In this document: positions 1-64,000 of the stretch, in pieces
How positions within the stretch are numbered: position 1 is the stretch's first letter
Layout of the letters: every line of letters begins with the position of its first letter
Source: Spirochaeta africana DSM 8902
Lineage (GTDB): Bacteria > Spirochaetota > Spirochaetia > DSM-27196 > DSM-8902
DNA: 64,000 nucleotides
Direction: 5' to 3'
Assembly (NCBI RefSeq): GCF_000242595.2
Contig: NC_017098.1
Coordinates: 1,612,001-1,676,000 of the forward strand
The notes under the pieces: generated by a model
What the model was told of the DNA's origin: nothing
Databases searched by the model: none
The model's input: the letters and a program-made list of their open reading frames with translations, nothing else
Translations under genes and position numbers: made by a program

Positions 1-1
1 G

Positions 2-1252
2 ATTCCGTCGGATGTGTGGCGCTTTTACCTCTATTACAACCGCCCGGAGAGCTCGGACTACATGTTTACCTGGGATGATTTCCTGAACAAGGTGAACGGG
101 GAGCTGATCGGGAACTTTTCCAATCTGGTGAACCGGACAATGACCTTTCTGTACAAGAACTTTGATGCGACGGTTCCTTCCGGTGATGAGCCGAGCGCGG
201 ATGCCGGCGGCTATACCGCCGAGCGCAGTGCCGAGTTCCAGGTCGAGGTGCGCCGGCTGCAGCAGGAGCTGACCGAGAAGCTGGAGTGGGCCGAGATCCG
301 CGATGCCTACCGGATGTTCTTCCAGCTGTGCGATCTGGGTAACCGGACCTTTCAGGCCAACGAGCCGTGGAAGAGCCGCAAGGAGGATCCGGCATCGGCC
401 GAGCGGCTGATGCGCGATCTGGTGATGCTGGTGCGGGATCTGGGGATCCTGGCCGAGCCGTTTACCCCGGATGCCTCGCAGCGGATTGCCGCGATGCTGG
501 GGCAGTCGGGCCTGAGCTGGGAGAACCTGGGCGATCCGCTGGCCGGTACCCGGATTGCCGAGCCGGAGATCCTGTTCCGCACCCTGGATCCCAAGCTGAT
601 CGGGGAGCTGCGCGAGCGCTTTTCCGGCAGCCAGAAGGAGCGGGCTGCGGCGGCGGCTGGTGTGGCTGCTGGTGGGGCCGGTGAGGCGGGCGCTACTGGT
701 AAGGCTGGCGGCGCCGGTGAGGCGGGCGCCGAGCCGGAGCTCCCGGTAGAGCAGCGGTTTGCGCAGCTGGTGGATCTGCGGGTAGCAGAGATTACCAAGG
801 TCGAGCAGCACCCGGAGGCCGACAAGCTGTACATCGAGGAGCTTGATGACGGCAGCGGCTCGGAGGAGCCGCGGATTATCGTGAGCGGGCTGAAGGGGCA
901 CTACACCCCCGAGGAGCTGCAGGGACAGAAGATTATCCTGGTGAACAACCTGAAGGCAGCCAAGCTGCGCGGGGTCAAGAGCCACGGGATGCTGCTGGCT
1001 GCCGACGGGCCGAACCCCGACGGCGAGGCGGTGGTGGATGTGGTGGTGTGTCCTGATGCCAGCCCGGGCGACCGGATTCTGGTTGAGGGATTCGAGGATG
1101 CCGCTGTGCCGGAGAAGAAGCTCAAGATCGACCAGTTCTTTGACCTGCCGATCCGGGTCGAGGACGGGGTGCTTATGGTCGGGAATGCCCGGCTTTTAAG
1201 CGGCGGCAACCCGATCACCCCGCGGGTGGTAAAAACCGGCGAGGTGGGATAA
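2..1252 (+). CDS. metG: Methionyl-tRNA synthetase, C-terminal part (5' truncated)
   Basis: The frame is open from the window edge, so the catalytic N-terminus with the HIGH and KMSKS motifs lies outside. What remains (about 416 residues) begins in the end of the Rossmann/anticodon-binding region (YYNRPES, then [15 protein letters not shown]) and continues through the helical anticodon-binding domain. A low-complexity Gly/Ala linker follows at about 645-735, then a C-terminal EMAP-II/Arc1p-like tRNA-binding OB-fold domain ([20 protein letters not shown], then GLKGHY and [15 protein letters not shown]). The enzyme charges tRNA-Met with methionine in the cytoplasm, and the OB domain usually helps dimerisation and tRNA capture. 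The linker contains a 17-bp direct repeat and resembles repeats in the next gene. No clear terminator follows; the next gene starts about 87 bases downstream. Confidence 0.95.
677..729 (+). repeat. 17-bp direct repeat in the metG linker
   Basis: The sequence gccggtgaggcgggcgc occurs at 677-693 and again at 713-729, a 36-base period. It encodes the GAGEAGA segments that separate the anticodon-binding domain from the tRNA-binding OB domain. Being in frame, gain or loss of a unit would only change linker length. Confidence 0.8.
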
Positions 1253-1339
1253 GTCCCGCGCGGCTGTCGGCGGTGATGCCGTGGTTTGCGGTGATGCCGG
1301 TGCGTGCGCGCGGTGGTAAATAGCATCGCGGGAGGATGC

Positions 1340-2836
1340 ATGAAGTGTGAATTTGTCGACGAGACCGCCTATGCAAGGGCGGTCTTGGCATATAAAGAGC
1401 GTTCGCCTCTCAGCCTGCCGCTGCTGCAAAGCAGCTGGTGGGGCCGGTTCAAGACGTTCTTCGGTTGGCAGCCGCTGTACTGTTTGATAGACGGCAATCC
1501 GCTGCTGGTGCTGCGTCGCGAGCTTATGCTGGGGCGCGAGATCTGGTACGTACCGTGGGGTTTCGGATGGCTGGCTGGTGGTGCCGGTGAAGCCGGTGGG
1601 GCTGGTGTGACCGGTGGGGCCGGTGGGGCCGGTGGGGCCGGTGTGGCCGGTGTGGCCGGTGTGGCCGGTGGGGCCGGTGGGGCCGGTGGGGCCGGTGGGG
1701 CCGGTGTGGCCGGTGGAGCCGGGGCGGCGATTCCAGTTGTTGCCAAGCGCCCGCCGGAACTGGCTGGAGCTGGCGAGGCCGCTGGTGCCGGAGTCGCGGT
1801 CGAACTCCAGGGCGAGACCGAGACCGACACCGACGCCGCGACCTCAGATACCGTTGGAGCTGGGGAGACCGGACAAACCGGCGGAGCGGTCGAGACTGCC
1901 GAGGCTGCAGTATCCGCCAGGGACGCTGTTCGTACGCTGCAGCGCGCTGCGCGCGAGGCTGGTATCCGTACCCGCCCGGTGTGTATACGCGTCGAGCTGC
2001 CGTTCGGTGTGGCTGATTACCAGCCCGATACCCCGGGCCTGGCAGTCGCTGCGGCAGGATTTGTCGATCCCCAGGCTACCATCCAGGTGCCGACCACGGT
2101 ACTGCTGGATCTGCGGCTGCCGTTCGATGAGATCACTGCTCAGATGAAGAAAAAGACCCGCTACAATATGCGGCTGGCCGAGAAAAAGGGCGTGACGGTG
2201 CGCCCTGCTGCCGATCAGGCGGATTTCGATCGCTGGTACGCGATGTACCTCGAGACGGCCGAGCGCGACGGGATTGCGATCCACAGCCGGGAGTACTACC
2301 TGACTTTTCTGCGTCTGGCCAGTCAGGGATCGGGGTTAGCACCGGCTGCCGGGGACACCGGTGCTGCCGGTACTGCCTGTCAGACCGGCGCCACCGACAA
2401 GGCTGGTCTGGCCATCCAGCAAGCCCCCCTGTCGGCAAGCAAGGATGCCCCCGAGGTCCAGCTGCTGCTGGCAGAGCACGAGGGTGATCTGCTGGCCGGG
2501 ATAATTGTGGCGCAGTACGACGGTATGGCTACCTACATGTACGGGGCTTCCAGCAATCACAAGCGCAATCTGATGCCGGCCTATCTGCTGCAGGGCGAGG
2601 CCATCCGGCAGGCGCAGGCAGCGGGCTGCCACAGCTACGATTTTCTGGGGATCCCGCCGACGGCAGATCCTGCCGATGCCATGCATGGCTTGTTCCGCTT
2701 CAAGACCGGGTTCGGCGGGCGGATTGTACGACGTTATGGTGCTGGTGATGTGCCGGTGCGGCGGGGGTTGTATCTGGGGTGGCGTCTGGCCGAGCGGGCA
2801 CGCCGCTGGTACTACCTGTCGTTTCGCAAACGCTGA
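1340..2836 (+). CDS. FemAB/FemX-like aminoacyl- or acyl-transferase with Gly-Ala repeat insert
   Basis: The first in-frame start is at 1304, but the ATG at 1340 has GGAGG four bases upstream, so I place the start there (498 residues). The C-terminal half carries the FemAB/BioF2-like GNAT signature: [17 protein letters not shown], then [16 protein letters not shown], and later [21 protein letters not shown] and FRFKTGFGG. Family members add amino acids from aminoacyl-tRNA to the lipid II or peptidoglycan stem peptide. The N-terminal half is interrupted at about residues 81-128 by sixteen (G/V/E)-(A/T)-G tripeptides, and by a second low-complexity stretch at about residues 335-360. Transfer of an amino acid to a cross-bridge fits the convergent murD neighbour, but substrate and donor are inferred from the family only. 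Confidence 0.75.
1580..1723 (+). repeat. 9-bp tandem repeat array encoding (G/V)-A-G tripeptides
   Basis: About sixteen copies of a 9-base unit related to gccggtggg/gccggtgtg run in frame through the FemAB-like gene. Most units differ only at one or two positions of the first codon (ggg/gtg/gaa). Length change would not shift the frame. The other plus-strand frame reads GPV/WPV repeats and is not a gene. Confidence 0.9.
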
Positions 2837-2911
2837 ACCGGCAGCCGCGGGTGCGCCCGACGCGATGGAATGGCCGGGTGCGACCGGTGTTCAGCCCGTG
2901 TGCGGCGTGCG

Positions 2912-2959
2912 CCCGGCATATCGGCTGCCCGCCGCAGCATGTGCAGCGGGTATGCCGGG
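2912..2959. terminator. Long GC-rich stem-loop between convergent genes
   Basis: The arm cccggcata (2912-2920) pairs with tatgccggg (2951-2959), and an inner cccgc (2928-2932) pairs with gcggg (2946-2950). It sits in the 130-base space between the ends of the FemAB-like gene and murD, where a bidirectional terminator is expected. No run of T follows on either strand, so intrinsic termination is not certain. Confidence 0.4.
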
Positions 2960-2966
2960 TCGGGTT

Positions 2967-4361
2967 TCAGCTGCCATCCTGATCGAGCCAGGTCTGTGCC
3001 AGGGCGCGGAACTGATTCCCGCGATCAAACTCATTCTGAAACATATTGAACGATGCTGCACCGGGAGACAGTACCACTGCCGAGGGTTCTTCCAGGGATT
3101 GCGCCTGTTCCATAGCATACTGAAAGGCCGCCTCCAGGTTGTCATACAGGGTGTCGTTGCAGTCGGGCAGCAGGGCGGCAATACGCTCGCTGGCGCTGCC
3201 GGCCAGCAGGACAAGTTTGTGACAGTGCTGGTGAATCTCGCGAAACTCATCCAGCTCCAGCTCCTTGTCGGCGCCGCCGGCGATCAGGATGACAGGGCGT
3301 TTGAGTGAGCGTACCGTAGCCAGGGTTGCTGTCGGGATGGTCGCGGCGGTGTCGTTGTACAGGGCGATGCGGTTGCGTTCACCCAGTAGCTCCATCCGAT
3401 GGGGTATGCCGCTGAACCGGCTCAGGCCTTCACGGATGCTGCGGGCAGGTATGCCAAAGGCACGCAGGGCAACTGCTGCTGACAGCAGATTGATCCGCGG
3501 CCCGGCATAGGGGGTTTCGGTCGGCACTACCTCCTCGCACTTTACCGTGATGCTGCAGTAGCCGCGGGTATCCTTGAGGTAGCCGCCAACCAGATCGGCG
3601 CGCGGTCCGCTGCCGCAAATATACAGGCAGCGGGCGGCGGTTGCCGCGGTAAATCGTGGGGTTACCGGGTCGTCGGCGGGCAGGATGGCAAAGCCGTCGG
3701 GCTGCTGATGCGCACAGATCAGCTGCTTGTCGCGAATATAGGGCTCCATGCTGCCGTAGTAATCCTGGTGGTCTCGCATCATATTCGTTAAGATCGATAT
3801 AGCCGGGGTAAACCGCCAGCCATCCTGCCAGGATGCGGTCAGCGGCAGATCGCCAAGCTGAAAGGAGGACAGCTCCAGCACCACCGGGTCATCAGCGGTA
3901 AGCTCCGCCAGAAACCCCAGTGGACTGGTGGTGATGTTGCCGCCCAGGCGGCTGCCGGGATAGCTGTGGCTCAGCACGGCATGCACCGCCGATGCGGTAG
4001 TGGATTTGCCCTTGCTGCCGGTAACCGCGATTACCGGTCCGGGGCATTCCTGCAGAAACATGCTGATATCGGTTTCTATGGCCCTGGCCAGCTGCAGATA
4101 GCGATTGGTGCGGCGCACAGCCGGATTCTTGATAACCAGGTCAGCATCCCGGAAATCCTGGTCGCGGTGTTCGCCGAGTACAAAACGGATGGGCAGGTCG
4201 CGCAGCTGGGCGATCGAGTCTGCAAGCTCGTCGGCACTGCGCAGGTCGGTAACGGTTACCTCGGCACCGCGCTCGGCGCAGAACCGGGCACTGGCAATGC
4301 CGCCGCCGTGCAGTCCCAGCCCCATAACGGTAACCTTGCGGGATTCAAGTTTAACTCCCAA
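2967..4361 (-). CDS. murD: UDP-N-acetylmuramoyl-alanine--glutamate ligase (MurD)
   Basis: Cytoplasmic Mur ligase adding glutamate to UDP-MurNAc-Ala. With the TTG start at 4361 (AAGGAG seven bases upstream) the product has 464 residues, normal for MurD. Visible are an N-terminal Rossmann segment (VMGLGLHGGG), the ATP P-loop VTGSKGKST at 113-121, NMMRDHQDYYG near 193 with the likely carbamylated Lys at about 212, and PHRMELLG near 320. The motif usually written NDSKATN reads NDTAATIP at 336-343, so the substrate-contacting lysine position is Ala. The gene overlaps the end of the upstream unknown gene by 11 bases, implying co-transcription. An ATG at 4388 upstream is possible but lacks a ribosome-binding site. 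Confidence 0.92.
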   Translation of the reverse strand: MGVKLESRKVTVMGLGLHGGGIASARFCAERGAEVTVTDLRSADELADSIAQLRDLPIRFVLGEHRDQDFRDADLVIKNPAVRRTNRYLQLARAIETDISMFLQECPGPVIAVTGSKGKSTTASAVHAVLSHSYPGSRLGGNITTSPLGFLAELTADDPVVLELSSFQLGDLPLTASWQDGWRFTPAISILTNMMRDHQDYYGSMEPYIRDKQLICAHQQPDGFAILPADDPVTPRFTAATAARCLYICGSGPRADLVGGYLKDTRGYCSITVKCEEVVPTETPYAGPRINLLSAAVALRAFGIPARSIREGLSRFSGIPHRMELLGERNRIALYNDTAATIPTATLATVRSLKRPVILIAGGADKELELDEFREIHQHCHKLVLLAGSASERIAALLPDCNDTLYDNLEAAFQYAMEQAQSLEEPSAVVLSPGAASFNMFQNEFDRGNQFRALAQTWLDQDGS

Positions 4362-5361
4362 CGAGAAACTCCTTCTGATCACGATCATTCAGATACGGGG
4401 TGATGCTAACATGTTTCCAGAAATCTATCCATTCCTGCGGCACCTGTTGTCGCAGCTCCTCGAACAGCGGCAGCTTCTCGGAAAACTCGCTGCCGCGCAG
4501 CTGTTCCTGGATTGCCGGTATGTGCGGCTGCAGAAAGTCCAGGGCTGCGGCGGCAAAGCTGGTCGCGGTACCGAGCCGCTCAGGCTGCAGGGGATTCAGG
4601 ATGGTGTGGGCAACGGTGCGGTAGCGGCAGGTAACCGGATAGAACGGGTACATCCGCCGGCCCGCCGGGAGAAAGAGTTTGCTGAAGAACCTGGTAAGGT
4701 CGCGATCCATCCAGATCCCCTGTTGAAAGTAGCCTCGCCCGGTTTCGCCAATCCAGGTGTCATCGATCGCCTGGTCAACACGGATTGCGCTGGCAGCAGT
4801 GCCGGTAGTGCCGGCGGGGGCAGTGCTGGCGGCGCCGCCAGCCCCAGCGCCGCCAGCCGGCGGTTCGGACAGCGGAAGGAGATCGGCCTCCAGGTAGATG
4901 CGATTGCTGCGGTAGGAGGGGTAGCGATCGTTGCTTCCTTCGGCAGTCGGCTGGTGTTCGTTGGGGCGAAAGGCAAGGTCAATGCGCAGCAGGTACAGCC
5001 AGGCGCGTCCGGCATGCCAGGTAATCCGGTAGAAACTGGCTATCAGGGGTTCCGCTGGCGAGAAGAAATACTGCAGCCCGTGGAGCAGCGACGGGGCGAT
5101 TTGCGAGATATTCTCGATGGCGGTAACCAACGGCTGCCGCAGTCCGGCATCGGGTAGATTACGCTGGATATCATGATGCAGCGGGAGCGAGGGGAAATCC
5201 AGGCTGTCAGATTCCGGCAGCAGCAGGCAGAACTCCTCATTCTGGGTGAAGATCGACTTGAAGGAGCTGTCCGCGCCCGCCCCGGTACCAGCTTCAGGCA
5301 GTAAAGACTCAATCTCCGGCAGTCGATTGCCGAGAGGAAACTGTGCGCGCGTTGCTTCCAT
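4351..5361 (-). CDS. Hypothetical protein upstream of murD
   Basis: I do not recognise the family. With the ATG at 5361 the product has 336 residues and no evident signal peptide or membrane helix. It is rich in aromatic residues (for example FYRITWHAGRAWLYLLRIDL). A low-complexity Gly/Ala/Thr stretch lies near residues 178-200 (PPAGGAGAGGAAS), of the same flavour as those in metG and the FemAB-like gene. In-frame GTG (5418) and ATG (5403) starts exist further upstream, but a TATAGT hexamer at 5368-5373 just before 5361 argues for the shorter, possibly leaderless form. It overlaps murD by 11 bases and is probably in the same operon. Function unknown. Confidence 0.7.
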   Translation of the reverse strand: MEATRAQFPLGNRLPEIESLLPEAGTGAGADSSFKSIFTQNEEFCLLLPESDSLDFPSLPLHHDIQRNLPDAGLRQPLVTAIENISQIAPSLLHGLQYFFSPAEPLIASFYRITWHAGRAWLYLLRIDLAFRPNEHQPTAEGSNDRYPSYRSNRIYLEADLLPLSEPPAGGAGAGGAASTAPAGTTGTAASAIRVDQAIDDTWIGETGRGYFQQGIWMDRDLTRFFSKLFLPAGRRMYPFYPVTCRYRTVAHTILNPLQPERLGTATSFAAAALDFLQPHIPAIQEQLRGSEFSEKLPLFEELRQQVPQEWIDFWKHVSITPYLNDRDQKEFLVGS

Positions 5362-5367
5362 GTACAG

Positions 5368-5397
5368 ACTATACTCAAAACCGGATTCACTCGCCAA
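5368..5397 (-). promoter_or_regulatory. Candidate sigma-70 promoter for the unknown gene and murD
   Basis: On the minus strand TTGGCG (5392-5397), an 18-base spacer and TATAGT (5368-5373) precede the ATG at 5361 by only six bases. Transcription would begin at or next to the start codon. No Shine-Dalgarno sequence is present. Confidence 0.4.
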
Positions 5398-5443
5398 TTG
5401 CATCGGCGCTGCAAACACAGTATTCTGAAAGGAAGGGGTAGAT

Positions 5444-6538
5444 ATGCGGGTTCAGCGACTGGTAATTGTGCTTATTCTGGTGTCTGCTGCAGCGGCAGCC
5501 GCCGAGTCACCGTTTGCGGTGATTACTCATATAGAGGGCAGCGAGATTGCGGTGTTTCGCCAGGCACAGCCGGCGGTCTACCGCCCTGGCCAGCAGCAGC
5601 TTGTGGGCGCCCCGGTATTTGCCGGCGATGTACTCCAGACAGCTGACGATTCCTACCTCGAGATTCAACTGTATCCTGCTGGCGACACGGTCAGCGTTTT
5701 TGGCGGCAGCAGTATCGAGGTTCGCGAGCTGGGCTCACAGCCGCGTATGCGGCTGAACTATGGCAGTCTGAGGCTCAGGGCCACGGATGACCAGGCGGGC
5801 CCGCTGGTGGCCGTTCAGGCTGGTCAGGCGCGACTTGAGCTGGATTCAGGTGATGTTTATGTCTCATATCGCCTGCCTGCCGGCGCCCCTGCCGGGATCT
5901 CGGTTGTGCTGGAGGTGGCCGTCGCCGACGGCAGTGCCAGTTTGCAGGGCTCTGTCGATCCCGATCAGCCGGCGACGCAGGTTGACATCGCGGCAGGGCA
6001 GCAGCTGCAGCTGGGTCTGCGTGGGTCCGGTACAGCCGGCCAGGCCGAGATCCTGTCAGAGGGGACCATCGATGACGACCTGCGTGGATTTCTGGAGAGT
6101 ACCCCGCTGCAGGGCCGTACCGCCGCGGCCGGACAGGTGCATCAGCAGTTTGTTTTGCTGGACTACATCGAGGTACTCCGGCTCAATCCGCGAGCGCTGC
6201 CCTCACGGCAGCTTGCTTCCCCCTCTGCACCCGGACAGCAGCGAACCGCACAGGTCAGTGACACCGGGCTGGCTGAAAGAACCGTTACCTACACCCCGCC
6301 GGAACAGCTGTTCTTTACCCCGAACCCCGGTCTGCAGGGCGCTGGTACCGGCTTGTTTGCGGTTGGTGCGATTACCGAGGTGCTCGGGCTGACCCTGCTG
6401 GTATTCGGCGACAGCCTGCTGTCCAGCGCCATCCCCAATCAAACCGCCCGCCAGGGACTGACCTACGGCATGGTACTCGGCGGCGGGGTAATCATGGGGG
6501 TAGGCACCGGGATGTTTTTTCTCAGCTTTGGTCTCTGA
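5444..6538 (+). CDS. Exported FecR-domain membrane protein
   Basis: The 364-residue product starts with a signal peptide (hydrophobic LVIVLILVSAAAAAA, probable cleavage before ESPF). A FecR-type domain follows at about residues 25-130 (ITHIEGSEIAVFR, FAGDVLQTADDSYLEIQLYP, GGSSIEVREL, LRLRATD). Two glycine-rich hydrophobic segments near the C-terminus (about 300-325 and 340-362) look membrane-embedded. The start has a strong AAGGAAGGGG site. FecR domains occur in periplasmic signal transducers, but no sigma factor or FecI-like gene is nearby, so here it may be a structural or ligand-binding envelope protein. Its 3' end overlaps the convergent neighbour by 17 bases. A second FecR-domain protein occurs later in the window, fused to an outer-membrane barrel. 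Confidence 0.75.
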   Translation: MRVQRLVIVLILVSAAAAAAESPFAVITHIEGSEIAVFRQAQPAVYRPGQQQLVGAPVFAGDVLQTADDSYLEIQLYPAGDTVSVFGGSSIEVRELGSQPRMRLNYGSLRLRATDDQAGPLVAVQAGQARLELDSGDVYVSYRLPAGAPAGISVVLEVAVADGSASLQGSVDPDQPATQVDIAAGQQLQLGLRGSGTAGQAEILSEGTIDDDLRGFLESTPLQGRTAAAGQVHQQFVLLDYIEVLRLNPRALPSRQLASPSAPGQQRTAQVSDTGLAERTVTYTPPEQLFFTPNPGLQGAGTGLFAVGAITEVLGLTLLVFGDSLLSSAIPNQTARQGLTYGMVLGGGVIMGVGTGMFFLSFGL

Positions 6539-7961
6539 CCTGGTGATCCCTGAGTTCCAGGATCTCCAGCTGCTCGATTTCCAGGGTGTCGATCTCGGCA
6601 ATCTTCCAGCCGCTGCGGGTATTCTCCAGGGTAATCCGGTCCTGTCTGCGGATCCGCTCAACCTCGGGCCCCCGCTGATCATCGAAGGCGTCCTGCGGGT
6701 CGCCGCCCAGATATGGCCCCCACTTCTCGAACACTGCCTCGAATTCTGCCTGCTGTTCATCTACAAACAACTCGGTCACCGTCAGATCGGATATGCCGTA
6801 GATGGTCTGGGTTTCGCCCAGCGGCGGCGCTGATTCAGCCAGGAATTCCTCCGGGGTTATAACGCCCGGGCGAAAGGTGTAGCCTAACTGGATGCTGTTG
6901 TTCAGGTACATCTGCATTACCTCACGGATCTCGCGCGATGCCGTCCGGCCAACGGTCAATTCATCCATTTCCAGATGATCCAGGCTGTTAAACCCGGCGT
7001 AGTAGCCCTCTATTACCTGTTGCGGGCTCCATGTCGCGTAGTCCGGGGTTTCGCTGGAGTCGGTCAGGCGGGTAGTGAACAGCATGCCAATCAGTACCGC
7101 AATCCCGATTGCCAGCATCCAGTGTACCTTGTAGCGCTCCAGTCCAGCCTTGATCCGGTGTTTTTGCAGGCGCTTTCGCCGCTCGTCGGCAAGCTCCGGC
7201 TTCGGCCGCGGCGGGAACTGCAGCCGACCCTCGGCATGCAGCTCGATCAGGCGTTCTATAATTCCCTGCAGAGCAGCATTGTCCGGCATTCGCTCTGCCG
7301 GTTTTACCAGTCCCTGGGAAATCGCTGCAGAGAGCTCATCATCCAGGTCGGGCTGGTACAGCTGCGGCGGCAGTACATCGTAGTAACTCAGCAGATTGGT
7401 GCGTTCCAGACTGGATTCGGCTGGAAAGGGGGCTTCGCTGCAGATCAGGTGGTAGATCAGACTCAGCACCGCAAAGCCGCTGCGGGTCTGTCGGGTGCTG
7501 CATTCGGGGTGGGACAGAACCTCTACCTCGTGCAGGGCTGCCTCCGGCGAGAGATAGGAGTGGATGGTGTCGGCCACCCGCTGCGGTACAAACAGTACCC
7601 CGCCGTCATCCAGCAGCAGCACCGACCGGAATGAGAGCGGCGGCAGTGAAAGGTTGCTGTTTTCGGCGGTCGTAAGGGCAGACTGCAGCCGGGCTATCGC
7701 CTGCAGGGCCTGTTGCGGCGGCTGTGACAGCACCGCTCCCAGCGGCATCCCGGTGTAATGGTCCCCGTACAGATATACCTCGCCATCGATGGTCTGCCAG
7801 CCCCGGGCCTTCCAGACCTGAACCCGGTCGCCGATTACGACATAGCCCTGCGGCAAGCCGTCCTGATACATCTTCTGGATTCCCTTGGCCCCGGACTGCA
7901 TGCCGGTGCGGATGGCCAGAAACGATCCCTGGTCCCGTTCTATGGTGATGAAATCGCTCAT
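6522..7961 (-). CDS. Membrane protein with pseudokinase-like N-terminal region
   Basis: The ATG at 7961 overlaps the rqcH stop by four bases (ATGA) and has GGAG five bases upstream, giving 479 residues. A longer frame reaching 8321 is an antisense-like extension inside rqcH. A cytoplasmic region of about 280 residues contains SFRSVLLLDDGGVLFVPQ and SGFAVLSLIYHLICSEAPF, which loosely recall the catalytic-loop/DFG region and helix F of protein kinases. A DFG motif and the HRD catalytic Asp are absent. A basic stretch and one membrane helix (MLAIGIAVLIGMLF) are followed by an acidic extracytoplasmic domain of about 165 residues. The order resembles receptor kinases, but this is an inference. Coupled to rqcH, folC and hisD. 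Confidence 0.55.
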   Translation of the reverse strand: MSDFITIERDQGSFLAIRTGMQSGAKGIQKMYQDGLPQGYVVIGDRVQVWKARGWQTIDGEVYLYGDHYTGMPLGAVLSQPPQQALQAIARLQSALTTAENSNLSLPPLSFRSVLLLDDGGVLFVPQRVADTIHSYLSPEAALHEVEVLSHPECSTRQTRSGFAVLSLIYHLICSEAPFPAESSLERTNLLSYYDVLPPQLYQPDLDDELSAAISQGLVKPAERMPDNAALQGIIERLIELHAEGRLQFPPRPKPELADERRKRLQKHRIKAGLERYKVHWMLAIGIAVLIGMLFTTRLTDSSETPDYATWSPQQVIEGYYAGFNSLDHLEMDELTVGRTASREIREVMQMYLNNSIQLGYTFRPGVITPEEFLAESAPPLGETQTIYGISDLTVTELFVDEQQAEFEAVFEKWGPYLGGDPQDAFDDQRGPEVERIRRQDRITLENTRSGWKIAEIDTLEIEQLEILELRDHQVRDQS

Positions 7962-9370
7962 ATCTGCTCCTGTTTGTTGCCCATTACTCGCTGCAAACGG
8001 TTGTTGTCCAGCTGTACGGTCAGATTCTTTTCCTGGGTTGGTATCACCAGCCCCTGTTTGCCGCCCTTGACCCGCTTCAGGTATTTTACCTGGGTGTAGA
8101 ACAGGTCGGCCTTGCCGGCAGACTTGGCCTTGGAGTACCAGACTGCCAGGTTTCCGGCATCCAGCAGTACCTCCAGCGGTACGCTCTTGCCGGGTGGGGG
8201 CTTGATAAATACATAAGCGCCGGGGGTGTCGCGGCTGTGCAGCCACCAGTCGTTGCCCTTTACATAGCGGCGCAGCAGGGTGTCGTTTTCGGCGGCTGTT
8301 CGACCTACCACTATGTTGCATTGCCCGGAGCGGAACTGCAGCCCCGGCATACCCGGGGTGCTGCGCACCGCTGATTTGCCCGAACGTACCTCGTTCTCCA
8401 GCAGCTGTTCCGGGCGCTCGGCGATAGCCTGGATGCGTTGCTCGACCTGCGCCAGTTCTTCCTGTACCGCCTGCAGCAGATCCCTGGTACGATCAGCGCT
8501 GTGACGCGCCTTTTTGGCCTTTGCGAACAGGCGATCGGCATTCTCCGGCAGCGACAGGGCGGGATCAATCGGAATCGAGATTCTATGGCCGCTGTAATCG
8601 GGAACCTCGATATGTGTCTCTGCCCCCGGCTGCAGGGTGTGCATGTGGGTTAACAACAGGGTCCCCCAGGTCTGATACTGGTCAATCCGCCCGGATTCAT
8701 CGCGTGCCCTGGAAAGATCCTGCAGCTGTTTGCGCAGCTTGGCTGCCCGGGTTTGCAGCTGCCGGGTATGGCTGCGCTGCAGCTGCTGCAGACGTTCATT
8801 TTGTTCGCTGTGGAAATATTCCTCATCGATCGCACGATTGAAATCCCTTTCTCGTTCGGTGTACGCAGTCTGGCGCACCGGGAACCTGTCGGGGTCGGGG
8901 CTGCCGGATGGCTCGGGCAGTACCAGCTGATGACCCGAGGCTTCGCCGTGCTGCGGTCGGCGCAGAAAGGCATCAATGATCTCGTTGGACGGATCGGTCA
9001 GCAGGATATTGGCCTTGCCGCCCCATAGGCGGAACCACAGCCGATAGCTGGTATCCGTATGGGTGATATCCAGGCGCACAATTCTATCCTTGTTGTGATG
9101 TTCAACAGCGGTAATCCGGCCGCCCTGGATGTGCGAACGCAGCAGCTGGGCAAAGCGCTGCGAGCCCTTGGTGTTCGGCGGGACGTGGCGGGTGCGATGT
9201 AGCCGGATTCGCCTGTCCTGCAGGGAGAACAGGAGCGGGAAGGCCTCGCCTGGCCGGTACAGATCGAGTACCAGGGTGCGGAAGTCCGGCTGCTTGATCT
9301 TCTGGATAAAGCAGCCGGGCAGCTGCAGTTCATCGAGGACACAATCAATTTCCTGCCAGTTCAAAGACAT
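7958..9370 (-). CDS. rqcH: RqcH/NFACT-family ribosome quality-control protein
   Basis: The 470-residue product has an NFACT-N domain, a central coiled coil (about residues 180-330, SEQNERLQQLQRSHTRQLQ and following) and a C-terminal NFACT-R/DUF814 RNA-binding domain (NDWWLHSRDTPGAYVF, VLLDAGNLAVWYSKAKSAGKADL, VKYLKRVKGGKQGLV). In Bacillus, RqcH binds obstructed 50S subunits and recruits tRNA-Ala to add C-terminal alanine tails. The Asp-Arg pair required for tailing appears conserved as D95-R96 (HHNKDR). Older annotation calls this family fibronectin-binding protein. The start has AGGAG nine bases upstream, 24 bases after folC. It is shorter than the Bacillus protein, mainly in the middle. Confidence 0.85.
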   Translation of the reverse strand: MSLNWQEIDCVLDELQLPGCFIQKIKQPDFRTLVLDLYRPGEAFPLLFSLQDRRIRLHRTRHVPPNTKGSQRFAQLLRSHIQGGRITAVEHHNKDRIVRLDITHTDTSYRLWFRLWGGKANILLTDPSNEIIDAFLRRPQHGEASGHQLVLPEPSGSPDPDRFPVRQTAYTERERDFNRAIDEEYFHSEQNERLQQLQRSHTRQLQTRAAKLRKQLQDLSRARDESGRIDQYQTWGTLLLTHMHTLQPGAETHIEVPDYSGHRISIPIDPALSLPENADRLFAKAKKARHSADRTRDLLQAVQEELAQVEQRIQAIAERPEQLLENEVRSGKSAVRSTPGMPGLQFRSGQCNIVVGRTAAENDTLLRRYVKGNDWWLHSRDTPGAYVFIKPPPGKSVPLEVLLDAGNLAVWYSKAKSAGKADLFYTQVKYLKRVKGGKQGLVIPTQEKNLTVQLDNNRLQRVMGNKQEQI

Positions 9371-9394
9371 CGGGTTGTACTCCTGTGCCGGTTG

Positions 9395-10738
9395 TTACAC
9401 AGCGCGAGCAGCCACGGTTCCTTCTGCAATCGCATGCAGGATTTTACCTGCCAGGAAGAATGAGCCGGTCACGCATATGCCCTGATCGGGCTGGGTGCAC
9501 CAGGCAGCTGCCTGCGTCAGTGCGGCGGCCGGGTCTTCGATAACCGCGACCGCGTCTGCCGGCAGATGGCGACGAAACTCGGCCGCGATAAACTCAGGAT
9601 CGCTGGGTTTGAAACTGCCTGGTCTGCAGACTACCGCATGCTGGTACACCTGGCACAGCTCACGCACCATACCGGCAATATTCTTGCCGCGTACAGCACC
9701 GAAAATAACCGTGCCGCCTGCCGGCATAACACTTGCTGCTGCCGGAAGGTTACGCGCAACCGAGTCTACGGTGTGGGCTCCGTCAATCACGATTGGCGGA
9801 ACCCCGGCAATCAACTGCATCCGGGCGGGCAGCACCGCTGCTTCCAGTCCTTTTCGGATAATCGATGTCGGTATCTCGGGGTGCAGGCTGCGGATTACAG
9901 CAGCTGCCAGTGCCGCATTTTCCAGTTGGACCGACCCCAGCATCTGCAGTACCGGACGGATGCGGCTGCCGTCGGCAAACTCGATCTCGCCATGTTCCGG
10001 GCATGCCCGTGCAAGATCACGGGCATGTGCCAGCGGTGCGGCGAGCTCGGCCGCCCGACGGGTGGCTACCGCAACCGCAGCCGGCGGCAGCTGCCCGATA
10101 AACACGGGACGGCCCGGTTTGATGATGCCGGCCTTTTCGGAGGCAATCTTCTCTATGCTGTCACCAAGGATGTCGGTGTGTTCCAGCTCGATGGAGGTAA
10201 TAACCGCAGCCCGGGTGTCGGCGACGGCGTTGGTAGCGTCCAGACGACCGCCAATCCCGGTTTCCAGCACGGCATACGTCACGTCGGCTGCCGCGGCGAC
10301 GTAGAAAAAGAGGGCCGTCAGCAGTTCAAAGGTCGTCGGCTGCAGGGGTGCCAGCTGTCCGCCGGGGCAGGTGGTTTCCCGGCACAGTATCCGGATGCCC
10401 TCCAGCAGCAGCTCGTCCGGGAATCCGTCTCCCAGCAGCTGGAAACGTTCGCGATAATCCAGCACATGCGGCGAGGTGTAGACGGCGGTGCGCATCCCGG
10501 CAGTGTGCAGGATCGCAGCGATCATGGCTGCGGTGGAGCCTTTTCCCTTGGAGCCGGCAAGGTGCACGATCTGCAGCTTTCGCTCGGGATGTTCCAGCAG
10601 TTCCAGAATGGTCTGCATGCGATCCAGCCGGTATTCGCGCTGATCCATCGGTTTACGCTCAAAATTGGTCAGTGACTCGATCCAGGCAAAACCTTCATCC
10701 AGACTGTGCAGACGGCTGCTGACAGGTGATTCGATCAT
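9395..10738 (-). CDS. folC: Folylpolyglutamate synthase / dihydrofolate synthase
   Basis: Mur-ligase-like enzyme adding glutamate to folates and possibly to dihydropteroate. The P-loop is at residues 62-69 (GSKGKGST), followed by MIAAILHTAGMRTAVYTSPHV, ETGIGGRLDATNAV and ITSIELEHTDILG, all diagnostic of FolC. GIIKPGRP and IVIDGAHT mark the remaining nucleotide and product contacts. The length of 447 residues is usual. The ATG overlaps the hisD stop as ATGA, so the two are translationally coupled; rqcH follows after 24 bases. Whether it has both activities cannot be told by eye. Confidence 0.93.
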   Translation of the reverse strand: MIESPVSSRLHSLDEGFAWIESLTNFERKPMDQREYRLDRMQTILELLEHPERKLQIVHLAGSKGKGSTAAMIAAILHTAGMRTAVYTSPHVLDYRERFQLLGDGFPDELLLEGIRILCRETTCPGGQLAPLQPTTFELLTALFFYVAAAADVTYAVLETGIGGRLDATNAVADTRAAVITSIELEHTDILGDSIEKIASEKAGIIKPGRPVFIGQLPPAAVAVATRRAAELAAPLAHARDLARACPEHGEIEFADGSRIRPVLQMLGSVQLENAALAAAVIRSLHPEIPTSIIRKGLEAAVLPARMQLIAGVPPIVIDGAHTVDSVARNLPAAASVMPAGGTVIFGAVRGKNIAGMVRELCQVYQHAVVCRPGSFKPSDPEFIAAEFRRHLPADAVAVIEDPAAALTQAAAWCTQPDQGICVTGSFFLAGKILHAIAEGTVAARAV

Positions 10739-12042
10739 AGACTGCGGTTGCGCTCCCGGATCGCCTTGGCATGGGTCTGGAATCCTTCGTAGTCGGCCAG
10801 GGTGGTGACCTTCCCGGCAACGCGATCGTAGCCGCTCGGTTCCAGGTACACTACCGAGCTGTACTTGATGAAATCCCGGACCGACAGGGCCGAGTAGGTG
10901 CGCGCATTGCCGCCGGTCGGCAGGATGGCGTTGGGCCCGGTGATGTAGTTGGCTATAGAGAACGGAATGTGGCTGCCCAGCAGGATCTCGGAGGCATTGC
11001 GGATAAGCCGCATGGTGGCCCAGGGTTCGCTGGTGCGGATCTGCAGATGCTCCGGCGCGAACTGGTTCACGATGTCGGCGGCTTCGTACAGATCCCCGGC
11101 CAGGAATATCCCGCCATAGTTACCGAATACGTCCTGAAGAAAGCCCTTGCGTGGTTCCTCGACCTCATCAATCAGATCCGGCAGGATGTCGGCTACTGCC
11201 TCGGCCACCGGTTCGCTGGTACTGATGAGTATCGCCGATGAATCGGACCCGTGTTCGGCCTCGATAATAAGATCCAGCGCGACGGTGTAGGGGTCGGCGT
11301 GGCGATCCGCAATGATGATTGATTCCGACGGCCCGGCCGGCATGCCGATATCGACGGTTCCGACCAGCAGGCGTTTGGCGGCGGTTACATACATGCTGCC
11401 GGGGCCCTGGATCTTGTCCACCCGGGCGATGGTCTCGGTGCCGTAGGCCAGTGCTGCAATTGCATGCGGGCCGCCGACCCGATACACCTCGTCTACACCG
11501 GTAGCTGCGGCTGCATACAGAACAGCAGGATCCACCCTGCCGTCCGGGCCTGGGGGTGTCACCATTACGATGCGGGGAACCCCGGCAAGCTTGGCTGGAA
11601 TGGACTGCATATACACCATCGAGGGAAAGCTGCCGCGGCCGTGGGGTACGTACAGCCCGACCGAGTCGATCGGGGTATGGCGCTCGCCAACGATAATCCC
11701 GGGCTCGATCTCCATCATGGTGTCAGCCGCCGGCACCTGTCCTTTATGAAACCTGGTTACATTGTCAAAGGCATGATCCAGCGCTTCTTTCACTGCGGGA
11801 TCAAGTGCATCGGCAGCGGCGGCGAACTCCTCGTCGGTAATTCGCAACGGTATCGAGGAGAGGTCTACCTTGTCGAGCTTGTTGGTCAGTGCGCGCAGTG
11901 CGGTATCACCGTCGGCGCGAACCTTGTCAAGAATGTCCTGGATTGAGTCCTGGATGTTGCTGATATCCAGTTCGGAGCGCTTCAGGAAGCGCTGCTGCTC
12001 ATCCCTGGAAACATCCTTCCATCTGCGTACCTGCATCTGCAT
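10735..12042 (-). CDS. hisD: Histidinol dehydrogenase
   Basis: Catalyses the last two steps of histidine synthesis (L-histidinol to L-histidine, NAD and zinc dependent). The 435-residue product shows family blocks: [86 protein letters not shown] and QFAPEHLQI. The start ATG has AGGAG upstream. It is the first gene of a minus-strand run continuing into folC, rqcH and the pseudokinase-like gene. No other his gene lies nearby, so it is separated from a classical his operon. Confidence 0.95.
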
Positions 12043-12071
12043 TCGCGGGCTCCTGTGTATTGGCTACCAGC

Positions 12072-12100
12072 ACTATAAAGGGGAGTGGATTTTGCGGCAA
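12072..12100 (-). promoter_or_regulatory. Candidate sigma-70 promoter of the hisD run
   Basis: TTGCCG (12095-12100), 17 bases, TATAGT (12072-12077) on the minus strand, about 30 bases before the hisD start, leaving room for the AGGAG site. Confidence 0.5.
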
Positions 12101-12180
12101 GCCCTGCGAATCCGGTTGGCTGGCGAGCCGTTCCTGACACCGGGTCACCCTCGGGCAGGCAGGCTGCCTGGCAGGGATAA

Positions 12181-12199
12181 TATCGGTTGATAACCGATA
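12181..12199. promoter_or_regulatory. Operator-like palindrome upstream of fabV
   Basis: A perfect inverted repeat, tatcggtt-gat-aaccgata, with 8-base arms lies in the 210-base divergent space between hisD and fabV, 54 bases before the fabV start. A GATAAT hexamer (12176-12181) abuts it. Its shape suits a dimeric repressor. The arms also contain GGTT/AACC blocks that recur at 12201-12204 and 12215-12218, so alternative RNA hairpins are possible. Confidence 0.5.
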
Positions 12200-12252
12200 A
12201 AACCAAGTCCGAAAGGTTGCTTTTTTCGGCGGGCTGATTTAGGGTATTTTTC

Positions 12253-13452
12253 ATGAAAATCAAACCAATGGTTCGCAATAATGTATGTCTGAACTGCCAC
12301 CCGATCGGGTGCGAGGAACTTGTTCAGCAGCAGATCGGCTATGTCCAGGCTCAGTCCCCGCAGAATCCCCGGGGATTCCGCAAGGTACTGGTTATTGGCG
12401 GTTCGACCGGCTACGGCCTGGGCGGCAGGATCGCGGCGGCCTACGGCTGGAACGCCGCCACCCTGAATGTATCCTTCGAGAAAGAGGGCAGCGAGAAGCG
12501 TCCTGGCAGTGTCGGGTTGTACAACACCAAGGCCTTCGAGAAACAGGCGCGGGCCGACGGTAAATACGCCGAGTCGATCTACGGCGATGCCTTCAGCCAG
12601 GAGATCAAGCAGCAGACCGCCCGGAAGATTGCTGCCGATCTGGGGGAAGTGGATCTGGTACTGTACAGCATTGCCTCTCCGGTGCGGCCGGATCCGGAAA
12701 CCGGCGAGCTCTACCGCTCGGTCCTGAAGCCGATCGGCTCCACCTACACCGCAACCTCTCTCAACCTCAAGAACCGTACCCTGGAGCAGGTTAGCATCGA
12801 ACCGGCGGATGAGAACGAGATTCAGGACACCGTAAAGGTAATGGGCGGTGAGGATTGGCAGGACTGGATGAGCGTACTCAGACAGGCTGGTGTGCTGGCA
12901 CCCGGCTGCGTCACCCTGGCCCTTTCCTATATCGGTCCCGAGATTACCACCGCGGTGTATCGCGACGGCACCATCGGGCAGGCCAAGAAGCATCTGGAAA
13001 AGACCGCGCACAGCCTGAGCGAAAGCCTGAAGGATATCAAGGGTACCGCCCTGGTATCGGTGAACAAGGCCCTGGTAACCAGATCCAGTGCGGTCATCCC
13101 GGTCGTGCCGCTGTACCTGGGCGTGCTGTTCAAGGTGATGCAGCAGAAAGGGCTGCATGAGGGATGTGTACAGCAGATGTACCGCCTGTTTAATGAAAAA
13201 CTGAGCGGTGATGCCCCGCAGCTTGATGAACAGGGACGTATCCGTCTGGATGATTACGAGATGCGCCAGGATGTACAGCGCGAGGTGATGGAGATCTGGC
13301 ACACCTTGAGCGACGACAACCTGAAGACCGCAGCCGATATCGATATGTACGAACGCGAGTTCATGCAGATCCACGGCTTTGGTTTTGACAACGTGGACTA
13401 TGAGCAGGACACCCCGGTTCAGCTCGGGTTCGAGGATGAATGGGTAAAGTAA
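12253..13452 (+). CDS. fabV: Enoyl-[ACP]/trans-2-enoyl-CoA reductase, FabV/TER type
   Basis: NADH-dependent reduction of enoyl thioesters, either the last step of the fatty-acid elongation cycle (FabV) or crotonyl-CoA to butyryl-CoA (TER). The 399-residue product has the FabV layout: nucleotide-binding KVLVIGGSTGYGLGGRIAAA (residues 44-63), VSFE with Glu76 typical of NADH preference, LYSIASPVRPDP, and the active-site Tyr-x8-Lys at Y236 and K245. The close relative from Treponema denticola is the well-known TER. Which substrate is used here cannot be decided from sequence. The next gene starts inside its last 13 bases. A palindrome upstream suggests specific regulation. Confidence 0.93.
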   Translation: MKIKPMVRNNVCLNCHPIGCEELVQQQIGYVQAQSPQNPRGFRKVLVIGGSTGYGLGGRIAAAYGWNAATLNVSFEKEGSEKRPGSVGLYNTKAFEKQARADGKYAESIYGDAFSQEIKQQTARKIAADLGEVDLVLYSIASPVRPDPETGELYRSVLKPIGSTYTATSLNLKNRTLEQVSIEPADENEIQDTVKVMGGEDWQDWMSVLRQAGVLAPGCVTLALSYIGPEITTAVYRDGTIGQAKKHLEKTAHSLSESLKDIKGTALVSVNKALVTRSSAVIPVVPLYLGVLFKVMQQKGLHEGCVQQMYRLFNEKLSGDAPQLDEQGRIRLDDYEMRQDVQREVMEIWHTLSDDNLKTAADIDMYEREFMQIHGFGFDNVDYEQDTPVQLGFEDEWVK

Positions 13453-14324
13453 CGGTTGCCTGGATCGGTACCGGGATAATGGGCGCCCCGATGTGCGCCC
13501 ATATCTGTGCCGCCGGACATAGATTGCGGGTCTACAATCGCACCCCCGAAAAAGCACAGCCGCTGCTGGACCTCGGGGCAACCTGGTGCAACAGCCCGGC
13601 AGAGGCGGCCCGCGACGCCTCGGTAGTATTTACCATGCTGGGGTATCCCGAGGATGTCGAGCAGGTGTACATCGGAACCATGTCGCAGCGCGGCCTGATC
13701 GATGCGGTTGCTCCCCGAACTGTCTGCATCGACATGACAACATCCAGTCCCGAGATTGCCCGGCGTGTAGACTCCCATGCCCGGCAGCACCAGGTGTTCT
13801 GCCTGGATGCTCCGGTGTCCGGCGGAATGGCCGGCGCGCAGGCTGGCAGCCTGGCGATCATGGCAGGCGGGGATGCGCAGGCGTTTTCGCATGTCCGTCC
13901 GCTGTTGCGACTGCTCGGTCCTGACCCGCTGCATATGGGGCCGGCTGGTTCCGGTCAGCATGCCAAGATGGCCAATCAAATCCTGATTGCCTCCACCATG
14001 ATGGGTGTTACCGAGGCCCTGGAGTATGCCCGCAGTAAAAACCTGCCGATCGAACGCCTGATTCCGCTGCTTGGCAGCGGTGCTGCCGGCTCATGGAGCT
14101 GGAACAACCTGGCCCCGAGGATGTATACTGCCGACTACGCAGCCGGATTTTACGTTAAACACTTTCTGAAGGATTTGCGTATAGCGCTGCAGGAGGCACG
14201 TCGCAGCCGCCTCGAACTGCCGGGGCTGGCGCAGGCCGCCGTTCTTTACGAGCGGCTGGAACAGATGGGGTACGGCGACAGCGGCACACAGGTGCTGCCC
14301 AAAGCCTATACCCGCGCCGAATAA
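13440..14324 (+). CDS. NAD(P)-dependent beta-hydroxyacid dehydrogenase (3-hydroxyisobutyrate dehydrogenase family)
   Basis: A 294-residue member of the 6-phosphogluconate/3-hydroxyisobutyrate dehydrogenase superfamily. The dinucleotide-binding GTGIMG lies at the N-terminus (VAWIGTGIMGAPM). DAPVSGGMAGAQAGSLAIM is the substrate-binding block, and GQHAKMANQI carries the catalytic lysine. Members oxidise 3-hydroxyisobutyrate, tartronate semialdehyde, succinic semialdehyde or similar; substrate is not predictable here. It overlaps the end of fabV by 13 bases and is probably co-transcribed with it. Confidence 0.88.
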   Translation: MGKVTVAWIGTGIMGAPMCAHICAAGHRLRVYNRTPEKAQPLLDLGATWCNSPAEAARDASVVFTMLGYPEDVEQVYIGTMSQRGLIDAVAPRTVCIDMTTSSPEIARRVDSHARQHQVFCLDAPVSGGMAGAQAGSLAIMAGGDAQAFSHVRPLLRLLGPDPLHMGPAGSGQHAKMANQILIASTMMGVTEALEYARSKNLPIERLIPLLGSGAAGSWSWNNLAPRMYTADYAAGFYVKHFLKDLRIALQEARRSRLELPGLAQAAVLYERLEQMGYGDSGTQVLPKAYTRAE

Positions 14325-14352
14325 CCATAATCAACTGACCAAAGGAACAGGC

Positions 14353-15291
14353 ATGAATTTAGAAGCGTATATCCTCGGTACCGGGGGTACCATGCCCCTG
14401 CCGGGCCGATTTCTCACCTCGGTACTGCTGCGACGCGAGGGGGATCTGCTGCTGTTCGACTGTGGCGAGGGCACCCAGGTTGCCTTGCGCCGACTCGGGC
14501 TGCGCTGGAAGAAGATCAGTGCAATTTTTATTTCTCACACCCACGCCGACCATGTTACCGGACTGCCCGGTATCCTGATGCTGAGCTCGCAGGTTGACCG
14601 TGACACCCCGCTGTATATCTATGGCCCGCCCAAAATCCGGGAGTATGTAGAGGTGAACCGCAAGGCGCTGGATATGTACATAAACTACGAGATTATCGTT
14701 CGGGAAATCCCGAAACCTTCACTGCCCGATGTTGTTTATTCGACCGAGGGGTATCAGGTGCGTGCCTTTCCGGTGCCGCATTCCCGCACCTGCTACGGCT
14801 ACAGTGTAGTCGAGGATCCGCGCCCAGGGCTGTTCCATCCGGAGAAGGCCCGGGAGCTCGGGATTCCCGTTGGACCGCTATGGGGGAAACTGCAGGCCGG
14901 TGAACAGATCCAGCTTGAGGATGGGCGCAGTTTTTCTGCCAGCGATGTGATGGGTCCAGCCCGCAAGGGGCGCAAGTTTACCTTTATCACCGACAGCCTG
15001 CCGGACCCGGGGCTGGTGAACGAGATGCGCGATGCCGATCTGCTGATCTGCGAGGGTATGTATCAACATGCCGAGGCCGACACCGCGGCTGAAAAACGCC
15101 ACATGACCGGTGTCCAGGCTGCCGCGCTGGCGCGAGATGCCGGCGGGGTCCGGCAGATGGGAATGGTGCATTTCTCGCCACGCTACACCAAACGGGATAT
15201 CCAGGTTATCGAGGATGAGGCCCGTGCCGTCTTTCCGGCAGCATTTGCCGGGAAAGACGGTATGCTGGTGGAGATACCCTATGTAGACTGA
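14353..15291 (+). CDS. rnz: Ribonuclease Z (tRNA 3' endonuclease)
   Basis: Metallo-beta-lactamase-fold endonuclease trimming tRNA 3' trailers. The 312-residue product has LLFDCGEGTQVALRRLGL and the metal-binding SHTHADHVTGLPG (residues 61-73). Later come VPHSRTCYGYS, FITDSLPD and MVHFSPRY with the remaining metal-ligand histidines. AAAGGAACAGGC before the ATG provides a ribosome-binding site. It follows the dehydrogenase after 28 bases and precedes the ABC transporter genes by 24, so it could be in one long transcript. Confidence 0.93.
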   Translation: MNLEAYILGTGGTMPLPGRFLTSVLLRREGDLLLFDCGEGTQVALRRLGLRWKKISAIFISHTHADHVTGLPGILMLSSQVDRDTPLYIYGPPKIREYVEVNRKALDMYINYEIIVREIPKPSLPDVVYSTEGYQVRAFPVPHSRTCYGYSVVEDPRPGLFHPEKARELGIPVGPLWGKLQAGEQIQLEDGRSFSASDVMGPARKGRKFTFITDSLPDPGLVNEMRDADLLICEGMYQHAEADTAAEKRHMTGVQAAALARDAGGVRQMGMVHFSPRYTKRDIQVIEDEARAVFPAAFAGKDGMLVEIPYVD

Positions 15292-15315
15292 TCGCACGTA
15301 CAAGGAGTGATGCGA

Positions 15316-16350
15316 ATGATTTCGGTTTCCGGACTGACCAAATCCTACGGTCGACTGGTGGCGGTACAGGATGTATCGTTTTCGGTGGGCGCCGGTGAAA
15401 TTCTGGGGCTGCTGGGCCCCAACGGGGCTGGCAAAACCACCATCATGAAGCTGATGACCGGGTATCTCCAGCCACAGACCGGCAGTGTCGAACTGGACGG
15501 GTTCCTGGTCGCAGAGCATCCGCTGCAGATCAAACAGCGAATCGGGTATCTGCCGGAACATGTGCCGCTGTATCCGGAGCTGACGGTTCGCGAATATCTC
15601 GGTTTTATTGCTGCCGCGCGAGGTCTTGAGCGATCAGATGCTGCCAGGGCTGTTTCCTCCGCTGCCGAACGCTGTCACATTGGCGACGTGCTGCCGCGGG
15701 TGATCGGCTCCCTTTCCAAGGGTTATCAGCAGCGTGTCGGACTGGCACAGGCAATCCTGCATGATCCACCAATCCTGATACTGGATGAACCCACCACCGG
15801 GCTGGACCCGAACCAGATACAGGATATCCGTACCCTGATCAAGCAGCTTGGCCAGGAGAAGACCGTTATTCTTTCGTCACATATCATGCAGGAGATCGAG
15901 GCACTGTGTGACCGGGTTGTAATTCTGCACCGGGGACAAACCGTTGCCGCCGGCACTGCCGACGAGATATCCCGTCAGCTGCGCGGGGAAGACTGTTTTG
16001 TGATTACCGTTGTCGGCAGTTCCCGCCCGCAGCTGGAAGCGGCACTGCCGCGGCTGTCGGGATATCGCAGCCACCGTGTGCTGGCCGCCGAGCCTGGAAC
16101 TCCGGGGCCTGAATCAGCTGAGGCCGGTGTTCCAGGACCCCGAGATCCCGATCCCGGAGCATCCGGGCATCTGCGTATCAGAATCCTGCTGGATTCCCCC
16201 GAACAGCGGTACTCGGGCGCCGATATATTCGACTGGGCCGCCGCCGAACAGCTGCGTCTGTCCGAGCTGCAGCATCAGCGACTGGGTATGGAAGAGATTT
16301 TTGCGGCGGTTACCGGGGATACCCCGAAAGGAGATACCTTTGACGCATGA
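15316..16350 (+). CDS. GldA-like ABC transporter ATPase
   Basis: ATP-binding subunit of an ABC-2 type exporter. The start at 15316 has CAAGGAG eight bases upstream; GTG 15307 and ATG 15310 are too close to that site. Visible are Walker A GPNGAGKTT (34-42), the Q-loop region around ELTVREYLG, signature LSKGYQQRVGLAQA, Walker B LILDEPTTGLDP and the switch His in ILSSHIMQE. A C-terminal extension contains a Pro/Gly-rich linker (PGTPGPESAEAGVPGP). The gene order ATPase, permease, GldG-like, DUF4340 matches the GldA-GldF-GldG type exporters first linked to gliding in Flavobacterium but widespread in non-gliders. Confidence 0.88.
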   Translation: MISVSGLTKSYGRLVAVQDVSFSVGAGEILGLLGPNGAGKTTIMKLMTGYLQPQTGSVELDGFLVAEHPLQIKQRIGYLPEHVPLYPELTVREYLGFIAAARGLERSDAARAVSSAAERCHIGDVLPRVIGSLSKGYQQRVGLAQAILHDPPILILDEPTTGLDPNQIQDIRTLIKQLGQEKTVILSSHIMQEIEALCDRVVILHRGQTVAAGTADEISRQLRGEDCFVITVVGSSRPQLEAALPRLSGYRSHRVLAAEPGTPGPESAEAGVPGPRDPDPGASGHLRIRILLDSPEQRYSGADIFDWAAAEQLRLSELQHQRLGMEEIFAAVTGDTPKGDTFDA

Positions 16351-17092
16351 GTATAGCCGCTCGCTGCAGGGCTGCCTTGCGGTTGCCCGCAAGGAGCTGC
16401 GCAGCAGTTTCTGTTCCCCGGTAGCCTACATCGTGCTGGTCCTGTTTCTGGGATTTACGGCCGGCTGGCTGTTCCTGATCGAAGGGTTTTTTGCCCGCAA
16501 TATGGCAGACCTTCGCCCGTATTTTGCCAGCATGCCGTTTGTCCTGGCGGTGCTGGTGCCGGCAATCACGATGCGGCTGTGGGCCGAGGAATACCGGCAG
16601 GGTACCTATGAGCTGTTGAACTCACTGCCGCTGCGGGAGTGTGAACTGGTTATCGGCAAGTATCTCGGGGCACTGGGGGTTCTGACGGCGGCGATCCTGC
16701 TGTCACTCACGGTGCCGCTGTCGCTGGCACGGCTGGGGAGCTTTGACCGCGGTCAGCTGTTGAGTGAGTATATCGGCCTGCTGTTGCTGACCGGCGCCGC
16801 GACGGCTATTGGCAGCCTGGTGAGTTCCCTTGCCCGCAACCAGATATCTGCCTTTCTCCTGGGGGTGGCAGTCCTGATGACCCTGCTGCTGGTCGGCTAT
16901 GCTACTGCCTGGGCTGAACTCTCGCCAGCAGTTCGCAGCCTGCTGCAGTACATCTCGCTCCAGACACATTTCCACGGATTTGTTCGTGGGGTGGTGGACA
17001 CCCGCGATCTGGTGTATTTCGGGGTGTTGATTGTCGGAGCGTTGTATCTGAACACCAAGGTGCTGATTCTCAGAAAGTGGGGCGGATCATGA
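16340..17092 (+). CDS. GldF-like ABC-2 transporter permease
   Basis: I start at the TTG at 16340, six bases after AAAGGAG, giving 250 residues; a longer open frame inside the ATPase gene is not coding. It overlaps the ATPase gene by 11 bases. Six hydrophobic helices are visible, the first around SPVAYIVLVLFLGFTAGWLF and the last near FGVLIVGALYLNTKVLIL. The central MRLWAEEYRQGTYELLNSLPL loop is characteristic of this permease family (GldF/NosY-like). It should form the membrane channel with the ATPase just upstream. Confidence 0.85.
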   Translation: MTHEYSRSLQGCLAVARKELRSSFCSPVAYIVLVLFLGFTAGWLFLIEGFFARNMADLRPYFASMPFVLAVLVPAITMRLWAEEYRQGTYELLNSLPLRECELVIGKYLGALGVLTAAILLSLTVPLSLARLGSFDRGQLLSEYIGLLLLTGAATAIGSLVSSLARNQISAFLLGVAVLMTLLLVGYATAWAELSPAVRSLLQYISLQTHFHGFVRGVVDTRDLVYFGVLIVGALYLNTKVLILRKWGGS

Positions 17093-18642
17093 ATGCAAAA
17101 CATCGAGAACTGATCAGTCTGACCCTGGTACTGATACTGCTGGTGCTTGCCGCGGCCAGCTCGCAGCGGTGGTATCATCGCTTTGATCTGACCGATGATC
17201 GCCGGTACACCATCTCGACCCCCACCCGTGAGGCAATCGAAGGTGTACAGGATGTGGTGACCGTACGCTATTTCGTTTCTTCCCGACTGGATCAGCTCAG
17301 CCCGATTCCCGGTCAGATCCACGATCTGCTGCGGGAGTATGCTGCTGTCGGGGGCGGCAGGATACAGGTTGAACGCCTGGATCCGACTGCTTCCGAGACT
17401 GCACAGCGCGCGCGACAGCTCGGTATGCTGCCGCAGCAGATCCAGGTGGTAGAGGAAAGCCAGGCCAGCGTGGCAACCGTGTTCTCGGGCATTCAGCTGA
17501 TCTATCGCGACGAGCAGGAGATTATTCCAGTGATCTTTGAGCCCGAAGATGTCGAGTACCGGGTAACCACGGCCATTCGCCGGCTGACCGGCGGCCAGCA
17601 ACAAACCGTCGGGGTGCTGTTCGGTACCGACGGTTTGCGTCTTGATTCATCCCATAGAACCATGCAGCAGGTACTGTCCGAGGGGTATCGGGTACGCCCG
17701 TTGGAGCGCGGCGAGTCGATTCCCCCCACGGTAGACTTCCTGTTTCTTGTGGGCGGTGCCGATCTGACTGATCGGGATGTGCTGCCGCTTGACCGGTTTC
17801 TGGTGGAGGGCGGCAGCATGATGGCCGCGATCGATGGGGTAGAGATCGATCTGGATGCACAGCTGGATCCGCAGCCGCTATCGGATGATCATCCCGTTCT
17901 GTCGTGGCTCGAGCACCATGGCGCACGTATCGAACCACGGCTGGTACTGGACAGCCGTCATCACAGTATTCCGGTACAGGATGTTGCCGGTGAGCGCGTG
18001 TTTCACACCAGCGAACCCTATCCCCACTGGATCGAACTGCATCATTCAACCGTAAACCCGAACCATCCTCTGACAGCGAGATTCCCCGGGCTCGATCTTT
18101 TCTGGGCCAGTCCGCTTACCCTTATCCCCGGTCTGGATCGTGAAGCAATCCCGCTGATCCATACCAGTGCTGATTCCTGGCTGCTGTCCCGCAATTTCGC
18201 TACCGATCCGCAGAATGCCCAGGCATCACGGACAATTGCCGATGAACGTGACGGGCGGTATCTGGTTGCTGGCGAGATAAGCGGTGTGTTTCGCCCATAC
18301 TATGAGTATCCGGACCCGACAGAGCAGCCGGGACGCCTGCTGGTTATCGCCGACGGCGATTTTACCAGTGACCTGATGGGCTATACCGACAGTTACTACA
18401 ATGCCGACTTTCTGCTGAACACCGCTGACTGGCTGGCCAATGAACCGGAGCTCATGGCGGTGCGTACCCGCTCCCAGCGCGATCTGCGGCTTGATCCAGG
18501 GTCGGACAGCGCTGCCATACGGATGCATGCTGCCTGGATACAACTGGTTAACATCGCGCTCCTGCCCATAGCAGTGGCCGCCGCAGGGCTTCTGGTTCAT
18601 ATCCGACGTCGGCGCCGGACCGACTGGAGGGCTGATTCATGA
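17089..18642 (+). CDS. GldG-like auxiliary ABC transporter protein
   Basis: The ATG at 17089 overlaps the permease stop (ATGA), giving 517 residues. One membrane helix near the N-terminus (LISLTLVLILLVLAAASS) precedes a large extracytoplasmic domain starting RWYHRFDLTDDRRYTIS, the classic opening of GldG/DUF4350-like proteins (TREAIEGVQDVVTVRYF). A second helix lies close to the C-terminus (LVNIALLPIAVAAAGLLVHIRRR) with a basic cytoplasmic tail. The exported domain resembles IFT52/GldG components that work with GldA and GldF. The cargo is unknown. Confidence 0.82.
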   Translation: MNAKHRELISLTLVLILLVLAAASSQRWYHRFDLTDDRRYTISTPTREAIEGVQDVVTVRYFVSSRLDQLSPIPGQIHDLLREYAAVGGGRIQVERLDPTASETAQRARQLGMLPQQIQVVEESQASVATVFSGIQLIYRDEQEIIPVIFEPEDVEYRVTTAIRRLTGGQQQTVGVLFGTDGLRLDSSHRTMQQVLSEGYRVRPLERGESIPPTVDFLFLVGGADLTDRDVLPLDRFLVEGGSMMAAIDGVEIDLDAQLDPQPLSDDHPVLSWLEHHGARIEPRLVLDSRHHSIPVQDVAGERVFHTSEPYPHWIELHHSTVNPNHPLTARFPGLDLFWASPLTLIPGLDREAIPLIHTSADSWLLSRNFATDPQNAQASRTIADERDGRYLVAGEISGVFRPYYEYPDPTEQPGRLLVIADGDFTSDLMGYTDSYYNADFLLNTADWLANEPELMAVRTRSQRDLRLDPGSDSAAIRMHAAWIQLVNIALLPIAVAAAGLLVHIRRRRRTDWRADS

Positions 18643-19586
18643 AACTGCTCACCCGGCGACAATCGGTCTACCTTGGCCTGATCCTGGCGATAGCGGGGGC
18701 ACTGTTTCTTGGCAGAGCCGGACATACTGAACACCCGCCAGTGGTCAGCGGGCTCCGGCATGAGGATATCCACCGGCTTGAACTCCAGCAGTCCGCTGCG
18801 CAGCCTGTCCAGCTTGTTCGCGAGCAGGATGACTGGCAGTTGGAGGTTAACGGGCAGAGATATCCAGCCCGTGCATCGCGGGTGGACGACATGGTAGAGC
18901 TGCTGCTGCAGCTGCGGCAGCAGCGCGAGGTGTCCCGTTCGGCTGCGGGTGGATTCGGGCTTGATGCCCCGGTGGTGGTTACCCTGCATGATTCCCGGCA
19001 GCAGCAGACGCAGATTTTATTCGGACATCTGAGCGAAGCCCGGGGTGAGCTGTATCTGCAAAAGGGACCCGACAGTCCGGTGATTGCAGGTGATGCCGCG
19101 ATATCATTCTACCTTGAACAGCGCTATCCCTACTGGCAGGATCGGCGTCCTGGTGCATCCCTGGCCGATGCTGATATCCGTCGTGTCGGGCTGAGGATCA
19201 CGGGTGAACCACCTGAACTGGACTGGGAGCTGCCGACAGAGGGGTACATCCTTGAGCAGCAGCGAGACGCACGGGAATCCTTCTGGCTATATACACAGGA
19301 TCCCCAGCGAGAACTGGATCAGATGGCAGTGCGACAGATGATCGCTGCAGGTGTCCGGGTAGAGGCAGCCGGCTTGGTGCGCGACAGCCTCGATGCACCC
19401 TGGCTTGAACTGTTTTACGAGACCTCTTCTGGCGGTCGCGAACGAATGATGATCGGAACCCCGGATGAACAGGGGCGGCTGCGGCTATGGCGTGAAGGAG
19501 ATCTGGTTTACCTGCTGGAGCGTTCGGCTGCAGAGAGAATTATTCGTCCGCTGGCAAATCTGATGGTTCCAGCGAACGCACGATAA
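18639..19586 (+). CDS. DUF4340-domain membrane-anchored protein
   Basis: Overlaps the GldG-like gene as ATGA and is clearly in the same operon. The 315-residue product has one N-terminal anchor (YLGLILAIAGALFL) and a beta-rich extracytoplasmic region with the DUF4340 pattern (IHRLELQQ, WQLEVNGQRYPARASRVDDMVELLLQL, GLDAPVVVTLHD, LLFGHLS-like QILFGHLSEARGELYLQ). Such proteins regularly follow GldG-like genes and are presumed accessory parts of the exporter. The 3' end overlaps the convergent next gene by 47 bases. Confidence 0.78.
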   Translation: MKLLTRRQSVYLGLILAIAGALFLGRAGHTEHPPVVSGLRHEDIHRLELQQSAAQPVQLVREQDDWQLEVNGQRYPARASRVDDMVELLLQLRQQREVSRSAAGGFGLDAPVVVTLHDSRQQQTQILFGHLSEARGELYLQKGPDSPVIAGDAAISFYLEQRYPYWQDRRPGASLADADIRRVGLRITGEPPELDWELPTEGYILEQQRDARESFWLYTQDPQRELDQMAVRQMIAAGVRVEAAGLVRDSLDAPWLELFYETSSGGRERMMIGTPDEQGRLRLWREGDLVYLLERSAAERIIRPLANLMVPANAR

Positions 19587-20748
19587 ACTGGCGATACCGC
19601 TGGGGATCCGGGTGGAAACCTACCACTGCCTCGCCCGAGGTACGCGCCCGTTTGAGCGCCTGGCGGGCCTCGTTCAGCAATCGATCGGCGTCCAGCAGCC
19701 GGCCGTTGCGGGAAACAGCTCCGGCCAGCGCGGTCTCGGGCCATTGCTCGACCGCGTGCCGCCCCTCCCTGATAGCACGGTGGATATCGGTGTCGGGCAG
19801 GATAACCGCAAACACGTCATGCCCAAGTTCGCCGATCAGGTCACGATAGCCAAAGCGTTCCAGCAGCCAGTCTATCGGCGTGCTGTCATCCAGGGGAAAC
19901 AGCTGCAGCAGCAGCAGACTTACATCCTTTTCCTGGGAAGCCGAGAGATCAAGCTCGGTCTGCAGTCGCAACCGGATATCACCATACTGTTCGAACCTGA
20001 CACCGTCTTCCGGCTCTGGCAACTGCTCCGGATTTGCCGGCGGGATCGACAGCGCCAACCCTTCCGGCTCTGACCCAACGGTTTCCGGCTGCCAGGGGGA
20101 ATCATCAGGAGTAGCTGCAATATCCGGTGCATCGGCTGCTTCGGGTTTCGCAGCGGGTGTGTCCGGCGACGGATAAACGTGATCAGGCTCTGCGGACGAC
20201 GCGCCCCCTGCAAACCGGTCTATTTTTTCCAGGTTGCGTCGGCTGCGCTGCGGCAGGGTTGTCAGAAACAATACCAGCAGGAAAACGCTGTAGGCCGCAG
20301 TCGTGATGCCCAGCAGTCGGATCGACCGCAGTATAGCCTCGCCTTGCAGGGTGTTCTGTTGCATGGATACCGCAAACTGCGCCTCCCGCCCAAGCAGGGT
20401 AACACTGCGACCGCTGAACTCGGCGCGACGGACCTCCCCCAGAATCTGCGGGCTGCGCGACCAGCCAAACACGGTTTCACCGGTTGCCGCCTCGATCCGC
20501 ACCCGGTGCAGTGACGGGGTTAACGCGGCCTGCCGATACAACCAGTCAAGGAAATCCTGGTAGGCCTGGCGCGGGTTATCGCTGTCCTGCCCCAGCTGTC
20601 GCTGCCACTGTTGTACCAGCTGGCGGTAGAGTGTGTCCCCCTCCTGAATCAGGCGCGCACGCTCGGTACTCAGGATATACATTGGTCCGAAAACTGCAAT
20701 GACCAGAACGAGGCAGGTTACAACAACAAAGACAGTGCGGGATTTCAT
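19540..20748 (-). CDS. Two-helix membrane protein with degenerate GGDEF-like domain
   Basis: The 402-residue product has two membrane helices (VFVVVTCLVLVIAVFGPMYIL and, near residue 160, AAYSVFLLVLFLTTL) flanking a small extracytoplasmic sensor-like region. A Pro/Glu/Asp-rich linker follows, then a C-terminal domain with RFEQYGDIRLRLQTEL and GELGHDVFAVILPDTDIHRA. The latter looks like the GG(D/E)EF hairpin of diguanylate cyclases but reads GHDVF. Catalytic residues therefore seem lost, and the domain, if correctly assigned, would be regulatory rather than cyclase-active. No Shine-Dalgarno site is seen; TATACT lies seven bases before the ATG. It overlaps the DUF4340 gene tail-to-tail. Confidence 0.6.
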   Translation of the reverse strand: MKSRTVFVVVTCLVLVIAVFGPMYILSTERARLIQEGDTLYRQLVQQWQRQLGQDSDNPRQAYQDFLDWLYRQAALTPSLHRVRIEAATGETVFGWSRSPQILGEVRRAEFSGRSVTLLGREAQFAVSMQQNTLQGEAILRSIRLLGITTAAYSVFLLVLFLTTLPQRSRRNLEKIDRFAGGASSAEPDHVYPSPDTPAAKPEAADAPDIAATPDDSPWQPETVGSEPEGLALSIPPANPEQLPEPEDGVRFEQYGDIRLRLQTELDLSASQEKDVSLLLLQLFPLDDSTPIDWLLERFGYRDLIGELGHDVFAVILPDTDIHRAIREGRHAVEQWPETALAGAVSRNGRLLDADRLLNEARQALKRARTSGEAVVGFHPDPQRYRQFIVRSLEPSDLPADE

Positions 20749-20755
20749 GGTTTTC

Positions 20756-20784
20756 AGTATAACCGGAATTGGAAATTATTCCAC
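20756..20784 (-). promoter_or_regulatory. Candidate leaderless promoter
   Basis: TATACT (20756-20761) ends seven bases before the ATG at 20748. A weak GTGGAA at 20779-20784 is at the 17-base spacing and overlaps the stop codon of the upstream gene. The -10 element is good, the -35 poor. Confidence 0.35.
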
Positions 20785-22458
20785 TGTTTCGTATTCCCGA
20801 TTGGAATCCAGGGTTTTTTGTACTTCTTCTATGGTCCATTCACGGGTTCTCAGCAGCAGTTCAGGACCGGACAGCGAGTCGGGCAGGGTATGCCGGAAAT
20901 GAGAGGCTGTCGGGAACAGGGTGTACCATAACTCAAGTTGCTGCCGATCCTGCTCGGTAAAGAAACGGGTAAGGTCCTGGCGCGGTATCTCCAGCTGGGT
21001 GAGTCCCTCGGCATATTCGATCAGAAAGCTGCGCCAGCGCTCATGGTGTGCCTGCAGGCTGAACAGCGGGGCTTCGACCGATTCGGGCGGCAGGTCGTCC
21101 GGAAACTGTGGTCCGAACGGGGAATTGTTCCGCAGTCTGATCGGCAGGCCGGCGGCCAGCTGTTGTAAACGCTCCCGGTAGCCAAGAAGAGTAGGAGTGG
21201 TGTACACCGTTGACTCATCCTGGTAATGGGCAACGGTGTCTGACCGCCCATAGACGAAATCCGCCATTACCGATTCGCTTGAGCTGAAACGATCCTCCCG
21301 GGCACGAAAATACGAGTACAGATAGGTATCGCTGGCGTAGGCTGTACCGTCAGGGTAGCTGTAGTCTGCCCCGAACAACTCAATCTGCCTGGCGCCGATT
21401 GCGTTGGCCAGTGACACCGCGGCGTGGGTAACATTCCCCCCTGAGGTGTCGATGTGGGGAAACCCTTGCAGTCGGCTTTGCACATACTGGGAAAAGGGGT
21501 GGCCACTGGAAAAGAACAGCGGTCGTTTCAGCTGTCTGGTCAAGGTTGGCGGGCTGGCAAGATCAAACAGCACCGGTATCTCGGGTGGCAGAGATACAAA
21601 AAAATGATGGTAGGTGATCAGTTGGCAGTCTATTGACAGTACTATGTCTGGCAGGATGTCACGGGATCGCAGCCAGGGCAGGGCGGTGTCGGTAGCAATG
21701 CAGTAGTGCGAGTTGCGTATGCGGCGAATTCGGCCCACCTGGTCATCAAGGCTTGGGCCGGCGGCGATAATCATGACCTTTCGCTGCGGCGGGATGGTGA
21801 GCTTTCCGCTGCCGGTACGGGCCAGGTTGGCCATGGTATTACTGATCCAGCGGCGCCCGAAGCGTGCCTGTACCGAATAATCCTCCGAGACAATCTCGAC
21901 TGCGTGACGAAATGAATCCATAGCAGTCTGGAATTCCGCATGCAGCAGTGCGGTACGTGAACGCAGCACCAGGGTGCGGATATCTCCCATAACAGCCGGG
22001 ATGTATCGCTCCAGAATATAATCATGGATGTCCCCGGCCCCAGGGTCTATCAGAATCCTGACCCGGGAATCTATAAAGATATCGCTCACATCGATATGGG
22101 AAAGAACAGTCCTGAGTGTGCTGTAACTGAAATCGACAATCAGGATAGACTCAATGCGATTATTGCGCAGCAGCTCACGAACATGATAGCCGCCGCCGAA
22201 CCCCAGTACAATTACAAACCCGCCGGCATGACACTGCTCGGCCATACGACTGGCTTCCCTGACAGGTTCGAATCGGGAATGCAGCGGGCGGCTGCGATCA
22301 CCGTGCCGTACGGCAGGAATAGGCAACCCGTTTCTGGACGTGACAATCTCCAGTGCGGGATCGGTGTGTGCCTCGCCAATCTCTCCTGACTCCATCAGAT
22401 TGAATCCCGATAGTGCCAACAGGTTTTTGGATAATGTCTCGTTGGGGAAATCACGCAT
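20776..22458 (-). CDS. DUF115 (Maf/MptE-like) protein 2
   Basis: The ATG at 22458 has GGAG seven bases upstream and overlaps the end of the previous gene by 8 bases, giving 560 residues; an upstream in-frame ATG at 22536 lies inside that gene. It carries the DUF115 core: FVIVLGFGGGYHVRELL, then VMIIAAGPSLDDQVGRIR, YCIATDTALPWLRSRDILPDIVLSID, NVTHAAVSLANAIGARQIELFGADYSY. DUF115 proteins include the motility accessory factors that glycosylate flagellin with nonulosonic acids in Campylobacter, Helicobacter and Aeromonas. Treponema flagellins are known to be glycosylated, so a flagellin or surface glycosyltransferase role is reasonable but inferred. A second, divergent DUF115 gene lies immediately upstream. 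Confidence 0.8.
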   Translation of the reverse strand: MRDFPNETLSKNLLALSGFNLMESGEIGEAHTDPALEIVTSRNGLPIPAVRHGDRSRPLHSRFEPVREASRMAEQCHAGGFVIVLGFGGGYHVRELLRNNRIESILIVDFSYSTLRTVLSHIDVSDIFIDSRVRILIDPGAGDIHDYILERYIPAVMGDIRTLVLRSRTALLHAEFQTAMDSFRHAVEIVSEDYSVQARFGRRWISNTMANLARTGSGKLTIPPQRKVMIIAAGPSLDDQVGRIRRIRNSHYCIATDTALPWLRSRDILPDIVLSIDCQLITYHHFFVSLPPEIPVLFDLASPPTLTRQLKRPLFFSSGHPFSQYVQSRLQGFPHIDTSGGNVTHAAVSLANAIGARQIELFGADYSYPDGTAYASDTYLYSYFRAREDRFSSSESVMADFVYGRSDTVAHYQDESTVYTTPTLLGYRERLQQLAAGLPIRLRNNSPFGPQFPDDLPPESVEAPLFSLQAHHERWRSFLIEYAEGLTQLEIPRQDLTRFFTEQDRQQLELWYTLFPTASHFRHTLPDSLSGPELLLRTREWTIEEVQKTLDSNREYETVE

Positions 22459-23896
22459 CCAGATACTCCATGAGCCGCTGATAGACAGTGTTCCATGCGG
22501 CAGCAGCTGCGTCAATCCCGCCTCTTTCTGCTGCACAGGCAGTCAACTGTGGCAGTGAGGTGTGGATAAGCAGATCCAGATCTGGCCCGCCGGCCATCCT
22601 GCCGGCTTCGCCACAGCTGCGCACATACTCGGCAATCCGCTGGTCAAAGCCCTGCAGGGTGCGCCGAACCGCGGAACGCGAGATCTTTCGGGAGTTCAAC
22701 TGTATCCGGGGCACAGTTGTGCCGGGATCCGCGAGATACTCGGCAATCCCGGATGCCGGCAGTACATCGCTGCTGCCACGGGCTCCGCAGATCCGGCTCG
22801 CATCGAGTGCGACCAGCTGCCGAAACCAGTCGCGGTAGGTCTGCAGGGCTGCCGATCCGGAATCTGCCCGCAGAAAACTGGTGGATTCAAGTGGTCTGAG
22901 GCGATCGGTGGAACTCAGCTGATGTATAATCGCGTTGTGGTTTGCGCAATGGGTGCGTACCCCCTGGGACCGAAGATCCAGCCCGGCACACAGCAGCCGG
23001 CTGCTACCGAGGGTGTGGAGCACGGTAACCGCTGCAGCGGTTACCGTGCCAGCCGCCGGGGTGTCAGCTGTCAGTGCCTGGGGGAAAAAGGCGGCCTCAA
23101 GGGTACGGCTGTCACCAAAGAAATAGCGCGGGTTGGCCACCCCGGTGGGAATCATGGCGTGTGGATATGCCAGCACAGGAACCCCGGCAGCATGCCCGCG
23201 TACCAGTGGTGAGAGCAATATGCCGGCATAATGCCCGGCATCGGCCGTAATAATCAGGTCAGGAACCAGATCGGCCTGCAGCAGCGGGATGAGCGCAGAA
23301 GACACCGCTACCAGACAGTATCGGGATCGGTAGCGTACAAGCTCGGGGAGAAGTAGATCCAGACTGGGTCCCGGGGCTGCCAGTACTGGCGGCAACTGCG
23401 GCAGGTACAGCTGTTGATCCTGGCTCTGCACCGCATTGCGAACGGAATTGCGAAGGTGTCGGCGTCCAAGAGAGCCAATGGTAACCAGCTCCATCTGCAG
23501 CTGGCGTATGATATGCTGCAGCAGCTGCAGATAGTCCGGCTGGCGTGCTGCCAGGATTCTGCAGCCGGGTTTCCAGTACAGTACCTGCATCCCGATCAGA
23601 TCCTGGGGATGCAGGCGGGAATGAAGAAATCCTGCCAGATCCTGATTCGCTGCCTGGACCTCGGTTGCTGCATACCCATCACGCGGCAGATCCGGTGTAG
23701 CCGGGATACAGAGCACACGTACGCCCGGGAAGCACTGCAGGCATGCCTGCGCCAGATACCCGAAACCGGTACCGACAAGCAGTACGGTTCTGGGTGGATG
23801 TGACAACTGGGAGGTTATAAACCGCTCGGCTTGAGCCTGCGGATTATAGGCGGAATGCAGTGATACCCCGTGAACCAGGAAGCGAGAACGATCCAT
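22451..23896 (-). CDS. DUF115 (Maf/MptE-like) protein 1
   Basis: The ATG at 23896 overlaps the upstream stop by one base (TAATG), giving 481 residues; a longer frame to 24031 lies within the upstream gene. It shares the DUF115 order with its neighbour: TVLLVGTGFGYLAQACL, PVLAAPGPSLDLLLPELVRY, CLVAVSSALIPLLQADLVPDLIITADAGHYAG and VLHTLGSSRLLCAGLDL. It is more divergent than protein 2: the usual AAGPSL reads AAPGPSL, and the metal/ligand motif reads TADAGHY. The tandem may be an active enzyme plus partner, or two transferases of different specificity. Confidence 0.72.
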   Translation of the reverse strand: MDRSRFLVHGVSLHSAYNPQAQAERFITSQLSHPPRTVLLVGTGFGYLAQACLQCFPGVRVLCIPATPDLPRDGYAATEVQAANQDLAGFLHSRLHPQDLIGMQVLYWKPGCRILAARQPDYLQLLQHIIRQLQMELVTIGSLGRRHLRNSVRNAVQSQDQQLYLPQLPPVLAAPGPSLDLLLPELVRYRSRYCLVAVSSALIPLLQADLVPDLIITADAGHYAGILLSPLVRGHAAGVPVLAYPHAMIPTGVANPRYFFGDSRTLEAAFFPQALTADTPAAGTVTAAAVTVLHTLGSSRLLCAGLDLRSQGVRTHCANHNAIIHQLSSTDRLRPLESTSFLRADSGSAALQTYRDWFRQLVALDASRICGARGSSDVLPASGIAEYLADPGTTVPRIQLNSRKISRSAVRRTLQGFDQRIAEYVRSCGEAGRMAGGPDLDLLIHTSLPQLTACAAERGGIDAAAAAWNTVYQRLMEYLDA

Positions 23897-24897
23897 TATA
23901 CCAGGTTGCGGCACAGGGTCGAGTAGCGGTGCTGGGACAGTTCCGGATACAGCCTGCGCCAGACATTGGTCAGTGCACGGCAAACCGTATCCGGATCCAG
24001 GTCCTGGTGTGTTATCCCTACCGAAAGGCATGTTTCAGCCGCATCATAGGCGACCGAACCGATATGTTTCAATGCGGCTGCGGCCCCTACCGCCAGCTCA
24101 TCCACCAGCACGGCGGCATCGGAGTAAGGAATGCTGGCGGTGAGTTCCTGCACCAATGGTTCGAGCTGAATTTGCAGGGTCGATGCCGGATTGGTTTGCT
24201 GGAGCTGCTCGCTGGAAGTATGTACTACCGGGGGCTGGCTGCCCAGCAGGCAGCGGTAATGGTGCTGATACAAGAGATCACTCAGCAGCGGCGATAACAG
24301 ACTGAGTATCAGTGCGGTAAGCTGGGTAGCGCGGGTTTTGGCCTCTGAAAGGAATACCAGCAGCACCCCATAGCTGCGTTCAACATCATCTTCGGGAGCT
24401 CTGCCGCGCAGCGGCAGCAGCAGCAGCTGTCGGGTATCGTCCCACAGGGATGTACTGCAGTAGCGACGCAATACCGAAAGCTCTTCCGGTGTGTGGATTC
24501 CGGCGCCGTTATCAAAGCTGCCAAAAATTTCCAGGAAGCGTGCTTCGGAAAAACGAAGTTTGCGCGGGGTGGTAGCATCCAGTCCGCAGTGGGCTGCCGC
24601 AGAGTATCGCGAAAAGGCAGCGTCCGCCAGGATAAAGGTCATCCGCTCCAGTTTGAGTCGGGAGCATAGCATATGCAATGCATGATACGCAGCAAATCTG
24701 CCGGTTGGCAGCGATTGCAGCCCGGTGCTTAACTCGGCGACCAGAACCTCGGGCTGGCGAACCGCAGGGGTCCGGTGTTCCTGCAAGAGAGATCGAATGG
24801 ATGGATGATCATGTTGTAATTGCGCGGCACGCTGCATCAGCGAGCCGCCGCTTTCCACGTGCCCGGTGTTCTGCAGCACCTTTTGCATCAGCCCCAT
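23896..24897 (-). CDS. Hypothetical cytoplasmic protein in the DUF115 cluster
   Basis: No family recognised. The 333-residue product has no signal peptide or membrane helix. AAGGAG lies six bases before its ATG. The middle (about 85-210: LKLERMTFILADAAFSRYSAAA, LLLLPLRGRAPEDDVERSYGVLLVFLSEAK) has the alternating pattern of a GAF-like sensory fold, which is a guess. It sits 27 bases after the acidic protein gene and overlaps the first DUF115 gene by one base, so all four genes are probably one transcription unit. Confidence 0.65.
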   Translation of the reverse strand: MGLMQKVLQNTGHVESGGSLMQRAAQLQHDHPSIRSLLQEHRTPAVRQPEVLVAELSTGLQSLPTGRFAAYHALHMLCSRLKLERMTFILADAAFSRYSAAAHCGLDATTPRKLRFSEARFLEIFGSFDNGAGIHTPEELSVLRRYCSTSLWDDTRQLLLLPLRGRAPEDDVERSYGVLLVFLSEAKTRATQLTALILSLLSPLLSDLLYQHHYRCLLGSQPPVVHTSSEQLQQTNPASTLQIQLEPLVQELTASIPYSDAAVLVDELAVGAAAALKHIGSVAYDAAETCLSVGITHQDLDPDTVCRALTNVWRRLYPELSQHRYSTLCRNLV

Positions 24898-24924
24898 TAA
24901 AACTCCTTGGCGCGGCCGAAAAGT

Positions 24925-27549
24925 TTACAGACCCAGTTCGTCGAACAGTCGCTTGTAGACCGCAAAATGTTCGCTGCGGGCAAACTCCTGGATTTTCTCT
25001 TCTGGCAGGCTCTCCAGTAACTGATCCATATAACTCAGTATCGAGCGGATCTCATCGCGCAGACCGCTGGGAAGGTTGTCTTCCTCCTCGTCGGCCTCCG
25101 TATATGGCTGGGCAGCCTGGGGAGCAGGAGCGGCCTGATCAGACGCTGCTGACGGCGCAGATTCCTCATCGGAAAGCTCTTTCGGGGGTTCTTGCGCAGA
25201 TGTCAGCTCATCCGGCACCGATGTATCGGCAGAAAAATCCGGTACATCTGCCGGCTCATCTATCTCCAGTTCATCAAGTTCTTCGTTCAGCTCGTCGTCA
25301 TCACCGAGCTCTGCCTTGTAGCTGTCGATATCCTCAAGTTCATCGTCGATGTCGAGGCTGGCCATGCTCTCGATAGCATCCTCACTGTCATCTGCAAAAT
25401 CCATGCCGCCAGAGGATGCTGCAGGGATTTCGTCGTCTTCGTCGTCACCCAGATAGATTTCGTCCTCGTCATGTTCATCTTCGTCGGCGGCTATCGGCTC
25501 AAGCGAGATTTCCTGGACAGGCTCGGTTTCGGTCGCATCCTCGGTCGGCATGTCTTCGAAAGAGAGTTTGTCTTCCATCAGGGTGCCTTCATCGGCAGAA
25601 GACTCCTCAAAATCTGCCGCAGCTTCATCATCAGCGGTTGCCTGGACGGTGGTATCCTCGGCCTCTGTATCCTCTTCGGCAGTATCGTGACCGATCTCGT
25701 CCGGCTCAAAGCTGAAATCCTCTTCATACGAGGATGCATCGGCCGACTCGGTGGGTATCTCGATGACTTCGTCATCACCCTCGTCAAGCTCATCCTCGGG
25801 CTGCGCGGAGGTCCCGGTCTGCTGGGTGAACTCAGCGGTGTTCAGGATGTTATCCAGTTCGTCACCGGTCAAGGCGATGGTTTCATCATCATCGTCCTCG
25901 AAAAATCCATGCGCATCAGTATCGATATCGGCATCGGCAGCAGCAGGACCAGCGGTTGTCTCTTCCTCGGCAGCCGTCGGCGATTCAACTGCTGCGTATG
26001 GAGCGGATTCGTCGGGTGTTGTATCGGCAACGGGGGAGGCTGGTGCAGGGGCTGGCTCTGCACCAGGAACCGAACGCAGGGAAGAAAGCTCCTGTTTCAG
26101 GGCTGCCAGTTCCTCACGAATACTGTGCAGCTCCTTTTCTATACCGCTGAATGCCTCGGTCGGGATAGTCGCAGCAGCTGCCGGCTCGGCGGTTGGCTCA
26201 TCTGCAAGCAGCTGTTCGTCAGTATCCTCTACCGGCGGATTGACATACGGTTCTTCCTTGATCTCAATATCAAGCTCGTCCGGGGTAAAATCATGCTCGT
26301 TATGATCCGGTTCATCATCCTCGGCCGGGGGTTCCATATCAAAATCCAGGGCATCGGTGGAGGAGTCTGCGTAATCCTGTTCCACGCTCCAGTCATCCTC
26401 TTCATCCCCGATAGTGATGTCGTCAATGTCAGGAGTAACGGCAGGAGCATCGGAATCTTCCGATGCCGGCTGCTCTGCTGATTCCTCACCGGCGTCCTCG
26501 ATAAAGTCGTCAGCAGATACCTCGGCAAAATCCAGGATATCGTCCTCCAGTTCTGCGGTATCCTCTGCCTCATCTCCGGCGTCGAACGGCTGAACCTCAT
26601 CCTCTGATGCCTGGTGGTCGGCTGGTGATTCCGGGCCTTCCTCTGCGGAAACTCCCTGGGTGGTAATCTCTTCGGCTTCAGTATCGAAAAAATCATCCAG
26701 ATCGATCTCTTCGCCAATCCCTGATGCCTGGGATACCGGTTCCTGGGCTGACTGAGGCTTCTGGGTCTCGATTTCGGGGGGGAGCTCGTACGGGTCTTCA
26801 TCGAAGTCGATATCGATGTCGAGGAACTCGTCCTCGTCGTCGTCATCCTCGTCAACGTATTCTTCCTGAACCGGTGCAGCAGCCTCATCGTCGTCGAAAA
26901 AGTCATCGAGGCTTACCTCGGTGGTATCGTCCGAGTCCTGATCGGGGCTGACCGGTGCTGCCTCGGCAGTATCGGCGGGAGTGTCATCAGTGTCGGGTTC
27001 ATCAAATGCATCAATGTCCAGGGTTTCCATGTCGTCCTCGTCTGATTCAAGTTCTGTAAAATCTGCTGTTTCGGTATCCTGTGCAGCAGCGGGGGTAGTG
27101 TCAGCTGCCGGTGCCGCGAGTTCTATCTCTTCTTCTGGGTTGTCAAGGTCGTCAATGTCGAAAGCCAGGTCATCATCATCGCCAGGGATTACCAGATCCG
27201 GCTTTTCAAGGGAAGGATACTCATCGGCAGTTGCCTCAGCCTGATTGCTGCCATGTGCTACATCCTGCAGCAGATCCTCTTCCTCGTCCGAGATTGCCGA
27301 GGTGTCGTCATCAAACTGCATCGCTTCGTCGTCGTCAGTATCGATGCTGATGTCCAGATCATTTTCGAAGTCGGCATCGATATCCTGCATGTCCTGCATA
27401 CCGCTGTCGGCAAAGTTGTTTTCATCATCGAACACGTCTTCGGGCTCACCGGTGACCCATACACCGTATTCCTCGAGTTCCTCCTGACCGGTATCTGCCG
27501 AATCAAACTCTTCTTCCGGGAGGTCTTCAAAGGTATCATCAAAAGCCAT
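24925..27549 (-). CDS. Very acidic 874-residue protein with conserved C-terminal tail
   Basis: Starts at 27549 with AGGAG seven bases upstream. Almost the whole length is low-complexity Asp/Glu with Ser, Ala and Pro, repeatedly in DDFFD-type blocks (SLDDFFDDDEA, DLDDFFDTEAEE). A short leucine-heptad coiled coil lies near residues 480-505 (IEKELHSIREELAALKQELSSL). Only the last 50 or so residues look folded: LRDEIRSILSYMDQLLESLPEEKIQEFARSEHF, then YKRLFDELGL. No signal peptide. The tail may be a docking module and the acidic body an extended, highly charged spacer or chaperone-like scaffold. Long frames on the other strand are by-products of the GAN codon bias. First gene of the DUF115 cluster. 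Confidence 0.8.
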   Translation of the reverse strand: MAFDDTFEDLPEEEFDSADTGQEELEEYGVWVTGEPEDVFDDENNFADSGMQDMQDIDADFENDLDISIDTDDDEAMQFDDDTSAISDEEEDLLQDVAHGSNQAEATADEYPSLEKPDLVIPGDDDDLAFDIDDLDNPEEEIELAAPAADTTPAAAQDTETADFTELESDEDDMETLDIDAFDEPDTDDTPADTAEAAPVSPDQDSDDTTEVSLDDFFDDDEAAAPVQEEYVDEDDDDEDEFLDIDIDFDEDPYELPPEIETQKPQSAQEPVSQASGIGEEIDLDDFFDTEAEEITTQGVSAEEGPESPADHQASEDEVQPFDAGDEAEDTAELEDDILDFAEVSADDFIEDAGEESAEQPASEDSDAPAVTPDIDDITIGDEEDDWSVEQDYADSSTDALDFDMEPPAEDDEPDHNEHDFTPDELDIEIKEEPYVNPPVEDTDEQLLADEPTAEPAAAATIPTEAFSGIEKELHSIREELAALKQELSSLRSVPGAEPAPAPASPVADTTPDESAPYAAVESPTAAEEETTAGPAAADADIDTDAHGFFEDDDDETIALTGDELDNILNTAEFTQQTGTSAQPEDELDEGDDEVIEIPTESADASSYEEDFSFEPDEIGHDTAEEDTEAEDTTVQATADDEAAADFEESSADEGTLMEDKLSFEDMPTEDATETEPVQEISLEPIAADEDEHDEDEIYLGDDEDDEIPAASSGGMDFADDSEDAIESMASLDIDDELEDIDSYKAELGDDDELNEELDELEIDEPADVPDFSADTSVPDELTSAQEPPKELSDEESAPSAASDQAAPAPQAAQPYTEADEEEDNLPSGLRDEIRSILSYMDQLLESLPEEKIQEFARSEHFAVYKRLFDELGL

Positions 27550-27623
27550 GGAACTCTCCTACATAACAAACGGTACTGCTGTACTGAATATCGGAACAGC
27601 AATATGAACCCTTAACTACTAAG

Positions 27624-27650
27624 AGTATAATCCGCATACAGGCTTGTCAA
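27624..27650 (-). promoter_or_regulatory. Sigma-70-like promoter of the acidic protein/DUF115 cluster
   Basis: A consensus TTGACA (27645-27650) and TATACT (27624-27629) face the acidic protein gene, with a 15-base spacer, about 75 bases before its start. The rest of the 144-base divergent space contains a plus-strand TATAAT (27658-27663) with only a weak CATACA 17 bases upstream, which may serve the FtsB-like gene. Confidence 0.5.
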
Positions 27651-27693
27651 CTCACGATATAATTAAGTTCCGTGTCATGTGCACCGAGAAGTA

Positions 27694-28176
27694 ATGGAGA
27701 TGCGTTACCTGAACTTTTTGTTAGCAGCAGCTGCTGTATGCGCAGCGTTTTTCTGTTTCGAAGTTGTGTGGGGCGAGAGTGGTGTGCTCGCGTATAACGA
27801 GCGTCGTCAGGTGCTCGAGAAGCTGCAGAATAATATTGCTGAACTCCAACAGTATAACCAGGCTTTGCTGGCGGATCTGCACCTGTTGCGCGAGGATGAA
27901 TCCTTCCTGTTGCGGTACGCTGCCCAGGCTGGCTACTTTCGCGAGGATCAGGGGCTGGTGAAAACCGAGGGCAACTACGCTATCAGTCACAACTGGGAGA
28001 TCGGTCGTATCCAGTATATCCCGCCCGCACGATCGGGAGGGAGGCCGGTGCGAGCCGGTGCGGCGTTCATAGTCGGCGTGGGAGTGTATCTGATGAGCGC
28101 CGGATTTCGCCGTGAACCCCAGCGTCGCCAGCTGCGTCTCGAGATCGGGGGGCAGTCAATTCATCGGGCTGTCTGA
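27694..28176 (+). CDS. FtsB/DivIC-like septum formation initiator protein
   Basis: The start at 27694 gives 160 residues; ATG 27700 is an alternative. One N-terminal membrane helix (LNFLLAAAAVCAAFFCFEVVW) is followed by a short coiled coil (NERRQVLEKLQNNIAELQQYNQALLADLHLL) and the family's EDESFLLRYAAQAGYF box, matching the usual -EiAR.-lGyv-pgE of FtsB/DivIC. These proteins bridge FtsL and FtsQ in the division complex. A C-terminal extension of about 70 residues with a possible second hydrophobic segment (AAFIVGVGVYLMSAGF) is atypical of FtsB, which is near 100 residues. Confidence 0.75.
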   Translation: MEMRYLNFLLAAAAVCAAFFCFEVVWGESGVLAYNERRQVLEKLQNNIAELQQYNQALLADLHLLREDESFLLRYAAQAGYFREDQGLVKTEGNYAISHNWEIGRIQYIPPARSGGRPVRAGAAFIVGVGVYLMSAGFRREPQRRQLRLEIGGQSIHRAV

Positions 28177-28182
28177 ATTATG

Positions 28183-29391
28183 TTACTGCCTGACAACAGA
28201 TCTCAGCACGGTGTAGGAAGGCAGTTCCTGATCGGTTGTCAGAAAACCCGGCTTTCCGTGATATAACGAGTCCACTATCTTCCCGGACTCATCCTGCAGG
28301 GTGCCCTGCAGCTGCAGCGGCACGGGATTCCCCGGAGCAACCGCCTCTATACCATCCGCCAATGAGAATCTGTTTTTTACCGCCACCGAATAGCGTCCCC
28401 TGGTTTCGGTCTGGTACACAATCCCCATAAAACGCGGACCGTGCTGCGAGGGCGGTGTGCGCAGCTCCGGCTGGCCAAAATACATTCCGGTACTGTAGCC
28501 TCGGTGAGGCAGATCCAGCACCAGATCCCTGGCTTTACTGGCGGCGTCTATACAATCAGGGTTTGACAGGGCATCAAGCTGCAGTCGATAGGCCTGGGTA
28601 ACTGCGGCGACATAGTAGGCAGATTTCATCCTGCCCTCGATTTTCAGGCTGTGAACACCGGCATCCTGCATGGCCGGTAGATGGTCGATCATCGACATGT
28701 CCTCGGGGGAGAAAATAGTCGAAAAGCCGTCGTGTTCCTCTACCCGCAGCGTGGCTTCCGGGCGCTTCTTCTCCTCGAACTCTCGATACTGCCAGCGACA
28801 GCTGTGGGTACATTCGCCGTGATTGGCACTGCGACCTGTCAACCAGCTGGATATCAGGCAACGCCCGGAGTAGGCGATGCACACCGCGCCATGCGCAAAC
28901 ACCTCAATCTCGAGCTCAGGCAGTTCCTGTTTGATAGCGGCAATCTCGGCCAGGGTGAGTTCACGGGCAGCAACAATCCGGCTGAACCCCAGGTCCTGAT
29001 ACACCCTGGCAGCCCTGCTGTTGGTGCAGTTGGCCTGGGTACTCAGATGCAGCTCTGTCTGCGGAAATGCCTGACGCAAGGCTGCCGCTACACCAAGATC
29101 ACTGACAATAAAGGCATCTGCAGGGGTTGAACCGATGCGTGCGGCGAGTTCCTGCAGGACAGCGATATCCCGTTCATGCAGGTAGCGATTAATGGCCAGG
29201 TAGAGTTTCCGGGGTTTAGAGGTACGCCAGTACGAGAGTGCAGCCGGCAGCTGCTCCAGCTGTTCTGCAGTCCAGCTCTCTGCCCCGGCGCGCAGGGACA
29301 GCCCCGGCAGTCCCATGTAGACTGCATCAGCACCAAAGGCGAAGGCAATATTCAGTTTTTCCAGATTCCCTGCGGGAGCAAGTAGTTCCAT
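28183..29391 (-). CDS. U32-family peptidase-like tRNA/rRNA hydroxylation protein (TrhP/YegQ/RlhA type)
   Basis: A 402-residue U32 protein. It opens with ELLAPAGNLEKLNIAFAFGADAVYMGLPGLSLR, the TIM-barrel start typical of the family, and carries LSTQANCTNSRAARVYQDLGFSRIVAARELTL and the signature EVFAHGAVCIAYSGRCLISSWL. The cysteines in GRC and GECTHSCRW are those expected to bind an Fe-S cluster. SLKIEGRMKSAYYVAAV follows. Relatives TrhP and RlhA take part in hydroxylation of tRNA wobble uridine and 23S rRNA C2501 in Escherichia coli; which role applies here is uncertain. Three bases separate it from the phosphodiesterase gene upstream. Confidence 0.85.
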   Translation of the reverse strand: MELLAPAGNLEKLNIAFAFGADAVYMGLPGLSLRAGAESWTAEQLEQLPAALSYWRTSKPRKLYLAINRYLHERDIAVLQELAARIGSTPADAFIVSDLGVAAALRQAFPQTELHLSTQANCTNSRAARVYQDLGFSRIVAARELTLAEIAAIKQELPELEIEVFAHGAVCIAYSGRCLISSWLTGRSANHGECTHSCRWQYREFEEKKRPEATLRVEEHDGFSTIFSPEDMSMIDHLPAMQDAGVHSLKIEGRMKSAYYVAAVTQAYRLQLDALSNPDCIDAASKARDLVLDLPHRGYSTGMYFGQPELRTPPSQHGPRFMGIVYQTETRGRYSVAVKNRFSLADGIEAVAPGNPVPLQLQGTLQDESGKIVDSLYHGKPGFLTTDQELPSYTVLRSVVRQ

Positions 29392-29394
29392 AGT

Positions 29395-30618
29395 CTAATC
29401 CATGTAGAGAGTCACATACATCTCATCGGGGCGCAATCCCCCATGGACTGCCCGGAAGTCTATGGCACACTGTCCGTGTGGCACATACTCCATTACAGCC
29501 GGGGTGCTTGCCACACCGATGAAACTTCCCAGACGACGACGCATAAGGGGAGAGAGAGGTTCGGGGCCATACAGATGCAGCAGATCTGCCTGATCCGGGG
29601 TTATCAGGTCGAAGTAGGGTGCATACTCGGATTCCTGAAAGTAGCGGAGAAATGCTGATTCGTTTCCGGGGGTTACGTGGAATATAGGCACTGCCGGTTC
29701 ACCTGATGGTGGTGCGGAAAGATACTGCATAATGAATGAACGTTCATTCATTTTAAAATACCTGTCCGGGATCGTGTCGATCAAACCATGATCACCTACA
29801 ACCAGCAGACGGGTATCATCACTCAACCGCCGACGAAGCTCGCCAAGCCAGCTGTCCAGTCGCATCAATTCTCGTCGAACTTCCTCCGAGCCACAGCCGA
29901 ATTTATGGGCGGTGGCGTCCAGGGCAGGCACATAGCAGTAGATCAGCTGTTCAGACGTGGAACCCGCAGCTGTCTGCAAAATCCGCTTGGCAGCCTGGCG
30001 AAGATTGCGATACCCCAGGCCCCGGGTTCCCCCGCGAGACCAGCTGCTGTACGCCGAGTTAACGTATCCCTGGGGGAGAACGCTGACCACATTCCGGTCC
30101 CGGTCGGGATACCAGCTGTGAACTGGCAGCATGGCCGGCAGTGACAACCCGAGTTCCTCACCGCGCATTCCGGTATCCCGCTCAATAAACGGCAAAACTG
30201 TCATGGTGCGCGAGTGCTCCCGAAAGTAGGTGTGCCAACCGCTGATGCCATGTTCTGAGGGCCAGCTGGCAGTGGCAAACGATGTCAACATCGGTGCAGT
30301 CGAGGAGGGGAATCCGGTAACCAGTGGCATGCGATGTGTATTAGCCAGAAAACCCCCGTCTGGGAGCATATGCTGAAAACAGTCCCCCAGGCCGTCAATC
30401 AGTACTACCACATAGCGGCGGGCATAATCGATAAAGGCTTCGATATTCTCCGATGCCTCGGTAGTGCGTTCATGCGGCGGGCCGCAGAGATCCCGCAATG
30501 CCGAAAAGAGTTCTACAGTGGTAGGACGATCCGTCGACAACGGATGAATCAGCGTACGGTTTTGAAATGCTTTTTCAAGCCGCTCTACCGAGATATCGGA
30601 TTTTTCGGCTGATCTCAT
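29395..30618 (-). CDS. Alkaline-phosphatase-superfamily phosphodiesterase/nucleotide pyrophosphatase
   Basis: A 407-residue protein of the type I phosphodiesterase (Pfam Phosphodiest) family. Metal ligand and nucleophile regions are visible: VVVLIDGLGDCF with the first Asp, GFPSSTAPMLTSFATASWPSEHG with the likely Thr nucleophile, YVPALDATAHKFG and LLVVGDHGLIDTIP with paired Asp-His ligands. There is no signal peptide, so it should be cytoplasmic. Substrate unknown. The ATG overlaps the VanY stop (ATGA). It lies in the run lon-vanY-phosphodiesterase-U32. Confidence 0.82.
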   Translation of the reverse strand: MRSAEKSDISVERLEKAFQNRTLIHPLSTDRPTTVELFSALRDLCGPPHERTTEASENIEAFIDYARRYVVVLIDGLGDCFQHMLPDGGFLANTHRMPLVTGFPSSTAPMLTSFATASWPSEHGISGWHTYFREHSRTMTVLPFIERDTGMRGEELGLSLPAMLPVHSWYPDRDRNVVSVLPQGYVNSAYSSWSRGGTRGLGYRNLRQAAKRILQTAAGSTSEQLIYCYVPALDATAHKFGCGSEEVRRELMRLDSWLGELRRRLSDDTRLLVVGDHGLIDTIPDRYFKMNERSFIMQYLSAPPSGEPAVPIFHVTPGNESAFLRYFQESEYAPYFDLITPDQADLLHLYGPEPLSPLMRRRLGSFIGVASTPAVMEYVPHGQCAIDFRAVHGGLRPDEMYVTLYMD

Positions 30619-31457
30619 TGCGATCCCCGTCGGGCCTGTTCCAGTCGTTCACGATTATAGTGCAGGAACTCCAGATACCATTGCTGCAAATCTTCGAAGA
30701 ATTCTCGCTGCAGTCGGACCCCATCATGCCCGATGTAGCGCCAGTGCCAGCTTTCATAATCGTACCCGGTAATATCTTCCTTGCCATACGGATACGACAG
30801 GGAAAAACCGAAACGATGCGCGTTTGCCTTGAGCCAGGCATAGTCCTGGGTACCGGAAAAGACCTGACTGATGGGGGAGAAATCAATGACCGTACCCAGC
30901 TGATGCTGACTGTGGCCCGGTCGTGCCGAAACCCGCTCGGCTTGCTCCTGTCCCAGGCGCTCCACCCAGGTAGCAAACAGTCCCTGCTGGTAGCGATACG
31001 ATCTGTAGGTCGAGGCATAAACCAGCTCAATGCCGTCCTGTCGAGCTGCTTCATCGAGTGCCAGCACCTTTGGCATTACCGCAGCCATCAGCGACAGATC
31101 ATTACGAGCGGTTTTCAGGGTTGGGTATTCATTCAGGGAGACCAGCCCCGCCGGGACAAAATCTGCGGCGAGGCCATACTCCTTGTCTACCAGTACTGTG
31201 TACTCGAACGGCAGATCAAGTGCCCGGTCGACAAGATCCAGGAACACCTGTGGGCGCTGCAGAATCGCCTCCCGCTGCGGGGGGCGAATATCAGCGGTTA
31301 TCCCATGCAGATCCTCGATCGTCAGGGTGAAAGAGGGATGAATATACTCAGCCGGTGCTGCTGGTTCGACCTCGGTGCTCCTGTCGGCAGACTCGCAGCC
31401 GACAGCTCCCGCCAGAAGCATCAATAGAAGCAGTAACAGTTTATTTGGCAAGTGCAA
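30615..31457 (-). CDS. VanY-type D-Ala-D-Ala carboxypeptidase lipoprotein
   Basis: Peptidase M15B that trims the terminal D-Ala of peptidoglycan stem peptides. I choose TTG 31457 (GGAGG nine bases upstream), giving 280 residues with a short lipoprotein signal (LLLLLLMLLAGAVGC). The catalytic domain has STYRSYRYQQGLF, the zinc motif RPGHSQHQLGTVIDF (His and Asp ligands) and ESWHWRYIG with the catalytic Glu and third ligand. It overlaps the lon 3' end by 17 bases. A longer frame to 31532 lies inside lon. Confidence 0.85.
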   Translation of the reverse strand: MHLPNKLLLLLLMLLAGAVGCESADRSTEVEPAAPAEYIHPSFTLTIEDLHGITADIRPPQREAILQRPQVFLDLVDRALDLPFEYTVLVDKEYGLAADFVPAGLVSLNEYPTLKTARNDLSLMAAVMPKVLALDEAARQDGIELVYASTYRSYRYQQGLFATWVERLGQEQAERVSARPGHSQHQLGTVIDFSPISQVFSGTQDYAWLKANAHRFGFSLSYPYGKEDITGYDYESWHWRYIGHDGVRLQREFFEDLQQWYLEFLHYNRERLEQARRGSQ

Positions 31458-33792
31458 GTTCGAGTACCTCCTGCATGCGTCGAACGGGATGAAAGCTGAT
31501 CCCTTTCTGCACGTAATCGGGGATTTCATCAAGGTCCTTGAGGTTCTGATCCGGAAAAAGGATGGTCTTTATACCGTTTCTGCGAGCTGCAATAACCTTT
31601 TCCTTCAGACCGCCGATTGGCAGTACCTGTCCGACCAGACTGAGTTCACCGGTCATCCCGACACGCTTTTTGACTATCCGGCCGGTAGCCAGACTCAGCA
31701 GCGCCAGTGCCATGGTAATCCCGGCAGACGGTCCGTCTTTCGGGGTCGCCCCGGCGGGTATATGCAGATGGATATGATGCTTCTCGAAGTAGTCGGTGGA
31801 AACCCCGTACTCCCCGGCAATACTCCTGACGTAGCTGTATGCGATCCCGGCAGACTCCTGCATTACCTTGCCCATCTGTCCGGTCAGGGTAAAGCCGCTC
31901 TTGCCCGGATTGGCAATTGCTTCGATTACCAGGGTGTCCCCGCCAAAATTGGTCCAGGCCAATCCGATCGCCATGCCCGGGCTGGATACCCGCTTTACGT
32001 CGTCCTCAAATACCGGCTTGCCCAGATAATCCGACAGTGTTTCCGGTTCAATCTTGATGGGCAGCTCGGTTTTTTCCTCTACCAGCTGAAGGGCAATCTT
32101 GCGGTGTATCTTGTTGATCAGTTTTTCATAGTTGCGCATGCCAGCTTCGCGTGCATACTTCTCGGCGATAGCCTGCAGGGTTTTTTTGGGGTATCTGATC
32201 TTGCTGCGTGTCAGCCCCGCTTTGCGGGCTGACTTGGGAATGATGTATTTTTTGGCAATCTCTACCTTTTCCTGTTCGATGTATCCGGAAAGCCGAATCA
32301 CCTCCATGCGATCAAGCAGTGGCCTGGGAATGTTGTCCAGCGAATTGGCGGTCGCAATAAAAAGAATGTTGGACAGATCAAAGGGGATGTCCAGATAATG
32401 ATCACGGAACTGGACATTCTGCTCGGGGTCAAGCACCTCGAGCAGGGCAGAACTTGGATCCCCCTGATAGCTCATTCCCAGCTTGTCGATCTCATCAATC
32501 ATAAAAACCGGCGCCTTGGAGTGTACAATCTTGAGTCCCTGGATGATCTTGCCGGGCATGGCGCCAACATAGGTGCGCCGGTGCCCCTTTATCTCGGCCT
32601 CGTCGCGCATCCCGCCAACCGAAAAGCGGAAAAACTCCTTGCCAAGGGCCCGGGCTACCGACTTTCCGATGGAGGTTTTTCCGACACCGGGTGGGCCAAC
32701 CAGGATTATATTGCCGCCCTTGGCATCCTTCTGGAGCTTGCGCACTGCCAGAAATTCAAGGATTCGCTCCTTTACATCATCCAGGCCATAATGATCACTG
32801 TCGAGTATCTCGCGGGACTTGCCGATATCGATCGTCTCCGCCTCGGGGTCATCCCATGGCAGCGAGAAGACGGTCTCGAGATAATTCCGGGTTACAATAA
32901 ACTCCGAGCTGTTGCTGTCCATCAACGAAAACTTTTCCAGCTCACGCTGTACCGTTTCCCGGGCTTCACCGTCCAGGGGAGTCTTTTCAAACGCTTCCTG
33001 GAAGCGCTGCTGATCGCTGCCCTTGCTGTCGGTCGGGATGCCAAGCTCCTGTTTGATCGCCTTCAGTTCTTCGCGCAGGAAATATTCGCGCTGGCTCTTC
33101 TCGATCTTCTCGTTAATCTGCCCCTGAATCCGTTTCTGGATTCGCAGAACCTCCTGCTCCTTTTTGATAAACATCAGTACCTTTTCCAGGCGACTGCGAA
33201 TATCCAGGGTCTCCAGCACATCCTGCTGATCGTTGCGATTGATATGCAGGATGGAGGTGATGAAGTCGGCGATCTTGCCGGGCTGATTGATATTCACCAT
33301 GTTCAGCCGCATTTCCTCGCTGAACAGGGGGTTGTTTTCGCTGATCTGCTTCATCTCGGCGATCAGGGAACGGGTCAAGGCCTGTTCCTCTACGGGATCC
33401 GGGTGCTGATCCTCAAGATAATCTACTGCGGCAACGATTGGTGATTCATTGTGCAGGATCTTGCGTATCCGGAAGCGTTTTACGGTCGAGATAAACAGAT
33501 TCATGCCGCCGTCGGGAAGATTGATGCTCTTCACTACCTTGGCAGCGGTGCCAACACTGCACAGATCATCCCCGGCAGGGTTTTCATTATCTTCCTCTTG
33601 CAGCATGATAAGCCCGATAAAGGAGGTTTCCTCCAGTGCAGCCTTGATGGTGCGAATGTCTTCCGGGCTGCTTATCATTATCGGGGTAAACAGGCCGGGG
33701 AAAATGGGTGCCCCGCTTAACGGAATAACATGCAGGCGATGGGGCAACAGCTCATCGCCTGGAACCAGTTCTTTAATGGATGTGTCTGCCAT
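31441..33792 (-). CDS. lon: Lon protease (endopeptidase La)
   Basis: ATP-dependent cytoplasmic protease for damaged and regulatory proteins. The 783-residue product has the full family layout: N-terminal substrate-binding domain (PLSGAPIFPGLFTPIMI, residues about 24-40), a long coiled-coil region, AAA+ module with Walker A GPPGVGKTS near residue 365, Walker B FMIDEIDKLG, and the C-terminal protease domain (EYGVSTDYFEKHHIHLHIPAGATPKDGPSAG) with the catalytic Ser in PSAG and Lys in GGLKEKVIAA. No Shine-Dalgarno site precedes the ATG. Divergent from recO, with only 35 bases between. Confidence 0.97.
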   Translation of the reverse strand: MADTSIKELVPGDELLPHRLHVIPLSGAPIFPGLFTPIMISSPEDIRTIKAALEETSFIGLIMLQEEDNENPAGDDLCSVGTAAKVVKSINLPDGGMNLFISTVKRFRIRKILHNESPIVAAVDYLEDQHPDPVEEQALTRSLIAEMKQISENNPLFSEEMRLNMVNINQPGKIADFITSILHINRNDQQDVLETLDIRSRLEKVLMFIKKEQEVLRIQKRIQGQINEKIEKSQREYFLREELKAIKQELGIPTDSKGSDQQRFQEAFEKTPLDGEARETVQRELEKFSLMDSNSSEFIVTRNYLETVFSLPWDDPEAETIDIGKSREILDSDHYGLDDVKERILEFLAVRKLQKDAKGGNIILVGPPGVGKTSIGKSVARALGKEFFRFSVGGMRDEAEIKGHRRTYVGAMPGKIIQGLKIVHSKAPVFMIDEIDKLGMSYQGDPSSALLEVLDPEQNVQFRDHYLDIPFDLSNILFIATANSLDNIPRPLLDRMEVIRLSGYIEQEKVEIAKKYIIPKSARKAGLTRSKIRYPKKTLQAIAEKYAREAGMRNYEKLINKIHRKIALQLVEEKTELPIKIEPETLSDYLGKPVFEDDVKRVSSPGMAIGLAWTNFGGDTLVIEAIANPGKSGFTLTGQMGKVMQESAGIAYSYVRSIAGEYGVSTDYFEKHHIHLHIPAGATPKDGPSAGITMALALLSLATGRIVKKRVGMTGELSLVGQVLPIGGLKEKVIAARRNGIKTILFPDQNLKDLDEIPDYVQKGISFHPVRRMQEVLELALAK

Positions 33793-33799
33793 GGATGGT

Positions 33800-33828
33800 A
33801 ATATAGCGAAAAAACCCCGGAGGGTGAA
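33800..33828 (-). promoter_or_regulatory. Candidate leaderless promoter of lon
   Basis: TTCACC (33823-33828), 17 bases, TATATT (33800-33805) on the minus strand. The -10 ends seven bases before the lon ATG, so transcription should begin at about the start codon. The -35 element overlaps the recO start codon. No heat-shock CIRCE element is visible. Confidence 0.45.
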
Positions 33829-34487
33829 TGGAGCGTAATCAACGATTTACCGCGGTTATCCTGAAACAGCGCCCTGTCGGGGAAACCCATGCCGGGCTCA
33901 CCATACTGTCACCCTCGCAGGGCCTGGTTTCGGTAATCGCCCATGGGGTGCATTCCGTCCGTGGCAGCCTGCGCGGCAAGATCGCCCCGTTTACTATTGC
34001 CGAGTTTGATATCTATCACGATCCGGTTAAAAACAGGCGCAAGGTAGCGGATATGGTCATCGATACCCAGCTGCCGGGAATCCGCGAAAATATCGAACGC
34101 TTCTACACCGCCAGTCTCTGGGCCGAGATTATTCTGAAGACCCATGGGGGTGGTGAAGCGGCCGGGTTCGTATACTCACTGCTGACCGAATCACTGCGTC
34201 TGCTTGATGAGTGTCGTCCGGAACAGATACGCCGGCTGTCGATTCAATTCCTGCTGCACTGGCTGGACGGGGTGGGTGGTATCGATGAGCGGTATCTGCA
34301 CCGCCTGCCAGCCCCGGTGCTGGCATATGTCCATCAGTCGCTCATGAGCGAACTGCCGCCTATGCTCGGATCACTGCTGGTGGAGGATCACGAAAAGCGG
34401 CTGCTGGGATGGTGTTACCGGCTGCTGCGCAGCGAGATCGAGCTTGATCTGAACACATTGCGTACCGGGGTCGGCATTATCGTTTAA
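33828..34487 (+). CDS. recO: DNA repair protein RecO
   Basis: Recombination mediator that helps load RecA on SSB-coated DNA with RecR. The 219-residue product begins with the OB-fold (FTAVILKQRPVGETHAGLTILSPSQGLVSVIAHGV) and LRGKIAPFTIAEFDIYHD, followed by the helical domain. The usual C-terminal zinc-finger cysteines are missing, and the protein is slightly shorter than E. coli RecO (242). GGAGGG lies three bases before the ATG. Its last four bases overlap the convergent nucleotidase gene. Confidence 0.88.
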   Translation: MERNQRFTAVILKQRPVGETHAGLTILSPSQGLVSVIAHGVHSVRGSLRGKIAPFTIAEFDIYHDPVKNRRKVADMVIDTQLPGIRENIERFYTASLWAEIILKTHGGGEAAGFVYSLLTESLRLLDECRPEQIRRLSIQFLLHWLDGVGGIDERYLHRLPAPVLAYVHQSLMSELPPMLGSLLVEDHEKRLLGWCYRLLRSEIELDLNTLRTGVGIIV

Positions 34488-34966
34488 TCCGGATACAGCC
34501 CTGACAGCTGCTCGATACTGGCCGCGGCAGAGGTATGATGAATGAACACCCCGCCGGCTGCTTCCCAGGCTTCAGCAAGCCGCTGGCGGTCATCCACCAG
34601 AATCGCCGTCATGCCGACTTGCCGTGCCTGTTCAGCCTGCAGATGCTTGTCCCGCGACATGCAGGTAATCACCGGCACCGTGCTGCCCAGCTCCCGGGCG
34701 CACCATTCCCGCTTCTGTGGCTCGGCCCAGCTGCCGCGCGGGAGTCCGGTCAGTATTGTCGGTGAGAGCCGGCGGGCAAACTCCCAGAGATCAGCCCCGT
34801 CAGGGGTCCAGTGCAGGCTGGCATAGAATCCCGGGGTTTTTGCCAGACGTGACCATAAGCGGGCCGGATGAAGCTCATGTGGCGGGGTTCCGAACAGTTC
34901 GACAACCGCACGATCAAAGTCCGCAAGTACCCCGTCAAGGTCAAGAAAGAGGGCGTAGTTTTTCAT
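34484..34966 (-). CDS. HAD-superfamily 5'(3')-deoxyribonucleotidase-like phosphatase
   Basis: The ATG at 34966 gives 160 residues; an in-frame extension to 35002 has no support. HAD motif I is FLDLDGVLADFD with both catalytic Asp residues, motif II is ILTGLP, and the C-terminal ITCMSRDKHLQAE and ILVDDRQRLAEAW supply the lysine and metal-binding Asp. The NT5C family dephosphorylates deoxynucleoside monophosphates. This fits the divergent neighbour, a pyrimidine-nucleoside phosphorylase acting on the products. Confidence 0.75.
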   Translation of the reverse strand: MKNYALFLDLDGVLADFDRAVVELFGTPPHELHPARLWSRLAKTPGFYASLHWTPDGADLWEFARRLSPTILTGLPRGSWAEPQKREWCARELGSTVPVITCMSRDKHLQAEQARQVGMTAILVDDRQRLAEAWEAAGGVFIHHTSAAASIEQLSGLYPD

Positions 34967-35024
34967 ATGGTCAATGTAGCAGATCCTGGTAATGCTCGTC
35001 ACGATCCGCTACAATAGCATTTCC

Positions 35025-36338
35025 ATGAATATACTTGATATCATTCGCAAGAAACGGAACGGTGAGCAGCTAAGCCCGCAGGAAATAGCCTTTTTTGTAC
35101 AGGGATATGTTGACGGCAGCATCCCGGACTATCAGATCAGCGCTCTGCTGATGGCGATTTTTTTCCGCGGGATGATTCCTGCCGAGATCAGCGTGCTGAC
35201 CCGCCAGATGATAGACTCCGGCCGGGTGATCTCCTTGCCGGAAAATCCTGGTCCGTACGTCGACAAGCACTCCACCGGCGGGGTTGGCGACAAGGTATCA
35301 CTGATTCTCGCGCCAATTGTTGCTGCCCTGGGTGTGCATGTCCCCATGATGAGCGGTCGTGCTCTGGGGCATACCGGGGGCACCCTGGACAAGCTTGACA
35401 GCATACCTGGCTATACCACCGCATTGTCCGAGGCAGACTTCGTACGGGTTCTAGGCAGCTGCGGATTTGCCATGACCGGGCAGAGCAAGGATATCGTCCC
35501 GGCAGACCGGCTTATGTATGCCCTGCGGGACGTTACGGCAACGGTTGAATCGATACCATTGATTACCGCAAGTATCCTGAGCAAAAAGTTCGCGGAAGGG
35601 GCCGATGCCCTGGTGTTCGATGTCAAGACCGGGCGCGGTGCTTTTATGGCTACCCTGGAGGATGCCGAACAACTGGCTGCCTCGCTGGTTCGCACCGCCG
35701 CCGAACTGGGCAAGACAGCATACGCAGTACTTACCGACATGAGCGTGCCTCTTGGCTATGCAGTTGGCAATTTTCTCGAGGTGGAGGAGTCAGTCCAGTG
35801 TCTTCAAGGGAATGGCCCAGATGATCTCATGGAGGTTACCCACAGCCTGGCTGCCTGCATGCTGCATGCTGCCGGAAAGGCAGACTCCCTGGTGCAGGGG
35901 CGCGAATTGTCGCGCCAGGCGGTTGCAGATGGATCTGCCCTTGACTGTTTTTACCGCAATGTCGAACTTCAGGGCGGTGATCCGAATCAGCTTCAGAAGA
36001 TGCTCGGCAGCTTTCGCGCGCCGGTTTCGCTGCCGGTTACGGCACGGTCCTCCGGCTGGGTAGCCGGGATTGATGCACTGGAGATCGGACTCGCCGGGAT
36101 TCCTCTCGGGGTGGGTCGCAGCAAAACCACTGATCAGGTTCGTCCGGATGTCGGGTTCATGTTTGATGTAACCCTGGGGGATCGGGTAGATTCGGGTGAC
36201 CGGCTGTGCACAGTATATGCGGCTGATCAGGCCTCGGCCGAGTCTGCTGCCGCCAGGGTTCTGGGCGCTGTAGAGCTTGCACCGGAACAGCCCGCCATCA
36301 GAGAATCATTGATCGTCAAGGAGATGCTCCCGAAATGA
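35025..36338 (+). CDS. Pyrimidine-nucleoside/thymidine phosphorylase
   Basis: Phosphorolysis of thymidine, deoxyuridine or uridine to base plus (deoxy)ribose-1-phosphate. With ATG 35025 the product has 437 residues. Characteristic are KHSTGGVGDKVSLILAPIVAALG, the family signature SGRALGHTGGTLDKLDSIPGY, and DVKTGRGAFM. No clear ribosome-binding site precedes the ATG; a TACAAT at 35010-35015 ends nine bases upstream. The recJ gene overlaps its stop by four bases (ATGA). Confidence 0.93.
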   Translation: MNILDIIRKKRNGEQLSPQEIAFFVQGYVDGSIPDYQISALLMAIFFRGMIPAEISVLTRQMIDSGRVISLPENPGPYVDKHSTGGVGDKVSLILAPIVAALGVHVPMMSGRALGHTGGTLDKLDSIPGYTTALSEADFVRVLGSCGFAMTGQSKDIVPADRLMYALRDVTATVESIPLITASILSKKFAEGADALVFDVKTGRGAFMATLEDAEQLAASLVRTAAELGKTAYAVLTDMSVPLGYAVGNFLEVEESVQCLQGNGPDDLMEVTHSLAACMLHAAGKADSLVQGRELSRQAVADGSALDCFYRNVELQGGDPNQLQKMLGSFRAPVSLPVTARSSGWVAGIDALEIGLAGIPLGVGRSKTTDQVRPDVGFMFDVTLGDRVDSGDRLCTVYAADQASAESAAARVLGAVELAPEQPAIRESLIVKEMLPK

Positions 36339-38452
36339 TCTGGGAAAAACCACCAATAGATCGCCAGCTGGTACGCCGGTTGGCCGAAAGCTACGAAATT
36401 TCACCCCTGGTGGCGGCGATCCTTGTCCGACGCGGTCTGACCGAGCCGGAGGATGTGCAGTTTATCCTCGAGGAGGATCTGCGCAGTCTGCACAATCCGT
36501 TTCTTTTCGAGGACATGGAGACTGCAGTCGACCGGATTATGGCTGCAATCGAGGAGGGGGAGCGCATCCTGGTTTACGGAGATCGTGATGCAGACGGCAT
36601 GACCAGTATCGCTCTCATGGTTTCCACCCTTGAGGAGCTGGGCGCGGATGTACGATGGCGCTTGCCAATGGGGGATGATCCCTATGGGCTCACCATCGCC
36701 GCTGTCGAGGAGTTTGCCCGCGATAGCGGCACCCTCATCATAACGGTGGACTGCGGCAGCACCAATGTGCAGGAGATTCGCCGGGCAGAGGATCTTGGTA
36801 TCGATACCATCGTGATCGACCACCATAATCTCCAGGAGGAAATACCCCCGGCGCTTGCCTTGATCAACCCCAAGGTTCCTGATTGCGGCTATCCTTTCGA
36901 CGGTCTGTGCGGCTGCGGTGTAACAGCCAAGGTGGTCTGGGCGTTGCAGTTTGCGCGTACCAACTGGTACAAGGAGCCGATCTGCTTGCTCCAGGTTACC
37001 CCGGGGAATGACTCGGTGATAGTCGATGCGGTAAAGCTTCGCAATCTGGTAGAGGTTGAGCGCATCAGAGAGTTCCTGGTTGCCGGTGTGGTGTCGATCC
37101 AGGATACCCGGTTGTTCGGTTTTTTGCAGGATCAACAGATTCTGGCCTATGATGTGCCGCCGCAGCAAAAGCTGCTGCAGCAGGTGTTCGGTCAGGGGGT
37201 CGAATTCCAGATGGTCGATACTGCCGAAGAGATTGCCGGGGTATTCCCCCCGCTACGCGGGAAAAGCCTGCTGCGCATGCAGCAAAAAAGCCGCAAGCGA
37301 CGTTTTACCGGCAGCGAAGACGAGATCGATACCTTCTGCACCCTGTTTCGTGCGTTTGTCTTTCGCAAGGATGAAATACTCGAGCGAAGACTGCAGTCCT
37401 CGCTGGATCTCGCGGCGATGGGAACGATCGCCGACATGATGCCGCTGCGCAACGAAAATCGCACCATAGTGAAAGCCGGGCTTCGAACCCTTGCCAATAC
37501 CCCTCGGCCCGGCTTACGGCGGCTGCTTGAGCTGCAGGGTGTCTCCGGAGTGGAGCTGAGTGCACAGACCGTTGCCTGGCAAGTGACCCCGGTATTGAAT
37601 GCTGGTGGACGCATGGGGCGACCGGACCTTGTGGTAAAGCTGTTGTTGAGCACCGAGCAGCACGAGGTGCTAAGCCTTGCTGATGAGGTTCGCGGCATGA
37701 ATGAGCAGCGCAAAAAAATCGGCAGCGATGCCTGGAAACGGATTCTTCCAGCCGCAAGAAAGAGCATCGAACGATTCGGGGATCGGCTGGCGATCGTGTT
37801 CGACCCGGGTATCCATCGCGGAGTTACCGGCATTCTTGCCGGTCGACTGGCCCGTACCCTGGGAATTCCCAGTGCGGTAGTAACCGAGGTCGAGAATCAT
37901 GCAGTGGGCTCGATACGCAGTTCGAACGGGGTGCCGGTCACCCCGATTCTTCGTGCTGTTGAATCGGTTTTTACCGACTGGGGCGGGCATGACTTTGCTG
38001 CCGGATTCAATCTGCCGAAAGCTGATGTAGACCAATTGCTTGCCGGTCTGGCCGCCGCTGCCGATGGCTTCCCGTTTGCTGAACAGAAAGAGGAAGTGTT
38101 GCAGATTGATGCCGAACTCCCTCATCAGTACCTCGAACCGGGGCTGGAAGCAATAGTATCGATCTTCGGCCCCTTCGGACAGGAGCACGATCAGCTGATG
38201 TTTCTCGGAAAAAATCTGCATATTGAACAGCTGGATATTGTAGGCAAGAGTGAACAGTCTCATGTCAAACTGCTGCTGGGGACCAGTCAGTACAAATGGC
38301 CGGCAATGTTCTGGAATGCCGCGGAGCGGGTAAACCAGGATTTCAGTAAGGGTGACAGGGTAGATGTGGTATTTCATCTGGGAAAAAACACCTATCAGAA
38401 CAAGACCATTCCGCAGCTTCTGATAGTCGACATCCGCCGGGTTAGCGCGTAA
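36335..38452 (+). CDS. recJ: Single-stranded-DNA-specific exonuclease RecJ
   Basis: 5'-3' single-strand exonuclease in recombinational and mismatch repair. The 705-residue product carries the DHH phosphoesterase motifs: YGDRDADGMT (81-90), TVDCGS (138-142) and DHHN (162-165), then CGCGVTAKVVWAL. The DHHA1 domain shows IHRGVTGILAGRLAR and the OB-fold region follows. It is larger than E. coli RecJ (577), with extra sequence between DHH and DHHA1 (about 220-345), as in other spirochaetes as far as I recall. Coupled to the phosphorylase gene by ATGA. Confidence 0.92.
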   Translation: MIWEKPPIDRQLVRRLAESYEISPLVAAILVRRGLTEPEDVQFILEEDLRSLHNPFLFEDMETAVDRIMAAIEEGERILVYGDRDADGMTSIALMVSTLEELGADVRWRLPMGDDPYGLTIAAVEEFARDSGTLIITVDCGSTNVQEIRRAEDLGIDTIVIDHHNLQEEIPPALALINPKVPDCGYPFDGLCGCGVTAKVVWALQFARTNWYKEPICLLQVTPGNDSVIVDAVKLRNLVEVERIREFLVAGVVSIQDTRLFGFLQDQQILAYDVPPQQKLLQQVFGQGVEFQMVDTAEEIAGVFPPLRGKSLLRMQQKSRKRRFTGSEDEIDTFCTLFRAFVFRKDEILERRLQSSLDLAAMGTIADMMPLRNENRTIVKAGLRTLANTPRPGLRRLLELQGVSGVELSAQTVAWQVTPVLNAGGRMGRPDLVVKLLLSTEQHEVLSLADEVRGMNEQRKKIGSDAWKRILPAARKSIERFGDRLAIVFDPGIHRGVTGILAGRLARTLGIPSAVVTEVENHAVGSIRSSNGVPVTPILRAVESVFTDWGGHDFAAGFNLPKADVDQLLAGLAAAADGFPFAEQKEEVLQIDAELPHQYLEPGLEAIVSIFGPFGQEHDQLMFLGKNLHIEQLDIVGKSEQSHVKLLLGTSQYKWPAMFWNAAERVNQDFSKGDRVDVVFHLGKNTYQNKTIPQLLIVDIRRVSA

Positions 38453-38461
38453 ACTACAGAT

Positions 38462-39415
38462 ATGAAACTGCTTGCTGCTTTTCTGGTCACCCTTCTGTTT
38501 TTTGTCTCCGCTGCGGCTGCCGCGGATTTCCAGGGGATTGTCCTGCCGGGATCCGAATCTGATTTCCCGCAGGGCGGGGCTATAGCCGGACATGTCGCCG
38601 ACACCGCCGGATCCGGGTATACCGTGCGCCTGGAAACTGCCAGTGGTGACACTGAGGTTCGCGTCCGGAGTTTTTCTGCCTACGGCATGGAATGGTTTGT
38701 GCTGCCGCTCAGGTTCGATCTGCCTCCTGACGATTATCTTCTGCGGGCAATTCCGCACGATCCATCAGCGGTGCAGCTTGATGCGATCCCGGTCACGGTC
38801 CGAAACCGGGACTTCCCCCGCCAGGAAATCAGACTTACGCGTGAGGTCAGTGATCTGCGACGTACGGTTGATCCGCGCAGGGAGGAAGAATCGGCCCGAC
38901 TGTGGGAGATACTCAGCACTACATCTGAAGACGCCCTCTATCATTTCGGGAGCATGATCATCCCGCTGAACGCCGACTATCGAACAACCAGCGATTTTGC
39001 CCATCAGCGGATCTTTCTGTATGACGATGGTACCAGTGCCCGCAGTGTGCACTGGGGCTGGGATCTGGCTGCTCCTACCGGGACAGAGGTTGTCGCACCT
39101 GGCGGCGGGCGGGTAGTACTCGCCAGCGACCGACTGATTACCGGTAACAGCATTGTTCTGGAGCACCTGCCAGGTATGTATTCCCTGTTCTACCATATGG
39201 ACAGTCTCGCAGTTGCAGAGGGCGATGTGGTGGAGCCTGGAGCCATACTTGGCACCGTTGGTTCTACCGGGGTTTCGACCGGACCACACCTGCACTGGGA
39301 GCTGCGGATCGCAACCGTGCCGGTGCAGCCGAATCACTTTCTTGAGCACCCATTGCTTGACACCGGGGCTGCTTTTCCGGATAATGTACCCTCGAATGGG
39401 CAACCGCACAGGTAA
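38462..39415 (+). CDS. Secreted M23-family (LytM) peptidoglycan endopeptidase
   Basis: The 317-residue product has a signal peptide (LLAAFLVTLLFFVSAAAAA, cleavage before DFQG), an N-terminal beta-rich region and an M23 domain from about residue 195. HWGWDLAAPTGTEVVAPGGGRVV contains the first His and Asp ligands, YHMD is present, and GPHLHWEL provides the remaining His residues, so zinc-dependent catalysis looks intact. It acts in the periplasm, cutting peptide cross-links or activating amidases. It starts nine bases after the recJ stop and has no clear ribosome-binding site. Confidence 0.88.
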   Translation: MKLLAAFLVTLLFFVSAAAAADFQGIVLPGSESDFPQGGAIAGHVADTAGSGYTVRLETASGDTEVRVRSFSAYGMEWFVLPLRFDLPPDDYLLRAIPHDPSAVQLDAIPVTVRNRDFPRQEIRLTREVSDLRRTVDPRREEESARLWEILSTTSEDALYHFGSMIIPLNADYRTTSDFAHQRIFLYDDGTSARSVHWGWDLAAPTGTEVVAPGGGRVVLASDRLITGNSIVLEHLPGMYSLFYHMDSLAVAEGDVVEPGAILGTVGSTGVSTGPHLHWELRIATVPVQPNHFLEHPLLDTGAAFPDNVPSNGQPHR

Positions 39416-39433
39416 TTTTTGCCCCGGAGGGAG

Positions 39434-39652
39434 GTGAGTTTTATCGCTCACATCAAGATTGATGACGCAGAGAATCTGGAAAAAGCCATCAAGCGCTTCA
39501 AGCGCATGGTAGAAAAAGAGGGAATCATCCGCGAGTGGAAGAAGCGTGAATACTACGAGAAACCCTCCACCATCCGTAACCGGAAAAAGAAATCAATGGA
39601 ACGCAAGATCCAGAAGAAGATTCGCAAGGCACAGAATTCCAAGAATTACTGA
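39434..39652 (+). CDS. rpsU: 30S ribosomal protein S21
   Basis: Small basic ribosomal protein. I start at GTG 39434, three bases after GGAGG; the frame is open to TTG 39419, but that would put the ribosome-binding site inside the gene. The 72-residue product reads [41 protein letters not shown], matching the S21 core, and ends in a lysine/arginine-rich tail. A strong intrinsic terminator follows. Confidence 0.9.
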
Positions 39653-39670
39653 TGTTTCTGTTGCGTGTCA

Positions 39671-39700
39671 GCCACCTGAGCCTCAGGTGGCTTTTTTTTT
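39671..39700 (+). terminator. Intrinsic terminator after rpsU
   Basis: Perfect 9-bp stem gccacctga (39671-39679) / tcaggtggc (39683-39691), three-base loop, then nine T residues. It ends the plus-strand run that includes recJ, the M23 peptidase and rpsU. Confidence 0.95.
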
Positions 39701-39750
39701 GCTCGTATGGTGCACACCAAGCATCTGCAGACAATCCGCTGCCGTCACTA

Positions 39751-39779
39751 TTGTCTCTCTCCGGGAAGGCTGGTATCCT
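39751..39779 (+). promoter_or_regulatory. Candidate leaderless promoter of the lipoprotein gene
   Basis: TTGTCT (39751-39756), 17 bases, TATCCT (39774-39779). The -10 ends seven bases before the ATG at 39787 and no ribosome-binding site is present. Confidence 0.45.
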
Positions 39780-39786
39780 TACTGCC

Positions 39787-40437
39787 ATGCGAATGATTCT
39801 GGCCATATGTGGTGCAATGCTGTTACTTGGCTGTACCGGCGCCCCGCCGCAGCTTGATTTTCTGGAGCTCTACCCCCTGCGTACCATGGAACCGGACAGC
39901 GCTGTTTTTGGCTGGGAGCTGCACAGCCTCGCCAAGGTGTATGACGAGGATGGCTATAGCAACCTCGAATCGTTCTACCTGATCAACGATGAAAGATATC
40001 TGTACTGGGTCAGCGAGCGCGACAGCTGGCAGCTTGTCGAACTGAATAACGAAAACTGGATAGGTCTGGGGCGACTGGTAATCCCGGCGGCAGGCGATAT
40101 TCCCGGCACCTACCGGGGTGTGTTGACCGATGCATCCGGTGCACAGGCTGAACGCTCGGTAACCCTGCCGTCACCGCCGGATGATACTGCATTGCAGCCG
40201 CGTATGCAGATTGCAGACGGGGTGATCGAGCTGGAGAGTGAGCATGCAACGCATCGGATAACAGTCTACACTGCCGGCGGCAGATATATTGCAGCACATG
40301 ATACCGAGGAGAGATCGCTCCCGCTTGGACGTATCACCTCGCAGCGCGGTGAACTGCAGTTGTTTGTGCAGACAATTGAACCGGTACGTGGTTATCTGTT
40401 CCGTACCGGCCCGTACCGGATTCAGCGTCAGGAATGA
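39787..40437 (+). CDS. Putative lipoprotein of unknown function
   Basis: I start at ATG 39787, giving 216 residues with a lipoprotein signal (MRMILAICGAMLLLGC). A longer frame to 39652 runs through the rpsU terminator and is not credible. The mature part is beta-rich and acidic (ELYPLRTMEPDSAVFGWELHSLAKVYDEDGY, WVSERDSWQLVELNNENWIGLGRLVIP) and suggests an Ig-like fold, but I do not recognise the family. It has its own promoter after a terminator and overlaps the convergent ParB-like gene by ten bases. Confidence 0.7.
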   Translation: MRMILAICGAMLLLGCTGAPPQLDFLELYPLRTMEPDSAVFGWELHSLAKVYDEDGYSNLESFYLINDERYLYWVSERDSWQLVELNNENWIGLGRLVIPAAGDIPGTYRGVLTDASGAQAERSVTLPSPPDDTALQPRMQIADGVIELESEHATHRITVYTAGGRYIAAHDTEERSLPLGRITSQRGELQLFVQTIEPVRGYLFRTGPYRIQRQE

Positions 40438-41357
40438 AAAAACAACCGCTTCAGACGTCGGGCACCGTCTCTGAAGCGATCCTTCCAGCGTGGCCACCAA
40501 TCCTTACCATAACGCTCGGAGAAATCCATAACTGCCTGCTGGATCGGATAGGCCTCGCCGTATTTCTCTTTGAGTTCATGCCAGTGCCGAACAGCCCACA
40601 CATAGACATCAGCCGCGGTGCGGCCGGGGAAGCGCGCTGAAAGCCCGTGGGCAGTCACGATCTCGGTAATCGGCTTGAACACGTTTTCGTACCACGACTC
40701 GATCGCCTTTTCGAGCGGGATTTCCTCGGTGTAGTTCTGATTGATATAGTATTTATGTGCATAGATATGCTGGATTACCTCGGCGTAGCGCCCGGGAGCG
40801 CTGAACTCCAGGTCGTAATCGGGGACAACCTGGTGAAATGGTATGGTTGCATAGAACTGCTGTTTTTCATACTGCAGTACTGAGTGCAGCAGGTCATCCT
40901 TGGTCATATCCGGATGGATAGAGACCTCGGAGTTCAGGGATATGACCTCTGCATCGATTGCCTGGACCCCCTGCATGGCAGCAACAGACACGCGGTGGTT
41001 ACCGTCCCGTACAAAGTATACCCCCCCGATCTCGTAGAGCTGGATTGGCGGCAGAATGATACTGCTCAGATGGGCCTGGTCTACGCGAGCCCATCGGTTG
41101 CGCAGATGTTCGTGCCTGGGCAGGAAGCGCTTGTTGAAATCCCGGTAGCGCCCTTCGCTGCCGACAATCTTGTTGATCGGCACCACCTGCAGTCCCCGGT
41201 ACGACTCGCCACGCGGCTTCAGCAGCTCACGCACCTCATCGAGTGACAACAGGCTGTGGTCAGTAAGGCGCAGCAAGCTCAGTATCCGCGAAAACACCTC
41301 CCGGGATCGGGCTTTATTAAAATCTTCAAAGGCCTCGTTTTTCAATCGGTCACTCAT
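40428..41357 (-). CDS. ParB/Srx-fold protein of unknown function
   Basis: The ATG at 41357 has GGAGG six bases upstream, giving 309 residues. Residues about 60-150 form a ParB N-terminal-like domain with VVPINKIVGSEGRYRDF and VYFVRDGNHRVSVAAMQG, the DGNHR motif of ParB/sulfiredoxin folds. No helix-turn-helix partner domain is evident; the C-terminal half is helical and aromatic (WYENVFKPITEIVTAHGL, VWAVRHWHELKEKYG). So it is unlikely to be the chromosome-partitioning ParB. It overlaps the phosphoesterase gene by 8 bases. Its last codons include a terminator-like hairpin. Confidence 0.75.
   Translation of the reverse strand: MSDRLKNEAFEDFNKARSREVFSRILSLLRLTDHSLLSLDEVRELLKPRGESYRGLQVVPINKIVGSEGRYRDFNKRFLPRHEHLRNRWARVDQAHLSSIILPPIQLYEIGGVYFVRDGNHRVSVAAMQGVQAIDAEVISLNSEVSIHPDMTKDDLLHSVLQYEKQQFYATIPFHQVVPDYDLEFSAPGRYAEVIQHIYAHKYYINQNYTEEIPLEKAIESWYENVFKPITEIVTAHGLSARFPGRTAADVYVWAVRHWHELKEKYGEAYPIQQAVMDFSERYGKDWWPRWKDRFRDGARRLKRLFFHS
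40437..40478 (-). terminator. Terminator-like hairpin inside the 3' end of the ParB-like gene
   Basis: On the minus strand a 9-bp perfect stem (40470-40478 with 40447-40455), 14-base loop, then a TTGTTTTTT tract reaching 40437. The stop codon is at 40428-40430, so the predicted transcript end lies just before it. The stem codes for residues near the C-terminus (DGARRLKRLF). Confidence 0.55.
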
Positions 41358-42033
41358 AGCTTTCCTCCGTGTCGAGGACATAATGGTCGTATACATTGAT
41401 AATAGTCGTATCGTGATAATGATGTATACGCTGGGCATTAATGTCGTACAGATGTATATGCCCATGAAGCATAAACCGGGGACGGAATCGACGGATAAAC
41501 CAGCGAAACACCTTGAATCCGCGATGACATGGATCCGGACGATCCCCGATCTCGAAGGGTGATGCGTGGGTCAGCAGTATATCAAGGTACCGTCCATGCA
41601 CGACCCGATTCCAGATCAGCCGCGGCAGCATCCGCAGCATTTTGGCAAGCATCTGCAGTTCAGTGAACTGATTCAGTCCATTGTTGTAGCGTTTGCTGCC
41701 GCCCAGGCCTGCCAGTATCAAGCCGTTCCTCCGGACAACCCGGCCGCCAATATAGGTGCTGCCGAAATAGTTGCGCAGGTTGGGCGAGAGACTGGGGGTG
41801 AGCCTGGTAAGATTGCGGGGTGCACCGCCACGACGGAAACGGTACAGTTCCTGCAGGTTGTGATTGCCGAACACAAAGAGTACCGGCTTGTTCAGCACGC
41901 TGGACAGGAATCCGAGGTATTCCATTGGCAGATCCCCAGCACTTATCACCATCTCTACCGAATCGAATCGTTCTTTGGCATTTACGCTGTATACCAGCGG
42001 GTCAATATGATCGGCGACGCACAGTATTTTCAT
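41350..42033 (-). CDS. Calcineurin-like metallophosphoesterase
   Basis: A 227-residue cytoplasmic metallophosphoesterase. ILCVADHIDPLVY holds the first metal ligands, SAGDLPMEYLG, FVFGNHN, LTHASPFEIGD and LHGHIHLYD the rest, so the dimetal site appears complete. Family substrates range from phosphodiesters to nucleotides; none can be chosen here. It starts seven bases after the TPR gene stop and overlaps the ParB-like gene; the three are an operon. Confidence 0.85.
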   Translation of the reverse strand: MKILCVADHIDPLVYSVNAKERFDSVEMVISAGDLPMEYLGFLSSVLNKPVLFVFGNHNLQELYRFRRGGAPRNLTRLTPSLSPNLRNYFGSTYIGGRVVRRNGLILAGLGGSKRYNNGLNQFTELQMLAKMLRMLPRLIWNRVVHGRYLDILLTHASPFEIGDRPDPCHRGFKVFRWFIRRFRPRFMLHGHIHLYDINAQRIHHYHDTTIINVYDHYVLDTEESYE

Positions 42034-42039
42034 AAGGTG

Positions 42040-43398
42040 TTATACGCTCACCTGTTTCAGCAGGCCCTGCAGCTTCTCCTTGTCAACGAGATCGATCGGG
42101 CGGTTTTCCACAAAATCCATTGCCATGCGAGAAAAATTGGCGCTGCTGACGACAACCCCGCGATTAATACCCTGGGTCTTCATTTCCTCGTGCATGGCAC
42201 GTAGGGTAGACTCGTCTATAAGCTCAGTCGCCTGAAAAAAGCGGATAATCTTTGGCAGTTTGCGGGCATTGCGCCATTTGCTTTGCCCCTCTACCGCGAT
42301 TACCTCGCAGCCGCCCTGGATTGGATTGATATCACGAACCGTGAGTCCCATGCGTTCAACTATGCGACGACACATTTCCTGCAGTTCATCCTGACCGGCG
42401 ATCAGGTAATCCTTGATACGGTCATCGGTTCTGAACTCTTGATACTGCGACAGTTTTTCGGCGACATCCCGGAACCCCGGTTTTTTGGCATAGATCTTTT
42501 CCCATTGTCCGATTGCCGCTTCGAAATTTCTGAGCTTTTCATATGCAGCAGCAAGAAAATAGCGACCATACAGGATCTCCGGGGCGTTGGGGTCCTCTGC
42601 CAGCTTGATAGCACGTTCGAGTTCTGCCACAGCCCGGTCAATGTTGTTGCTCTGCAGATAACAGGCACCGCGCTCAACCAGGGCTTTGGTTTTGAATTCA
42701 GGGGATTTTTGCGCTTTTTCAAAGGCCACCAGGGCAGCCACATAGTCCTGCTGTTCCTTTTGCAGTTTGCCAAGGTAGTAGTAGGATGCATGGTTATCCG
42801 GGTCGAAGCGAATGGCCAGCTCGAGCTCCTTCTTGGCCTCCACCGGTCGCTTGGCGCGATACAGCAGGAATCCCAGGTGATAGTGTGCACCGCCGTGTCG
42901 CGGGTCGAGTTCCAGGGCCTTGCGATAGTAATTGGCTGCTTTGTCGGTACGCTCGCGAATCTCGAACAACAGGCCGACATTGTAGTAATGTTGGGCATTG
43001 TTCGGTTCCGCATTTACCAGCAGCAGGTATTCCTTGAGGGCTTCCTCATGCTGATTGAAGTTTTTAAACAGAGTCGCTATTCTGGTACGAAACGGCACCT
43101 CGGGACAGTAGCCGCCGAAATTGCTGATCTGGTTGACGATCTTGTACTCCATCAGGGCCAGTTCGTGCTTGCCGTCCTGTTCGTAGGCCTGCCCCAGCAG
43201 ATAATGCGCCTCGGGATTCCTGCTTTCCTTGGCGATAAGCTGTTTGGCGAGTTTGATGGCCGCGCTGGTTTTTTTCTGTTTGATATACTCGGCCAGGGTA
43301 GCCATACGTTTGGGCGCTACCAGGGAGCGAACAATAAAAAAGGTTATGAAACCTATGGCTACACCGAGGATTATAATTAGTACAACAACTATTGGCAT
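42040..43398 (-). CDS. Membrane-anchored TPR protein with C-terminal Mrr-like domain
   Basis: The 452-residue product starts with one membrane helix (VVVLIIILGVAIGFITFFIV), so the rest should face the cytoplasm. About seven tetratricopeptide repeats follow (residues 35-320; for example AHYLLGQAYEQDGKHELALMEY, QHYYNVGLLFEIRERTDKAANYYRKAL). The last 120 residues (CRRIVERMGLTVRDINPIQGGCEVIAVEG ... GINRGVVVSSANFSRMAMDFVENRPIDLVDKEKLQGLL) match the ending of Mrr-type restriction endonuclease domains, where GVVVT...F...A..FA....I.LID...L is typical. The catalytic Q-x-K strand is not recognisable, and the stretch reads KIIRFFQATELID. It is probably a non-cleaving fold used for binding. Confidence 0.72.
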   Translation of the reverse strand: MPIVVVLIIILGVAIGFITFFIVRSLVAPKRMATLAEYIKQKKTSAAIKLAKQLIAKESRNPEAHYLLGQAYEQDGKHELALMEYKIVNQISNFGGYCPEVPFRTRIATLFKNFNQHEEALKEYLLLVNAEPNNAQHYYNVGLLFEIRERTDKAANYYRKALELDPRHGGAHYHLGFLLYRAKRPVEAKKELELAIRFDPDNHASYYYLGKLQKEQQDYVAALVAFEKAQKSPEFKTKALVERGACYLQSNNIDRAVAELERAIKLAEDPNAPEILYGRYFLAAAYEKLRNFEAAIGQWEKIYAKKPGFRDVAEKLSQYQEFRTDDRIKDYLIAGQDELQEMCRRIVERMGLTVRDINPIQGGCEVIAVEGQSKWRNARKLPKIIRFFQATELIDESTLRAMHEEMKTQGINRGVVVSSANFSRMAMDFVENRPIDLVDKEKLQGLLKQVSV

Positions 43399-43422
43399 TT
43401 TTTGTCCCGACTTCCTTTTTAC

Positions 43423-43439
43423 TAGGCTGTTTAAGCCTA
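43423..43439. promoter_or_regulatory. Small palindrome between divergent TPR genes
   Basis: taggct-gttta-agccta, 6-base arms, lies midway in the 90-base space separating the two divergent TPR genes. It could be a shared operator or a weak hairpin; no T-run follows. Confidence 0.3.
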
Positions 43440-43488
43440 CTTACTTTTCCGGGCTGTGTCAAACTTTACGTCTCCTAAGGAGGGCGGC

Positions 43489-44277
43489 ATGAATTCAGGA
43501 AAACCGCATCACTACCGACTGCTGTGGATAGTGGTGCTGCTGGCACTGGCGGTGGCCCAGCCGATTGCTGCAGATTTCTTTGACCGCGGTGAACGGGCGT
43601 TTTTGAACAACGAACCGGAAGATGCCGCTGCCTTGCTGGAAGTAGCAATCCAGAATCAGCCGGGACGCTCACAGGCCTATATCTATCTCGGGATTGCCTA
43701 TACCCAGCTTGGCTATCTGGAACGGGCAGCCGATATCCTTACCCGCGGTATAGAACGAGGTGTCGATAAAAAAGAACAGCTCTATCATAATCTGGGTATA
43801 GTCCGGCATAAGCTTGGTGACCCGGAGGGTGCCGAGGAGGCGTATCGCCAAGCGGTGCGACACAACAGCAGCTACAGCCCGTCTTATCTGAACCGGGCCA
43901 ACCTGCGGGTCAGACAGGGGGGGTATCAGGATGCCCTGCAGGATTATCGGGTGTATCTTAATCTGGCTCCCGACGGTCCGGAATCGGACAATGTCCGACG
44001 GATGATTGCCGCACTGGAGAATGAAATTGCCGACGAGCGTGCCAGGGCAGAACGCGAACGGGTAGCACGGGAAGAGGCTGAGCGACAAGCTGAGCGTGAA
44101 GCAGAGGAAGAGCGCCGCCGCCAGGAGGAAGAACGTCTGGCAGCCGAGCAACGGCGCCAGGAATTACTGGGTTCGGTACTTGAGTCCCTGGAGGGAACCG
44201 GACGTGAGGCAGATCCGCTGGGTGCGGCTACTGAGGATTTCGAGGATTTCGATTTTGAACTGGGAAGGGAAAACTGA
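43489..44277 (+). CDS. Exported TPR protein with acidic/basic coiled-coil tail
   Basis: The ATG at 43489 is preceded by AAGGAGG. The 262-residue product has a signal peptide (LLWIVVLLALAVAQPIAA, cleavage before DFF), three to four TPRs (RGERAFLNNEPEDAAALLEVAI, AYIYLGIAYTQLGYLERAADIL, and so on) and a charged coiled coil (about 180-235, REEAERQAEREAEEERRRQ). It acts in the periplasm as a scaffold. Its stop overlaps the next TPR gene start by one base (TGATG), so the two products are made together and may interact. Confidence 0.75.
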   Translation: MNSGKPHHYRLLWIVVLLALAVAQPIAADFFDRGERAFLNNEPEDAAALLEVAIQNQPGRSQAYIYLGIAYTQLGYLERAADILTRGIERGVDKKEQLYHNLGIVRHKLGDPEGAEEAYRQAVRHNSSYSPSYLNRANLRVRQGGYQDALQDYRVYLNLAPDGPESDNVRRMIAALENEIADERARAERERVAREEAERQAEREAEEERRRQEEERLAAEQRRQELLGSVLESLEGTGREADPLGAATEDFEDFDFELGREN

Positions 44278-46295
44278 TGGATAACAGAAAGAAACTGCTT
44301 TTTGGTGCTGCAGGTGTAGCGGCGGTGCTATTGATACTGGGAGCTGGCTACGGCGGCTACAGCTTGCTGTCACAGCATGCGTCGCGGCCGGATTATCGCG
44401 CCAACACCATCATGGTGGCCGAAGACTATCTGGCCGACCAGGAGTTCCAGCGGGCGCTGGATCTGATCGAGCGCTTGCTGATTGAAGACCCGCGTGACGA
44501 AGAGGTGCGTGATCTGCGGGACCGGATACTCACCGCGCGTCGGGAATACCAGGACATGCTGCGATCCGATGAAGCTGCCAGGCTGGAGGAACAGACCCGT
44601 CAGCTGCGCCAGGCGCTGCAGGATGCAGGCAATCTCGACGATTCGCAGCGTCGCGCGCTGGAACAGCAGCTGGCACAGCAGCAGGCACTGCTGGATCAGG
44701 AAATGCGCAGGCTGGAAGAGGCACGGCGACAGGCCGATCGTGAAGCGCGCGAGCGGGAGCAGCAGCGCGAAGAGGAAGATCGCCGTCGCCGCGAGGAAGA
44801 AGAGCGGGCCGCAGCCCGTCGTGAGCAGGAAGAAGCCGCCAGACAGGAGGAAGAGGAACGCCAGCGTGAGCTTGATCGCATGAGTCAGGAGGAACGTGAA
44901 CGTGCCGAGCGAGTAGCCGAGCTGCTTCGTCAGGCCGATGAGGCAATTCAGGAACGCGAGTTTATTACCGCACGCGGTCATCTGAACACGGTTTTCCAGT
45001 ACGACCCCGAGTCGGCTATGGCCTATGCCAAGATTGCCGAATCATACTACCGTCAGAATCCCGACGAGGTACCGGATCGTGAAGAGATAATGCGGAATAC
45101 CAACGAGGCTATCCGCCGCAATCCGGATCTGTGGCTGCCGTACTACATCCGCGGGATGACCCACAAGGCAACCAACAATCAAAGTCGGGCCTTGCAGGAT
45201 CTTGAAGAAGCCCGGGCACTTAACCCTGATAATGCCGAGCTGCTGTATCACCTGGGAAACATCCAGTATGACATGCGGGAATTCCGTGATGCCAAGAACT
45301 CCTATGAGCGCAGTGTGCATCTGGATGGTACGAATGAGAGGGCGTTTTTCAATCTCGGGCTAACGCATCAACAGCTGCGTGATCCACGTTCGGCGCTCGA
45401 TGCCTTTCGACGCGCTATTGCGGTTGATAGCGGCATGACAAATGCCTATTTTGCGCTGGGAAATCTCCAGCGTGCGATGGGTGACTATACCGATGCCATC
45501 GATAATCTGACTACTGCTCATGAGCAGCAGCCTGAACGGGTGCCGATTATACTGGCATTGGCGGGTGCTTATCTTGACAGTGGCCGGCTGGACCGTGCTG
45601 CCGAGCACTACCGGCTGGCGACCGAAAAAGACCCGGAGAATGCCGGTGCCTTTCACAACCTGGCGATCGCCTATCTGCAACAGGATGACTACGATGGTGC
45701 ACTGGAACCAGCCGCCCAGGCTATCAGGATTCAGCGAAACAACGCACAGTACAACTTCACCTTCGGGCAGATCCTGTCGCGTTTGGGTGAATATGATACA
45801 GCAATCCAGTACCTGAATCGCTCCGCCGAGCTTGATACCAGCTATCTGCGACCGCGGATCGAGCTGGGCCGGGTCTTTATTGCACGGGAGGACTATGACG
45901 CCGCGCTGGATATCCTGCTGGCTGCCAAACGGATCGATGAATCAAGCTTTGAGGTAAACTTCAATCTGGGAGATGTGTATCGGCTCAAGAACCTGCATCG
46001 TCAGAGTATAGAACACTACGAGCTTGCCCTGCGACAGAATCCCAACAGTGCACGCGCGCGCAACAATCTGGCGCGAACCTATATTGCCTCCCAGGAATAT
46101 GAGCGTGCCGAGGACATCCTGCAGGAGGTAATCAACTTCGATGACAGCTACTGGGAGGCGTACCACCGTCTGGGTGAGGTGTATGTGGCGATGGAACGCC
46201 CCGATGCTGCCCGACGTATCCTGGAGGATCTGCTGCGGCGTAATGCTGACTATCAGCGTCGCAGCGATGTAGAGGGTATCCTGTCATCGCTCTGA
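44277..46295 (+). CDS. Large membrane-anchored coiled-coil/TPR protein
   Basis: The 672-residue product has one N-terminal membrane helix (LFGAAGVAAVLLILGAGYGGYSLL), a long Glu/Arg/Gln-rich coiled coil at about residues 85-215, then about eleven TPRs to the C-terminus (PYYIRGMTHKATNNQSRALQDLEEA, ELLYHLGNIQYDMREFRDAKNSYE, AFFNLGLTHQQLRDPRSALDAFRRA). The topology suggests a periplasmic assembly platform. Coupled to the exported TPR gene upstream. The 41-base gap to the convergent mutL end has a GC-rich inverted repeat but no T-run. Confidence 0.75.
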   Translation: MDNRKKLLFGAAGVAAVLLILGAGYGGYSLLSQHASRPDYRANTIMVAEDYLADQEFQRALDLIERLLIEDPRDEEVRDLRDRILTARREYQDMLRSDEAARLEEQTRQLRQALQDAGNLDDSQRRALEQQLAQQQALLDQEMRRLEEARRQADREAREREQQREEEDRRRREEEERAAARREQEEAARQEEEERQRELDRMSQEERERAERVAELLRQADEAIQEREFITARGHLNTVFQYDPESAMAYAKIAESYYRQNPDEVPDREEIMRNTNEAIRRNPDLWLPYYIRGMTHKATNNQSRALQDLEEARALNPDNAELLYHLGNIQYDMREFRDAKNSYERSVHLDGTNERAFFNLGLTHQQLRDPRSALDAFRRAIAVDSGMTNAYFALGNLQRAMGDYTDAIDNLTTAHEQQPERVPIILALAGAYLDSGRLDRAAEHYRLATEKDPENAGAFHNLAIAYLQQDDYDGALEPAAQAIRIQRNNAQYNFTFGQILSRLGEYDTAIQYLNRSAELDTSYLRPRIELGRVFIAREDYDAALDILLAAKRIDESSFEVNFNLGDVYRLKNLHRQSIEHYELALRQNPNSARARNNLARTYIASQEYERAEDILQEVINFDDSYWEAYHRLGEVYVAMERPDAARRILEDLLRRNADYQRRSDVEGILSSL

Positions 46296-46336
46296 ACGGA
46301 GAAACCGTACGTAGCGGGCCGGCCGTGCAGTAGAGG

Positions 46337-48172
46337 CTACTCGCGGCCGACCATGGTGTACAGGGTCTGACGGTCAAACTCTATCCAGATAGGGCGCCCA
46401 TGCGGACAGCGGGCGTCCTCAAGCCGGAACACCCCTTCAATAATCTGGTGTGCCTGCTCGGGCAGCAGCCTGTCGCCCTCCTTTACCGCAGAGCGACAGG
46501 CCAGGGTCGCATAGAGAAACATCGAAAGATTGCTGTTCGGGCCTGATTCACCGCGCAAAAACGGCAGTAAACGATGAGGATCACCACTAAAACTCTGTGG
46601 AACCCCGGTGAGCTCCCAGGTTGTATCTGAGATCTGTTCAAGCTCAATTCCCAGCTCTCCCAGCACGGACATCTGCTGCTGCAGGTAGGCGGTCTGTCCG
46701 GGCTCCACCTGGAATGACAACGGCACTACCAGTTTCTGGGCATCGCCGGCATGGCGCAAGGTATCATACCGCAGCCGCTCGTGCCCGGCATGCATATCGA
46801 TAATGTAGAACCGCTCACCACTTTCAACCAGCAGGAACACATCAAAGAGTTGTCCAAGGTAGCGATAGCTCAGACCGGCTGACTCACCGACTGCCTGATC
46901 GTTTGGAGGATTGGTGGTGAGCGACGATGGTGTCACGGGGGTAAACCTGCGCTGCAGATCGTATCGGACCCCTGATGGGGCCTCGAACGGACGAGGTGCT
47001 GCTGGCGCCGCCAGATGATGGCCAGTGCCGGCAATCGGGTGGACGGCGTGTCGGGTCGGAGCCGGGTGTCCGGTATCTCCAGTATCGCCGGGATGTTCCC
47101 CGGGTATCCCGGATCTCCCGGGCTGAGCAGGAAAATCCAGATCGTAGGAGATTCGCTGCGGTGATTGGGCCGCACGTGCCGTGAGCGCGTAGCTTCGCAG
47201 AGAGCTGCGAATAACCTCTACAATACGGTGATGCAGGGTATTGCGGTCACGAAACCGCACCTCTTTCTTGGCCGGATGTATATTGAAGTCCACCAGTTCA
47301 GGGTCAATCTGTACAAACACAAACCCGATCGGGTAGTTTCCGCCGGGAATATACTCACTGTAGGCATACTCAACCGCCTGCTGCAGCGCAAACTCGTTTA
47401 CTCTGCGGCTGTTTACAAAAGCCTGTACATAGCGCCTGTCGCGGCGGGTAATATCCGGCGCGACCCCGTAGAACTGCACCGAGAAGCCGCTGTCGCTGCC
47501 GGCAGCCGAGAACCACAGGTTGGATGGGGCCAGCGAGGAATACAGCTGCTGCAGGCGCGACAGCGGCTCCTGTGGCAAAAGCTGCAGCATCGAGCGCTGA
47601 TCGGTATGCATATGGAACTCTATGGCGGGGTAGGCTGCGGCCTTGTCCTGCACCACCTGCTTTATCAGGCGGGTTTCTGCTGAGGCAGATTTAATAAAAT
47701 GGCGCCGTGCTGGCAGGTTGTAAAACAGATCACGCACCTCGATCGTGGTGCCAAACCGGCAGGCGCGGGCGGAGACCTGTGGTGCTTCTCCCAGCGTACA
47801 GCGCAGCATATAGCCATTGTCACTGTCCGCAGAGCGCGATTGAATCTCCAGGCGGGAAACAGCAGCTATGCTGGACAGGGCCTCGCCGCGAAACCCAAGA
47901 CTGCGTACCTTCAGCAGATCATCCTCATGGCTGATTTTGCTGGTCGCGTGCGAATGGGTGCAGAGTTCGAGATCCTGTTTGTCCATACCGCTGCCGTTGT
48001 CTACCAGGCGGATAGAGGCGCGCCCGCCATCGCTGATATACAGATCAAGGCGATCAGCTCCGGCGTCTATGCTGTTGTCAATCAGTTCACGCACCACAGA
48101 AAACGGCCGGTCGATTACCTCGCCGGCCGCAATCTTGCGTGCTACTGCATCTGTCAGTATGCGTATACTCAA
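46337..48172 (-). CDS. mutL: DNA mismatch repair protein MutL
   Basis: GHKL ATPase that couples MutS recognition to strand incision. The 611-residue product starts at TTG 48172 inside the stop of the upstream gene (TTGA). Motifs: ELIDNSIDAGAD (29-40), DNGSGM (58-63), GFRGEAL (93-99). A Pro/Gly/His-rich linker (about 355-415) precedes the C-terminal dimerisation domain. That domain has DMHAGHERLRYD, close to the endonuclease motif DQHAxxExxxxE but with Met for Gln and Asp for the last Glu, and CPHGRP near the end. The endonuclease metal site is therefore mostly kept. No mutS lies in the window. Confidence 0.95.
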   Translation of the reverse strand: MSIRILTDAVARKIAAGEVIDRPFSVVRELIDNSIDAGADRLDLYISDGGRASIRLVDNGSGMDKQDLELCTHSHATSKISHEDDLLKVRSLGFRGEALSSIAAVSRLEIQSRSADSDNGYMLRCTLGEAPQVSARACRFGTTIEVRDLFYNLPARRHFIKSASAETRLIKQVVQDKAAAYPAIEFHMHTDQRSMLQLLPQEPLSRLQQLYSSLAPSNLWFSAAGSDSGFSVQFYGVAPDITRRDRRYVQAFVNSRRVNEFALQQAVEYAYSEYIPGGNYPIGFVFVQIDPELVDFNIHPAKKEVRFRDRNTLHHRIVEVIRSSLRSYALTARAAQSPQRISYDLDFPAQPGRSGIPGEHPGDTGDTGHPAPTRHAVHPIAGTGHHLAAPAAPRPFEAPSGVRYDLQRRFTPVTPSSLTTNPPNDQAVGESAGLSYRYLGQLFDVFLLVESGERFYIIDMHAGHERLRYDTLRHAGDAQKLVVPLSFQVEPGQTAYLQQQMSVLGELGIELEQISDTTWELTGVPQSFSGDPHRLLPFLRGESGPNSNLSMFLYATLACRSAVKEGDRLLPEQAHQIIEGVFRLEDARCPHGRPIWIEFDRQTLYTMVGRE

Positions 48173-50403
48173 TAGCCTATCCGTGTTTCAAAACTCAGGC
48201 TGAACTCGGATTCGAGGTTGCCATCGCTATCATACACGAGATTGCCGTTGCTGTCACGGCGAGCTGCAGTTCCCACCGTCATGGCGATACGCATTCCCGG
48301 CGCAACCGGGTACATGATTTCCCCTTCAAGGGTGGTGCGAGCATCGAACAGCTCGGATCCATTGCCATCCATGATGGACTGGGCAAAACCGCGCCGGGTG
48401 TAGGCCACTCCGCCGGACAGGCCAAGCGGCAGCAGGTCATCCTGGATCTTCAGGCCGGCATTCAGATAGTCGTCCGAGTCGAAGTCTGCCAGGTTGTTCC
48501 ACGGCCACATATAGCCCAGTTCAAACAGGATCGCATCATTCAGGATACCAAAGCGGGCCTCGCCATAGATTCCCTGGGTGCGCATCGAAAACTCGTCTGC
48601 ATCGGGAAACAGCAGATAGGCCAGGGTTTGTTGCGCACGCACTGACCGGAAACGGTCATAGGTCGCGTCGTACCAGGGCTCAAAGATTCCATAGAAGTTC
48701 CGGTACTCAAGCCGGTAATCCAGTGCCGCAATCGAGCCGAATACACCGGACATCACCCCGTAGTTTTGCAGGTTATCCAGACTGAACCCGCTGCCGTCGT
48801 AGAGAGCCTGATACTGGAAACCGGACTCCAGATCACTGCCTTCCGGGGCAGAGCCCAGGTACGGCAGAAAACCGCCAGCATCGGCAAAGAGGATCAGGGA
48901 AAACAGATCATTTTCCACGATCGGCACATCAATATCAGCGGCAAAGTGCAGGAAGATCGGTTCACTGTCGATGGTCAGGCCGATAAACGGGTTCTCTTCG
49001 TCTGCCACCAGATCGGCGGCAGGGTTGATGTCGGTAACCGCGCTTACCCCCAGCGCAATCCGCGAGGCGGGATACGCCGGCCGGAAAAAAAGCCGTCCAC
49101 CGAATATCTCCGGGTTGGCCAGGTCATTGGCAACTATCTCCAGCCCCCCCTTGCCCGGATCCAGCCCCAGGTTAAAGCCAACCCGCCGGACCTGAGGGAA
49201 GTCGGTGTCGTTGGCATAGCGATTCATCAGGATACCATGTCCCAGACTCATAGCTCTGAGGTTGCCGACCTGAAAAAAGAAGGGATCCCGCTGTTCACCC
49301 CAGCGGATGTAGCGAATCTTCAGCCAGAGATCCTGCCAGAAGTCCTGGATTCGCAGCCAGGTTTCGTCCTCTTCGCCAGAGAATTTCCCGTCGGTACCGA
49401 AGGACCATTCGTTATTGCCGGCAGGCTGGTACCAGGTCGAGGGTGCAAACAGATTGTCCTGATAGATAATCGGCAGGTACAAGCCCAGACCAAGGCGTCC
49501 GATCTCGAATTCAGGCTGCAGGATAACCTTACCGTATGTTTCGCCACCCATGGTAACCGATCCGATTTCCAGCCCCATGTAACCGCCCAGGAATTCGAAC
49601 ATCCCGTCCAGCACACCGGGACCGTCGGCAGGATCCGGATCGGTCTGCGGAGATGGCTCTACCGGCTCATCAGGGATGGGGGTAGCAGTGTCAAACGGCT
49701 CATCCTCTATCTCGGGTTCAGGTTCAGACTCGTCGACAGTCTCATCGGCAGCAGAGACCTGGCGCGGTACCGCGGCCGGATCGGTACCGGTAAAGTTCAT
49801 GTTGGTCAGAATGCGGTTTCGTTCCTGTTCCGACCATTCAGCAGCGGCGAATACATCGGCGAAGGTGTTGGCACCCTGGTTGGCACCGACGGTAACACTA
49901 TCTCCGGATCGGGTGTCCTCGAAATTGACCGAACCTTCCAGCACGAAGATCGCGTCGCTTTCATCCGGCACCACCTCCATTACAAAATCGGTGCCGCGTA
50001 CCCCGCCGACTGCGGTGCGGGTGCGGACGTTGAATCGCGATCCGGCATTCCGGGAGGTAACTGCGCGCATCCGACCGCTCTGCAGGGAAAAATTGCCGGC
50101 AGTGGTTTCGTCCAGTATCGTGTCAATCGCGAAATCGGTATTGTCTGACAACCGGATAATGGATCCATCCGGCACCAGCTGGATCTCGGCGCTGCTGCTG
50201 CGGGTCACCACCCGGTCTCCCTGACGCAACTCCATACCGAAACTCAGAAAATCATACTCGAAGCCATCGGCATCGAGTACCGACAGTTCATCCTCATTAT
50301 CGTAATACACCAGCGCTGCGTGGGCGGGGGCCTGAGCATACAGGGCTCCGCTTATCGCTGCCAGTATGGTTCCCAACACAAGAAATCTGAATAATTTAGT
50401 CAT
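48169..50403 (-). CDS. FecR-domain outer-membrane beta-barrel protein
   Basis: The 744-residue product has a signal peptide (FLVLGTILAAISGALYAQA) and a FecR domain at about residues 50-190 (GMELRQGDRVVTRSSSAEIQLVPDGSIIRL, LQSGRMRAVTSRNAGSRFNVRTRTAVGGVRGTDF, FVLEGSVNF). An acidic Pro-rich linker follows, then from about residue 265 a barrel of some 480 residues ending in FETRIGY, with aromatic C-terminus as in outer-membrane proteins. The barrel shares LWLKIRYIRWGEQRDPFF and LGHGILMNRYANDTDFPQVRRVGFNL with the next upstream gene product, so they are paralogues. GGAGG lies seven bases before the ATG. mutL is coupled downstream. Confidence 0.75.
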   Translation of the reverse strand: MTKLFRFLVLGTILAAISGALYAQAPAHAALVYYDNEDELSVLDADGFEYDFLSFGMELRQGDRVVTRSSSAEIQLVPDGSIIRLSDNTDFAIDTILDETTAGNFSLQSGRMRAVTSRNAGSRFNVRTRTAVGGVRGTDFVMEVVPDESDAIFVLEGSVNFEDTRSGDSVTVGANQGANTFADVFAAAEWSEQERNRILTNMNFTGTDPAAVPRQVSAADETVDESEPEPEIEDEPFDTATPIPDEPVEPSPQTDPDPADGPGVLDGMFEFLGGYMGLEIGSVTMGGETYGKVILQPEFEIGRLGLGLYLPIIYQDNLFAPSTWYQPAGNNEWSFGTDGKFSGEEDETWLRIQDFWQDLWLKIRYIRWGEQRDPFFFQVGNLRAMSLGHGILMNRYANDTDFPQVRRVGFNLGLDPGKGGLEIVANDLANPEIFGGRLFFRPAYPASRIALGVSAVTDINPAADLVADEENPFIGLTIDSEPIFLHFAADIDVPIVENDLFSLILFADAGGFLPYLGSAPEGSDLESGFQYQALYDGSGFSLDNLQNYGVMSGVFGSIAALDYRLEYRNFYGIFEPWYDATYDRFRSVRAQQTLAYLLFPDADEFSMRTQGIYGEARFGILNDAILFELGYMWPWNNLADFDSDDYLNAGLKIQDDLLPLGLSGGVAYTRRGFAQSIMDGNGSELFDARTTLEGEIMYPVAPGMRIAMTVGTAARRDSNGNLVYDSDGNLESEFSLSFETRIGY

Positions 50404-50417
50404 CGCATAGCCTCCAG

Positions 50418-51854
50418 TTAAAACAGCGACAGGGTGGTTTCCAGACCGGAATTGACCTGCCAGGGCGAGCTTGAGCTGCTGTAGGGATCGTATCTCAGGT
50501 CATACAACAAGGTGATTACGGCAGGCCCGGTATGGTAGTTGATCCGTGCGCCAATAACCGCATTAACCGGATCTACGATGTCCTCGAAAGATCCGATCTG
50601 TTCCTTCTGATAAAAGGCATGCGCCGACAGCCCCGGCAGAATCCCGTCGGCAATGGTCAGCGCCGCTTCAAGCTCCGGCAGCAGCCCTTTGTCGCTGTCC
50701 GGGCGAAACGGTCCTGACATACCGGCGGTAAAGACCACGCCGCCGTCCAGCAGCGAAACCCCGGTATTGGCCAGCCAGCCGATATAGCCGGGACGATCCA
50801 CCTCTCCACTGTAGACCAGATAGCGATCGACTCGATACAGGTCATAGGTACGGTTGAAATAGACAGGCTGGAAACCGTCGCCCATAAACCGCAACTGGGC
50901 ATTGAAGGGGAGAAAGCTGAACAGGCGTCCGCCGGTGCCCAGCATGGCACCAACCGCCTGGTCCTGGGCTACGGCATCGGCAAAAACCGCCAGATCAAGA
51001 ACGGGGTTGCTGACCAGTGGCTGCCGGATATCCATGCCCCACACGACAGCCAGTGCATCATCATCGGGCTCTATCAGGGGGTCATCACCAAAATACTCAC
51101 TGCCAGGGGTGGTACGGGCAATAAAATAGGGATCACGGTCCAGCACCGCCGTAAACCCGACCTGGGCACTCGTAAGCAGGGGAATATCGGTATACACCAG
51201 TGGGCGGGCGTACACACGGGCACCAAACAGATCCATTCTGGCCAGGTTGGCAGCAAAGGTCTGAATCCCGAGCACCGGAAAGTCCAGCAGCGAACCGTCA
51301 GCATTTACCTGAAGCCCGAAGAACCGGCGCTCAGGAAAGAAGATTGCATTGCTGTAGTTACCCAGAATGAAACCATTGCCAAGGCTTGCGCCATTGATAG
51401 TGCCGAGTGAAGCGTACAGGGGATCCCCGACGGTACCCCAGCGGATATAGCGTATTTTGGGGAGATACAGCGAGAGCACACCGCGCCCCTCGTCAGCATC
51501 AGGAACCCAGTCCTCCTGACGTACGGTAAAGCCGTCACTGGTATTGTGATCACCGGTAAAGGTATAATTCAGGGTAAGATCGAGCCCTACACCGAGCTTC
51601 CCGATGGAAATGTCCGGAGAGAGGCGCAGGCTCTGGTAGGTAAAGGTTGCCGGTCCGTTTTCTCCGTCGTAGTCGGGATTGGGAAAGGTCTGCACGCCAA
51701 TGCCGGCTGCCAGGCCAAAATCAAACTGCAGCGATTGCTGTTCTGCTTCCGGGGGATCGGCAGCGCTATCATTGTCCTCGGCCACTGCCGGCAGGGCAAT
51801 AAAAATCCCCGACAGTATCAGAAACGGGAGTACCCACCCACGCAACACGTTCAT
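50418..51854 (-). CDS. Outer-membrane beta-barrel protein, paralogue of the FecR-barrel
   Basis: The ATG at 51854 has GGAGG five to six bases upstream, giving 478 residues with a signal peptide (VLPFLILSGIFIALPAVA, cleavage before EDND). The mature protein is barrel-like throughout: alternating strands, aromatic turns, final LETTLSLF. It shares LPKIRYIRWGTVGDPLY, LGNGFILGNYSNAIFFPERRFFGLQVN and DLFGARVYARP with the barrel half of the adjacent gene but lacks the FecR domain. The in-frame GTG/ATG region up to 51911 is less likely. Porin or surface protein of unknown specificity. Confidence 0.72.
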   Translation of the reverse strand: MNVLRGWVLPFLILSGIFIALPAVAEDNDSAADPPEAEQQSLQFDFGLAAGIGVQTFPNPDYDGENGPATFTYQSLRLSPDISIGKLGVGLDLTLNYTFTGDHNTSDGFTVRQEDWVPDADEGRGVLSLYLPKIRYIRWGTVGDPLYASLGTINGASLGNGFILGNYSNAIFFPERRFFGLQVNADGSLLDFPVLGIQTFAANLARMDLFGARVYARPLVYTDIPLLTSAQVGFTAVLDRDPYFIARTTPGSEYFGDDPLIEPDDDALAVVWGMDIRQPLVSNPVLDLAVFADAVAQDQAVGAMLGTGGRLFSFLPFNAQLRFMGDGFQPVYFNRTYDLYRVDRYLVYSGEVDRPGYIGWLANTGVSLLDGGVVFTAGMSGPFRPDSDKGLLPELEAALTIADGILPGLSAHAFYQKEQIGSFEDIVDPVNAVIGARINYHTGPAVITLLYDLRYDPYSSSSSPWQVNSGLETTLSLF

Positions 51855-51930
51855 TTTTTCCTCCTCATGGCTGTGTATTTGAATATAGTGCGTACCGGTA
51901 AAAAAATCCATGCCGTGGTATATAGCTTAC

Positions 51931-51961
51931 AAAAAAGCAGGTATATACGGGAATTCCTGCT
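51931..51961 (-). terminator. Intrinsic terminator of the giant exported protein gene
   Basis: On the minus strand agcagg (51956-51961), 14-base loop, cctgct (51936-51941) and six T residues (51931-51936). The first arm overlaps the stop codon of the 1635-residue gene. It separates that gene from the two barrel genes, whose own weak promoter element TATATT lies at 51882-51887. Confidence 0.6.
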
Positions 51962-54900
51962 ACCAGCTGATTTCTGCATACAGACTGGCGGTAATGCCGG
52001 TATCCCAGAAGGCCTCTTCAATGCTGTCGATCCGGCGACGCTGACTGCCGAGCTGCAGATCGGCACCAATCGAGAGGTTGCTGTCTCGCTGCACCGATAC
52101 ATGGTATCCCAGAAAAACCGCGGCAAGGCTCTGGTCACCGCTGTTATCGAGTCGTACCGTAAGATCCGGCCCCTGCTGCAGTTGCCCCTCGGGCAGGAGT
52201 GACCATGTGGTTGTTATTTCCTGCCAAAATCGCAGTCGTGCGCTGCTGTCGGATCTCCAGTCATGCTGGCGCTGTTCAAGTAACAGACGGGTTTCCCAAC
52301 GCTGTTCGAGGTTCAATTCGATACGCTCGCTGCGTACAAATCTGCTGTATAACCGTGGCTGTATCAACAGCAGCTGCTGTGGCAGTTCAAGCCTGGTTCG
52401 AAAGGTGCCAATATAGTCATCGATGTCATACCACGAAAAATACGGGGCAGCCCCGGTCCGTCCGAACATATTGGTGGCACGGTACCGGCTGTTGAGCTCG
52501 ATTATCCGCCGATCACGGCTCACGGTTGGTGATTCCTGCAGCCTTCTTTCGAGCTTCAGCTCGAGCGCCTGCGGCAGCCAGAGGTCAAGCCTGCTGGCAG
52601 CCGGGCTTCTGTTTACCCCGATGGCATGCTGGTAGCGAACCTCCACCGCGTTGTCGTTCTCGTCCAGCTGGAGCGACAGGCCTGGGGACATATCAAGCCC
52701 GGGCACCTGCCAGATCAGCTGGCGATACGGGGACAGCAATGAGAATGCCTGCGCAGTTTCTCCGGCAACGCCCTGCCAGCCATCGGGAAATGCCGTATCG
52801 CCGGCGGGGCGTTTTACATCAAACCCGCGCTGGAGTTCATAGCTTAGCTGGAGGTCAAGCGGCCCGTACTCGGGAGAAGCGATACGTGTTTCAATCACCG
52901 CATCGGCCTGACGCTCAGTCGCTGTTCCTGGCAGTTCGGGTGAGCCGTAGCTGCGGCTGCCAAGCTGCAGACTGCCAGCAAGCTGACCATTTTGCTGCAG
53001 CGGGATCGAGCTTTGCAACTGCTGCCGCAAGATACGCTCATGGACATCGGGTGCCGGATGCATCAGCAGCTGATAGTCCTGGAGTGCCTGCCCTGGATAC
53101 TGCTGATAGGCGTCGTTGCTGCCCTGATATCCCGAATGCTGCTGCCAGTGTACCTCCAGTCCGAGCAGTGGTCGATCAGACCGCCCCAGACCGGAAAACA
53201 GGATCCAGGACTGTCGCAGTCGATCAGGAGTAATGGCGGCCTCCCCGCCTGTGGTTATTCTGAGCGGCAGATCACGCAGGTCCTGACGAGCCCAGAGATG
53301 CAGCCGGCGCCGGCGCGAATCCCCGTCTGTCCCCGCCATGCGGTAGCTGTCCAGAAAATGCAGCCCCGGCTCATCAGCGAGAACCCCGGTCGAGGATGGG
53401 GATCGGGTGGCAGCTGCCCCCATACGAGGGATTACCAGGTCATTTTCCGGGTTCGCTAACGGGGCGGCCAAGCTGTGAGCGGCCTCGATCAGCCGCAGCT
53501 CGGGAGCACCCTGGTGGTTGTAGGTTGCCGCGGCGGAGCCGGCGATCCGGAATGGTCCGACAGCAATCCCGGCGCCGCTCTCCATCTCGCCGGTCAACAG
53601 GGCGGAATCTTCTCCGGGGCTGCCGCTTGCCCTGGCGCGGGCAGCGAGCTCAAGCTGCGGGGAGTGCAGCGGACCGGCCAGATGCTGACCCGGAGCGGCA
53701 TACCGGTAGCTGGCGCTTATACCGGCCTCGGCCTCGGTTCGGCTGCCTTCCAGGCTCGGTTCCTCGATCCCGACAACAAAACCCTGTTCCGGATCATCGG
53801 GTGTTAACTCGATCCGGTATGACTGCGGCGCCCCGCTTCTCAGCTGTATCGGTACACGAACGCGGCGAGTTTCGTTCGGCAGCAGAACGAATGAGGACGT
53901 ACTGCTGCTCCCGTCGGGGGAGTACAGCTGTATTCTGCCGGATACCGTCTGTGCGCTGTCACCATGCAGGGTGAAAACTGCCTCGCGCCCCAGCTGATCA
54001 CGGGATGCAGTAATCGGGCCACTCAGGTAATAGGGCGGTGCGGTATCCGCATCGCCAGGATCATACCCCGCCGGGTCGTAGCGTACTATCAGTCTGTTGC
54101 CCGTGGTCTCGGTCGAAAGACCTGTCGAGAGATCGCCTATTGGCAGACGCCGGCTGCGCCAGTTTCCCAGCGCCAGTATGCCGGCCTCAGGATCCATGGT
54201 GCTGTCGGAATCGCGAACCACCAGCACCCGGACCCCGGTTGCCTGCTGCAGCTGTCGTCGCGCGGCAGACGACAGTTGGCTGAAATCCAGCTGTACAGTG
54301 GCAGCGGAGTCACCTTCGGCGGTTGTCGCAAGCTGATCGGTTATGTCAAAACTCAGTTCCGGAACCCACTGGGATGGGGGCATGCCTGGATCAAGACTCC
54401 CGGATCGCCCCCAGTCCTCCGAGACGGTGGGGCTGCCGCTGGCCAGACCGGCCAGTGCTGCATGGCGACTGCCCAGCAGTACCCTGCCATCGGCGGTCGA
54501 AAACGGGATGCCGTTACTGCCGCTGTCCAGGGTGCCGTCGTTGTCCAGGTCTTCTGCCGGACGACCAAACTGCAGGAGTACTCGCGGGGAATGCGTCACT
54601 TCCGGATCTTCGAGCCGGTGGACTACGCTCAGTTCCAGCAGATCAGCCTCGGCGATATCCTGCATGCTGTGTCTCAGCAGCTGAGCCCCGACCCAGTCGG
54701 CGCCATCACCCAGGGCATACTCAATGACTGCCCACGGATCGGACTCGGTGCTGCCGCCGATAACCGGGCGTGCCAGATACGGACCGGCCAGATCGCCATC
54801 AGTGCTGCGGTAGCCCGGATCGATGGTGACCCCGGAAAGTGCCAGCGACGGATACTCAAGATAATCCCCGCGCAGCAGCGGGGTTATGCGATACCGGAGT

Positions 54901-56867
54901 TCACCGCGCGTACTGTGCCGCAGCAGGGTCGCCGCAAACCCGTCCGGTTGATCCAGGCTGGCGGCAACATCCCCCGGGGGTGCCGCCATGCGTACTCCCT
55001 GTGGAGGAAAATTTACGCTGCGCATGCCATCCCAGGCAATCAATCGTGCGTCCTGCCCGGGGGAGATACTGCCCAGCGAAAGCTGCAGACTGCTATGCCA
55101 TGCATGTCGCTGATCACGGTAGTTCAGTTCGGCGTGCGTGCGGGCGGTGCGCGGTTGTGTCTGGCGATCCTGCTCGTCGGAAAATCCCCAATACCCCTGC
55201 TGAGTGACTGACCAGTTTGTTCTGTTCCCCGTCTGCCCACGCAGACCACTGCGAAACTGCAGCAGCGGACTACCTTCATCTCCCGCCCGGTAAAACCGGA
55301 CCAGCAGGACTTCGTCCGGCAGCAGGGCGGGGTAGAGTTCCAGGGTACTGCTGGCTGCATCGTAGCGATACGCGCTGGTGATACGGCCATTGCGGAAGAC
55401 CTGCAGCGATCCCGGCAGCAGATCGACCGGCAGTTTGATCGGGGCTGATTCCCGTTCGCCGGTCGGCTCCGGCAGGATGGTAACCTCAGGATAGATCCCG
55501 CTGGGGCCGCCGTGCAGGACATCGGGAAACCAGTATAACGGGTAGCGCCAGCCTGGTTCCCGTGGGGACACCCCGCTCCATGACAGTGCCAGGCTGCCGT
55601 TGTCAGCCGCGACACGCAAGGCAGTCGGGGTATCCCCCGGAGACAGTACAGCGTTCAGATACCCCGTTTCCGGCAGATCAGCCTGGCTCGGGAAACGGTT
55701 GTAGCGGCCGAACGGGCTGTAGCGGCCAGGCAGATGCAGCAGCAGTGCGTTCTCGGCAATCATGGTACCGCCGTCGCGGACGCTGTAGCGAAACTGGCGC
55801 GGCTGCAGCCCGTGACGTTCCAGGTATGCCTCCCAATCCTCGCTGTCCCAGCCGAAATCCGCCGAATCAGGCTGCTGTTGTGGGCCGCGCTGTGGCCAGC
55901 CAGGTGCAGTGAAGTCGTAAACAGCAGCGCTGCCGAGTGCACTGTCGCCGATTTCATACACATTGCCATTGCTGGCGGCGCGGTAGTACAACAGTACCGC
56001 ACCCTCATTGAACACCTGCAGCACCTGCTGGTCCAACGACAGCCGGTAGTCCTGACCTTCACGGGCACGGCGCACGGGTATCTCCGATTCACTGCTGCCA
56101 ACGGATACGGCGGTCAGTGAGCCATTCGGATCCTGGACCCATACGCGCAGATCCTCCAGCGGGGCACCGGCGTCGGGAAGCACGAACTCCCGGGGCTCTC
56201 GTGTACGGCGCAGGGTGATGGTGTCCGGTTGAATCTCGCCGCTGCTGGCAAAATAACGCTGATCCCAACCGCCGCTGTGCACGGTCAGGCGGGTATGATT
56301 TTCCCAGTCCGGGGTCAGGAAATGCAGCATCAGGCCGGCCGTGGAGTCTGTGCCAGGATCTGCCGTCAATCCGGGATATCCCGGGAAGGTAAACGGTCCA
56401 TATCCGAGCACGGCTGACTGCAGCACCTCATCCTTGGTTCCCCGATACCCGATCAGAAAGCTCCGGGCTTCGGCATTGCCATGCAGCTCGGTAGAGAGAA
56501 AGTACCGATTCTCGATCCAGACCGAGGTGATAGTCTGAACCTGGTTTTCCAGCGGACTGGGCGAGAAGCCCGGCAGACGGGTGCCAAACAGGGTTCTGTC
56601 GCCAAGTTCGGCCGGCTGCCGCCGAAACCCCAGTCCGAATCCGCTGGAAGCACGCCAGGTTCCACTCATAAGCAGTGAAACCTCGGCATCATCGACATCG
56701 TAGGTGAATAATGCCTCTTCATCCTCCGGCACAAGGATACCGGGAACCAGCAGTCGAGACCAGTTTACCTCGCTGCCGCGTGCGGGCGCGATACCAGCCC
56801 CTGCCAGAGCGAGTGCACAGAGTGTGAGGGCGCAGCAGCGCCTGGTTCCCCTTGTGAGCAGCGTCAT
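51960..56867 (-). CDS. Giant (1635-residue) exported beta-rich protein, probable outer-membrane protein
   Basis: The largest gene in the window. The signal peptide is CCALTLCALALAGAGIAPARG before SEVN. The N-terminal third alternates short beta segments with Arg/Trp/Tyr turns (TWRASSGFGLGFRRQPAELGDRTLFG, YFLSTELHGNAEARSFLIGYRG). The middle contains apparent Ig-like or adhesion-type modules (SLQVFRNGRITSAYRYDAASSTLELYPALLPDEVLLVRFYRAG; SGPITASRDQLGREAVFTLHGDSAQTVSGRIQLYSPDG). The last 450 residues are strand-turn repeats ending in GITASLYAEISW, typical of a barrel C-terminus. It lacks a cell-wall anchor. Its size and strand content recall very large barrels such as SprA, but I cannot show homology. 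TATACT lies eight bases before the ATG. Confidence 0.7.
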   Translation of the reverse strand: MTLLTRGTRRCCALTLCALALAGAGIAPARGSEVNWSRLLVPGILVPEDEEALFTYDVDDAEVSLLMSGTWRASSGFGLGFRRQPAELGDRTLFGTRLPGFSPSPLENQVQTITSVWIENRYFLSTELHGNAEARSFLIGYRGTKDEVLQSAVLGYGPFTFPGYPGLTADPGTDSTAGLMLHFLTPDWENHTRLTVHSGGWDQRYFASSGEIQPDTITLRRTREPREFVLPDAGAPLEDLRVWVQDPNGSLTAVSVGSSESEIPVRRAREGQDYRLSLDQQVLQVFNEGAVLLYYRAASNGNVYEIGDSALGSAAVYDFTAPGWPQRGPQQQPDSADFGWDSEDWEAYLERHGLQPRQFRYSVRDGGTMIAENALLLHLPGRYSPFGRYNRFPSQADLPETGYLNAVLSPGDTPTALRVAADNGSLALSWSGVSPREPGWRYPLYWFPDVLHGGPSGIYPEVTILPEPTGERESAPIKLPVDLLPGSLQVFRNGRITSAYRYDAASSTLELYPALLPDEVLLVRFYRAGDEGSPLLQFRSGLRGQTGNRTNWSVTQQGYWGFSDEQDRQTQPRTARTHAELNYRDQRHAWHSSLQLSLGSISPGQDARLIAWDGMRSVNFPPQGVRMAAPPGDVAASLDQPDGFAATLLRHSTRGELRYRITPLLRGDYLEYPSLALSGVTIDPGYRSTDGDLAGPYLARPVIGGSTESDPWAVIEYALGDGADWVGAQLLRHSMQDIAEADLLELSVVHRLEDPEVTHSPRVLLQFGRPAEDLDNDGTLDSGSNGIPFSTADGRVLLGSRHAALAGLASGSPTVSEDWGRSGSLDPGMPPSQWVPELSFDITDQLATTAEGDSAATVQLDFSQLSSAARRQLQQATGVRVLVVRDSDSTMDPEAGILALGNWRSRRLPIGDLSTGLSTETTGNRLIVRYDPAGYDPGDADTAPPYYLSGPITASRDQLGREAVFTLHGDSAQTVSGRIQLYSPDGSSSTSSFVLLPNETRRVRVPIQLRSGAPQSYRIELTPDDPEQGFVVGIEEPSLEGSRTEAEAGISASYRYAAPGQHLAGPLHSPQLELAARARASGSPGEDSALLTGEMESGAGIAVGPFRIAGSAAATYNHQGAPELRLIEAAHSLAAPLANPENDLVIPRMGAAATRSPSSTGVLADEPGLHFLDSYRMAGTDGDSRRRRLHLWARQDLRDLPLRITTGGEAAITPDRLRQSWILFSGLGRSDRPLLGLEVHWQQHSGYQGSNDAYQQYPGQALQDYQLLMHPAPDVHERILRQQLQSSIPLQQNGQLAGSLQLGSRSYGSPELPGTATERQADAVIETRIASPEYGPLDLQLSYELQRGFDVKRPAGDTAFPDGWQGVAGETAQAFSLLSPYRQLIWQVPGLDMSPGLSLQLDENDNAVEVRYQHAIGVNRSPAASRLDLWLPQALELKLERRLQESPTVSRDRRIIELNSRYRATNMFGRTGAAPYFSWYDIDDYIGTFRTRLELPQQLLLIQPRLYSRFVRSERIELNLEQRWETRLLLEQRQHDWRSDSSARLRFWQEITTTWSLLPEGQLQQGPDLTVRLDNSGDQSLAAVFLGYHVSVQRDSNLSIGADLQLGSQRRRIDSIEEAFWDTGITASLYAEISW

Positions 56868-56875
56868 ACCGCGGT

Positions 56876-56904
56876 AGTATACTGCATTATGAGCAAAGGT
56901 TCAG
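56876..56904 (-). promoter_or_regulatory. Candidate leaderless promoter of the giant protein gene
   Basis: TATACT (56876-56881) ends eight bases before the ATG; CTGAAC at 56899-56904 is a weak -35 at 17 bases. The -10 is part of the palindrome agtatact (56876-56883), so it also reads TATACT on the plus strand toward the DUF503 gene, 25 bases before its start. Confidence 0.35.
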
Positions 56905-56908
56905 TGCC

Positions 56909-57202
56909 ATGATGGTGGTATCCATGCTGCAGGTGATTATCGAGTTCCCCGGGGTAACCAGCATCAAGGAAAAACGACGTTCGCTGGTCAGTCTGAAGAG
57001 CAAATTGATGCACAAGTTCAAATTGTCGGCGGCCGAGGTTGACCTGCAGCAAAGTCTGCAGTTCGGACAGATAGGGTGTGCGTATGTCAGCAACAAGCAG
57101 TCTCTGGGAGAATCGGTTCTGCACAAGGCTCTCGATTTCCTGGAAACCGCAGCCCCGGGCAGGGTACACGATTTCCAGATCTACAGCGAGATTTATACCT
57201 AA
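56909..57202 (+). CDS. DUF503 (YlxP-like) small protein
   Basis: The 97-residue protein has the DUF503 pattern: VVSMLQVIIEFPGVTSIKEKRRSLVSLKSKLMHKFKLSAAEVD, then QIGCAYVSNKQSLGESVLHKALDFLE. In other bacteria YlxP sits beside rbfA and infB and is thought to act in ribosome maturation. Here it is isolated. ATG 56912 is an alternative start; AAAGG lies upstream. It overlaps the convergent ComFB gene by four bases. Confidence 0.85.
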   Translation: MMVVSMLQVIIEFPGVTSIKEKRRSLVSLKSKLMHKFKLSAAEVDLQQSLQFGQIGCAYVSNKQSLGESVLHKALDFLETAAPGRVHDFQIYSEIYT

Positions 57203-57891
57203 GCCTCCGGCAGCAGATACATGTCAGGGACCCGATGATCCGGACCGCCAAACAGATCCTCCGGCTTGGTAACGCGTGGATGCAGACACAGGGTGAAATG
57301 GTGCCGGAGCGGTTCATAGCGCTCACCGAGCACCTGCAGTTCACACGCAAATTCCCGTACAGTGTCGGCTGAGTCAGCGGCGGAGATCCTCGGCCAGAAA
57401 GCATAGGATCCGTTGGTCTGACTGGCCACCGGGTAGGGATTCTGCCAGTTCTGGTCAATCATCGCAGCTTTACTGCCATCGATATGCAGTTCGATCTCCA
57501 CATCCCCGACCGGTTCAAAACTGAGGCCATGCAGTAACCGCCCCTTGATTACCGGGAAGTGGTAGGCCAGCGCAGGCATGTCGGTCTGGCTGGAGGCATC
57601 CCCGGTATAGTAGGCACGCCGGATTGTGGTAACCCTGCGCAGCCCTTCATGTACCAGCGACAGAATGTCCGCCTCCAGCTGGGGATTCAGGGAAAACTCG
57701 GTATCGGCGTACGCCTGCCCGCGCCCTGAACTTACATACCGCGGCGGTAAACGGTTCAGCACGTAACAGGCGGCATCAACCCGGCACTGATCGGTGGTAG
57801 CAAAATGCGGGGAGCTTGAACATTGATCCTCGTCAGCAATTTCCTTGATGACGCGAAACACCTCGTCCTCGAGTATGTTACGAACCTTCAT
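57199..57891 (-). CDS. ComFB-domain protein with C-terminal beta-rich extension
   Basis: The ATG at 57891 has GGGAG six bases upstream, giving 230 residues. Residues 1-90 are a ComFB domain: KVRNILEDEVFRVIKEIADED, then two cysteines (DQCSSS, DQCRVDAACYVLNRLPPRYVSSGRG) and EADILSLVHEGLRRVTTIRR. ComFB proteins of cyanobacteria are reported to bind cyclic dinucleotides, and the family is widespread in spirochaetes. About 120 extra residues (FPVIKGRLLHGLSFEPVGDVEIELHIDG, NPYPVASQTNGSYAFWP) resemble a carboxypeptidase-regulatory or Ig-like fold. It overlaps the upstream small gene by 14 bases. Confidence 0.8.
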   Translation of the reverse strand: MKVRNILEDEVFRVIKEIADEDQCSSSPHFATTDQCRVDAACYVLNRLPPRYVSSGRGQAYADTEFSLNPQLEADILSLVHEGLRRVTTIRRAYYTGDASSQTDMPALAYHFPVIKGRLLHGLSFEPVGDVEIELHIDGSKAAMIDQNWQNPYPVASQTNGSYAFWPRISAADSADTVREFACELQVLGERYEPLRHHFTLCLHPRVTKPEDLFGGPDHRVPDMYLLPEA

Positions 57892-58339
57892 AGTTACTCC
57901 CTTCGATATCCGGATCGAATAGTATGCCAACCTGTTCCTCGACTGCCTGTACAGCGGTTGTCAGATCGCGCAGTGTTTCCTTGAGCGAGAAATAGTTCAA
58001 CCCCGCGTAGTACAGTTTACTGTGAATGGTAAAGATTATGTCCTCGCCCTCGGTACGGACTACGTAATAGCAGCCGAATTCATAACAGATATCCTGCAGT
58101 ATGCTCATCTGGGCACGGAGGAATGCACCCAGCCGCGCCGAGAACAGAAAGGTGTATGCAAGTTCAAGAAAACGACACTCACGGTCTATATAGATAAAAC
58201 CGCCAGGGGTTGCGGCACGATGGAAGCCGGCCGTATAGGCATCTTCATCGTATTCCTCGGACTCGATGTTGTATCCGAGTTCCTTGAACAGCAGGGTGAC
58301 CCTGCGTATGCGTTCCTTCATCAGTCTGGATTGCTTCAT
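57878..58339 (-). CDS. Small hypothetical protein coupled to ComFB
   Basis: A 153-residue cytoplasmic protein. It opens KQSRLMKERIRRVTLLFKELGYNIE and continues RECRFLELAYTFLFSARLGAFLRAQMSILQDICYEFGCYYVVRTEGEDIIFTIHSKLYYAGLNYFSLKETLRDL. The alpha-beta pattern recalls small chaperone-like (YbjN/T3SS-chaperone) folds, but I do not recognise a family. It overlaps the ComFB gene and precedes it, so the two proteins probably work together. Confidence 0.65.
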   Translation of the reverse strand: MKQSRLMKERIRRVTLLFKELGYNIESEEYDEDAYTAGFHRAATPGGFIYIDRECRFLELAYTFLFSARLGAFLRAQMSILQDICYEFGCYYVVRTEGEDIIFTIHSKLYYAGLNYFSLKETLRDLTTAVQAVEEQVGILFDPDIEGSNYEGS

Positions 58340-58345
58340 AGTCTT

Positions 58346-58359
58346 GCTACTACTGTAGC
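58346..58359. promoter_or_regulatory. Short palindrome before the ComFB operon
   Basis: gctac-tact-gtagc lies seven bases upstream of the small gene's start codon. It could be an operator or a 5' hairpin near the start codon. Only 5-base arms, so it may be chance. Confidence 0.25.
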
Positions 58360-58408
58360 CTAACTCGGGGTGGCATTCAAGCCGGGTTCAACTCACCAGC
58401 CGGCCGTT

Positions 58409-59947
58409 TTACAGAAAACCCCGAATAGGCAGCAGTGCACCCCAGAAGTACGGGATATGCTGCAGTGGTGATCGGGTCGGTGGATTCTGAAGTGTTGCCT
58501 CATCGGTCATCCAGAGTACCCTGCCGTTCTCCAGGGCCAGCTGCCATGATTCCTCCGGGGTTGCCATGTCGGCAAGCAGCAGTTCCAGTTCCTGCCCCAA
58601 CGAGTCAGAAAGGATAAGCAGCCCGTTCTCGGTATCGGTATACAGCGATCGATGGTTCAGGTTCAGTGAGCCGATATAGGCTCGATTGGAGTCCCCAAGC
58701 AGGGTTTTCATGTGCATGCTGATGAAATCCGCTTCGACGCTGCCGCTGTCTGCATGATGTCGTCCGGCATAGCCTGGCTGGTGCTGATATTCATACAGGT
58801 CAACCCCCATTTCCAGGATGCGCGGGCGGAACGAACGATAATGGCTGTGCACGATGGTATGATTGATGCTGCCCAGTGACGGCACGATCACCTGAACCTG
58901 CACATTCCTCGCCAGCTTGTCCTGAATCAGATCCATACCAAAATCGTTCGGCAGGAAATATGGGGTAACGATACGCAGCTGCTGCTCTATCGGGGATAGA
59001 AACTCGGGCAGTTCCTGCAGCACGGTACGATCATGACGATCGGAAGGGTGATCGTAGATATATGTCACCTGCCCGGGATGAAACCCCCTGGCACGTTCTG
59101 TCAGCCACGCGCGTGGTGTCTGCGGCAGAGCGGCTGCAGCACGATCCGGATGCTGTCCGGATCGTGTCATTGCGACACGACGCACCGCCCCGAGATGGCG
59201 GGAACGGGAGGTAAGATACAGGTCGGTGGCATCGATGGCATAGCGGGTGTTCCAGTAATGATCAAAGGAGTACATCATATCCTGCAAAACCGGTCCGACG
59301 GTTACCGCATCGAGATCACGGAAGTTGTAGTCCGGATCAAACCCGAAATAGCTGTCACCGATATTGCGGCTCCCGACAAGCGCGAGACTGCCGTCGGCAA
59401 TCATAAGCTTGTTGTGCATCCGGCGGTTGAGCTGGATAACATTCAATGCAAAACGAAAGGCAGTACCGGTAACGCTGCGACGGTTCACCACCGGGTTGTA
59501 CACCCGTACCTCGATATTGGGATGCTGTTGGATTGCCGCTACCGTTCGGTGCGAAAAATCAAGGAAGATATCATCAAGCAGCAGTCGCACCTGAACACCG
59601 CGATCAGCTGCCTTCAGGAGCTCGTGAAGCAGCAGATACCCGGAATAGTCATCCTCCCATAGAAAATATTGCAAATCCAGGGTCTGCTCGGCCCCCTGCA
59701 TCATGGCAATCCGCCAGTGCAGGGCATCAAGGTTATCAGGGATCAGGTGAACCGCAGATTCACCCTGGTCCAGGGTTTCCTGTATCCCGGCAGCAAACCC
59801 GGCGATAACTCCCGTGCGGGCCGCAACCGGGGAGATTACCGTCGGGCGTACATGGGTTGCAGGCATGGTGGTGCATCCACTCAGCAGCACTGCGGCGAGC
59901 AGGAGGAAGATACGAGGTAGCAGATTGGGCAATCGGATAGAAGTCAC
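58409..59947 (-). CDS. Phospholipase D/cardiolipin synthase-like lipoprotein
   Basis: The 512-residue protein starts at GTG 59947 with a lipoprotein signal (FLLLAAVLLSGC, Cys25). Two HKD motifs are complete: HNKLMIAD (His178, Lys180, Asp185) followed by GSLALVGSRN, and HMKTLLGD near residue 420 followed by SNRAYIGSLNLNHRSLYTDTENG. This pattern is found in cardiolipin synthases and in outer envelope PLD lipoproteins; the signal suggests an extracytoplasmic site, unlike ClsA. It likely transfers or hydrolyses phosphatidyl groups. The 75-base gap upstream holds a TATATT but no convincing -35. Confidence 0.85.
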   Translation of the reverse strand: MTSIRLPNLLPRIFLLLAAVLLSGCTTMPATHVRPTVISPVAARTGVIAGFAAGIQETLDQGESAVHLIPDNLDALHWRIAMMQGAEQTLDLQYFLWEDDYSGYLLLHELLKAADRGVQVRLLLDDIFLDFSHRTVAAIQQHPNIEVRVYNPVVNRRSVTGTAFRFALNVIQLNRRMHNKLMIADGSLALVGSRNIGDSYFGFDPDYNFRDLDAVTVGPVLQDMMYSFDHYWNTRYAIDATDLYLTSRSRHLGAVRRVAMTRSGQHPDRAAAALPQTPRAWLTERARGFHPGQVTYIYDHPSDRHDRTVLQELPEFLSPIEQQLRIVTPYFLPNDFGMDLIQDKLARNVQVQVIVPSLGSINHTIVHSHYRSFRPRILEMGVDLYEYQHQPGYAGRHHADSGSVEADFISMHMKTLLGDSNRAYIGSLNLNHRSLYTDTENGLLILSDSLGQELELLLADMATPEESWQLALENGRVLWMTDEATLQNPPTRSPLQHIPYFWGALLPIRGFL

Positions 59948-60022
59948 GAACCGTTATTCCTGTTTTGCAATATAGCGCATAGTAGCCGAAAAACAGGGGC
60001 AGGGGTCAATACGTTCGCGGCT

Positions 60023-60754
60023 TCATGATACCCGGAAGTGCTGCTGATCACGGAATCTGGCAGCTGCAGCTACAAAACTGCCAAACAGCCGCCGGAAGGG
60101 ACGGCGATGAATCAGCAATTCAGGGTGGAACTGCACACCCAGCAGGAAATCTGCTGACGGATCCTCTATTGCCTGGATCATGCCATTCGATTCCCTGGCT
60201 GCTACAACCAGGCCGTCCCCGACCTCATTGATGGCCTGGGAATGCAGCGAGTTGACCCTGCAGCTGGAGGTCTTGATGATGCGATGCAGCATGCTGGCAG
60301 TACTGATCTGGATCGGTTTTCGAAACACCGCCTGGCGCAACGGGTGGCTGGGATAATGTGAGTGGCGGAATGACGCCTTCAGTTTCATGTGCAGGGTGCC
60401 ATTGTGAAAGACATTTATCAGCTGCGCTCCGCGGCATATCCCGAGTACCGGCAGGGCATGTGTCTCTGCATAGCCAAGATAGGTCATCTCCATGGCATCG
60501 CGGTCAAAATCGTACTGGTAGCCTTTTTTACGGATCTCCCGGAAGAACGGGGGAAAGATGTCACGGCCGCCACCAAGTATCAGACCGTGGATCTCCGGGA
60601 AGGGATCAGGGTAGCGATGCGTAAGGATTCGCGGTCGACCGCCAGCAAGCCATACCGCACAGGCAACCGCGAGAAAATCCGGGTTGGTAAACCTGCTGGG
60701 TTGGGTAATTCCGATAACCGGACGTGAGGTTTGCCGAAAGGGCCACGATATCAT
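60023..60754 (-). CDS. Class I glutamine amidotransferase-like gamma-glutamyl hydrolase (PuuD/peptidase C26 type)
   Basis: A 243-residue protein. LILGGGRDIFPPFF marks the oxyanion region of PuuD-like enzymes, LGICRGAQLINVF carries the catalytic Cys, and GVQFHPEL the His and Glu of the triad. VNSLHSQAINEVGDGL is the typical substrate region. PuuD cleaves gamma-glutamyl amide bonds. GGAGGTG precedes the ATG, and the start overlaps the ATP-grasp stop (ATGA). The pairing suggests that one enzyme makes and the other breaks or edits an amide bond, which is inference. Confidence 0.85.
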   Translation of the reverse strand: MISWPFRQTSRPVIGITQPSRFTNPDFLAVACAVWLAGGRPRILTHRYPDPFPEIHGLILGGGRDIFPPFFREIRKKGYQYDFDRDAMEMTYLGYAETHALPVLGICRGAQLINVFHNGTLHMKLKASFRHSHYPSHPLRQAVFRKPIQISTASMLHRIIKTSSCRVNSLHSQAINEVGDGLVVAARESNGMIQAIEDPSADFLLGVQFHPELLIHRRPFRRLFGSFVAAAARFRDQQHFRVS

Positions 60755-62082
60755 CGTCTGGTCACCTCCGGCGGCAGTCTCCGGTGACGAATCAGTGAGG
60801 CCATAACAAACAGCACCCCAAGCACCACAAAGGGATCATCGCGGAAAAAAATGTCGTTTTTCGCCGAGCGCCCCTGACGGATAACCCTGCGGAGAAGTGC
60901 CAGGGTGCTGCCGAGACTGGAGCGACGACTCGAGCTTTCCTGCAGGCTGCGAAAGAGTTCACGTATTTCCCGGTTGCGGATCTTGTCCTGGGTTTTTTGC
61001 CAGGCCTCACTCAGGCTGGTGTACTGCTTGTCGGATTCCGCTATGCTGCGTACCGCCCCGAAAAGCCATAACCCCGGGATTTTGGTTCGCTGGCCAATAG
61101 TCGCGGCATTCGGCTCCGGAGCATGTCCGGTTACCGCCAGACGATACAGGGCATAGGGGAAGTCTATCCCGGATGCTACCGACTGAAACAGCCCCGCCCA
61201 GAATCGGGGATTCACCTCGATCAGATACGGGGTTGCAGTGCCGTCCCACCGGAAATCGAGTTCGGCAATTCCGTTCCAGCCGAGCGGACCGAATAACGCA
61301 TCGGCGACCGGCAGAAAGGGTTCGTCACTCACGGTTTCCCGAAAGCTGCCGGCGCCGGATTCAGCCGGGAAGCGATGAATATTCCGGTATGCCATACTGG
61401 CTTTGCGCTGACCTTTTTCGTACAACACGGTCAGGCAATAATCATCACCGCCTACCAGCTGCTGAACCAGGGGAGGATGTCGGTAGCGATCAGCAGAGGC
61501 TGCAAACTCCCGTCTGAGCTGCGAAGGATTGTTCACCTTGAGGATTCCACGTCCGCCGACCTGGTCGGTTGGCTTGATCAGGACGGGAAAAGAGATAGTC
61601 GGCAGCAGTTCCTCCAGCTCCTGTTTGTTGCCGGGATCCCATGTCTGCGGGATATGGACCTGCAAGGAGCGTGCGGTAGCCAGCAGCCGATCCTTGGGAT
61701 GCACCTGGCGAATAGCGCTATAATCCGGAGCTGCCAGTGTTATCAGTGGCTCAAATCGCTCACGGTGCTGCGCCAGCAGCTCGGTTTCCCGAAAGACCGG
61801 CATCAGCACATAGGGGCGATCATCCTTCGGGGCAAAGCGGCGAATCTTTTCTTCCAGATCATCCAGAAACTGTTGTGGATCATCCTTGATCGGCGCATGG
61901 ACGAAGGTTTTGGTTACGTAGCGGGAAAAGCTCATTACGGTAAGATCGACATCATCGCAGCTGATTACCTCTACTCCCTGTTTGCCAAGGGAGTGGGCGA
62001 TGACCAGTGCCATCATACTGCGTCCGTAGGTTACAATTACCCGTCCTGGTATTTCTTGCGTAGACTTCACCCCAGTATTCAA
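60751..62082 (-). CDS. ATP-grasp ligase with C-terminal membrane segment
   Basis: The 443-residue protein (start TTG 62082 uncertain; GTG 62070 is an alternative) has an N-terminal Rossmann region (VIVTYGRSMMALVIAHSLGKQGVEV) and an ATP-grasp fold: FPVLIKPTDQVGGRGILKVNN, LVQQLVGGDDYCLTVLYEKG, GIAELDFRWDG and PYLIEVNPRFWAGLFQSVASGIDFP with the metal-binding Glu and Asn. The closest style is the carboxylate-amine ligases related to carbamoyl-phosphate synthase. The last 50 residues include one hydrophobic helix (FVVLGVLFVMASLI) and a basic tail, so the enzyme is likely membrane-attached. Substrates unknown. Confidence 0.8.
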   Translation of the reverse strand: MNTGVKSTQEIPGRVIVTYGRSMMALVIAHSLGKQGVEVISCDDVDLTVMSFSRYVTKTFVHAPIKDDPQQFLDDLEEKIRRFAPKDDRPYVLMPVFRETELLAQHRERFEPLITLAAPDYSAIRQVHPKDRLLATARSLQVHIPQTWDPGNKQELEELLPTISFPVLIKPTDQVGGRGILKVNNPSQLRREFAASADRYRHPPLVQQLVGGDDYCLTVLYEKGQRKASMAYRNIHRFPAESGAGSFRETVSDEPFLPVADALFGPLGWNGIAELDFRWDGTATPYLIEVNPRFWAGLFQSVASGIDFPYALYRLAVTGHAPEPNAATIGQRTKIPGLWLFGAVRSIAESDKQYTSLSEAWQKTQDKIRNREIRELFRSLQESSSRRSSLGSTLALLRRVIRQGRSAKNDIFFRDDPFVVLGVLFVMASLIRHRRLPPEVTRR

Positions 62083-62111
62083 ACCCTTTTACGACGATTT
62101 TTCAATCGGTG

Positions 62112-64000
62112 TCAGAAGGTAAATCCGGTAAAGAACTGCGGATGCAGGCCGATTTCTCCCCACGGGGTAGCCAGATGTGCCGGATCTTCGCTGATGTGGT
62201 AACGGGATTCCCGGACCGCCTGACCTGACAGACCGGGATCCCCGTAGATCGATGCCCCGGCATAAAACCCGAGCCGACCGAAATGTATCCCGGCCGATAT
62301 TCGCAATACCGGAAACACCAGTGCCTCTCCCGGGGTAACCAGTGAACTGATTCTGTACTGGGTCTCGCTGCCGCGGGCTGCCCGGGCCACACTCAGGTCA
62401 CTGTCGACTACAAATGGCCCCGGCAGGTTCACGCGCAGCCCGGCACCGGCCCCGATAATCAGATGATCCAGTTCGCGCCAGGAATCTTCCCGATCCAGTC
62501 CAAGAAAAAAAAGGGAGTATACATGTCGGGTGCCATTACGCACGCCCAGCTTGATCAGTTCATCATCCTCGAACCAGATGGTAACGTCGTTGATGCCGTT
62601 ATGGATGATGTTTATCAGGCCGATTGGAACCCCATACACGTCGTCAGCGACGTTCACCAGCCCGATCTGGGTCCCATAGACCGTGCCTGCCTGATTGAAC
62701 AGTCCAATCTGCCCGCCGGTTACCTTGTCGCTGCGATTAAATGGTGCCGCCTGCACCCCGATTGTTCTGGCTGACTGGGTGTATATCCCCGATGCCTGCA
62801 ACCCGACCGAGGTTCCGGCGATCACACTGTACAGACCGCTGACACTGATCCCCAGACTGTTCCCGCCAATGTCCTGAAATATGCCGCTGACGGCCATACC
62901 ATGGCTGTTCCCGGCAATGGTGGCTGCAACCCCGCTGATCTGCAGCCCGGTATTGTTGCCGGAAAGTGAGCTATGAATGCCGCTCAGGTTGAAACCGGCA
63001 GTGTTGCGTACCCTGGATGATACCGCAGACAACCCCAGGTTGATATCCTGCGGATGCAGTTCCCCGATTGACCATTCCCACTCAAGGGGAGGGAACACCC
63101 CGGCAGCGAAGCGAAATCCCCCTGCTTCTTCCCCGGAACCTCGCAGCCGGGTTATCTCCCGTCGCATCGGCACGAGGTCACGCAAGGCTACCTCGGTTGT
63201 GCCGTGCCGCGCAACCTGAAAATCCCCCCGGAGGCTGGTGTTCTGTTCACTGATAATGATCTCATAGCTGCCTGGTGGCACGGCCAATATTCGGGCCGAA
63301 CTGCCGCTGGTGTGAAACTCGGATATGATATTGCCAGCAGCACTGCGGATCAGCACGCGTCCGGAAAGACCGGAGGCGAAGCGCAAGGCACCTTCGGGTC
63401 GCGAAATGTCGGTAAGGACAATATCGCCCGTGCCGGTCAGCTGGATATCATAGCTTGGATGCTGTGGTCCGGCCGTGGTACTGGAGGTCATCGCCAGTGT
63501 TTCGCGAAACGCGTAGTGATACAGTTCATTCAGGGTTACGCGTCCGCTTTGTGTAGTGTCGGCGGCGCCACGGAGTCCGGAAACAACGAAGTGGGTAAAG
63601 AATGAGGCCTGAATACGATCGGATTCCTGACTGGCCTCGCTGTCGCTACTGGATGTCAAAAACGCAAAACCGGTCATATCGGCTGACTCATCGGTCAAAA
63701 AGGGCTGCACCCGGTCGCCACCTTTCAGGCGGGTAAATGCACCAGATTCGCAGCCGTCTACGATCGCCACAGTTACATCTGCACCGACCCCCTGTATCAA
63801 TTCTCGCAGCTCACGATAGGGCAATCTGGAATCCCCAATCAGGAGCCCCTGATCATCCGAGTGGCCGCTGTAATAGAACACAAACTCCACCCGGCGCGCT
63901 GCTGGAGCGATGGATTCCACCCGTTCGGTCAGTCTCCTCAGATCCGAGCGAACCTGGTCTACCTCCGGATCGGCCAGGTAGTAGGTGTCAGCCGGTGCGA
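62112..64000 (-). CDS. Caspase-like (peptidase C14) surface protein with LA_2272-type repeats (5' truncated)
   Basis: The frame is open to the window edge (the preceding residues read ADTYYLADPEVDQ), so the N-terminus is missing. The caspase fold keeps both catalytic residues: FVFYYSGHSDD with His at 63861-63863 and IVDGCESG with Cys at 63750-63752. Next comes a carboxypeptidase-regulatory-like region (LAVPPGSYEIIISEQ). From about 62,990 down to 62,600 there are glycine-rich repeats such as GLQISGVAATIAGNSHGMAVSG and GGQIGLFNQAGTVYGTQIGLVN, which match the LA_2272 surface-repeat style known from Leptospira. A barrel-like C-terminus (GEIGLHPQFFTGFTF) ends the protein. It lies 29 bases before the ATP-grasp gene. 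Confidence 0.82.
   Translation of the reverse strand, partial: APADTYYLADPEVDQVRSDLRRLTERVESIAPAARRVEFVFYYSGHSDDQGLLIGDSRLPYRELRELIQGVGADVTVAIVDGCESGAFTRLKGGDRVQPFLTDESADMTGFAFLTSSSDSEASQESDRIQASFFTHFVVSGLRGAADTTQSGRVTLNELYHYAFRETLAMTSSTTAGPQHPSYDIQLTGTGDIVLTDISRPEGALRFASGLSGRVLIRSAAGNIISEFHTSGSSARILAVPPGSYEIIISEQNTSLRGDFQVARHGTTEVALRDLVPMRREITRLRGSGEEAGGFRFAAGVFPPLEWEWSIGELHPQDINLGLSAVSSRVRNTAGFNLSGIHSSLSGNNTGLQISGVAATIAGNSHGMAVSGIFQDIGGNSLGISVSGLYSVIAGTSVGLQASGIYTQSARTIGVQAAPFNRSDKVTGGQIGLFNQAGTVYGTQIGLVNVADDVYGVPIGLINIIHNGINDVTIWFEDDELIKLGVRNGTRHVYSLFFLGLDREDSWRELDHLIIGAGAGLRVNLPGPFVVDSDLSVARAARGSETQYRISSLVTPGEALVFPVLRISAGIHFGRLGFYAGASIYGDPGLSGQAVRESRYHISEDPAHLATPWGEIGLHPQFFTGFTF
62600..62990 (-). 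repeat. LA_2272-type glycine-rich peptide repeats
   Basis: About eight to ten imperfect units of some 14-23 residues with the pattern G-(hydrophobic)-x-(hydrophobic)-S/G-G-(hydrophobic), for example GLQISG, GMAVSG, GISVSG, GLQASG, then GGQIGLFN, GTQIGLVN, GVPIGLIN. Degenerate at DNA level, clear at protein level. Confidence 0.75.

Follow-up and report, generated by a model that had tools for sequence, protein, structure and literature searches.

The genome of Spirochaeta africana DSM 8902 contains, on the minus strand of a 64,000-nucleotide window (the whole stretch of DNA that was analysed; contig NC_017098.1, positions 1,612,001 to 1,676,000), a tightly packed block of five genes, as judged from the positions of its open reading frames. 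We refer to these genes as ACID, P2, D1, D2, and GG, and the block that they form is strongly and deeply conserved in flagellated spirochaetes. We judge it evenly balanced whether the very acidic product of the first gene is a disordered hub on which D1, and hence a pair of Maf-type proteins, docks near a membrane partner for the nonulosonic-acid glycosylation of flagellin before its export. Our analysis suggests that the block is a variation on the known Maf-type systems, one in which a candidate docking motif can be tested. A literature search by title and the opening of the abstract returned no paper on the ACID–P2–D1–D2–GG block and nothing on how flagellin glycosylation is organised in spirochaetes.

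The five-gene block and its relatives

ACID (24925..27549, 874 residues), P2 (23896..24897), D1 (22451..23896), and D2 (20776..22458) were confirmed, all on the minus strand, at the positions that a preliminary description of this DNA had given. The block does not end there, however: that description had left out a fifth gene, GG (19540..20748, 402 residues), which is conserved with the others. The intergenic gaps between ACID and P2 and between D2 and GG are 27 nt each, the stop codon of P2 and the start codon of D1 overlap as TAATG (with the ATG at 23896 as the best candidate start of D1), and D1 and D2 overlap by 8 nt. For D2 the best candidate start is the ATG at 22458, whose methionine is a nearly invariant column of the alignment. 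Judged from gene spacing only, the small gaps and overlaps suggest that the five genes are carried on one transcript. The same description had assigned a single promoter to the genes, but a scan of positions 19000–28200 for sigma-70 sites yielded none upstream of ACID (five sites in all versus 4.5 expected). Upstream of ACID and divergent from it lies an FtsB/DivIC-like gene (plus strand, 27679..28176; Pfam DivIC, 39.6 bits), a conserved neighbour. Positions 28183–29391 of the window encode a U32 family protein whose nearest models are of the TrhP type of tRNA hydroxylase, below the curated cut-off, and at 1573–1722 a 9-base unit is repeated in tandem (16.7 copies, with 87% matches).

A search with full-length ACID produced matches in 36 of the 41 genomes of the order, S. 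africana included. Counts of gene neighbourhoods in named relatives rest on the best 80 of 290 that were recovered in a scan with the C-terminal tail of ACID, and an ACID frame was recognised in 79 of these 80. Within the best 80 of 290, D1 and D2 both followed ACID in 58 of the 59 loci with at least 4.5 kb of downstream sequence, the reverse of what the preliminary description had said would refute it, namely relatives in which DUF115 genes never adjoin the acidic protein. GG followed in 49 of the 51 loci of this set with at least 7 kb downstream, and the divergent FtsB-like gene was present in 52 of the 53 with at least 1.2 kb upstream. P2, the most divergent member of the block, was recognised by a hidden Markov model (HMM) in 46 of 59. 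Treponema putidum (L122) and Brucepastera (L077) are among the relatives with the block, and the same five genes are present in a genome of 1,139,633 bp (G107).

The Maf-type proteins and the company they keep

The identification of D1 and D2 as DUF115/Maf-like proteins was borne out. Both exceeded the cut-off for the Pfam MptE-like family PF01973 (52.5 bits for D1 and 100.8 bits for D2 versus 34.6), and the profiles of both matched 5MU5, a Maf glycosyltransferase of Magnetospirillum (E 4.3e-19 for D2; E 2.7e-8 over about 50 residues for D1). The predicted model of D2 (pLDDT 89.6) likewise found 5MU5 in a Foldseek search (E 8e-18, the next matches being at 9e-5), with TM values of 0.56 and 0.51 and an rmsd of 8.7 over 675 columns. 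The D2 profile also matched a sialyltransferase weakly over 30 residues (E 0.003), and D2 scored 20.2 bits against the Maf N-terminal domain PF20157 (cut-off 23.5), over residues 106–154 only. From profiles, and in the case of D2 also from its predicted fold, we assign D1 and D2 as Maf-type proteins, D2 having a predicted Maf glycosyltransferase fold.

In a tree of 43 DUF115 proteins, D1, D2, and two further groups, D3 and D4, were separate from one another, each with support of at least 97 on both measures (100/97 for D1 and 100/99 for D2). In all three of the loci tested with Pfam (L059 8106–12283; L165 14684–18866; L122 1–2722), the genes directly upstream of D3 encode a penicillin-binding protein and a signal peptidase. 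D3 is about 9–14 kb from flhA in G065, G146, G080, G001, and G187, a proximity that holds for only two of the 14 genomes with a listed flhA. D4 follows a gene for a SurA-like rotamase in S. africana (L060 7443–10591) and, to judge from a like length and position, in other genomes as well. In G069 the order is a flagellin fragment, a gene of 489 codons, and D4, and the ACID gene pair is a convergent neighbour (L210 1–3653).

The other two members of the block resemble signalling proteins. P2 matched no Pfam family; the best match of its AlphaFold2 model (pLDDT 83.2) in the PDB was a GAF domain (3ci6_B, Z 16.7, rmsd 3.1, 161 residues aligned). The predicted GAF fold occupies residues ~45–220, leaving the C-terminal ~100 residues outside it. 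GG has N-terminal transmembrane segments, as judged by eye, and its profile matched GGDEF chains (5euh, E 5.6e-10). The catalytic GG[DE]EF motif of diguanylate cyclases was not seen in an alignment of 25 rows, and on this count GG is, by sequence, a degenerate GGDEF protein. In 13 of 29 sets of relatives a gene of ~290 codons on the opposite strand lies between D2 and GG (for example, L037 13378–14286 and L051 14647–15795); it is absent from this window.

We also examined co-occurrence in a sample of 296 genomes of the class, each at least 85% complete, in which kinship inflates all of the counts that follow. The ACID tail was found in 164 genomes, FlhA in 221, and DUF115 in 181. Each of the 164 tail-positive genomes had a single tail match and each had FlhA (164 of 164), and the tail was found in none of the 75 FlhA-negative genomes. 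DUF115 matches numbered exactly four in 126 of the 164 and were lacking in three. Family f25, which by inference is Borrelia-like, has FlhA and lacks both ACID and DUF115; a divergent tail profile run against Borrelia-like and FlhA-negative genomes gave, across 77 genomes, weak partial matches only (best E 0.0037).

The S. africana genome carries a nonulosonate synthase of the NeuB type. Counting as strong a best E below 1e-30, we found NeuB in 158 of the 164 tail-positive genomes, in 12 of the 14 FlhA-positive genomes that had DUF115 without a tail match, and in none of the 43 that had FlhA and neither ACID nor DUF115. The six ACID-positive genomes without strong NeuB were G023, G028, G048, G074, G101, and G187, the last of which is a single-contig genome with four DUF115 matches. 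Given the weakness of NeuB in these six and its strong presence in 12 of the 75 FlhA-negative genomes, NeuB is not specific to the ACID system; among flagellated genomes it goes with that system, and it has other uses too. With one genome taken per genus, ACID lay within 65 kb of flagellin genes in 5 of 15 genomes (1.3 expected) and other DUF115 genes did so in 6 of 15 (2.6 expected), a weak result in that the limit was set after the distances had been seen and many genome lengths were rounded.

Gene order alone is no proof of binding, and some of the neighbours could point to the cell wall instead: the FtsB-like gene, with its near-constant place beside ACID in the best 80 of 290 relatives (52 of 53 loci), and, at three loci, the penicillin-binding protein and signal peptidase directly upstream of D3. 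The block might then serve cell-wall growth or division, with D1 and D2 modifying a protein of the envelope or of division, which ACID would organise near the divisome. We consider this improbable, since ACID tracks FlhA and is missing from every one of the 75 FlhA-negative genomes. The argument is not decisive, however, because the 20 of those 75 genomes that were listed fall in only four families (f9, f10, f15, and f23).

Conserved islands in ACID and the match of MID to D1

ACID is extremely acidic, as had been reported from the window: aspartate and glutamate make up 36% of its residues and lysine and arginine 2%, for a net charge of −302. No Pfam or NCBIfam family matched it above cut-off, and it has no transmembrane-like stretch (best 19-residue hydropathy mean, 0.39). 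The protein is probably cytoplasmic and, to judge from its composition, intrinsically disordered. The preliminary description had credited it with one conserved C-terminal module. The tail is indeed conserved, but it is not the only such element, as an alignment of 63 full-length ACIDs (500 to 1403 residues, with an aspartate-plus-glutamate fraction of 0.27–0.41) revealed several islands, all given here by their minus-strand positions in the window. Nearest the N-terminus is the N-motif (residues 24–40, 27430..27480, ELEEYGVWVTGEPEDVF), a loose pattern of which is present in 60 of the 63. It is followed by weaker islands, such as EEEDLLQDV at residues 89–97 (27259..27285), by a conserved coiled-coil-like stretch at residues 464–496 (26062..26160) with a heptad pattern discerned by eye, and by a motif that we call MID (residues 545–580, 25810..25917), with the core DETIALTGDELDNILNTAEFT. 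The C-tail occupies residues 825–874 (24928..25077), and 22 of its 49 columns are invariant in 15 sequences. Across the 63 proteins the mean frequency of the residue found in the window was 0.76 in the C-tail and 0.67 in MID; outside the islands, where the body is unconserved, it was 0.12. A repeated SLDDFF-type motif of the window ACID was absent from all 32 of the other ACIDs tested and was dropped from consideration. ACIDs of family f26 (G058 and G094) have long runs of near-perfect EEPI/VEEPT-type repeats (L172 3–707; L209 10130–10906; L216 2577–4252).

The MID core resembles by eye the pattern of the CheY-binding N-terminus of FliM, which is L-S-x-x-E-I-D-x-L-L. We rejected a FliM-like reading of MID, as the MID profile matched the S. 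africana genome only once at E values up to 1, and as the presence of MID follows that of D1; the resemblance may be only a helix-capping pattern.

To what extent MID follows D1 was assessed with a position scoring matrix at a threshold of 12, which was used because an HMM had missed true copies of MID (in L092 and G131 the motif is present by eye), probably as a result of composition bias. The matrix was applied to 147 ACID loci, and 28 of them, truncated on the N side, were set aside. The 119 complete ACIDs that remained comprised 104 with a D1 hit, three without D1 in more than 3.5 kb of DNA, and 12 without D1 in less DNA than that, which were left uncounted. MID scored above 12 in 101 of the 104 and in none of the three; it was also present in all 12 of the uncounted ACIDs. 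These loci are redundant, some genomes being represented twice, and the number of unique ACIDs with D1 is 84, of which 81 have MID. As to the three misses beside a D1 hit, the hit in L210 proved in the tree to be D4, and L241 and L243 hold what appear by eye to be degenerate remnants of MID (scores of −1.3 versus −2.6 for shuffles and −4.7 versus −1.2, respectively). With L210 so corrected, MID is missing in five ACIDs that lack D1 (L167, L168, L169, L171, and L210); L168 is cut at the N side and covers the coil to the tail, and the other four are complete. The losses of MID fall in families f13, f16, and f18.

This coincidence, together with the conservation of the islands, bears on the plainest account of ACID, namely that it is an acidic chaperone or charge buffer that is co-regulated with its neighbours and docks nothing in particular. 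Such a role would fit the unconserved body and a length that varies from 500 to 1403 residues, and we regard it as very improbable for a protein whose tail and MID are strongly conserved and which goes without MID in genomes without D1.

A few genomes separate the members of the block from one another. MID, D1, D2, and GG are present in G053, which lacks a P2 gene and a recognisable tail, and this disfavours P2 as the partner of MID. G045 and G069 retain D2, D3, and D4 and lack both D1 and MID, and this disfavours D2; both genomes are 95% complete, and the missing D1 could be a gap. At the position of P2 these two genomes have a short gene of 158–160 codons, which an HMM identified as P2 in G045 alone. 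In G094 a divergent MID was seen by eye, and D1 and D2 are present. By these sequence comparisons MID follows D1 better than it follows P2 or D2, the separating cases being few: one genome in the case of P2 and two of one family in the case of D2.

Three further genomes have ACID and no DUF115 hit. P2, D1, and D2 are absent from G048 and G101, as is strong NeuB, and ACID still adjoins GG in both; these ACIDs have kept the coil and the tail and lack MID, and the N-motif is present in G048 (G101 is cut there). In G074 a short ACID has the N-motif, the coil, and the tail, again without MID, and GG is on another contig. The adjacency of ACID and GG in G048 and G101 implies that ACID is more than an accessory to Maf proteins. 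Thus, the idea of an acidic scaffold for Maf proteins, put forward in the preliminary description, gains from the near-universal adjacency and from the restriction of ACID, in the class sample, to genomes with FlhA, but not in the form of a mere Maf accessory. A role in glycosylation only would be wrong for the hub, which would have a second duty in flagellated spirochaetes.

These same genomes lend weight to the main rival to our interpretation, in which ACID and GG constitute a polar or membrane scaffold for flagellar placement or the organisation of the cell ends, with the Maf pair as a client that is missing from some lineages. ACID–GG persisting without the Maf pair, the short ACID of G074 that has lost only MID among these motifs, and the occurrence of ACID only with FlhA in the class sample would all be expected of such a scaffold. 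The fixed place of the Maf pair inside the block in 58 of 59 loci (among the best 80 of 290 relatives) and the conservation of MID would not, nor would the presence of GG without an adjoining ACID in genus g26 (L203, L204, and L205), most genomes of which have no clear ACID tail. On balance we think this rival unlikely, if not greatly so.

A candidate hub for flagellin modification

In the interpretation that we favour, the variable acidic body of ACID would be a flexible, highly charged tether, and its short fixed motifs would dock partners. MID would dock D1 and, through D1, the D1/D2 pair of Maf-type glycosyltransferases. The N-motif, the coiled coil, and the C-tail would serve self-assembly and the binding of partners that include the membrane-bound GG, and P2 and GG, with their GAF and degenerate GGDEF domains, would be likely signal inputs. 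The station so formed would modify flagellin (FlaB) in the cytoplasm, before its export to the periplasm. Further observations also run against this hub-and-glycosylation interpretation: f25 has FlhA without ACID or DUF115, GG occurs without an adjoining ACID in g26, and the MID scores of L241 and L243 are close to those of shuffled sequences. A bolder version, which we offer tentatively as a possibility short of probable, holds that ACID is a polyvalent, possibly phase-separating scaffold of a membrane-attached glycosylation factory, in which sugar transfer by the Maf pair is coupled to the export of periplasmic flagella and controlled by two sensor-like proteins, the GAF protein and the degenerate GGDEF protein, with MID as the dedicated docking site for D1, absent from lineages without D1.

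Several known systems have features in common with the block. Glycosylation of a treponemal flagellin, on which the preliminary description had relied, is on record: a published account states that FlaB of T. denticola bears a glycan of 450.2 Da that is essential for filament assembly and motility (PMC9481697, citing Kurniyati 2017). We infer that D1 and D2 make this glycan. In Aeromonas, flagellin is reported to be glycosylated in a Maf-dependent way before it is bound by its chaperone and exported (PMC4065374). The likeness of the block to Maf systems lies in the matches of D1 and D2 to 5MU5, by profile for both and by predicted fold for D2, and in the NeuB-type synthase of the same genome. 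It differs from them in that two Maf-type proteins stand in tandem with acidic, GAF, and degenerate GGDEF membrane proteins, and in that the genomes mostly have four DUF115 proteins, in four orthologous groups. FlmG of Caulobacter is described as a modular flagellin glycosyltransferase (PMC7591256). The block would resemble FlmG, in principle only, in the cytoplasmic O-glycosylation of flagellin with dedicated substrate specificity, but in spirochaetes recruitment would fall to a protein distinct from the enzyme.

The closest parallels to ACID itself may be PopZ and FimV/HubP. These are acidic, disordered bacterial hubs with a long acidic body and with short, conserved modules at the ends through which clients are recruited, and by that description ACID, with its own long acidic body and short conserved modules, is like them. 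It differs in having no transmembrane-like stretch and in adjoining genes for Maf-type proteins.

Finally, we note what the block may mean for spirochaetes. A small set of genes and a motif of roughly 20 residues with a predicted partner make the question of how glycosylation is organised in these organisms directly testable. If our interpretation is correct, ACID would be a new addition to the disordered acidic hubs of bacteria, and the block suggests that spirochaetes have a dedicated scaffold for the modification of their internal flagella.
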